The notes under the pieces are model-generated. The model saw only the letters and a program-made list of their open reading frames with translations, ran no database searches and was not told where the DNA came from. Below, piece after piece: positions 1 to 33,619 of a stretch of DNA of 33,619 bases; the first letter of the stretch is position 1; every line of letters starts with the position of its first letter. The DNA comes from a virus. A program made the translations under genes and the position numbers. The stretch is taken from the IMG/VR virus record IMGVR_UViG_3300024264_000105, positions 1 to 33,619 of that record. The stretch is one strand, 5' to 3'.

Positions 1-208
1 GATATTCTCCTTGAATTTGTTCGGCAAGTTCTTTCTTTGAAAGTATCTTACCTTCTACTTCCAAACGATACATCTTACCTTCCCACACAATATCTGCAGA
101 ATAAGTTTCCTGCTGTTGTTGTGGTTCGGAACCTCCTACATTGAGAGTTCCATTAAAATCACCATTAATAGTGATACTTTCTGAAAGAAATTGTTTAAAG
201 TTTTTCAT
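1..208 (-). CDS. Partial CDS, putative head-internal protein with capsid-targeting-like N-terminus
   Basis: Only the first 69 codons lie in the window; the gene runs off the left edge. It begins at an ATG five bases after the stop of the 624-aa gene. The N-terminus reads MKNFKQFLSES. This resembles the capsid-targeting sequence of T4 internal proteins (MKTYQEFIAE), which is cleaved by the gp21 prohead protease after an (I/L)xE site; here the site would be LSE. The next part contains a Gln run (PQQQQ) and a short strand-rich segment with WEGKMYRLEVEGK. It lies between gp16 and the expected but unseen terminase large subunit. The reading frame is clear. Function as an internal or processed capsid protein is inferred only from the N-terminal motif, which is common at the start of T4-like cyanophage proteins. 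Confidence 0.75.
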   Translation of the reverse strand, partial: MKNFKQFLSESITINGDFNGTLNVGGSEPQQQQETYSADIVWEGKMYRLEVEGKILSKKELAEQIQGEY

Positions 209-213
209 ATTCT

Positions 214-2088
214 TTACCATTTAACCTCATTTGACCAGTATGCCGCAGACATTTTTCCTATAGAAATGTTTTTAGCATGTCTTTTCTTAAATTTATTGCG
301 ACGAGATGCATATTCTTTTGACTCACCTTCCTTTTTTGGAGAACCTTTTACCCCTCTTTGACCAAAACGAATAATTTTTTCTTTACCACCTTCACATGCC
401 TTAACAACATGTGATTTTCCAGTTTGCGAATCACCAACTGCTTGTGCTTTTGGTGAATTACACTTCATCTTAGACTTATCAATTGCTTCACCAAGTTTAC
501 TTCTATTATTTTTTTCTTTTTCTGTTAATTTTGGATTTGCTTTTGCCCAATCTTTGTTTATAGGACTTAATTTTTTTCTTCTAAACTCTGGGGGGTTATC
601 AGATTTTTTTGCTAATCCAGGATTTGCTTTTGCCCAATCTTTGTTTATAGGACTTAATTTTTTTCTTGTAAACTCTGGGGGGTTATCAGATTTTTTTGCT
701 AATCCAGGATGATTTTTTCTCCACTTGTCCATTGGACTTAATTTTTTTGATTGTGTAGTTTTTGAAACTCTTTCTGTATTAGAACGGGAAGGAGATGTTG
801 TTGTTTTTTTATCGGGTGCTTTTTGACCACCCTGAGACATCAGAGCAGCGGCAACCCCTGCACCAGCAATAGCACTTTTCCATCCTTCATCAAGTTCACT
901 TCTCCAATCTGAAGCACCTTCAAATCTTACCTTTGGTTTTAGTTTCTTACCATCAGGTGAAGGAACAAACTCACCAGTCTCTGAGGACTTCATATCATCA
1001 GTATCAACATCACCATCAACATCGGCATCGACTCTTCTTACTGCTTTTGCTGCAAGTTTTTTTAGATTGCTACCGTCGATTTTGGATTCTTCCTTTTCTT
1101 CTTCAATCTGCTCACCTTCCAGTTCTGCATGTGCTTTTACACAAGATCCCTTTGCACCTGGAACAGAACCTTTCTTTCTCTTAAAACCTTTCCAACACTT
1201 TAGTTCATCAACAGTTTCGACTTCTTCTTTTTTTAATTTCTTTTTAAGTCTATCTATACCCTCTTTTGCTCTTCGGGATGCAGGTCCAGCATTCCATTGT
1301 TTTTCTTTTGGTACTTCAGGACCTTGCACTTCATCATTTTTTTTAATTTCAAAACTCGGTGACTCAGAAATCAAAGGTTCTGCTTTGATAATATCAATGA
1401 ACTCATATTCAGTTGCCTTGAAGTCGTCTCTCCAATCAGAATACTCTACAGACTCTGACTTATTTCCCCAGTTAGCAGCACCTTTTTTGCGACATTTTAC
1501 AAGTGCTCCGGATGCATATGCAGAAGGCCATACAGAATAACGAGACTTGACTTTCTTATAACAGGCATCTTTCGTTCCACTGCCTTTACCTTTCTTATCT
1601 TTTCCTTCAATAATCTCTACTTCTTCTTTTTTCATTTTCTTTTTTGGTTTATCGGTTGATACATAAGTTGGTTTTGCGCCACCAGATTTTTCTTGCTGTC
1701 CCGAATCTGCTGTCTTCTTTCTTCTTGCTGCAGATTTTCTTTCTGCTTTTGTCATACTGTCATATTTAGAACGAGATACACACTTTGGCACTCCTTCACC
1801 AGGTTCATCACTTGCACATGTTCCACCCGTAAGAACATTTACCCAACCAGGTTTTTCATCTTTTGATTTAGATCCTTTGTACCATTTGTGAAGAGATCCC
1901 TCACTCATTCCCCCTCCACCATCTCCACCATTTCCATCTCCATTACCATTTGTAGGAACATCAATACCAGTCTCTTCTGGTTCTTTTCCACCACCAGAAA
2001 ATCTAGCAGTTACTCTTAAACCCTTCGGAATAGGTTTACAAACCTCATCCGTATAACAATAATAATATCCTTGCTTACACTTTTTCAT
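214..2088 (-). CDS. 624-aa Cys-module, Lys-rich phage protein of unknown function
   Basis: No function recognised. It is a mosaic of short modules. Residues 4-17 hold a CxxGYYYCYxDxxC motif, then a Gly/Asn linker (about 46-60). A W-Y-K-G / KPGWVNVLTGGTC / PKCVS block spans about 69-105. A KDACYKKVKSRY / WPSAYASGALVKC block spans about 173-208. A CWKGFKRKKGSVPGAKGSC block lies at about 298-316. DADVDGDVDTDD at 354-365 fits an EF-hand or dockerin-like calcium loop. SDWR occurs at about 217 and 393. Three 29-residue KKLSP repeats lie at about 448-525, and a basic C-terminus ends KMSAAYWSNEVKW. Similar blocks occur in marine phages and, as I recall, in large eukaryotic viruses. The gene starts 14 bases after the gp16 stop with no clear Shine-Dalgarno site. 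It separates gp16 from the gene 17 position. A structural or nucleic-acid-associated role is possible but unproven. Confidence 0.85.
   Translation of the reverse strand: MKKCKQGYYYCYTDEVCKPIPKGLRVTARFSGGGKEPEETGIDVPTNGNGDGNGGDGGGGMSEGSLHKWYKGSKSKDEKPGWVNVLTGGTCASDEPGEGVPKCVSRSKYDSMTKAERKSAARRKKTADSGQQEKSGGAKPTYVSTDKPKKKMKKEEVEIIEGKDKKGKGSGTKDACYKKVKSRYSVWPSAYASGALVKCRKKGAANWGNKSESVEYSDWRDDFKATEYEFIDIIKAEPLISESPSFEIKKNDEVQGPEVPKEKQWNAGPASRRAKEGIDRLKKKLKKEEVETVDELKCWKGFKRKKGSVPGAKGSCVKAHAELEGEQIEEEKEESKIDGSNLKKLAAKAVRRVDADVDGDVDTDDMKSSETGEFVPSPDGKKLKPKVRFEGASDWRSELDEGWKSAIAGAGVAAALMSQGGQKAPDKKTTTSPSRSNTERVSKTTQSKKLSPMDKWRKNHPGLAKKSDNPPEFTRKKLSPINKDWAKANPGLAKKSDNPPEFRRKKLSPINKDWAKANPKLTEKEKNNRSKLGEAIDKSKMKCNSPKAQAVGDSQTGKSHVVKACEGGKEKIIRFGQRGVKGSPKKEGESKEYASRRNKFKKRHAKNISIGKMSAAYWSNEVKW
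534..765 (-). repeat. 87-bp tandem direct repeats (2 full copies plus a diverged third)
   Basis: Two adjacent 87-bp units begin at 534 and 621 and look nearly identical by eye. A third, diverged and partial unit begins at 708. The period is exactly 29 codons, so the reading frame of the 624-aa protein is kept. The encoded unit contains KKLSPINKDWAKANPGLAKK followed by SDNPPEF. The high DNA identity suggests recent duplication. Confidence 0.9.
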
Positions 2089-2102
2089 CGTTGAAAAGTA
2101 GT

Positions 2103-2519
2103 CTATTCTTTATTATTTAGAAAACCTTGCTTTAACATTTTTTGAAGTTCTGATGTCGATCCAACAAACACTGCATTATTGGTAACATTGTTTGTAGTCT
2201 TCTTAGTCTCGTCTTCTACATCTTTAAGTTTCTTTTGTAAATCAATTAACTTATCAGTAGTATCTGCAACACTCTTAATCAACTGCCCTGCGACCTCGTA
2301 TGCCCTTGGACTGCCTCCTTCCCCTGCTACCTCCATAATGCCATTGATTGCCTCCTGACCCTTCTCTATGAGGGAGTAGAGGTTCGCACGACTATAGATA
2401 TAATCTTTCTCTATATCATCATCTTTCGATTTTATAATCTCTGGTTTTTTGATTGGTTTTGACTCGACAATATCACTCTCAATATTCAGAGCCTCATCTA
2501 TGGAATCATAATTATTCAT
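2103..2519 (-). CDS. 16: Terminase small subunit, gp16-like
   Basis: About 138 aa (T4 gp16 is 164 aa). In T4-like phages this subunit recognises concatemeric DNA and regulates the gp17 packaging motor. The N-terminus MNNYDSIDEALNIE is the form typical of T4-like cyanophage gp16. A helical core follows (about 45-105, with YSRANLYSLIEKGQEAINGI and a Lys-rich heptad-like helix), then a short C-terminal tail ending LKQGFLNNKE. The position directly after gp15 matches T4 order. I chose the ATG at 2519. An in-frame TTG at 2528 sits 7 nt after AGGA and overlaps the gp15 stop, so a nine-base-longer form (MIVMNN) is possible. Confidence 0.85.
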   Translation of the reverse strand: MNNYDSIDEALNIESDIVESKPIKKPEIIKSKDDDIEKDYIYSRANLYSLIEKGQEAINGIMEVAGEGGSPRAYEVAGQLIKSVADTTDKLIDLQKKLKDVEDETKKTTNNVTNNAVFVGSTSELQKMLKQGFLNNKE

Positions 2520-2524
2520 AACAA

Positions 2525-3325
2525 TCAAATATCCTCTTGTCTAGTAGGACTATAATCTTTAGAGTCTCCTAAAATTTCCCAACTCTCTGTAAATCCAAAA
2601 TCATCTCCAGGTTCTGCATCAATTGGGTCAGGAACAGCAGTATATCTCATTTCACGTGTTGCTGTCTTTATATTAGTATCGGCATAAACATCTGCCTGAA
2701 CCTTACGAATAAGTCCCTCGGATGTATCTGCAATAGAACCGAATAGATAAGTTTTAGCAGTAAATCTTAAAGTATAAATTAATGCCCTTCTTGCCTCAAA
2801 TGAACCTTCATAATCATCTTGAAAATCAATACTATCAAGAATAATTGGAATATCTCTTTTCTCCCCAATAGAACTGATTAAATCGACAGATAAATTAAGT
2901 GATGGTTGAAAAAATGGAAGTATTTGCTCAATAATTTGAAGGGCATCATCATTTAACTTACTAAAAATATTAAGTTCAAATCCAATATTATACGGAACAG
3001 GCATATAAACTTTTTTTATATTACCTCCTTTATCACAAGTTTTAAATGTTTGAGTAATCCCGGTTTTTCTTTGGGGATCATATTGAATTGTAGTCATTTC
3101 AAATGACATTCTCGGAAGAGTTATTGCAATAGATTTTGTTAACTGATTTTGTTGTTCAATTTTAGCAAGAAACTTTTGCATTGGACCATAAGAAAGTCCA
3201 ACTTTTGTTTCATCAAAAATACTTCCGTCACTTTTTTCATGTCTAATAAAGATATTATTAAATAATGTTCCAAAACTAATAATAGTTTTTCTTATAATTT
3301 CGTGATAAAAATATGTTCCTAGCAT
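2525..3325 (-). CDS. 15: Tail sheath stabiliser and tail completion protein gp15
   Basis: 266 aa against 272 in T4. gp15 forms the ring that caps the finished tail tube and sheath and joins the tail to the neck. The match to T4 gp15 is clear over its length: an N-terminal LGTYFYHEIIRKT start, a TLPRMSFEM segment near residue 70, the QIIEQILPFFQPSLN motif near 130 (T4: QIVEQILPYFQPHFN), and SEGLIRKVQADVYADT near 205 (T4: AEGLIRTTYTDFHANT). Its ATG overlaps the gp14 stop by one base (TAATG), which implies translational coupling. Position between 14 and 16 is as in T4. Confidence 0.95.
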   Translation of the reverse strand: MLGTYFYHEIIRKTIISFGTLFNNIFIRHEKSDGSIFDETKVGLSYGPMQKFLAKIEQQNQLTKSIAITLPRMSFEMTTIQYDPQRKTGITQTFKTCDKGGNIKKVYMPVPYNIGFELNIFSKLNDDALQIIEQILPFFQPSLNLSVDLISSIGEKRDIPIILDSIDFQDDYEGSFEARRALIYTLRFTAKTYLFGSIADTSEGLIRKVQADVYADTNIKTATREMRYTAVPDPIDAEPGDDFGFTESWEILGDSKDYSPTRQEDI

Positions 3326-4761
3326 TAATAAGTACCAAATGGATTTGACTCTGAGAAATCTAAAATATTATCTGCTTCAAATTCTATTTCTTCGTTACTG
3401 TCATATGGATTGTCATAACTTTCTAAATCATGTTCCCTGACAACGTATGTAGACGATGAGATTGATCCAACAATAATTTCACCCGCACTGAATTTCCCTG
3501 TATTTAGTGAAACTTTTAAATTAATCTGTGGATTTAATGTATTAGTATCAATGTCTATTCTGAAATCTCTAACTACAGCCGTCACACCAGATGTCTGACC
3601 AACAACTTCTTCATTGTATATAAATGTTCCAATGCCAATGGTAGAAAATCCAGTAAAAGATACTTCCGGTGCTTGTGTGTATCCAATTCCTGGATTTAGT
3701 ATTCTTAAAGAATCAATTTCCGCATTAGAATTAATTCTAGCAATTGCTGTTGCAGTAATACCTATACCAGGACTACTAATAATAACCTCAGGTGTAGTTG
3801 CATATCCAGATCCTGAATTAGAAATACTGAGAGAACTGATACTAAATTGGGTTCCTCCAATTGAGCATGTAGCAGCTGCTCCAATTCCACCACCTCCAAT
3901 TATTGTAATTGTTGGAGGTTCTATATATCCAGATCCGCCATTAATTAATTCCAATCTGAGAATTGAACGAACATTTAATACAGAAGTTGTTATTGCAACT
4001 GCTTCAGCAGCAAAACCTCCTGCTAATACATTTGGAGGAGGTGAAAATATTACAGTTGGTGTGGAAGTATATCCACTACCATCATTATTCAAAAATATTT
4101 CACTAACTGAATCACTAGAAATTCCTGCTGTTGCAGTGGCAGTAACAGCAATTCCAGCAAGAACAATAGATGTAATATATCCTTCGTCTTCTACAGTATT
4201 GTCAACTTCTTCAATGGCAGTATCAATAAGTTCATTTTCATACTCATAGAGTTCGCAACTCAATTCGTAAGTATAACTTGAACCTAATTGATAAAAAGGT
4301 TTTTCTGATTCTACTCTCTTAATTTCAAATAATCTTTCTCCGAGAGGAAAATAAACTAAATCTCCTTCTTTTGGTCTTGTGATTAAATCTGCAAAATCAT
4401 AGTCCGTAATTATACCGTCCCGAATACCTGCACTAATACCTTCTAGAAATGGAGCAATAAATTCTTCATATCTTTCTCTTGATATGGTTAAACTTATTTC
4501 ATTTTTCAATCTTAATCCAAATTTAGTCATGATATCACTATCAGGAGCATATCCATCATAATTATTCAGATATGCTTCTATCAGAAAACTATCATCAAAT
4601 TTGGAGGATTGTATTTCACGAATTATATTATCAGTTTTAAAAATTTTTCTTGGTAAGTAATAAACTTCTATACCATAAATTTTTAATTGCTCATTGATTA
4701 TATCTTGAACAAGAAATTGTTCGTTTGTAGATCCTTGAAGAAAAAACGGATTTAATGCCAT
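3325..4761 (-). CDS. 14: Neck protein gp14 with internal GSGY repeat insertion
   Basis: 478 aa against 256 in T4. gp13 and gp14 form the neck that closes the filled head and receives the tail. Residues 1 to about 185 are gp14-like: ALNPFFLQGSTNEQFLVQD, VYYLPRK, and the GDLVYFPLGERLFEIKRVE stretch. The extreme C-terminus (ILDFSESNPFGTY) also looks native. Between them, about residues 190-450 are Gly/Ser/Thr/Val-rich with at least four GSGY-type units (SGYTSTPTVIF, SGYIEPPTITI, SGYATTPEVII, IGYTQAPEVSF) spaced about 40-50 residues apart. This explains the extra length. The ATG lies five bases after the gp13 stop. The insert probably folds as beta repeats displayed on the neck; that is inference. 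Confidence 0.92.
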   Translation of the reverse strand: MALNPFFLQGSTNEQFLVQDIINEQLKIYGIEVYYLPRKIFKTDNIIREIQSSKFDDSFLIEAYLNNYDGYAPDSDIMTKFGLRLKNEISLTISRERYEEFIAPFLEGISAGIRDGIITDYDFADLITRPKEGDLVYFPLGERLFEIKRVESEKPFYQLGSSYTYELSCELYEYENELIDTAIEEVDNTVEDEGYITSIVLAGIAVTATATAGISSDSVSEIFLNNDGSGYTSTPTVIFSPPPNVLAGGFAAEAVAITTSVLNVRSILRLELINGGSGYIEPPTITIIGGGGIGAAATCSIGGTQFSISSLSISNSGSGYATTPEVIISSPGIGITATAIARINSNAEIDSLRILNPGIGYTQAPEVSFTGFSTIGIGTFIYNEEVVGQTSGVTAVVRDFRIDIDTNTLNPQINLKVSLNTGKFSAGEIIVGSISSSTYVVREHDLESYDNPYDSNEEIEFEADNILDFSESNPFGTY

Positions 4762-4766
4762 AATAA

Positions 4767-5609
4767 TTATCCAATAAAATCTAGAGGTGGCAGTTCATAT
4801 TCGGTGGACATTCTCTGTTTGATATCTTCTAAATCTCTTTGTCCATCTTCTAATATTGCACGACCATTTAATTCAATTCCACCAGGAAGTTTTACACCTT
4901 GAAACTTGATTAAATTTTGTCCCCACTGTTTTTTTATTAATGCAGTAAGATACTTTTTAACAAAACTATCATTATAAACTTGAGAAAAACTTTCTGGGTC
5001 AAGTGCTCGATAACATTCAAGAACAAGATATGTATCCTTAGATTGTGCTCCCCAATCAATATCTAGATATAATCTATCCTGCCTTTTATTAAATCTTACC
5101 TGTTTTTCTGTCGTCAGTAAAAAATCAATATCTTCCAAATAAGATTTAGTCATTGCATATGTCAACAAATCAACTGAATTGAAATAATAAAGATCATTTA
5201 AAAATAATTGATATTTAATACTAAACATTCCTCCAGAGATTGTGCTAGTATCAAATTTAAATATTTTTTCTACCCCTATAACGGAGTTTGGAACTTGAAT
5301 ATAATTTGAAGTTTCGTAAAAATTAAACGTTGTTGTTCCGAAACCAACAATATTTGAAGTTCCCGTTGTTGTTACAATACCTATTCCATTTGTTCCTTTT
5401 GCTCTTCCTCTATCAATATCATCTTGAGTAATTTTATACTTAAGATACATTTTCTCAACACCATCATAATGCCTCTCATTAAAATATTGAATAGTATCGT
5501 CCACTAAATCATCAACTTGCTCATCAGCAACATTTATTTCAAGTACTGGTGCTCCAAGTTGTCTTAAGCAATAATCGACAAGTTCTTGTCTAGTATTAGG
5601 TTTTGCCAT
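4767..5609 (-). CDS. 13: Neck protein gp13
   Basis: 280 aa (T4 gp13 is 309 aa). Together with gp14 it completes the head after packaging. The N-terminus TRQELVDYCLRQLGAPVLEI followed by NVADEQVDDLVDDTIQYFNERHYDGV is the typical start of gp13 in T4-like cyanophages. The C-terminal half contains the VLECYRALDPESFSQVYNDS and KKYLTALIKKQWGQNLIKFQ segments. A good Shine-Dalgarno (GGAGGA about 7 nt upstream) precedes the ATG, which overlaps the stop of the upstream 347-aa gene by one base. Position directly before gp14 supports the call. Confidence 0.93.
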   Translation of the reverse strand: MAKPNTRQELVDYCLRQLGAPVLEINVADEQVDDLVDDTIQYFNERHYDGVEKMYLKYKITQDDIDRGRAKGTNGIGIVTTTGTSNIVGFGTTTFNFYETSNYIQVPNSVIGVEKIFKFDTSTISGGMFSIKYQLFLNDLYYFNSVDLLTYAMTKSYLEDIDFLLTTEKQVRFNKRQDRLYLDIDWGAQSKDTYLVLECYRALDPESFSQVYNDSFVKKYLTALIKKQWGQNLIKFQGVKLPGGIELNGRAILEDGQRDLEDIKQRMSTEYELPPLDFIG

Positions 5610-6652
5610 TAGAATATTCCTCCATCAATTACTGAAGTCCATGTTGGAATTCCCACTGCAGTTGTAGTTAGAACAAAAAATGTTTCTGTAACTGCATTTT
5701 CTGTACTGGCAGCACCAATCAGTTTTCCAGTATCATCGAAATAAGCAATTCCATTTGGTCCATCATAATCATCAGCATCATAATATAAACCTTCAGTAAC
5801 ACTTGCAAATCCAGTAATTATTACATTACCTTCAATATCGATATTGCCATTAAAATCTAAACTCCCATCAAAAGTAGATATTCCAGCAACATATAAGTTA
5901 GTTGTAGTTACTAGACCAGAAAACTTTCCATCTCTCCATCTTTGTGTTGTGATACCAATATCATAAGTATTGTCAACATCTGGAACTAAGTTGGATACAA
6001 ATTCTCCTATAACATCAATATCATCACCAGTGGAATCGCCAATTCCAATTGTGCCTCCTCTGAATATGACATCACCCACAAATTCGGAATTGCCTTGAAC
6101 ATAAAAACCATTTCCAACTGTTAGGTTTTTATTAATTCCAACTCCACCATCGATCTGAAGAGAACCAGTATCTGGATTTCCTAAAATATTATCTACTCCA
6201 CTTGTGAGAGTTGTTATACCACCAACTCTCAAATTATCTTCAATTGTTACTGAATCTTGTACATTTAAGTTATAAAGAATATCAACAAAAGCATTTATAT
6301 CAACATTAGATGAAAATGTTGATAATCCAGCAACTGATATATCTCCACCAATATTAACTGCTTTACCAATTCCAATTCCTCCATCAATAACTAAAGCGCC
6401 GTTAGTTGGAGCAGTAGAATTAGTAGAATTTGAAAAAGTAACAATACCAGTAATATTAAGGGATGACGAATCAATCGTATCCGTCATATAGAATGTTTCT
6501 GTGGCAAGATCCCATACAAGGATCATACCGTCTCTAGTTTTTAGAGTACTATCTACATCACTTAAATTAATAAGTTTTGTTGGTGGAGCAGAGGAGTTGG
6601 ATAAAACACGTATTACATTCTGCGAACCAATTCTATCGTTAATACTAGGCAT
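5609..6652 (-). CDS. Fibre-like structural protein in the fibritin/short-fibre slot
   Basis: 347 aa, not a clear homologue of a T4 protein. The N-terminal 50 residues (INDRIGSQNVIRVLSN, VWDLATETFYMTD) form a small domain. The middle consists of repeated beta segments, including two related blocks: TNGALVIDGGIGIGKAVNIG near 80 and TGSLQIDGGVGINKNLTVGN near 165. A DNTYDIGITTQRWRDGKFSG motif near 230 is the kind seen close to the C-terminal part of phage tail fibres. The C-terminus ends WTSVIDGGIF. It sits directly before gp13, where T4 has short-fibre/whisker genes (12, wac). A trimeric fibre role is therefore likely but not shown. The ATG overlaps the previous stop (TAATG) and has a GGGGGAG Shine-Dalgarno. 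Confidence 0.8.
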   Translation of the reverse strand: MPSINDRIGSQNVIRVLSNSSAPPTKLINLSDVDSTLKTRDGMILVWDLATETFYMTDTIDSSSLNITGIVTFSNSTNSTAPTNGALVIDGGIGIGKAVNIGGDISVAGLSTFSSNVDINAFVDILYNLNVQDSVTIEDNLRVGGITTLTSGVDNILGNPDTGSLQIDGGVGINKNLTVGNGFYVQGNSEFVGDVIFRGGTIGIGDSTGDDIDVIGEFVSNLVPDVDNTYDIGITTQRWRDGKFSGLVTTTNLYVAGISTFDGSLDFNGNIDIEGNVIITGFASVTEGLYYDADDYDGPNGIAYFDDTGKLIGAASTENAVTETFFVLTTTAVGIPTWTSVIDGGIF

Positions 6653-6987
6653 TACCTGGTGACTCCCCCTCTTATTAGTGCTGCACCTTCTACAGCTTTA
6701 TATTCTGCGCCGGAACTTATGAGTTTTACATCAAAAACATATCTTCCAGGTTTTAGATTAACACTTTGAGCAGCAGTCAATGATATTGACACAATACCTT
6801 CTTCCGAATTCGATATCGTTGATGCAAATGAAACCGAAGTAGATGCTCCAGTATGCTTTCTCAATTGCGATTCTGCAGAAACATTATCCAATAACAATGG
6901 AGAATTAGTTCTAGTATCTTCTAATTGAAAAGAAGCATTAAAATCATATCCTTGTTCAATCACAATATTTGATACATAAACCGCCAT
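6652..6987 (-). CDS. 111-aa conserved small protein, possible Ig-like/beta-sandwich virion protein
   Basis: No family assigned with certainty. The sequence alternates strand-like segments (VYVSNIVIEQGYDFNASFQL, GIVSISLTAAQSVNLKPGRY, VFDVKLISSGAEYKAVEGAA). It has no Cys and no membrane segment, and ends in RGGVTR. The layout fits a small beta-sandwich such as those of baseplate-attached proteins. It is the first gene after a late promoter at 7017-7024 and is coupled to the fibre-like gene by a one-base overlap. It is therefore probably a late structural or accessory fibre component. No strong Shine-Dalgarno precedes the ATG. Confidence 0.75.
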   Translation of the reverse strand: MAVYVSNIVIEQGYDFNASFQLEDTRTNSPLLLDNVSAESQLRKHTGASTSVSFASTISNSEEGIVSISLTAAQSVNLKPGRYVFDVKLISSGAEYKAVEGAALIRGGVTR

Positions 6988-7016
6988 TATTGTATGATGC
7001 TAATATATCTCTTAAA

Positions 7017-7024
7017 TATTTATA
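7017..7024 (-). promoter_or_regulatory. T4-type late promoter (TATAAATA)
   Basis: A perfect TATAAATA box on the minus strand lies 30 nt before the ATG of the 111-aa gene, inside the 55-bp gap after the 67-aa gene. T4 and its relatives use this octamer for gp55/gp33/gp45-dependent late transcription. It would drive the 111-aa, fibre, 13, 14, 15 and 16 cluster. Confidence 0.75.
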
Positions 7025-7042
7025 TGAATTATTGGTGGCAGT

Positions 7043-7246
7043 TTATTTGCTTAAAAAATCTTTGAGTAAATTTTTTATTTCCTGAATATCATTTTTCATG
7101 TCATCAATTTCTTTTTTTTGTGCTTCTTTAGAATTAATTCTGTTAATTCTTTGATTATAACTGATAGTATCGCAATTTACGATAGAACCAGTTTCCTCAT
7201 CTCTATAAAGATGAGGATGGTCTTTAACTTTTACTAATTTTTTCAT
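7043..7246 (-). CDS. 67-aa protein with C-terminal coiled coil
   Basis: No known function. Residues 1-25 carry a compact motif, VKVKDHPHLYRDEETGSIVN, a type seen in small proteins of T4-like marine phages. Residues from about 40 to 66 form a charged heptad pattern (KKEIDDMKNDIQEIKNLLKD) predicting a short coiled coil. The ATG overlaps the stop of the 2441-aa gene in an ATGA arrangement, so translation is probably coupled. The link suggests a small partner, chaperone or oligomerisation factor for the large tail protein; this is inference from coupling alone. Confidence 0.8.
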   Translation of the reverse strand: MKKLVKVKDHPHLYRDEETGSIVNCDTISYNQRINRINSKEAQKKEIDDMKNDIQEIKNLLKDFLSK

Positions 7247-10200
7247 TTCACTGCAATTGCTCTCAGATCTCTAATAATTGGGGCATTTGATTGATCTGTT
7301 CCTGCCATGATAATTTTAATTGCAAATCCACTAAAATCTGGAAGATCATTTGCAGTGAATTCATATTGCAAAAACTGTCCATCTGAACTTGCAGGAACTT
7401 CAACATCTTCCCTTCCATTATTTAATACGGGATCTATAACTTCTAAATTTCCATCTGAAGAGGACTTTAGATTTTCAAATCCTGGAAATAATTCAAATTC
7501 TTGTGGAACTTCTGAAGAATCATCTCTCACTAAATTATAAAGAACTCTAATATCAGAGGAAAAAGGTCTATATGCAGTTAAAATGACTTTTAAAGAAGAT
7601 GCTGGTTTAGAAAGAGTTGTTACATTAGATACATAAATTGCAGCATGTGGGTCATTTTGCGAAGAACCAACTAAAGAACTTAATTCAAAATTATCTACGG
7701 GTGCATTTAAGAAGTCTGAAGAAAACTCTACTGTAGAATCATTTAAGAAAATGATTGGAGAAAGATTTTCATCAGTAGTACTTAATGTTAAAGCAGAAGT
7801 AAATGATCTTCTTCCTGATACATTATCAAATGCATTTTGATTTAACTCATTTACTCTAGAACATATCATTCTAAAAGAACTTAATTCATTATTTCCATCT
7901 AAAGAAATAGGTTCGACTTCATTTAGTAATTCGAATGATGTTTCTGATCCATCTATACTAGTAGATGTTGTTGTCCTAATAACACCAGTTACAGATGTTT
8001 CTTTTCCTGGAGAATTTATATCAAATTTAGGAGTTAATCTATTATAGGTAATATTTTCAGTTGCTCTTATTTGAGATCCACCACCTTGAATTTGACTCGA
8101 AAAAGATACTTGTGGAAGTGTGCTATCAGAAGATCGATTCAATCCATTAGAAGATCTATCAATTTCAATAAAATATTGGTCTGCAGAAATTATAACATCT
8201 GAAATGTCGTATGTTACTCCATTAATTCTTCTTAATGACATTCCGACAAATTCATATTTACTTATTGGAGAATTAATGTCATGATCTTCAATAATTCCTT
8301 CAACTCCTCTACTTTGTATAGATAACTGATTTGAAGTAACTGAATTATAAGAAATTATTTCATCACCAATTCTGACATAACCTAAATTGCTTCCATCAAC
8401 TGCAAAACCTTCAAAAGTTTCAAATATTGAAGAATCTTCAACTTGAATTGTTGTTGTATTTGTAGATAATAAAGTTTCAGTTAAAATTGTAGGACTGACA
8501 TCAGATTCAACATCATAAATTTTTAATTTATTATTATTAGCAAACATTCCATGATTGAAATGATTTACCTGCAAATAATTGCCAGATTCTACTCCTGTTC
8601 CTTCAATCAATCTAGTAATGACTGTAGAACCTAAAGAAACTTTTGTAGATTCTGTATCAGCATAACTTAAACCAATACCAACTTGAAATGCTTTTCCGGA
8701 ACCCAGTTCACCTTGAACGTTTGTAACATATAAAGTGTCTATACCAGCAATTTCTGAAATAGTTATGACACCACCAACACCAGTAAAGGAACTATCACTA
8801 TTATCTATTGAAACTATATCACCAACAGCATATCCAACTCCCGGATCTGTAATAGACACTGAGTTTATTGTGCCAACACCACTTACACTAAAGTTAAGTT
8901 TTAATCCACTTCCATTACCTACAATTGATTTTGTAGAAACATCTGTTTGACCTTGATAATTTTCTCCACCATTATCAATTGATACTGCTGAAACAGAACA
9001 TCCAGTAGAAATAATGTTTGCCGAACTTCCTTCAATCGATCCAAAAATTTTTCTTCCTGGTGAAAGAGTATCAATTAATGAATTACCTGTGGGAACAGTA
9101 GTAATTCCAATTACTGCTGCTTTAGGAAATGTACTTATGGCATTAGTTTCCAAAATTTTAATATAATCATTAGATTCACCTAAAGGTGGATTTCCAAAGA
9201 ATGCTATTCCAGTATTAGAAGTAAACTGTGCTTTATAAAGTTTAAATTTCAGATCTGATTCTTGTTCCGGAGTCCAAATAGAACCATTCTGAGATTTAAA
9301 CAAACTACCAACTGCAAATTGCTTTGTATACCTAGTAGATCCAGAAGTATTAGGATTTACAGTATCTTCTCCAATCTTTGCAGTCCATACTTCATACTTA
9401 TCTGATGTTGGTGCAAGGAGAACTAAAGCATATTCTTTTCCTGGTGATAAGAATATTGGATAATTGAAAGTAACTGTTGTTGCAATTTCTCCATTTGAAG
9501 ATATATTAATATCTTCAGGATATAATGTTACAGATTCACCTAAAAGTGTTAATGTTGGAGTTCCTAATTCAACTGTTCTTATTTCAACAATTAGAGGTTC
9601 ATTTCCTGTTGGTTTATTTGCAACAAATATATCAACGGCAGTTAGATATGCTCCATTATCATCATCATTTTGACCATTAAAATTAGGTGCTTGAATATCC
9701 TTACCGACAGTAAAGGATTGAGCCAAAGGATCTCTTCTTACTGTTGTAACAACAGTTCTTCTAGATTGAGTTATTCCTTCCGCAGTATATGTTGTATCAC
9801 CAAAAGAATTACTACTGCTTCCAGGAATTTCCATTACATTATTTTTGGAACTTGTAAGTTTGAAAGTCTTTTTGCCAGTTAAAATTCTAGGATTTGGTGC
9901 TATACTAGAATATGGATTTTTTATAAAGAATGAACCAAATACTGTTCCATCAACATCAGAAACTAGTCTTAAATCTTTAACATAAGCAATTGCTTTGCTA
10001 CTTTGACCAACTATTTTAGCACCTGTTTTAAGATATCCAAAAAAGTTTCCTTGAGATTCTGTAGATAATGAAACCAAATCTATATTAATAGTTTTTGATG
10101 ATTGACTATATGACGAAGGAATAGATTCTTCTCTAAAATATGGATTATTAGTATAAATTTTATCAGGAGAATTAAAAATTCCGGATCTATGATTTGAGGA

Positions 10201-13200
10201 AGCAAGTCTAAATCTACCTATCTTTTTATTTGCAAAATAAACATTAATAGTTTCTCCTACAGAAAATGAAGATCTTCGAGATCCAAATGATTCTAAAGTT
10301 TTGCTATTAGAAATTTCTACTAATTTTGGAATTATGTCAATATTGCTATGACTATCAAAGAATGCATAGTGTCTCGTGAATGGTTTGAAAGATTCTCCAA
10401 AGAAAGAAACATTTCTGGATCTAATATACTTTTCAGCTACTGAACTAACAATAATGTTTCTAGTAATTGGTCTGTAGAAGGGGTAGTAATATAGATACCT
10501 ACGTCTATATCTAGAATAATACCTATAACGACCGTAGGGATAATAGTAATATGATCCGTAACGATAGTAAGAATAATACGAATAATATGAATAATAAGGT
10601 CTTCTATAGTAATAATAGTAAGGTCTATAATACCTATATCTGTAATAACCATATCTATAGTTTGTTCTGTAATGTCGATACTCAAAATAACTATGTCTCC
10701 ATCTTCCACGATAACTAGAGAATCTATTGAATGTTAATGTAGGAAGTGAAATTGTTCTAGTCCAATTATCAGAACTAGGTAATAATGTAATACTACCAGT
10801 ATATTCAATTACATTAAATGGATTTACATTTTCTACTCTAGTTGCTAATTTTTGTTCAATCCATCCAACTGAATTATACTTAAGTGTAATTACATTTCCG
10901 GTTTTTTGGACATTTGGATCCAATAATTCAAAGTTTTCGGATAAATCCAGTTTGTCTTCTGCTATTTCTGTGGCAGGAATAGGTGTTAATTGTAGAGAAT
11001 TTGATATAATTCTAGGTCTTAAAACACCATCTGAAATTGTTGCATTAGTTAAATTTTCATCAGATAAAGTAATATCATTAAAATCATCTACGAAAAATCC
11101 AGATTTAAATCTATTATTTCCATCAGAATCTTCAATTCTTAAAGATTCTGTGTTTATTTCAAGAAGACTAAGTGAAGTTAATCTTTCAACACTTTCTATT
11201 CTTTCCTCCAAATCACCAATATCTCTCATCGTATATCTTCTATTATCAGAAATGGAAATATTAGCATCTTCAATATTATACAAATAAGATGGAAGTGTTA
11301 TTTCAGCTAGATCCATCAAAGTTTCATCACCATTAAGAGGTGCAATCGGATCTTTTGAAGGAATACCTTTATCTACAATTAAATTTCCAAATTTATCAAG
11401 ATATACTTTATCAATTCTTGGCAGATAAAAACTATATCCAATTGTAGATGATTCTTCTGGTTTTAAATTATATTTAATTGAATTGGAGTTAAATACTCTA
11501 GATTCAAAAGCAAAAGGGGAAGATGTTGCAGTACTTACATCAAAATTTTGTACTCTAGGTCTAAAATCAAGAACATCTGATGCTCTGTCATTTTGTGTAC
11601 CTATCGTAGGGACATCATCAGAAAATCTGTCAGAATCATAACTTAATACAGTAAATACATCGCCATTATCTGAAGAAGGAACTTTATAATAATCATAAAC
11701 AATCAGAAGTTTTCTTTCTGGTACAGATCTATTAGTTCTAAGTATTCTTGAGTAATCATAATATTGACTTTTTTGACCTTTATCTAGTGAAAATGCATTA
11801 GTTATATTCTTATAACTTCCGGTAGTAATTCTTTTTATATTGGAAACAATATTTGAATCGGAAAAAGTAACCTCTTCATCTAAAGAAAAAGTTTCCTCAT
11901 TCAAGTAAACTATTCCAATATTATTTACCGGAACAGAAGGTGTAGAAGAAGAATTTAAAACTACTCTAGCAACTGCCCCACTATCAGATCCAATAATTTT
12001 TTCACCAATTATTGCATTAGAATCTACATTTGAGATTGAAGAAAATTCAATCTTATCCAATACTGGATCTAATGTATTTGTTGACTCATAAACTGCTATC
12101 ACTTCAGATACATCGGGGACATCTAAAGAAATTTCATCGTCTTGAACTCTAAGACCATAATATGGACTGTATACAAGACCATCATTTATAGAATCACTAG
12201 TTGCTGCTCCAGATCTTACTAATCTTGAAAGATTTACAATCTTAACAGCACTTTTTTGATATTCTTTAATTTTACTTTGAATATTATTTTTATTAAGAGT
12301 TGTATTTACGACAACATTAGACTGATTAGTAGACAATCCTATAATTGTTACTGTATTAGTATTAAGGTCTACTGAAAATCTATCTGAAGTTATAGTGCCA
12401 ATTCCTCCATTGGCATAATGTACAGAATACCTTTCTTGATCAAAAAGTTCGAAAGATGCATTATCAATTCCAGATATACTTGATAAGTTGAAAGTTAGTG
12501 TTCCACTAACATCTGTACTCTCTCCTGCTATTTGTTGTGATATTGTTAATTCAGAACTAGAGAGATTTACTGAAGAAATATCATCTTCCAAAAGTTTTGC
12601 ATAAAGAAATGCATTTTCATTATTTTTTAATTCTGGAATTTTTAATTGTGCATTATAATTCCCATTACTTATTAACCCACCATCAAATACTCCTGTGACA
12701 GTGGTTATTCCGGATATTGTAAATGAAGATAAATTTGAAGAAATTGTATCGATTTTATTATATTTTAAATTTCCACCATCTATTACTTGAACAATATCTC
12801 CAATATTAACACCTGAAAATAATTTTCCTGGACTTGTAACTGTACCAGAACTTATATTAACTTCACTAATTCCATTGGAAAAATTTTTAGTATCTAGAAT
12901 TGAATTTGCAGAAAAACTTGCAAATCCAGAAACCCCTGACTGCGAAACGGATTTAATATCTTTAATTCCATAAACCACAGAATCTGAAACTGTTAGTGGA
13001 AAATCTACTCCATTGACAGATAATTGCTCACCTTGAGAAAAAGTTCCTGAAGTTTGACTGAGATTTAAATTTGTTGTTGATCCTGAAGAAACAATATATC
13101 CACTTGCTCCACTGCTTCTTCCTTGTATGTATGAAGAAGTTGGAATTTCAGAAGCAGTTACAGATCTATTAAAAGTTATATTTGTATATGTTTGAACATC

Positions 13201-14568
13201 ATACAAATATAAATCCCAAGATGTGGATTCATTGGAATATGCAGAATCTGTTAAATTAAATGAATATACTCTTGCTTGTCCTATTGTAGATATTCCAGAT
13301 TCTGCTTTAAATTCTGAAACTAGATTAATCTTTTCGTTTTCTTTTAAAGCACCCTCAACATTATTAACTCTTAAAAGATTTCCCATTTGAAATGGAATTT
13401 TTTGAGAGTTTACTGTTTGAGTACTTCTTGGTTTATCAATATCGATTGTATAAGAAGATGGCAATTCTACATCATATCCAGCAACATAGGCTTTTCCGGG
13501 AGATACTTGAACACACATCAAATCATCAGAAGGAACATTTCCTTGTTCTGTCAATTCATTTTCTAAGTATAAACCGTCACTATCAATCCTATTATTCAAA
13601 GAATCAACTAAATTTATATTAAAATCATCTATTAAATAGTGTCCAGATTCATCAAAAGTTCTTTCTGCAAGATAATCTCTTAAAGTATTGCTAGTACCGT
13701 TTTTATTTTCTATTATTTTTACTTTTCCATTTACGACTCTAAAAATTTCTACAAAATTAGAATCTGATGTATCATCTAATAATTTTTTTACTAGTGGCAA
13801 TTCTATTTTAAATCTATCTGCACCAGGTGCTGCAAAATTTGTAAATCCTTTTGCATTATCATATAAAGACTCATCTTCTTTTGCATCTACTATAGTCTCA
13901 TTTACTTGTAATCCTACTATGTATGATGGAGTATTTGTATAATAATCTAATATTATAGTTTGTTTTCTAACATTAGCAAGTACTCCTCTTAAAAAATATA
14001 CTCCATTATCAATAGATATTGCAGATCCTACGGAAGTTGCGTTTAATGATATTAAAGAAGCAAATGGAGTTCCTGCAGCAATTGTAGTATTTCCATATAT
14101 TATATTATCATTTGCAAATAAACTTTCTCCATCTAGAAATACTGAAGTTACTGAATCAGTTCCGGAATTTAAATATTTTACATATATTGTTAAGTTTTCT
14201 ACAATATCATTATCTGAAGTAAGTGCAACAAATTGGACAGATGCAGTAACTCCTGATGTTAATCCAGTTATAGTTTTTCCAATTAAATTATTAATGTAAA
14301 TTGAAATGTCAACTCCAAGATTTGTTGCATTTAATTTTACTGCAGAAAATTGGTTGTCATAAGTAAGAGCACCAGGAAGAACCATCGATCCTTCTTTAAA
14401 ACTATAATTTGCTAAAGACTCTACCTGATTCTGTAAAATAGACTGAAGAGTTATTAATTCTCTAGTTTGAACTGGTTTTCCTGGATTAAAGAGGACTTTA
14501 TAAAAATCTTTATTTTTATCAAAATCATCATAATATGGACTGATATTTAAGTTTGTTTTTTGTGACAT
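7243..14568 (-). CDS. Giant DUF4815-type tail/baseplate fibre protein (2441 aa)
   Basis: The N-terminus (about 10-70: PYYDDFDKNKDFYKVLFNPG, PVQTRELITLQSILQNQVES, FKEGSMVLPG) is the start of the DUF4815 family found in phage tail proteins. The next roughly 1200 residues are repetitive beta segments. An 84-residue Tyr/Arg-rich tract (about 1284-1367) follows a WTRTISLPTLTFNRF segment and precedes an RSRNVSFFGESFKPFTRHYA block. A conserved RRDPLAQSF domain starts near 1605. GSGY-type units (NGGENYQGQ, PGVGYAVGD) lie near 1860-1920, and an IGDEIISYNSV/RGVEG module near 2060-2100. It sits between gp8 and gp13, the position of T4 genes 9-12. It is probably a long tail-fibre or peripheral baseplate protein involved in host contact; the slot argument is inference. 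The start is five bases after the gp8 stop. Confidence 0.88.
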   Translation of the reverse strand: MSQKTNLNISPYYDDFDKNKDFYKVLFNPGKPVQTRELITLQSILQNQVESLANYSFKEGSMVLPGALTYDNQFSAVKLNATNLGVDISIYINNLIGKTITGLTSGVTASVQFVALTSDNDIVENLTIYVKYLNSGTDSVTSVFLDGESLFANDNIIYGNTTIAAGTPFASLISLNATSVGSAISIDNGVYFLRGVLANVRKQTIILDYYTNTPSYIVGLQVNETIVDAKEDESLYDNAKGFTNFAAPGADRFKIELPLVKKLLDDTSDSNFVEIFRVVNGKVKIIENKNGTSNTLRDYLAERTFDESGHYLIDDFNINLVDSLNNRIDSDGLYLENELTEQGNVPSDDLMCVQVSPGKAYVAGYDVELPSSYTIDIDKPRSTQTVNSQKIPFQMGNLLRVNNVEGALKENEKINLVSEFKAESGISTIGQARVYSFNLTDSAYSNESTSWDLYLYDVQTYTNITFNRSVTASEIPTSSYIQGRSSGASGYIVSSGSTTNLNLSQTSGTFSQGEQLSVNGVDFPLTVSDSVVYGIKDIKSVSQSGVSGFASFSANSILDTKNFSNGISEVNISSGTVTSPGKLFSGVNIGDIVQVIDGGNLKYNKIDTISSNLSSFTISGITTVTGVFDGGLISNGNYNAQLKIPELKNNENAFLYAKLLEDDISSVNLSSSELTISQQIAGESTDVSGTLTFNLSSISGIDNASFELFDQERYSVHYANGGIGTITSDRFSVDLNTNTVTIIGLSTNQSNVVVNTTLNKNNIQSKIKEYQKSAVKIVNLSRLVRSGAATSDSINDGLVYSPYYGLRVQDDEISLDVPDVSEVIAVYESTNTLDPVLDKIEFSSISNVDSNAIIGEKIIGSDSGAVARVVLNSSSTPSVPVNNIGIVYLNEETFSLDEEVTFSDSNIVSNIKRITTGSYKNITNAFSLDKGQKSQYYDYSRILRTNRSVPERKLLIVYDYYKVPSSDNGDVFTVLSYDSDRFSDDVPTIGTQNDRASDVLDFRPRVQNFDVSTATSSPFAFESRVFNSNSIKYNLKPEESSTIGYSFYLPRIDKVYLDKFGNLIVDKGIPSKDPIAPLNGDETLMDLAEITLPSYLYNIEDANISISDNRRYTMRDIGDLEERIESVERLTSLSLLEINTESLRIEDSDGNNRFKSGFFVDDFNDITLSDENLTNATISDGVLRPRIISNSLQLTPIPATEIAEDKLDLSENFELLDPNVQKTGNVITLKYNSVGWIEQKLATRVENVNPFNVIEYTGSITLLPSSDNWTRTISLPTLTFNRFSSYRGRWRHSYFEYRHYRTNYRYGYYRYRYYRPYYYYYRRPYYSYYSYYSYYRYGSYYYYPYGRYRYYSRYRRRYLYYYPFYRPITRNIIVSSVAEKYIRSRNVSFFGESFKPFTRHYAFFDSHSNIDIIPKLVEISNSKTLESFGSRRSSFSVGETINVYFANKKIGRFRLASSNHRSGIFNSPDKIYTNNPYFREESIPSSYSQSSKTINIDLVSLSTESQGNFFGYLKTGAKIVGQSSKAIAYVKDLRLVSDVDGTVFGSFFIKNPYSSIAPNPRILTGKKTFKLTSSKNNVMEIPGSSSNSFGDTTYTAEGITQSRRTVVTTVRRDPLAQSFTVGKDIQAPNFNGQNDDDNGAYLTAVDIFVANKPTGNEPLIVEIRTVELGTPTLTLLGESVTLYPEDINISSNGEIATTVTFNYPIFLSPGKEYALVLLAPTSDKYEVWTAKIGEDTVNPNTSGSTRYTKQFAVGSLFKSQNGSIWTPEQESDLKFKLYKAQFTSNTGIAFFGNPPLGESNDYIKILETNAISTFPKAAVIGITTVPTGNSLIDTLSPGRKIFGSIEGSSANIISTGCSVSAVSIDNGGENYQGQTDVSTKSIVGNGSGLKLNFSVSGVGTINSVSITDPGVGYAVGDIVSIDNSDSSFTGVGGVITISEIAGIDTLYVTNVQGELGSGKAFQVGIGLSYADTESTKVSLGSTVITRLIEGTGVESGNYLQVNHFNHGMFANNNKLKIYDVESDVSPTILTETLLSTNTTTIQVEDSSIFETFEGFAVDGSNLGYVRIGDEIISYNSVTSNQLSIQSRGVEGIIEDHDINSPISKYEFVGMSLRRINGVTYDISDVIISADQYFIEIDRSSNGLNRSSDSTLPQVSFSSQIQGGGSQIRATENITYNRLTPKFDINSPGKETSVTGVIRTTTSTSIDGSETSFELLNEVEPISLDGNNELSSFRMICSRVNELNQNAFDNVSGRRSFTSALTLSTTDENLSPIIFLNDSTVEFSSDFLNAPVDNFELSSLVGSSQNDPHAAIYVSNVTTLSKPASSLKVILTAYRPFSSDIRVLYNLVRDDSSEVPQEFELFPGFENLKSSSDGNLEVIDPVLNNGREDVEVPASSDGQFLQYEFTANDLPDFSGFAIKIIMAGTDQSNAPIIRDLRAIAVK
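10468..10719 (-). other. Tyr/Arg-rich low-complexity tract inside the 2441-aa protein
   Basis: By hand count, this 84-codon stretch (residues 1284-1367) encodes about 39 Tyr and 19 Arg, with some Ser, Gly and Pro. There are almost no aliphatic residues and no Lys. The flanks are ordinary beta-type sequence. In-frame TAT/TAC and CGT/AGA codons alternate, giving a plus strand full of ATA/GTA triplets. Confidence 0.95.
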
Positions 14569-14573
14569 CTTTT

Positions 14574-16088
14574 TTAGAATTCCAGAATAATTTTAACGTC
14601 TTCTTTTTGTCTTGAGTCTCTTTGTACTTCAGGTCGATTATCGATATAAATTATATCCCCCGTCTTTTTATTTATCTCTGGATTTGCAAGACCATTTGTA
14701 AACTCAACTCCCAAATTAATTAATTTATTTCCAAGATTTATAGTGCTTGTATTATTTAAAGTGGTGTCAACAGTTGCTGAATTTCCATCAATACTAATTT
14801 GACTTGAAGAATTGAACGATACAATATTTTTGGCAATAGACGTTTGGCTTTGATCTACATTATTACCAAAAGATAGTGATCTATCTTGATAATATTTTAG
14901 TATTTTAGTTTCAGTATCGAATGATGCAACATAACCTTCTGCAATTAATCCATTACCTTGATTTTGAGTTATCTTATCTCCAACATTTATACTTATTGAA
15001 GTTGTAATTCCAATAGAATAAAGAGAGGAAAAATTTCCTCCAGTAAAAGTAATTCCTACTCCTGAAAATGTTTCGGGATTTTTTAAAATGCCAACTTGAG
15101 CAAATTTAGTATCTGTAGGAAAGTCTTTAGTCGAATCATCAAATCTTGCGTATATTAATACTTTATCAGTACCTAATTCCTTGTAAATGTCATATCCATG
15201 ACCTTTAGAAGGTGGAATAATAGGTATTAATTTTGCACCTGTTCCTGAACTGGAATTTAAATTGACAATTCCATAAGTATATCCCTTACCTCCAGAAGTA
15301 ACAACAACACTTGTTATTTCTCCATTAGTTGTTGTTATTGAAACTTCTCCTCCACTTCCATCACCCAAAATAGATGCTGTAGTATCAACATATCCACTTC
15401 CACCACTCTCAATATATACCTTCTTTATTTGATTATTTTGAATATCTGAATTTCCACCATCTCTAATCCTTACAATTTCATTATTTAAACTATTTTCCCA
15501 ATTATTAGGAACAATAAAATATTCTGTAGAGTCAAACTTAATGATATCCGAAGGAGAAATTGTAAAAAGATATTTCCATCTATATCCATCAGATCCTACT
15601 GTGGGAGGTTCAATACTAGTATCAACTGGTTTAAATAAAGATCTTGGAACATTAGTAGGATTTTTTCCTGAAGTACCATTCTCTAAACATATGTAAACTT
15701 TAAATTCATCAGTAATTACATAATAATTGGAATTATATAAATTAAAAACTTTAGAAGATGGTGCTTCAGTATACTCACTATAGTCATGTCTGTACATGTC
15801 ATAAGAAGTGTTCGAAATCCAATCAACTCTTTTTACAACTCTTCTAACATTTTCTGAAGTTATTTTTTTTCCAAACAAAGAAGTATCTCTATAATGAGAC
15901 AGGTATTGAAAATTATCGATTGGATTATTATTAATACTAGTATTCCAATCGGATGTTCTTCCAAATCCAGGATTTGGAGTAGTTGGATTTGATAATCCTA
16001 AAAAAGCATAATAAGAATTATCATTTATGGACTCTATAAAGGAATTTGCATTCAATATTCTAAATTGATCTGTTACGAATGCGGCCAT
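14574..16088 (-). CDS. 8: Baseplate wedge subunit gp8 with internal GSGY insertion
   Basis: 504 aa against 334 in T4. gp8 is a dimeric wedge protein that binds gp7, gp6 and gp10 in T4. The T4-like signature is clear at both ends: VRRVVKRVDWISNTSYDMYR near 85, VGSDGYRWKYLFTISPSDI near 170 followed by TEYFIVPNNW (T4: GYVWEYLFEIPPD and EYIVVPW). The C-terminus GDIIYIDNRPE with VKIILEF parallels T4 GEMIYMENRPP and INILFTF. Residues about 222-295 contain two GSGY-type units (GGSGYVDTTASI, GGKGYTYGIVNL) before GHGYDIYKELG; these are missing in T4 and explain much of the extra length. A late promoter lies 18 nt upstream of the ATG. No strong Shine-Dalgarno is visible. Confidence 0.95.
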   Translation of the reverse strand: MAAFVTDQFRILNANSFIESINDNSYYAFLGLSNPTTPNPGFGRTSDWNTSINNNPIDNFQYLSHYRDTSLFGKKITSENVRRVVKRVDWISNTSYDMYRHDYSEYTEAPSSKVFNLYNSNYYVITDEFKVYICLENGTSGKNPTNVPRSLFKPVDTSIEPPTVGSDGYRWKYLFTISPSDIIKFDSTEYFIVPNNWENSLNNEIVRIRDGGNSDIQNNQIKKVYIESGGSGYVDTTASILGDGSGGEVSITTTNGEITSVVVTSGGKGYTYGIVNLNSSSGTGAKLIPIIPPSKGHGYDIYKELGTDKVLIYARFDDSTKDFPTDTKFAQVGILKNPETFSGVGITFTGGNFSSLYSIGITTSISINVGDKITQNQGNGLIAEGYVASFDTETKILKYYQDRSLSFGNNVDQSQTSIAKNIVSFNSSSQISIDGNSATVDTTLNNTSTINLGNKLINLGVEFTNGLANPEINKKTGDIIYIDNRPEVQRDSRQKEDVKIILEF

Positions 16089-16105
16089 ATTAATAGTTTT
16101 TTATA

Positions 16106-16113
16106 TATTTATA
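16106..16113 (-). promoter_or_regulatory. T4-type late promoter (TATAAATA)
   Basis: A perfect TATAAATA on the minus strand overlaps the stop codon of the 4137-aa gene and ends 17 bases before the gp8 ATG. The spacing would leave a very short leader. It allows gp8 and the following genes to be made independently of the 12.4-kb gene upstream. Confidence 0.75.
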
Positions 16114-19100
16114 ATACAATCTTAGGTAGTGCTCCAGTTTTTCTAATACCAATACCTCTTCTTTGAATTGTTGGGTATGTTGATAATCCAGATACTATTT
16201 TTCCAGTAACTCCAATTGATATTGGATTTGAGGATCTTGTTCCACCAGATAATCTACCCCATGAATACTTACCTATAGGATTTAATATATTTCCGTTAGT
16301 GTTAATTCCAATAATATTAGAGTCTGATTTTACGTTACAAGTAAGAATTCCAATATTATTAATATTAGACCAATCTGAAATATAGTAAATATTGTCTAAA
16401 AATGTTGTTCCAATACCAACAATTGCAGAATCAGAACTATCAATTGATGTTACTCCGGTTCCAATTTGAGTATCGTAAATGTAAATAGGATATCCAGTCG
16501 ATATTCCTGAAAAAGGTGTGGAATTGGAATCATGAATTTCAAATTTAAGTGCTAATGAATTTCCACCTATTCCTGTAGTTGTTGTAATACCAGTTATAAT
16601 TCCAGAAAAACCACTAATATTACTAAATTCAGTTATAGATTCAATTGATCCAGATGCTTCAGTAGAAATTCCATTAATAACTATAGCGTTAAATGGAAGA
16701 GAATCATCACCAAATCCGGGAGTATCAGTTTCATAACCGAATAACTCTGAATTATCAACAAATATTTCGGTATCAGTTGTTGATATATCTTTTATAATTC
16801 TGGATGTTGGGAATATGAGAGGTTCTAATGAATCTCTTGTTTTGTAAGTAAATTGCCCATTAATTTTTTTACTTGTTTTTTGTTTTGTCCAAGAAATTGG
16901 TCTGAATTTTACTTCATTAATCCCAAGACCAGAATATTTATTAGTTTCTAGTTTATCTGAAAATTTTATATTATAAATGTTTCTCTCATCTTGAGTTGAA
17001 ATATCAGAATGTAAATTGCTACTTTTAACTTGAAGAATATCACCATTTTTTAGAGTTGATGTAACTTCTACAAATTCTGTATCAATATTACCAACTCCTT
17101 TATAAAAGTAAACATCTATCACATCTTCTGGTTTTGGTGCTTCTGTGAATAAAAATGAAGTTCCCCCTTCAAACTGATAATTTATCATAGGTTCTTGAAG
17201 AATGCCATTTATAAAAATTATAAGTAAATTGGAAATGTTATTTTCAATTTCTGAACCAGACTCAGTTTCAAAACTGATGAGTTCCCCATTATAAAATATT
17301 GGAAATCTAGTTCTAGAACCATCTTGAAGTTGTTTTATAGAATCTAAAAAGTCAAGTTCACCAAATTCCCAACCAGCAAAATTATCAGTATAAACATCTT
17401 CTACTGTGATAGTAAAATCCGATATTGGTGAAGAAAGACTAGAATCTGTGACCAATCCAATCGGTTTAAATATATCTCCTTTTTTAAAATTAAATCCAGA
17501 TCTTGAGAATTTAAAATTATTTACTTCAAAGTAAGTTGATCCTATTCCTGTAGATCCTCCAAGTTCAACATCAACTAATAAACCAGAACCTGATTCAGTC
17601 GTATTACCGATACCAGACCTAAAGACACCGACTATAGGTAAATTTTCGTAAGATGGATCTGATACAAATATTTTTGGATTTGTGTATCCAGTTCCTCCAG
17701 ATCCTACGTTGAAAGATAAAGTTCCTCCAACACCAATGGATGCTGATATTGAAGCAACTTCTCCAACATGCCCTTCTTCAAAAACACTTATTCCAATTGA
17801 AACTAAACCATTATATCCAGATCCAAGATTGTCTGTTGTCCCAATTCCAACGGATACAATAGATCCTCCAGCACCAACGACAGATGTTACTGAAGCACCC
17901 ACAAGAGGAGCAAATCCAAGTCCGGGACTAGATCCATATGAAACAATGATACCACCTCTAGGAAGATCATTTAAGTTTACATCATAATCTGAAGTTATAT
18001 ACTCTAAAGGATTATTTGGATTTGAAATTCCCGAAAATGTTATAGAAGATATTCCAGAAACTAAATTTTCAGAAATATTATAATTGAATACATTTGGATT
18101 ATTGTCTGTTTTTGGTGATTGGTAGGAATCATTAACTAAAATAAATCCATTACCACCAATAGTTCCAATTCCTGTAGTATTTGCACCACCTACTCTCAAT
18201 GAAAATGTTCTACCAATTCCCGTAAATTCATCAGACAAATCATCATAAATTTTATTACTTAAATAATTAGATTTCAAAAATACCCTACCAGTAAATGATG
18301 ATTTTGGCAAAGATAAATTAATATCTGATTTTATATCTTCCAATGGAAGTTCTGAAAAATAAATTCTACTATCTACAATATTAAATGATCCTTTATAAAC
18401 TCTTGCTATACTAGAATCTAAATGAGTTGATGCAGAAGATCCAACAAATCCTCTATCAACTTCTACCAAGTTTATATTTCCATTATTTGTAATTGGTCCC
18501 AAATTAGTTGTTCCAAATCCAACATTAACAACTTTCATATACTCATCATCTACTAACAATATATCATTAGGAACTATTGTTGATATTCCACTCAATGATA
18601 TAATGTTAGTATCCAATTCAACTTGACCTCCTACATTTCCAATAAGATCATGTTTTATTTTTGTGAATGCTAATGGATATTGAATTAAATCATCAATAGT
18701 AATAATGCACTTGGAATTTCTTTCTTTCATAGTAAATTTATGAGCATTTCCTCCACCTATAGAAGTGAAAGTTGTGCCAATACCACTTTGTGCATCTGTA
18801 AGTGACGTTGCAATTTTAAAAGTGTCTTCAGTTAATTTAATTGCATAAACAGTAGAAGGCAAATCACCACTAGGAGTGGAGATCGAACTAGATCCAATTC
18901 CAAAAAATGTTGTATCTGGGGTATAAATTAATTCTTCACCTGTTCTAAAAAAGTGATTTTCAATAGTAAATATTCCTGTAGTTGCTGCCAATGCTACAGA
19001 ATTGGGATTAAATTCTTTTGAAAAAATAGGTGTTTCATTATTTTTTAAAATAAAACCTGATTTGATAGTAATAGGATTTATGGTTTTTTCATCGATCTTT

Positions 19101-22100
19101 TCAACTATGCTTCCATAATTTAAATTTAAATAATCACTAGCAGTGTCTAATTCAGTATATAATTTCTCATTAAATACTTCAATTTCAATTTGTCCCGTCT
19201 TATCTGCATCTGGATAAAATTTAATTACAGCATTATCTCCAGATATCTCCCCACCAAAAGTTCCTATTCCAGAAGAATCATTATTGAATGCTGAAAGAAA
19301 TGGTAGTTGTTGAGTATATACATCAGTTCCATCATGAGCAATAATTATTTGATGAAGTACTTTTGTAGATCCTATACTTACTTGAACTAAAGATTTTGAT
19401 GTATTAAAAGTATTTTTATCGAGAGTATTAATAGTAGTTGATGCTGCGGAAACTGTGGATGTATAATTTGAATCATATATTGCACTTCTTTCGCTACCAT
19501 CAAATAATTGTCCAGTAGCTTCAAATCTATAAGTTCCTATTCCAGATGATGTTGTACCAAATCCAACTATTCTTGATTTTATTTCAATAGAATTTGGTGA
19601 ATTATTCTCATGCGATACAGATAAAATTCCACTATCCAAATTTGCATAAAATGTTCCTATCCCACTAGATGAACTTGATATTAATGAAGTATCACTATAA
19701 TACTCCGATAAGAATGTATCTACACCATTATGAACAATATACAAACGAACATATTCCATTTCACTTGTAACTTTATCAATAACTTGAGAATTGATATAAA
19801 CAGATTCAAAAGAATTTGAATCTAAAGAGATAATTGTAGTAGTCCCAACACCAACACTAGAGCTTTCAATAACATCGGATGCAATTAAATCTATAAAACC
19901 AATAGATTCTCTATCTGTATGAATACCAGTACTTCCAGTATTTTCAAATGTTTTTTTAATTAATTTTATAAAATATTTTGAATTTAAAGTAATTTTATCA
20001 TTTGGTTTAAATACTAATTCAGTATTTCCAGAAATCTCATCAGTATTCAAATCAAAACTTCCATAAGAATAAATTTCAAAATTTAAATTTGTGGATCCTG
20101 AAGTAACAACAGATTCATTATCGGATATAAATGTTCCTTTATCATTACTTAAAATAGTAACATCTGTTAATTGAACTTTAGTATCATCATCTGATGTTAC
20201 TCTAAGTAAAAAATTATAATATGTTTCATTTTTCAATTGCTCTATTGTGAAAAATTCTTGATTTTGATTGGCAAAAGTTAAAAATTGATTACTAATATCG
20301 TCAATTTTTAATACATTTAAAGTATTTTTTAACTCTATATAATCTGAGAGTATCGTATTTTTAAATTTTAAAAATTTCGATTTAGAATCATTAACATCTA
20401 CGTCTAAAACTTTATCAAAATTATTAATAGTATAAGCATATTTTTTATCAATAATATTTTTTGTAATTGCAATAGTATTTGTAGAAGTAGATAATCCTGC
20501 ACTAGTATTTTTCTGTATTTGAGTATCAGCAAAGTTTTTTAAACCACTTATATGAACCAAATTTTCAACTGGAGACTGCTGATCTCTATATGTTATTGGA
20601 CTTTTTATAGAATAAGATAAATTTTGATAATAGTTGTTATCTGCAATAACTTGAAAATTTTCACTTAGTTTTCCAGTATCATTATCCCAACCAATATTTT
20701 TTAAATAAGAATATTTAACATCAAAAATTGCATTATTTGAATTTATAGATTCTATAGTTGCAATAGTACCAGAATCTTCACCTACTATTATTTCACCAAC
20801 TGATAATTTGTATAATCCACTAACTTTTAAGTTATTGCTATTGCTTTCGGATACAATTAAATCTCTAATTATTCCGTTAGAAGATAATTTTTCGCCAACA
20901 GAAAAGTTTAATTCTTCTTTAGAAAAATCAAATAATGGATAATCATTTTTATTAATTATAGAAGAGGTGAAAAATTGATCTGTTTTTGCAATTCCAGTAT
21001 TTGAAGTTATATCAGAGATATTAATAGTTACTCTATCATTAACTCCAGTATTATCATAATCACTCACTTTAAAAAATTTATATCCATAATCTGACGAATT
21101 AAACCCATCACCTTCAGAACTATCTTTTATAACTCCTTCTACAAAAACACTATCCCCTATAGAAAAAGGTTGGGAAGTAAAGTCAGAGGATCCAAAATTT
21201 ATTGGTGTAGATATGGTACATGTAAAGATGCCAGAATTTGATGATTCTACTTTTTCAATAGAAATACCATTACTATTATTAATAGAAATTATTTCTACAT
21301 TTCCATCTGGCAATCCTTTTGGTTTTACAACTACTTCTGCTGAAAAAATTGAGGATTCTGATAATAAGGGTTTAATAAATCCAGAATTTATTACATTCCT
21401 ACTAACCGAATCTACAATTATTAAATTTGGTTCAGTTACATAACCATTTCCACCATTTATTACAACTATATTATCATTTATAGTTTTTGAATTTTTTAAT
21501 TTAATTGTTGGAGATATATTTGCTTTAGGTCTAAGAGTTGTATCAGAAGAATATATGAAATTGTCATTAATAATTCTTGTTTCTCTTATAGATCCCAATT
21601 TACTAGATCTTAGATTTACTTTTAAGTTTTTACCTGAAGAAGAATTTGTGGATCTAATTGTTGGGAATTTCTTATATCCTGATCCGGAAGATATAATATT
21701 TAAATTTTTTACTGGACCGGATGGTGAAGTTGATGTTGTTGAGTACTCAAGAATATCACATTCTTCTGATGAATAAGAAATTTTTTCAGGTTTTTTTTGT
21801 AGATTTATATTAAATGTCGTTTCTCCTATTCCACCAATGACATATGAATTGTTATAATCACTATTCACATAGATTATTCTAGAATAATTTTTAGTGTCGG
21901 TATCAGAAGTAACTAATTCTCCATCTTTTACTAAAGTATAGAACAATTCTTCGGGAATTTGTGTAGTGTAGTTTAATGTTAAAGATGCAGTAGACGTTAC
22001 TCCTACTGTTCCAACTCCAGATACACTAAAAGTATCTGTAGATCCAGTAGAAACAAATTCATTATTAAATTTCTCATCAGTATAAAGTTTAAATTCATAT

Positions 22101-25100
22101 CCAGATAAAGAAGAATCTGAAAGATCAAATACTAAATTATTATTTTTGACTGGTTGTAATTGTGGATTAATTAATGATATTGATTGTGAAGAACTTCCTG
22201 TAGAAGCAAAAGATACAACTGTTGGAGGATTTTGTTGAGAATCTATTAAAGTTTCGCAGAGATTAATTCTATTTCTATTAATTTTATAGACATAGTACTC
22301 ACTATTAGTCAATGGTGATGGTCTAATAAATCTTCTAATAATATCATCACCACTAGAACCGGCATAAAAATTTTCTTCGTCTGGAGAAACATATATTGAT
22401 GTTGGTGTGATTGAAGTTCCTAAATCAATTCTATCTAATTCAGTACCAGTAACAATGTCCCATGGTGTTGATAATTTATAAATGTAAAAATTATCTGAAC
22501 CAGCTCCGACAAAATATACTAAGGTTCCAGAGGAATTGATATGTATATCAGATGGTGCTGCATCTGGAGGATTAAGATCTATCCTACCCGTGCTATCTCC
22601 CGAATAAGATGCTGTTGTAATATCCCATGAGGTTGAAAGGTTAAATTGGTAAATAAAATCACCAGTACTTCCAATTAAGTAAAGTACCGAACCATCATAT
22701 TTAAAATAAAGTCCCGTTGGAGAAATTTGTGAAGAAAATCCGTCAATAGAATTACTACTACCAATGAATAAACTTACATTATCATAACTTGCTGTGGTAA
22801 TATCCCATGCAGAAGTCATAGAATACTGATAAATTGTATCATTGTCATTTCCAGTAATCCAGAACTTAAGACCATCCTCTCTGATATAAAGTCCACTAGG
22901 TTTGGTGTCTTCCGATGCAACATCAAATTTGTTCGTAAATACTGCCGTGCTCGGACTCCAAGGTGTTGAAAGTGCATATTCATTGACTTCATCAGAACCA
23001 GAACCGAGAGCATACATTTTAGTTCCATCTGGTTTGAAACGTAATGATTGTAGACCATTATCTTGGGAACTAGTGTCTAATTGATCACTAGTTTCAATTA
23101 AGTATTCAAAATTATCATCTTCATAAAGAACCTTATCACCAGTTACTAACTCATGATTTGCAATTGTAATTTCATCAGTTACTGTATTGATTCCTGTAGA
23201 GTTAAATCCAATTGGATTGACTACGATATTATCAATTTGAGATTTATAAAGAACACGAACTGCTGTTGAAGTTCCAATACCTACTGAAAGATTTGGTTGA
23301 ACATCTAATGTTACCGTATCTCCATTTTGAAGTTCGTGGGAAGTTGATACGGAAACAGTCACTACATTCTTATCTATATCTCCAAGTATTTGAGTGAAAT
23401 TAGATTCAAATTTATATTCGTCATTATCATCTCCATTAGTATGGAAAAATAATTCAGGACTAGAGATAGATGTTTTTAATCCAATTACATTATTATTTTT
23501 ACTTACAACAAAAAGATTTGATGGTAGATTAAATGTGGAGGATCCATCTGTAGAAACAGATACATTTGTTCCATTGGGAGTATAAATTATAGATTGATTT
23601 GTTTTGAATGGATGTTTCTCAATAAAAATGCCTTTAGATGGAATATCTCTAGTTACACTCACATCACCAAATACAAATGATGTGCTATATCCAACACCAT
23701 TTATTGTAGAAATTCCTACAGATTCTTTGGGATTAAAGAAAACTCTATCATTCAGAGAAGATTCAAAATTATCTACAGATTTAGAAATTAAAAATGAATC
23801 TGGGAAAAACGAAACTGCACTTCCAACATTGTGTATAGTTCCAGGAGATCCTCTTCTAACTCTAATGATATTTTGATTCACAAATATTCCAATAACTTTT
23901 AAAGTTTCTGTTCCAATTCCAATACTACTACCGAGAGATAATACATTAGATATTGATATCGGAGAAACATATATTTCTGTGGTAATTCCAGATGAATTTA
24001 TAGTAGAAAGACATCTACCCTGCGAATATTCAGGAACTTCTATTTTATGAAATCCGTTTAGTTCTGAAAGGTTTGTTGAAAATCCAGATACCAATACATA
24101 ATCATTATTTGAAAGATTTTGAATAGGTAATATCGATACTCTAACTTTTTTCGAAGACTCCCATGTAAAGATGGAATTTGGATATGAAGATGAAGTTGTA
24201 TTTAATTCAGTTATGTCTTTTCCTTTAATTGAGGAAACATTTACATTTAATCCACTTCCAGAAGTATTTGTTTCATCAAAATTAATTACATCTCCAACTT
24301 TATAATCGCTACCAGAATTTTCAACTACTAAAGATTCAATTGGACCTGATGTTGCAGATAATACTTCTATAGTTTGGTTTATTATATCATTTGATTGAAT
24401 AATGAAATCATAATTAGAATTTATTTCAGATACTCTATATGGAAAAGTATTTCTCAATAAGTTAGAATTTTTAAAGTCAAATGATTGATCTAAGTTTGAA
24501 TCTGAAATTAATTCTGATTTATACTTATTACCAATAAAGTAAGGAAATGTATTATTTGTTGCATGGTATGCATACACACCATTTGGAAATTCATCATTTA
24601 CTTCATATCTACCATTATATTCATCCAAATCTCCATTATTATTAAACTCATAATCTTCTACAAAAAATCCATTAAAAAACCCTGAAGGTCTATCTTCGAC
24701 ATTTGATACCTTAGTTTCATATCCAGATTTTAATTTTTTTACTTCAGAAAACTTATCTTTTGGATCTGAATATCCAAAAGGTCCATAGATAGGATTACCA
24801 TCATAAGCCCATCCAATAATTCCTGATAAAGAGTTATCTTCTAAAAATATAGATCTTAATTGACCAAAATATTTTGATACTGAATATTGTAATTTATCTT
24901 TACCTTTTAATAAAACCTCTCCTCCATTAAATCTAACTTCATTATCATTAATAGTTAATTTTCTTATATTTGGATCAATTATTAAACCATTTCCTGCAGA
25001 AATAACTTTAATTATTGTATTAGTTGAAGAATATCCGATTCCCGTGTTGAGAATTTTTACATCTGTTATTTTTCCTTCATCTATTATTGCTCTCAACTCT

Positions 25101-28100
25101 GCTCCAGATCCATCACCAGAAACAATTAAATCTGGGACTGAAAAATATTCATTATCTGAAAAATTAATAGAAACATCTACAATTTTTCCATTTGCAATTT
25201 TTGGTATTATTTCTGCATTATTACCATTTTTTATGGAAATAATTGGTTTCTTGTTGAAGTTTAATATGGTTGAACCGTAACCTGTTCCAGACTCATAAAC
25301 ATAAGCATCTATAATACTGCCTCTAACTACTGGTGTTGTAATTAATTCCTTATATTCTTGAGTGGTACTTCCAACCCCTACAGGAGTATATTTAATTGAA
25401 ACTGAAATGTCTGGATATTTAAAGTACTGATAACCATTACCAGTACTTTCTAATAATTCATATTTTTTTCTTTCATAATTTGAGGTAATAGTTCCTCCAA
25501 TCCCAGTATTCGATAATCTAAAAGAATCATTATCAATTTTTATTACTTTATATTGATTATTGGTTGTAATCCCACTTATTTGAGTATCATCATAAGAATA
25601 TTCTATTATCTCCCCATCATTAAATCCATGATTTTTAAAATTGATAGTATTTTTAGTAGTAGATATTCCAGATGATTTCACAATCAACTTTCTATTAGTA
25701 TAATTACTTCCACCTTCAATTACTTTTGCAAATGCAACTTGTTTTTTTAATGATAAGGTACTAAACTTATGATCTCCGAAAGAACCTGAAAAAATTCCCA
25801 CAGGATTTACTTTTGATATCTGATCTTCAAGTGAGTTATATAAAGTTATAGATTTATTATTATCAACTTGAGCAAAATAAGATGAATTTTTAGGAAGATC
25901 TATAAAAGTTGATCCTACAGATATTTTTATAGGAGAATTATTTAATGGGTCATAAATAATTTCTTCCCCATTAGAAAAATTATGTTCCTCAAAAAACAAA
26001 ATTTGATTTGTTGCTACATTAACTCCACCTCCAAGAGAAAGTTCATTAGAATTAAAAGAAACATCTCTGGATCTTTTAATTAATACAGGTTCAATTGATG
26101 CTCCTGAACCATTTCCACCAATAATATCAACAGAAACTATTTTATCAATATCATAATTTTGAGAGTCTACGTATACTTTTTCTAAACTGCCACTTACAAC
26201 AGGATTAATTTTTGCGGTGGATCCTAATCCAACAGAAACTTCAACTAATGGTGGATTTATCACATCATAATTTTCGCCAGATGAGAGAATATTTACATCT
26301 TTAATTGGTCCATAATAAATTACATCTTCAGACTTGTAATTATTAATTTCAACACCGTTTATTAAAATTCCAGTTTTTCCAGGTAAAGTGTTTTGTCCAG
26401 AACCATTTTTAATGTTCTTTTCCAAAGGAATTTTTTTTAAAAGTTTTTGTATTCCAAAAACTTCATCACTCTGAGAAAATAAAATGAATCTGTCATTTCC
26501 AACTCCGGAAGGAGGTATAAAGAAAGTTTCGTATAGATCAGATTCTATAAAAGATAATGATTTATATAATTTAAATTTTTGATTTCCTAAATTTTCAATA
26601 TAATAAGAACCAGCACTTAATCCAATTAAAGGTTCAGATTCTGGATCATAAAGAATCCTATCACCAGTTATAAAAGGTAATGAATCTACTGTGATACTAG
26701 AATATAGTTGTTTATCGGCATCAAAATCTGAAAGATTACTTATACTATTAATACTAGTAGATTTAATAGTAGATTCTACATCAAAACGATAATTTTCAAT
26801 AACTTTATTATTTAAATCCTTAAAATCTGATCTTATCTCAGACGGAAATGAGTTAGATGCAACATATGCATATTCATCATTATCTGTATATAAGTTAATA
26901 ACATCAGATAATAATGAACTACTTTCAAAATTATAACCAGAAGAGTTTGCTTTATTTAGCTTTCTCCTTATATCATATTTTTTATTTTGATCTAAAGATG
27001 GAGTATTTTTTAGTCCTAGAGAATTATTATTAACATCAATAGTTTGAATGTAAGATGATTGATTTATTGAATGTGCTGAAATTTCACTATTTCTTTCTAA
27101 AATTTCAACTTCATCTCCAATCTTTAAACTAGATCTGTCAATAGTAGATGATAGAGTTATATTATTATTATCTAAAATTTCATATCTTGTTGTAGTATTG
27201 TATATAAAAGAATTTGCAAATATCTCTTTCCAATTTTTTCCAGTATTATTAATTTTATCTCCAATATTTTTAATTGAAAATTTATCTCCTTCTCCGACAA
27301 TAAATTCATCACTTTCCTTCATTATATTATCAATTTTTCCGTGAAGTATTAATTCAACTTTTTTAGAAGTATCTCCATCTTCATAAGAAAAATATGTATC
27401 ACTCGATATTATATTGGAAGTTGCATCAATATTATTAACACCAGTACATCCAAAAAATTGATTAATAGTTTTTCCTGTATAGTTAATTGAACTATTTCCT
27501 GAAGTCAGAGTTCCAAATTCAGGAAAATCCAAAGTAGAATCTACATTTAAAATGGATGATCCTACAGATACACTTTCCAATAATTTTGTATTTGGAGTAA
27601 TTGCAAAATTTCCTTGAACAGAAGATTCTAAATTGTTTCCAATATAAATTTGTAATGTATAATATGTCTTACCATTTGCTGAAAAAGGTTCTATTTCAGA
27701 AATCGATGCATTAGTATTTAAATCTGTGGATTTAAATATAGTTTGTCCTTTTATATTTAAAGGGTTTCCAGATATAGATTCTGCAACAACAATTTCTCTT
27801 CTTAAGTAATTTGCAGAAGATGGTTTAATTAGATAATTTTCTAAGTTTACTACTGAAGCATCTTCACCAAAAATAACTTTAAAAAGAATTCTTACAGATT
27901 CTTCAGTTCCTTTGGATTTATAAAAATCTCTTACTCTTCTTATAAAATTTCCGACATCAAGACCTTTTGTTAAGGGAATATTTTCAAATCCCGGAGCAAA
28001 GGTAAATTTTAATTTTTTGTAAAAATCCTTTAAAAATAATGTACTTAAATTTTTAATAGAAGACTTATCAGAATGTTCTGAAGAAGTTGATGTAGAAAAT

Positions 28101-28522
28101 ACAAGTTCTTCGCGATTCAAATCTTGATGATAATTTGTTACACCACTAAATCCACGAATACATCCAGTAAAACTATTCGTTGTAATTCCAGTATAAGTTA
28201 TTATTTCATCATCAATTTTTAATAGACCATATTTATTTGGAAATCCTTTTGTACTAGAAACCTCAATTATTGTATCTTCACTATTGATTGCTCCAGTTAA
28301 TGTTGCATCATCAAAAATAATCGAATCATTTAAGTTAGATAATTTTAAATATTCATCTATATTATCACTGATATCAATTGGACCACCTTGATATTCTTGA
28401 GAAATATAATATTGCTTTAAAAATTCAACTGCATTTGGACTATCATCAAAGATGAAATTTGGTAGTTGACTTTCAACAAGGTCTTGTACTTTTATTTTAG
28501 ATTGAAGTCCAGTTTGTATCAT
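16109..28522 (-). CDS. Giant 4137-aa baseplate/tail structural protein in the gene 7 slot (YHYH domain, beta-propeller)
   Basis: One uninterrupted frame of 12.4 kb between gp6 and gp8, where T4 has gene 7. No direct gp7 similarity was recognised, so the equivalence rests on position. Residues 1-300 include a PNKYGLLKIDDEIITYTG module and a conserved RRVRDFYKSKGTEESVRILF segment. A YHYH-type domain lies at about 1235-1330: GWAYDGNPIYGPFGY, then YAYHATNNTFPYFIG. Five blade-like repeats of about 50 residues form a propeller at about 1810-2070. Two tandem beta-sandwich repeats lie at about 2895-3125, and a FINGILQEPMINYQF fibre motif near 3780. GSGY and HxFxxGxxIxY modules recur throughout. The ATG lies one base after the gp6 stop. 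It is likely a very long wedge-attached or fibre-like protein that helps in host contact. Confidence 0.88.
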   Translation of the reverse strand: MIQTGLQSKIKVQDLVESQLPNFIFDDSPNAVEFLKQYYISQEYQGGPIDISDNIDEYLKLSNLNDSIIFDDATLTGAINSEDTIIEVSSTKGFPNKYGLLKIDDEIITYTGITTNSFTGCIRGFSGVTNYHQDLNREELVFSTSTSSEHSDKSSIKNLSTLFLKDFYKKLKFTFAPGFENIPLTKGLDVGNFIRRVRDFYKSKGTEESVRILFKVIFGEDASVVNLENYLIKPSSANYLRREIVVAESISGNPLNIKGQTIFKSTDLNTNASISEIEPFSANGKTYYTLQIYIGNNLESSVQGNFAITPNTKLLESVSVGSSILNVDSTLDFPEFGTLTSGNSSINYTGKTINQFFGCTGVNNIDATSNIISSDTYFSYEDGDTSKKVELILHGKIDNIMKESDEFIVGEGDKFSIKNIGDKINNTGKNWKEIFANSFIYNTTTRYEILDNNNITLSSTIDRSSLKIGDEVEILERNSEISAHSINQSSYIQTIDVNNNSLGLKNTPSLDQNKKYDIRRKLNKANSSGYNFESSSLLSDVINLYTDNDEYAYVASNSFPSEIRSDFKDLNNKVIENYRFDVESTIKSTSINSISNLSDFDADKQLYSSITVDSLPFITGDRILYDPESEPLIGLSAGSYYIENLGNQKFKLYKSLSFIESDLYETFFIPPSGVGNDRFILFSQSDEVFGIQKLLKKIPLEKNIKNGSGQNTLPGKTGILINGVEINNYKSEDVIYYGPIKDVNILSSGENYDVINPPLVEVSVGLGSTAKINPVVSGSLEKVYVDSQNYDIDKIVSVDIIGGNGSGASIEPVLIKRSRDVSFNSNELSLGGGVNVATNQILFFEEHNFSNGEEIIYDPLNNSPIKISVGSTFIDLPKNSSYFAQVDNNKSITLYNSLEDQISKVNPVGIFSGSFGDHKFSTLSLKKQVAFAKVIEGGSNYTNRKLIVKSSGISTTKNTINFKNHGFNDGEIIEYSYDDTQISGITTNNQYKVIKIDNDSFRLSNTGIGGTITSNYERKKYELLESTGNGYQYFKYPDISVSIKYTPVGVGSTTQEYKELITTPVVRGSIIDAYVYESGTGYGSTILNFNKKPIISIKNGNNAEIIPKIANGKIVDVSINFSDNEYFSVPDLIVSGDGSGAELRAIIDEGKITDVKILNTGIGYSSTNTIIKVISAGNGLIIDPNIRKLTINDNEVRFNGGEVLLKGKDKLQYSVSKYFGQLRSIFLEDNSLSGIIGWAYDGNPIYGPFGYSDPKDKFSEVKKLKSGYETKVSNVEDRPSGFFNGFFVEDYEFNNNGDLDEYNGRYEVNDEFPNGVYAYHATNNTFPYFIGNKYKSELISDSNLDQSFDFKNSNLLRNTFPYRVSEINSNYDFIIQSNDIINQTIEVLSATSGPIESLVVENSGSDYKVGDVINFDETNTSGSGLNVNVSSIKGKDITELNTTSSSYPNSIFTWESSKKVRVSILPIQNLSNNDYVLVSGFSTNLSELNGFHKIEVPEYSQGRCLSTINSSGITTEIYVSPISISNVLSLGSSIGIGTETLKVIGIFVNQNIIRVRRGSPGTIHNVGSAVSFFPDSFLISKSVDNFESSLNDRVFFNPKESVGISTINGVGYSTSFVFGDVSVTRDIPSKGIFIEKHPFKTNQSIIYTPNGTNVSVSTDGSSTFNLPSNLFVVSKNNNVIGLKTSISSPELFFHTNGDDNDEYKFESNFTQILGDIDKNVVTVSVSTSHELQNGDTVTLDVQPNLSVGIGTSTAVRVLYKSQIDNIVVNPIGFNSTGINTVTDEITIANHELVTGDKVLYEDDNFEYLIETSDQLDTSSQDNGLQSLRFKPDGTKMYALGSGSDEVNEYALSTPWSPSTAVFTNKFDVASEDTKPSGLYIREDGLKFWITGNDNDTIYQYSMTSAWDITTASYDNVSLFIGSSNSIDGFSSQISPTGLYFKYDGSVLYLIGSTGDFIYQFNLSTSWDITTASYSGDSTGRIDLNPPDAAPSDIHINSSGTLVYFVGAGSDNFYIYKLSTPWDIVTGTELDRIDLGTSITPTSIYVSPDEENFYAGSSGDDIIRRFIRPSPLTNSEYYVYKINRNRINLCETLIDSQQNPPTVVSFASTGSSSQSISLINPQLQPVKNNNLVFDLSDSSLSGYEFKLYTDEKFNNEFVSTGSTDTFSVSGVGTVGVTSTASLTLNYTTQIPEELFYTLVKDGELVTSDTDTKNYSRIIYVNSDYNNSYVIGGIGETTFNINLQKKPEKISYSSEECDILEYSTTSTSPSGPVKNLNIISSGSGYKKFPTIRSTNSSSGKNLKVNLRSSKLGSIRETRIINDNFIYSSDTTLRPKANISPTIKLKNSKTINDNIVVINGGNGYVTEPNLIIVDSVSRNVINSGFIKPLLSESSIFSAEVVVKPKGLPDGNVEIISINNSNGISIEKVESSNSGIFTCTISTPINFGSSDFTSQPFSIGDSVFVEGVIKDSSEGDGFNSSDYGYKFFKVSDYDNTGVNDRVTINISDITSNTGIAKTDQFFTSSIINKNDYPLFDFSKEELNFSVGEKLSSNGIIRDLIVSESNSNNLKVSGLYKLSVGEIIVGEDSGTIATIESINSNNAIFDVKYSYLKNIGWDNDTGKLSENFQVIADNNYYQNLSYSIKSPITYRDQQSPVENLVHISGLKNFADTQIQKNTSAGLSTSTNTIAITKNIIDKKYAYTINNFDKVLDVDVNDSKSKFLKFKNTILSDYIELKNTLNVLKIDDISNQFLTFANQNQEFFTIEQLKNETYYNFLLRVTSDDDTKVQLTDVTILSNDKGTFISDNESVVTSGSTNLNFEIYSYGSFDLNTDEISGNTELVFKPNDKITLNSKYFIKLIKKTFENTGSTGIHTDRESIGFIDLIASDVIESSSVGVGTTTIISLDSNSFESVYINSQVIDKVTSEMEYVRLYIVHNGVDTFLSEYYSDTSLISSSSSGIGTFYANLDSGILSVSHENNSPNSIEIKSRIVGFGTTSSGIGTYRFEATGQLFDGSERSAIYDSNYTSTVSAASTTINTLDKNTFNTSKSLVQVSIGSTKVLHQIIIAHDGTDVYTQQLPFLSAFNNDSSGIGTFGGEISGDNAVIKFYPDADKTGQIEIEVFNEKLYTELDTASDYLNLNYGSIVEKIDEKTINPITIKSGFILKNNETPIFSKEFNPNSVALAATTGIFTIENHFFRTGEELIYTPDTTFFGIGSSSISTPSGDLPSTVYAIKLTEDTFKIATSLTDAQSGIGTTFTSIGGGNAHKFTMKERNSKCIITIDDLIQYPLAFTKIKHDLIGNVGGQVELDTNIISLSGISTIVPNDILLVDDEYMKVVNVGFGTTNLGPITNNGNINLVEVDRGFVGSSASTHLDSSIARVYKGSFNIVDSRIYFSELPLEDIKSDINLSLPKSSFTGRVFLKSNYLSNKIYDDLSDEFTGIGRTFSLRVGGANTTGIGTIGGNGFILVNDSYQSPKTDNNPNVFNYNISENLVSGISSITFSGISNPNNPLEYITSDYDVNLNDLPRGGIIVSYGSSPGLGFAPLVGASVTSVVGAGGSIVSVGIGTTDNLGSGYNGLVSIGISVFEEGHVGEVASISASIGVGGTLSFNVGSGGTGYTNPKIFVSDPSYENLPIVGVFRSGIGNTTESGSGLLVDVELGGSTGIGSTYFEVNNFKFSRSGFNFKKGDIFKPIGLVTDSSLSSPISDFTITVEDVYTDNFAGWEFGELDFLDSIKQLQDGSRTRFPIFYNGELISFETESGSEIENNISNLLIIFINGILQEPMINYQFEGGTSFLFTEAPKPEDVIDVYFYKGVGNIDTEFVEVTSTLKNGDILQVKSSNLHSDISTQDERNIYNIKFSDKLETNKYSGLGINEVKFRPISWTKQKTSKKINGQFTYKTRDSLEPLIFPTSRIIKDISTTDTEIFVDNSELFGYETDTPGFGDDSLPFNAIVINGISTEASGSIESITEFSNISGFSGIITGITTTTGIGGNSLALKFEIHDSNSTPFSGISTGYPIYIYDTQIGTGVTSIDSSDSAIVGIGTTFLDNIYYISDWSNINNIGILTCNVKSDSNIIGINTNGNILNPIGKYSWGRLSGGTRSSNPISIGVTGKIVSGLSTYPTIQRRGIGIRKTGALPKIVL
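22315..23095 (-). repeat. Five-blade propeller repeat domain within the giant protein
   Basis: The encoded units share the pattern PSGLYIxxDGxKxYxxGxxxDxIYQYxxSTxWDITTAxY, seen as FKPDGTKMYALGSGSDEVNE, REDGLKFWITGNDNDTIYQY, FKYDGSVLYLIGSTGDFIYQ, NSSGTLVYFVGAGSDNFYIY and SPDEENFYAGSSGDDIIRRF. The plus strand shows matching repeated words (atatcccatg). The base composition is visibly richer in G+C than the flanks: one 60-base line inside has 25 G/C and one line outside has 19. Confidence 0.85.
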
Positions 28523-28523
28523 A

Positions 28524-30479
28524 TTACTTTCTTATTAAATTGCCGTTTGAATAACTTGATGTATAAAAATCATTGACAAATCTAGTTCCAGATATTTCAT
28601 CTCCAGAAGCAATTACGTCTCTCAAAGTATTTATTGTACTTCTAGAAACGTTTAGTGATATATATAAGTCCCTAAGTCCAACAACATCATTAGATTCTGG
28701 AAATGCTTGTATCTCTATAACATTATTAGGAACTGTGGTTTCTGTAATAGTTATGGTCTCAATATTAATTTCTCCCTTTTCATAATCAACTGTTCCTGCA
28801 TTTTTAGAAACAACAACAACATTTCCATTAATATCAAATTTTATTAATGAAATAATTCCAGTTTTTGTATTTAAAGATGCTGATCTTTCAAGAAAAGTAT
28901 TTCCGGATTGAATATTTGGAGTATCTGTAATATAAACTGTAGAACCTTCCCCTAAGATTTTAAATCCCGTGGATTTAATATTATATCCTTGAGGTTTTAC
29001 ATTAAAACGGTTTCCAAAACATAACTCATATTGAGAAGTTTTGTTTATTACTACCTGTAAATCTCTACGAATAGTAACTTTTGTAATATTTGATGTAATA
29101 GCAGTATCTGTATTATCAATAACTTGTTGTATTTTACTGTATTTAAATCTTCCTCCAAATCTATTTAATTCATCGGATTCTGAATATTTTTGAATAGAAT
29201 TGATTACGGAACTTTTGAGTGATTCTGGATTAGATGTTTGCGAAAAATTATAATATATGGAGCTATTGAGTTCAACATATAAAATCTTAAGATCAACTAT
29301 TTTTTGGTTTATTCCAGAAACTGAAAATTGCTTTAATTTTGAAAGAATTTCACTTTTATTAAAGTCTGATATAAAACTTCCATTTTTTGGTTTAATACTA
29401 ATCTGAACCGTGCCAAATTCTGGTGGATCCAATTCTTGACCACCAACAACAGAAACCGATTCTGTATCAGGATATATTCTTTTAATTATTGTTTCATAAT
29501 CTCTAGATGTTACTGCTCTAGATTGTGCAGAATATAATTTAGGCGCATAATATTTTATAGAATCAATCGGTTCTATATTACTACCATTAAATGAAGATTG
29601 GACTGTTTGGACAATAATTGATCCAGGACTAATAACATTTTGATTGGAATCCTCTATGGATCCTATAAATGAAAAATTAGAAGCATCATTACCTTCTATT
29701 CCATCAGTAGTAATGTAAGTTGCATTAATTAAAGTTCCATCAGATCCTACACTATCTCCAAGTTTTTTTCCTATAATTCCATCTCCAAATTTTAATTCAT
29801 ATTTTTCATCTTGAACTTCATTGACAAAATATATTCTTGAATTTTTATTAACATTAAAAATATCTTCTGAAGGATAATATTCAATTCCTAATCCAGAAGT
29901 AGAAGATTTTTTTACATAAACTCTTAATGTTGAAGTATCAATAAACGAATTGTTCAATATGAATCTTTGATCTAATGATCCGTCATATTCAAATTGTTTT
30001 AATAAAAATATTCCTTGATAGATTAAAATATTTTCAAAAGATGCAAGACCATTAATTATATTTACCGTTATATCTTCTGGTATTGCAAAATTAAATATGG
30101 AAGTATTGTTTCCATCTACTGATGCCCCTGAACATACAAGACCTGCCTTAAGAGTGAGTGTAGGACTATTTGAAGTTGTTGTTACATTAAAAGATATTCT
30201 TGCTGTTGAAGCAGTTCTGGAACGTGGCAAATATCCTATATTTCCGGCAAGAGATACAACATTTTCACGAAGAGTTGCAGAATCCAAAAAGGATTCATTT
30301 ACAATCATATTGGAGTTAAATGCTGTAATATAAGTATTATATGCTAATGTATCAATTAAAATAGAAAAATTAGACCCTTCAAAATCAAAATCCGTGAATG
30401 TAGAGTTGGCACGGAGATAGTCTTTGATGGATGTTTTTATCTGATCAAAATCTAGATTCGTATATTTTGTAAAAGGCAT
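28524..30479 (-). CDS. 6: Baseplate wedge subunit gp6
   Basis: 651 aa, close to T4 gp6 (660 aa). gp6 dimers form the continuous ring of the baseplate wedges and clamp gp7. The N-terminus has the family pattern: FTKYTNLDFDQIKTSIKDYL, then DFEGSNFSILIDTLAYNTYI and NMIVNESFLDSATLRENVVS, followed by the AGNIGYLPRSRTA segment. The middle holds FGDGIIGKKL (near 230) and an AVTSRDYETIIKRIYPDTES motif (near 320), both typical of J-like/gp6 baseplate proteins. The ATG lies one base after the gp25 stop, and its stop is one base before the giant gene start. The 25-6 pair is therefore a tightly coupled wedge unit. Confidence 0.96.
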   Translation of the reverse strand: MPFTKYTNLDFDQIKTSIKDYLRANSTFTDFDFEGSNFSILIDTLAYNTYITAFNSNMIVNESFLDSATLRENVVSLAGNIGYLPRSRTASTARISFNVTTTSNSPTLTLKAGLVCSGASVDGNNTSIFNFAIPEDITVNIINGLASFENILIYQGIFLLKQFEYDGSLDQRFILNNSFIDTSTLRVYVKKSSTSGLGIEYYPSEDIFNVNKNSRIYFVNEVQDEKYELKFGDGIIGKKLGDSVGSDGTLINATYITTDGIEGNDASNFSFIGSIEDSNQNVISPGSIIVQTVQSSFNGSNIEPIDSIKYYAPKLYSAQSRAVTSRDYETIIKRIYPDTESVSVVGGQELDPPEFGTVQISIKPKNGSFISDFNKSEILSKLKQFSVSGINQKIVDLKILYVELNSSIYYNFSQTSNPESLKSSVINSIQKYSESDELNRFGGRFKYSKIQQVIDNTDTAITSNITKVTIRRDLQVVINKTSQYELCFGNRFNVKPQGYNIKSTGFKILGEGSTVYITDTPNIQSGNTFLERSASLNTKTGIISLIKFDINGNVVVVSKNAGTVDYEKGEINIETITITETTVPNNVIEIQAFPESNDVVGLRDLYISLNVSRSTINTLRDVIASGDEISGTRFVNDFYTSSYSNGNLIRK

Positions 30480-30480
30480 T

Positions 30481-30882
30481 TTATCTTGTTGCCTCTAAGA
30501 GGAATGAAAAGTCTTGCGTCGGAAAATCTTGACCAACAATATCATATATTACAGATACTTCGAAAGAATTATCATCAGGACGAGGTATAACTTCAACCTT
30601 TAAGTTATCAACTCTATCTTCAAAATTAGTAATTGCTACTTCAATTTGATCTTGAATAACAGAAGATGTACCAAAATCTACAAAATCAAATAAACTTGAT
30701 CTTACTTCAGATCCTAATAAAGAGTTGAAAAATCTTTCAGTTGTAATAGTTTCGACAAGGTTTCTCACAGATCTCCGAATAGCGCTTTCATTCTTTAGTA
30801 TTTGTAAGTCTTTTGTTACCGGATGTGGAACAAAAGACAAACTAATATCCTTAAATGAACGTGATATTTTCTGAATTGCCAT
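30481..30882 (-). CDS. 25: Baseplate wedge subunit gp25
   Basis: 133 aa (T4 gp25 is 132 aa). It belongs to the gp25-like lysozyme-fold family and in T4 forms part of the wedge core with gp6 and gp53, helping to start sheath assembly. The family signature is present: RRSVRNLVETITTERFFNSL, then LGSEVRSSLFDFVD and an AITNFEDRVDNLKVEVIPRP segment. The catalytic role of lysozyme is not expected in this family. A late promoter lies 22 bases upstream of the ATG. There is no obvious strong Shine-Dalgarno site. It is the first gene of the 25-6-giant transcription unit. Confidence 0.96.
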   Translation of the reverse strand: MAIQKISRSFKDISLSFVPHPVTKDLQILKNESAIRRSVRNLVETITTERFFNSLLGSEVRSSLFDFVDFGTSSVIQDQIEVAITNFEDRVDNLKVEVIPRPDDNSFEVSVIYDIVGQDFPTQDFSFLLEATR

Positions 30883-30904
30883 TGGAAAAGAGTTTTCTTA
30901 ATTT

Positions 30905-30912
30905 TATTTATA
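30905..30912 (-). promoter_or_regulatory. T4-type late promoter (TATAAATA)
   Basis: A perfect TATAAATA on the minus strand lies between the stop of the 58-aa gene and the gp25 ATG. It would start late transcription of 25, 6 and the giant structural gene. Confidence 0.8.
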
Positions 30913-30914
30913 CT

Positions 30915-31091
30915 CTATTCCTGAAGATTCTTCTGTTCTTTCTTTAAATCATCGTGCATAATCTCTTGAATCACTCTTTCTTCTGGATCATTCTTTTTTT
31001 TAGGTAATGACCAGTAGTCTGTGGTTAAACTTGTTGTTCCCCACACTTCCTTCATGTAACTTACACTTCTATCAACCGGTGAATTTCCCAT
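30915..31091 (-). CDS. 58-aa conserved small hypothetical protein
   Basis: A short frame missed by length cut-offs but well supported. It has ATG at 31091, a good Shine-Dalgarno (AGGAG five bases upstream) and a TAG stop at 30915, three bases before the gp25 late promoter. The protein begins MGNSPVDRSVSYMKEVWGTT and continues SLTTDYWSLPKKKNDPEERV. It ends in a charged helical tail (IQEIMHDDLKKEQKNLQE). No function is recognised. The SYMKEVWGTTSLTTDYW segment is distinctive and looks conserved rather than random. Its place just before gp25 suggests a small structural or assembly accessory, but that is only context. Confidence 0.8.
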   Translation of the reverse strand: MGNSPVDRSVSYMKEVWGTTSLTTDYWSLPKKKNDPEERVIQEIMHDDLKKEQKNLQE

Positions 31092-31145
31092 TTTTCTCCT
31101 GATTAGTGAAATCAGAACTTTTTAAGGGGTTACTATCCCTATTTT

Positions 31146-31153
31146 TATTTATT
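31146..31153 (-). promoter_or_regulatory. Possible late promoter variant (AATAAATA)
   Basis: AATAAATA on the minus strand differs from TATAAATA by one base. It overlaps the stop codon of the 198-aa gene, the same arrangement as at the perfect late promoter before gp8. It lies about 55 nt before the 58-aa gene. In AT-rich DNA such matches arise easily by chance. Confidence 0.3.
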
Positions 31154-31745
31154 TTATCCAAAAACCTTTCCGAAGATAATCAGAATCTTTTATAAATTGA
31201 TATTCATTCCCAATATTATGATTAAAATCGTCCCATACAGGTATTGCTTCTGTATTATTATACCGAAAATCTGGATTTTGTCGAAAATGAACCTCAATAA
31301 GGTTATTTCCTATAAATTCACAATTGATCCAATCATAATCTCCAACCAAATTATTTAAAATTGGCGGAAAATTAACTTTATAATCAATTTTTTGCCATTT
31401 TTTCCATTTATACAAAGGGTTGTATTGATCACGAATCCCTAACACAACCAATTTTGGTTCTTTTTTGTAAAAATCAACACTGATATGGTTACTCTCAAAA
31501 ATTTCACACCAAAACTCTGCCGGATGATAGTTATCGGTGTTCTTATAGATGTATTCAATACGAAAAAAACGACCCATACCTAATAAGTTCATACAGGGAC
31601 GCACAATATAAAAGTCGGACTTGGGAACATCAGTCCCAACAGGACCACATGTATAACCCAACTTCCGACTTAGTATCAACTTATTATAAACCCAAAGGTC
31701 ATCAGTATGAATTTGATTCCATTCATGATTCCCTTCGAGATACAT
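31149..31745 (-). CDS. 198-aa conserved hypothetical protein
   Basis: No function recognised. The protein is rich in aromatic residues and Asn. Distinct segments are the N-terminal DDLWVYNKLILSRKLGYTCG, the SDFYIVRPCMNLLGMGRFFR block near residue 45, a PAEFWCEIFESNHISVDFYK block near 77, and a C-terminal EVHFRQNPDFRYNN stretch near 150. There is no signal peptide or membrane segment. Its ATG overlaps the stop of the 49-aa gene (TAATG), and an AAGGA Shine-Dalgarno lies within that gene, so both are co-translated. I believe similar proteins occur near the baseplate genes of T4-like cyanophages. The RPCxNxxGMGR motif suggests a conserved active or binding site, but no enzyme class can be named. 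Confidence 0.8.
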   Translation of the reverse strand: MYLEGNHEWNQIHTDDLWVYNKLILSRKLGYTCGPVGTDVPKSDFYIVRPCMNLLGMGRFFRIEYIYKNTDNYHPAEFWCEIFESNHISVDFYKKEPKLVVLGIRDQYNPLYKWKKWQKIDYKVNFPPILNNLVGDYDWINCEFIGNNLIEVHFRQNPDFRYNNTEAIPVWDDFNHNIGNEYQFIKDSDYLRKGFWIK

Positions 31746-31894
31746 TATCGTCCTTGTCCACGATATACTTTACGCTTCCCATTACGAGAAGTCGCGGTAT
31801 ACTTTGTGTGCTTCCCGTTCCCTTGACGAGTCTTTTTCGGTTTCCCCCCCACAAATTTATCACCACTTAAACCAACCTTTGAACGTACTGCCAT
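31745..31894 (-). CDS. 49-aa highly basic small protein
   Basis: A short frame with strong start signals: AGGAG six bases before ATG, the site itself overlapping the preceding stop. The protein begins MAVRSKVGLSGDKFVGGKPK and continues KTRQGNGKHTKYTATSRNGK, ending RKVYRGQGR. It has many Lys and Arg, no acidic cluster and no hydrophobic core, so it is probably disordered and nucleic-acid binding, or a small virion/DNA-condensing component. No family name is known to me. It is coupled at its stop to the 198-aa gene by a one-base overlap. Confidence 0.8.
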   Translation of the reverse strand: MAVRSKVGLSGDKFVGGKPKKTRQGNGKHTKYTATSRNGKRKVYRGQGR

Positions 31895-31903
31895 AATAAC
31901 TCC

Positions 31904-32065
31904 TTAATACTTTGTGATTTTTGTTTCTAGATCTTGTGGTCTTGGAAAACCTTTCTGATAATACTTTACCGAAAGGTCTTCCATCCTATCAAAATATTCT
32001 TCCTCTGTCAAGTTCTTATACAGAACTTTCCCTTTATGGAGAATTGTATATTCTGTCATTACCAT
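31904..32065 (-). CDS. 53-aa conserved small hypothetical protein
   Basis: The frame encodes MVMTEYTILHKGKVLYKNLT, then EEEYFDRMEDLSVKYYQKGF and PRPQDLETKITKY. I chose the ATG at 32065 because it overlaps the TGA of the glycosyltransferase gene (TGATG), implying coupled translation. The ATG at 32059 (starting MTEYT) is an equally possible start and may be the family start. A longer frame back to 32116 would overlap the upstream gene by about 50 bases and is unlikely. The EEEYFDRMEDLSVKYYQ part looks like an amphipathic helix. Function is unknown. Confidence 0.72.
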   Translation of the reverse strand: MVMTEYTILHKGKVLYKNLTEEEYFDRMEDLSVKYYQKGFPRPQDLETKITKY

Positions 32066-32823
32066 CAGATGACTCTTGTCTTCTCGTGTCCAACTCTGAT
32101 ACGTGGATCGCACCAAATCTCAAAACCTGCTTCGATAGCATCGAGACAGAATGATACATCCTCTCCACACATATCCTGCACTTCTCCACTCTCAAAGATC
32201 TGCATCTTAGGTGCAAACCATGGATACTTCATTTCTTTGTGCTCAAAGACTCCATTCTTAATCAATACCCATCCGAAACCTGTATAATCTACAGTAAACG
32301 GTTTGCGGCGCTTTGAAATACTCTCCCCCGTCTCATGATTCATGACTCCACCACTCTTACGGAAATCATCCTCTTCTAACCAGTGTGCAACTGAGGTCGT
32401 CTTACCATCTTCTGTCATATACCATCCACTTGCAATATCTTGATCCATTAGAACCAATTGCCAAAACTTCTCTGTGTTAAACACAATATCACTATCAATC
32501 CATAATTGCCAATCATACTTTAACTTACCATCCCATGGAATTTGATCCGGTCCTCTCAGTACATTCGCACCTAAACATTTGCATCTTGCAAAGTTTACCA
32601 TCGATGAATAATCCTGAGAAATCTGAATGCTGGCACCAGCCTGTACTAAATCAAAACAAAGTTGTACAAAGTTTTTGAGATACGTATAAGATACTCCTCT
32701 ACCAGGTAAACAAAAGACAATGGACTTGCCTCTTACCATTTCCTTTGCTTTCGCATAGTCCCATTCTTCAACACTCTCAGTTGCTTTGGGTGTCTTTGCT
32801 TTTACCGTAAATCCTTTAGCCAT
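32065..32823 (-). CDS. Putative GT-A-fold (GT2-like) glycosyltransferase
   Basis: 252 aa. The N-terminal third has a Rossmann-like start after a basic leader: KSIVFCLPGRGVSYTYLKNF near 33, with FVQLCFDLVQAGASIQIS. A WQLWIDSDIVF segment near residues 106-116 contains a DSD (DxD) motif for metal/nucleotide-sugar binding. GEDVSFCLDAIEAGFEIWCD near 220 supplies the downstream ED acidic pair, and RVGH near 244 supplies the late histidine common in GT2-type enzymes. The sugar and acceptor are unknown; phage DNA, virion protein or host surface glycan are all possible. The gene lies alone upstream of small hypotheticals and the baseplate genes. No strong Shine-Dalgarno is seen. Confidence 0.65.
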   Translation of the reverse strand: MAKGFTVKAKTPKATESVEEWDYAKAKEMVRGKSIVFCLPGRGVSYTYLKNFVQLCFDLVQAGASIQISQDYSSMVNFARCKCLGANVLRGPDQIPWDGKLKYDWQLWIDSDIVFNTEKFWQLVLMDQDIASGWYMTEDGKTTSVAHWLEEDDFRKSGGVMNHETGESISKRRKPFTVDYTGFGWVLIKNGVFEHKEMKYPWFAPKMQIFESGEVQDMCGEDVSFCLDAIEAGFEIWCDPRIRVGHEKTRVI

Positions 32824-32875
32824 AACTTTAAATGAACTACTTCACTATCATAACACTCTATCTATACGTCGTCAA

Positions 32876-33046
32876 TCACTCCACTTCTTTGATAATAATA
32901 CAATCATTCTCTACCTCGATGTTTACTTCTGTTCCCTCATACCACCCCTTTTCATCACATACCCATTCTGGTATCGTTACATAGTGTTCTCCACTTACTG
33001 GGTCGATCTCTATAGTCGTAAAATTTTCTGCGGAATTTTTTTGCAT
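32876..33046 (-). CDS. 56-aa AbrB/SpoVT-like (swapped-hairpin) small protein
   Basis: A short frame with ATG at 33046 and TGA at 32876. The sequence MQKNSAENFTTIEIDPVSGE, HYVTIPEWVCDEKGWYEGTE, VNIEVENDCIIIKEVE has the beta-strand / xxxxIPxxxxxxxxWxxGxxxxxxxxxxxIxI layout of AbrB/MazE-type swapped-hairpin domains. In these, a VTIPEW strand-turn is followed by a WYEGTEV strand and a final IIIKE strand. Such proteins are DNA-binding regulators or antitoxins, but this one is rather acidic. It may instead be a small structural or protein-binding version. No toxin partner is visible next to it. Confidence 0.7.
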   Translation of the reverse strand: MQKNSAENFTTIEIDPVSGEHYVTIPEWVCDEKGWYEGTEVNIEVENDCIIIKEVE

Positions 33047-33083
33047 ATCTTTGAACCTTGATGCCGTTTTTTATATATGAAAA

Positions 33084-33105
33084 TTTTTTTTTTGTGGGGG
33101 GGGGG
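33084..33105. other. Homopolymer tract T10-GT-G10
   Basis: Ten T (33084-33093), then GT, then ten G (33096-33105), lying about 40 bp upstream of the 56-aa gene start on the minus strand. A G10 run is very unusual in this AT-rich sequence. It could be a regulatory or slippage-prone tract, or a sequencing/assembly length artefact. Confidence 0.9.
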
Positions 33106-33109
33106 AGGT

Positions 33110-33145
33110 CTTGGAGATTCTTGGTGGGTCTTGGTAAATTCTTAG
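33110..33145. repeat. CTTGG direct repeats at 10-bp spacing
   Basis: CTTGG occurs at 33110, 33120 and 33130, with a variant CTTAG at 33141. The 10-10-11 spacing puts all copies on the same face of the helix, as binding sites often are. On the minus strand the unit reads CCAAG. No gene covers the region. Confidence 0.75.
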
Positions 33146-33260
33146 AGGTTTATATCTAAAGGTCGATCTGGGTCGTTTGTAGACTCCAGGGACCCATTGG
33201 TTTTATATACGGCACCCCATAATACCCCACTAACTGTCATTCACGAACGAATGGGGGTGT

Positions 33261-33292
33261 CACTTAAGGGGATGATTAGTCCCCCTTAAGTG
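33261..33292 (-). terminator. Perfect 11-bp hairpin directly after the 107-aa gene
   Basis: CACTTAAGGGG (33261-33271) and CCCCTTAAGTG (33282-33292) are perfect inverted repeats around a 10-base loop, and the right arm abuts the stop codon at 33293. No U tract follows on either strand, so a standard intrinsic terminator is doubtful. It may be a terminator variant, an RNA-end stabiliser or a protein-binding palindrome. The rest of the 33047-33260 gap holds the homopolymer and CTTGG repeats, a GGGGTATTATGGGG element and a small CATTC/GAATG hairpin. Confidence 0.5.
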
Positions 33293-33616
33293 TTAAATAA
33301 GACCCTCACTTTCTAGGTAGTTCTCAACAGCGTAAGGCATTAAAGTTACCTCTACACCGTGTGAATAATCTTCAGAATCTGTCTTATAAAATGTTACATA
33401 CCACCCGCCGGTTCCGGTTATCGTAGGTTGCTCATCGTTTGCAATACAATTAATGGCGTAATACATAGCAGAATCTATTATGTAATTCTCAATATTTTGT
33501 TCCGAAGTGTGACCATTACGGTTAATCTTAAACAAGACCTTTGCCGCCAATTCTACGCTGGAATACTTCCAATCAAGACGGACAAATTTGTTGCTGTTAA
33601 ATGTTGCTGAGGACAT
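33293..33616 (-). CDS. 107-aa conserved hypothetical protein (start near window edge)
   Basis: Function unknown. The protein begins MSSATFNSNKFVRLDWKYSS and continues VELAAKVLFKINRNGHTSEQ. A helix with IIDSAMYYAINCIAND follows near 46, then a beta part with TGTGGWYVTFYKTD near 67 and a C-terminal VEVTLMPYAVENYLESE. It has no membrane segment. The ATG is three bases from the window end, so no upstream signal can be judged and a longer N-terminus is not excluded. The composition and clean frame support a real gene. It is separated from the downstream genes by a hairpin and about 245 bp of non-coding DNA, so it probably belongs to a different transcription unit. Confidence 0.8.
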   Translation of the reverse strand: MSSATFNSNKFVRLDWKYSSVELAAKVLFKINRNGHTSEQNIENYIIDSAMYYAINCIANDEQPTITGTGGWYVTFYKTDSEDYSHGVEVTLMPYAVENYLESEGLI

Positions 33617-33619
33617 GGG

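Follow-up and report, generated by a model that had tools for sequence, protein, structure and literature searches.

Why does a giant virion protein of this phage carry a beta-propeller in the middle of one of its repeated beta modules, and how did it get there? The original prediction, made from the window (a 33.6-kb viral contig), described a module copy that is broken by blades of about 260 residues and resumes behind them. Both half-module strings and the blades lie where it had placed them: in the translation of a minus-strand ORF of 4137 aa the halves are ANHELVTGDKVLYEDDNFEY (residues 1788-1807) and SEYYVYKINRNRINLCETLI (residues 2074-2093), and a small HMM of the module splits the interrupted copy in two (1783-1803 and 2069-2092) with the junction at a loop. 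The same HMM matches further copies in the protein; the copy at residues 958-1006 was part of the HMM seed, and those at 610-652, 844-858, 1632-1657 and 3186-3209 are weaker. The figure of about 260 residues is correct for the blades, whereas the inserted unit itself has 272 (Table 1). In the homologue alignment these residues stand where one module copy would otherwise have a turn of four residues (SGYN). One of the empty turns reads YEDSGYNEYFVYK, and the window has YED-D1803...S2074-EYYVYK there. When an empty relative (L034) was modelled, strands 148-152 and 156-163 were joined by a 3-residue hairpin turn. The best structural Z for the fold of the flanking module was just 6.4, which gave no identification.

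Table 1. Features of the interrupted module, the inserted propeller and the surrounding baseplate genes in the window.
Feature	Residues	Window position	Strand	Basis
Phage-Gp8 (gp8-like wedge protein), downstream of gp7		14574-16088		Domain match
gp7-like giant baseplate wedge protein, 4137 aa, insertion host		16109..28522	(-)	ORF, phrog_2885 profile and gene order
Second half of interrupted module, EYYVYKINRNRINLCETL	2075-2092	22247..22300	(-)	HMM 25-48; model strand 424-430
Inserted unit, 272 aa	D1803-S2074	22301..23116	(-)	Alignment with empty relatives; L004/L026 DNA comparison
Predicted blade 5, strands a-c	2042-2066	22325..22399	(-)	Model strands and blade alignment
Predicted blade 4	1992-2033	22424..22549	(-)	Model strands and blade alignment
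Predicted blade 3	1935-1982	22577..22720	(-)	Model strands and blade alignment
Predicted blade 2	1875-1919	22766..22900	(-)	Model strands and blade alignment
Predicted blade 1	1824-1867	22922..23053	(-)	Model strands and blade alignment
Predicted closing strand (d5), completes blade 5	1809-1816	23075..23098	(-)	DSSP strand 159-166; outer-strand alignment
First half of interrupted module, DEITIANHELVTGDKVLYED	1783-1802	23117..23176	(-)	HMM 1-21; model strand 147-152
Uninterrupted module copy	958-1006	25505..25651	(-)	Module HMM
gp6-like wedge protein domains, upstream of gp7		28524-30479		Domain match

The 4137-aa ORF matches the profile phrog_2885 (baseplate wedge subunit; E = 0, 3307 bits) in four stretches over most of its length, and the best stretch, residues 2-1806, stops at the insert. 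The ORF lies in a baseplate cluster with the gene order gp25-gp6-gp7-gp8, and its relatives carry the gp7 label in deposited records. As judged by sequence it matches the cyanophage gp7 (baseplate wedge) family, and we refer to it as gp7. The nearest isolate to the window's phage is S-SKS1, a phage of Synechococcus WH7803. A search with the whole protein against PDB sequences, T4 gp7 and solved baseplate chains included, gave no match at E ≤ 0.1. We also found a YHYH domain (PF14240, E = 9.1e-24) within gp7 at residues 1229-1328 (window 24539-24838). Two long blocks of gp7, residues ∼2313-3536 (window 17915-21586) and ∼137-950 (window 25673-28114), differ strongly between relatives that are otherwise close, with dN mostly 0.3-0.5 and far higher than in the remaining protein, and are possibly further surface-exposed or exchanged regions. 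Elsewhere in the window, a neck protein (T4_neck-protein, head closure; 3325-4761) is extended at its C terminus by sequence that matches repeats from giant structural proteins of virions (phrog_701, phrog_19630 and, with a weak match, the gp7 family phrog_2885).

Most relatives of gp7 are empty at this site. A tblastn query of residues 1500-2400 matched 102 phage records, only two of which had a query cover of at least 80%, and these are the GenBank and RefSeq entries of one genome, S-SKS1. The cyanophage records that we inspected match the query in two pieces with the propeller skipped, and alignment places a short loop at the site in S-SRM01, S-T4, P-SSM2, AG-345, Sf-CH8, S-CAM7 and ACG-2014f. 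An IMG/VR scan with the right flank yielded 80 loci, mostly of the short-turn type. Among 85 aligned loci, which are the best-scoring relatives and neither a census nor an unbiased sample, the hairpin is uninterrupted in 73 and the propeller sits at the identical turn in 12. The propeller is thus far from being shared by all relatives, and this contrast between empty and occupied homologues settles that it is an insertion, as the original prediction of a clean domain insertion into a loop had it. All occupied copies retain an open frame, and junction residues of the DDNFEYL/DDTFEYL type and RPSPL are common to all of them, including one that is 44% identical (L069). S-SKS1 (Llyrvirus) is the only isolate of the collection in which we found a propeller at the gp7 turn. 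An assembly artefact was rejected: the occupied form was recovered from this isolate as well as from multiple independent contigs, and two contigs of separate datasets have the empty form. In both the GenBank and RefSeq records of S-SKS1 (NC_020851.1, 6583-13580), gp7 is left without a CDS across ∼7 kb. Its tblastn match crosses several frame changes, and the related loci L003 and L005 are intact open frames of 4136 and 4250 residues; sequencing errors probably caused the frame changes and kept the gene, with its propeller, out of the annotation.

The insertion can be followed at the DNA level in a near-identical pair of loci. The empty locus L026 and the occupied locus L004 are 98.2% identical across 454 bp upstream and 98.5% across 2393 bp downstream, and between the matched sides there are 7 bp in L026 and 811 bp in L004. 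No difference is seen in the 122 bp that lead up to the insert. Past it there are 36 downstream mismatches, 22 of them in the first 70 bp, and identity is nearly 100% beyond, so that the two loci differ essentially by the propeller and ∼70 bp alongside it. Such a pattern marks a recombination tract of ∼1 kb that lies inside a single gene. A locus from a second metagenome dataset, 99.9% identical to L026, is likewise empty. Matched outside the site, L004 and L026 approach a ready-made natural control pair.

Exchange of the propeller extends beyond this pair. On a tree built from the flanks only (85 rows, 12 occupied), at least seven changes between occupied and empty are needed. Starred branches force five of these, and the AU test rejects one clade for all occupied loci (p = 2.6e-45). 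Among eight close occupied loci, mean dS is 0.11 in the propeller and 0.44-0.86 in propeller-free gp7 windows, with propeller dN ordinary. For L052 against L064, dS is 0.12 inside the propeller and roughly 0.9-2 in propeller-free windows. Trees of propeller and flanks, built for ten loci, are mutually incompatible, each topology being rejected by the other data (AU p = 1.7e-50 and 1.1e-41). Synonymous constraint as the cause of the low propeller dS was rejected, with the propeller of the window differing from those of L052 and L064 at dS 0.64-0.77. The low propeller dS, the conflict between trees and the repeated changes of state show that homologous recombination has recently carried the cassette from one diverged gp7 backbone to another, and we are practically certain that this is an inserted, horizontally exchanged propeller domain. 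In addition, L001 and the window have a dS of 0 to the left of the propeller and 0.46 to its right, and there is therefore another recombination breakpoint near its right edge.

It is highly improbable that the propeller was present ancestrally and was lost repeatedly instead of being transferred into empty lineages. The junction residues that the occupied copies share do suggest one insertion event, but vertical inheritance with loss predicts equal dS in propeller and flanks, where we see a far lower propeller dS, and the conflicting trees contradict ancestral presence as a sole explanation. The number of state changes on the flank tree carries no information on direction, gain or loss, so some of the empty sites may be losses. 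The simplest history is one original insertion followed by spread, because the other compared isolate cyanophages are empty and the occupied copies have their junction residues in common. The acquisition had been predicted to be recent; this holds for the exchange between gp7 backbones, as dS and trees indicate, but the insertion event is older and apparently single, with RPSPL also present in the 44%-identical copy.

Base composition says less about origin. The blades had been described as visibly higher in G+C than their flanks, and a window scan of G+C and GC3 agrees in that the insert has 35.0% G+C against 28.0% in the rest of gp7, and a GC3 (18.4% against 10.7%) unmatched by any equal-length window of gp7. 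The rise in GC3 is modest, however, and the total GC of the insert is reached by 13% of equal-length windows across the whole contig. In L003, 2 of 111 gene windows match the GC3 of the insert. We rejected composition as proof of foreign origin and take it as weak support.

An AlphaFold2 model of residues 1651-2250 (600 residues) was calculated from an alignment in which rows of stand-alone propellers are misaligned over the flanks, so that the model rests mainly on the gp7 rows. It predicts with confidence that residues 1803-2074 form a five-bladed beta-propeller with velcro closure, in which each blade has four strands and the N-terminal strand closes the ring. With pLDDT mostly 85-97, the blades are modelled as a separate closed domain, as had been anticipated. 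VIA-align pairs it with the C-terminal domain of YjiK (3qqz; Z 22.0, rmsd 3.0, 230 aligned) as well as with Pizza6 and NHL propellers at Z 17-18; the phi11 and PRD1 propellers are absent among the 50 fold matches listed, which leaves room for them further down. Among BFVD viral models, Lentibacter phage ICBM2 is one of the fold matches (match 3). A phmmer search of the propeller against the PDB returned no solved sequence relative. We assigned the faces from strand order and the convention that the B-C and D-A loops make the top face of a propeller (PMC4400149), where most propellers bind ligands (PMC2716378). On this geometry both tethers would exit on the C-D side, the bottom, because the N-terminal strand closes blade 5.

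The two faces differ sharply in variation. Among nine close copies, the mean pairwise amino acid difference is 0.314 in the top loops (68 sites) and 0.051 in the bottom loops (66 sites), and 0 of 14 linker sites vary. The difference between top and bottom loops has a permutation p of 5e-5, an optimistic value in that loop sites are treated as independent, which within a domain they strictly are not. Pairwise dN/dS, which is inflated by recombination, is 1.18 in the top loops, 0.67 in the strands and 0.37 in the bottom loops and linkers of the close copies; with distant copies added the pattern is the same (0.92, 0.46 and 0.21). Part of this variation may have been imported by patchwork exchange and not by selected point mutation, because pS is higher as well in the top loops (0.177). 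The top loops of propellers generally tend toward variability. The variable top codons were considered as the target of a diversity-generating retroelement, which was rejected: their base sets are mixed at all positions, with no adenine-only pattern. Diversification on the presumptive binding surface together with modular exchange between phages is a pattern of the receptor-binding type.

These data also bear on what the propeller is for. A neutral hitchhiking insertion, gained and lost patchily without selection on binding, would fit the patchy presence, with most relatives empty, and a whole-domain dN/dS of 0.76 suggestive of weak constraint. We consider it very unlikely, since the bottom loops and linkers are strongly conserved, every occupied copy has kept its open frame, and recent spread over diverged backbones is unexpected for a useless insert of 272 residues. 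An enzyme that breaks down polymers of the host surface (for example a glycan hydrolase or a lactonase, as other propellers of five or six blades are) is brought to mind by regucalcin/SMP-30 and lactonases among the fold matches (Z 14.6-16.8) and by a weak sequence likeness to the Pfam models SGL (22.3 bits) and Lactonase (12.7 bits). Both scores are under the curated cut-offs (26.3 and 21.7), and the face that usually holds the active site is the most variable part, unlike a conserved catalytic centre, which makes an enzyme distinctly unlikely. A structural or stabilizing decoration of the baseplate that binds another virion protein (a fibre or a neighbouring wedge) and is exchanged with its partner is a somewhat better candidate, although still an improbable one. 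It accords with gp7 being a core assembly protein and with a propeller that is optional and has an invariant or nearly invariant bottom face and linkers. Yet this would require the partner to bind at the hypervariable face and to co-vary with it, and the exchange tract of L004 and L026 lies inside one gene, so that no neighbouring gene moves with it.

At least 500 IMG/VR stretches encode related propellers, and those examined outside gp7 are separate ORFs, mostly of ∼255-830 aa, that lie near tail/fibre or structural genes of marine phages; many of them have 9-10 or 13-14 WD-like blade motifs. Characterized phages with related propellers include Lentibacter, Roseobacter and Maribacter phages. 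In the stand-alone phage ORFs L111-L184 the number of blade motifs is often near a multiple of five (5, 9-10, 13-14), which suggests tandem five-bladed propellers. No stand-alone propeller was among the matches in a scan with the gp7 junction. Cellular genome contigs gave 13 matches, from CPR, archaeal and other MAGs, nearly all 29-39% identical at any length, and on these grounds a recent cellular donor was rejected. Giant ORFs in MAGs of Patescibacteria, Nanoarchaeia and others also encode remote propellers of the same blade type (L185-L196). The suggested search of bacterial and phage sequences thus turned up marine phage relatives beside tail and fibre genes but no close donor, the nearest relatives outside gp7 in phage and cellular searches being ∼40% identical.

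Several known systems resemble the gp7 insert in part. The propeller of Lentibacter phage vB_LenP_ICBM2 is 39% identical over 92% of the query and has a matching predicted fold; it and Roseobacter phages CRP-9 and CRP-13 share the blade sequence type FKPDGTKMY...LSTPWDITTASY. Unlike the gp7 insert, propellers of this type are separate ORFs of ∼255-830 aa or belong to fibre-like proteins. The gp7 proteins of cyanophages P-SSM2, S-T4, S-SRM01, S-CAM7 and ACG-2014f are of the same family and have the same flanking module, but with a short loop at the propeller site. Gp45 of Staphylococcus phage phi11 contains a five-bladed propeller whose blade 5 is likewise closed by an N-terminal strand joining three C-terminal strands, with a proposed GlcNAc pocket (PMC4901313). 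In Gp45, however, the propeller is the central domain of a trimeric protein that is dedicated to receptor binding in a siphophage, where ours is a hairpin-turn insert in the baseplate wedge of a myovirus, and phmmer against the PDB found no sequence relation between the two. Lactococcal siphophages have inserted carbohydrate-binding modules, with measured sugar binding, in evolved Dit and in other proteins of the virion (PMC6669499). Evolved Dit resembles gp7 in having an optional internal insert in a conserved tail or baseplate protein, present or absent in otherwise similar copies. It is a different protein of a different phage group with a different fold (BppA-type CBM); sugar binding was measured for the lactococcal modules, and recombination and one-face variability for the gp7 propeller. 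Both propeller adhesins of phages and carbohydrate-binding modules inserted in virion proteins are already known, and the gp7 insert extends such cases.

We propose, at a probability of about 0.7, that the propeller serves gp7 of a marine cyanophage-type myovirus as a ligand-binding head, one that is optional and is exchanged horizontally. Indirect support for a binding head comes from variation confined largely to one face, the conserved attachment side and the relatives in phage fibre-type genes, and the contrary points given above weaken the enzyme, decoration and neutral readings. By analogy with phi11 Gp45 (PMC4901313) and the inserted carbohydrate-binding modules (PMC6669499), host-surface binding would be its most likely role. 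An essential role is argued against by the majority of gp7 relatives, which manage without a propeller. The propeller would be seated in the tight turn of the beta-hairpin module, with both of its ends attached on the conserved bottom side, so that the variable top face (D-A and B-C loops) would presumably be directed away from the baseplate of the virion. There it may bind a surface component of the host cell, with a glycan such as LPS the likeliest candidate, and thereby may affect host range. The conserved gp7 flanks would let homologous recombination swap a short-loop allele for a propeller allele, or one propeller for another, in one step and with reading frame and fold undisturbed.

Little is understood of how marine cyanophages change hosts, and the focus so far has been on tail fibres and on hypervariable islands that have been named. 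When cyanophages were evolved in an experiment (PMC6224464), those mutated virion genes to which a function could be assigned belonged nearly all to tail fibres and baseplate, and allelic exchange was put forward as an additional natural route. In gp7, a core baseplate gene, we see a self-contained domain with one variable face that is passed as a single unit between diverged phages, which pinpoints a specific protein, site and surface at which host change can be tested. The docking of this domain in a hairpin turn, with the two chain ends on the same side, also illustrates how a phage can graft a new domain into a structural protein and keep assembly intact. More tentatively, and with rather less than even odds, the gp7 hairpin turn might serve specifically to dock a cassette for host recognition that allows marine T4-like phages to switch host range in one step, independently of tail fibres. 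If so, gp7 would be a second, hidden host-range locus of cyanomyophages.
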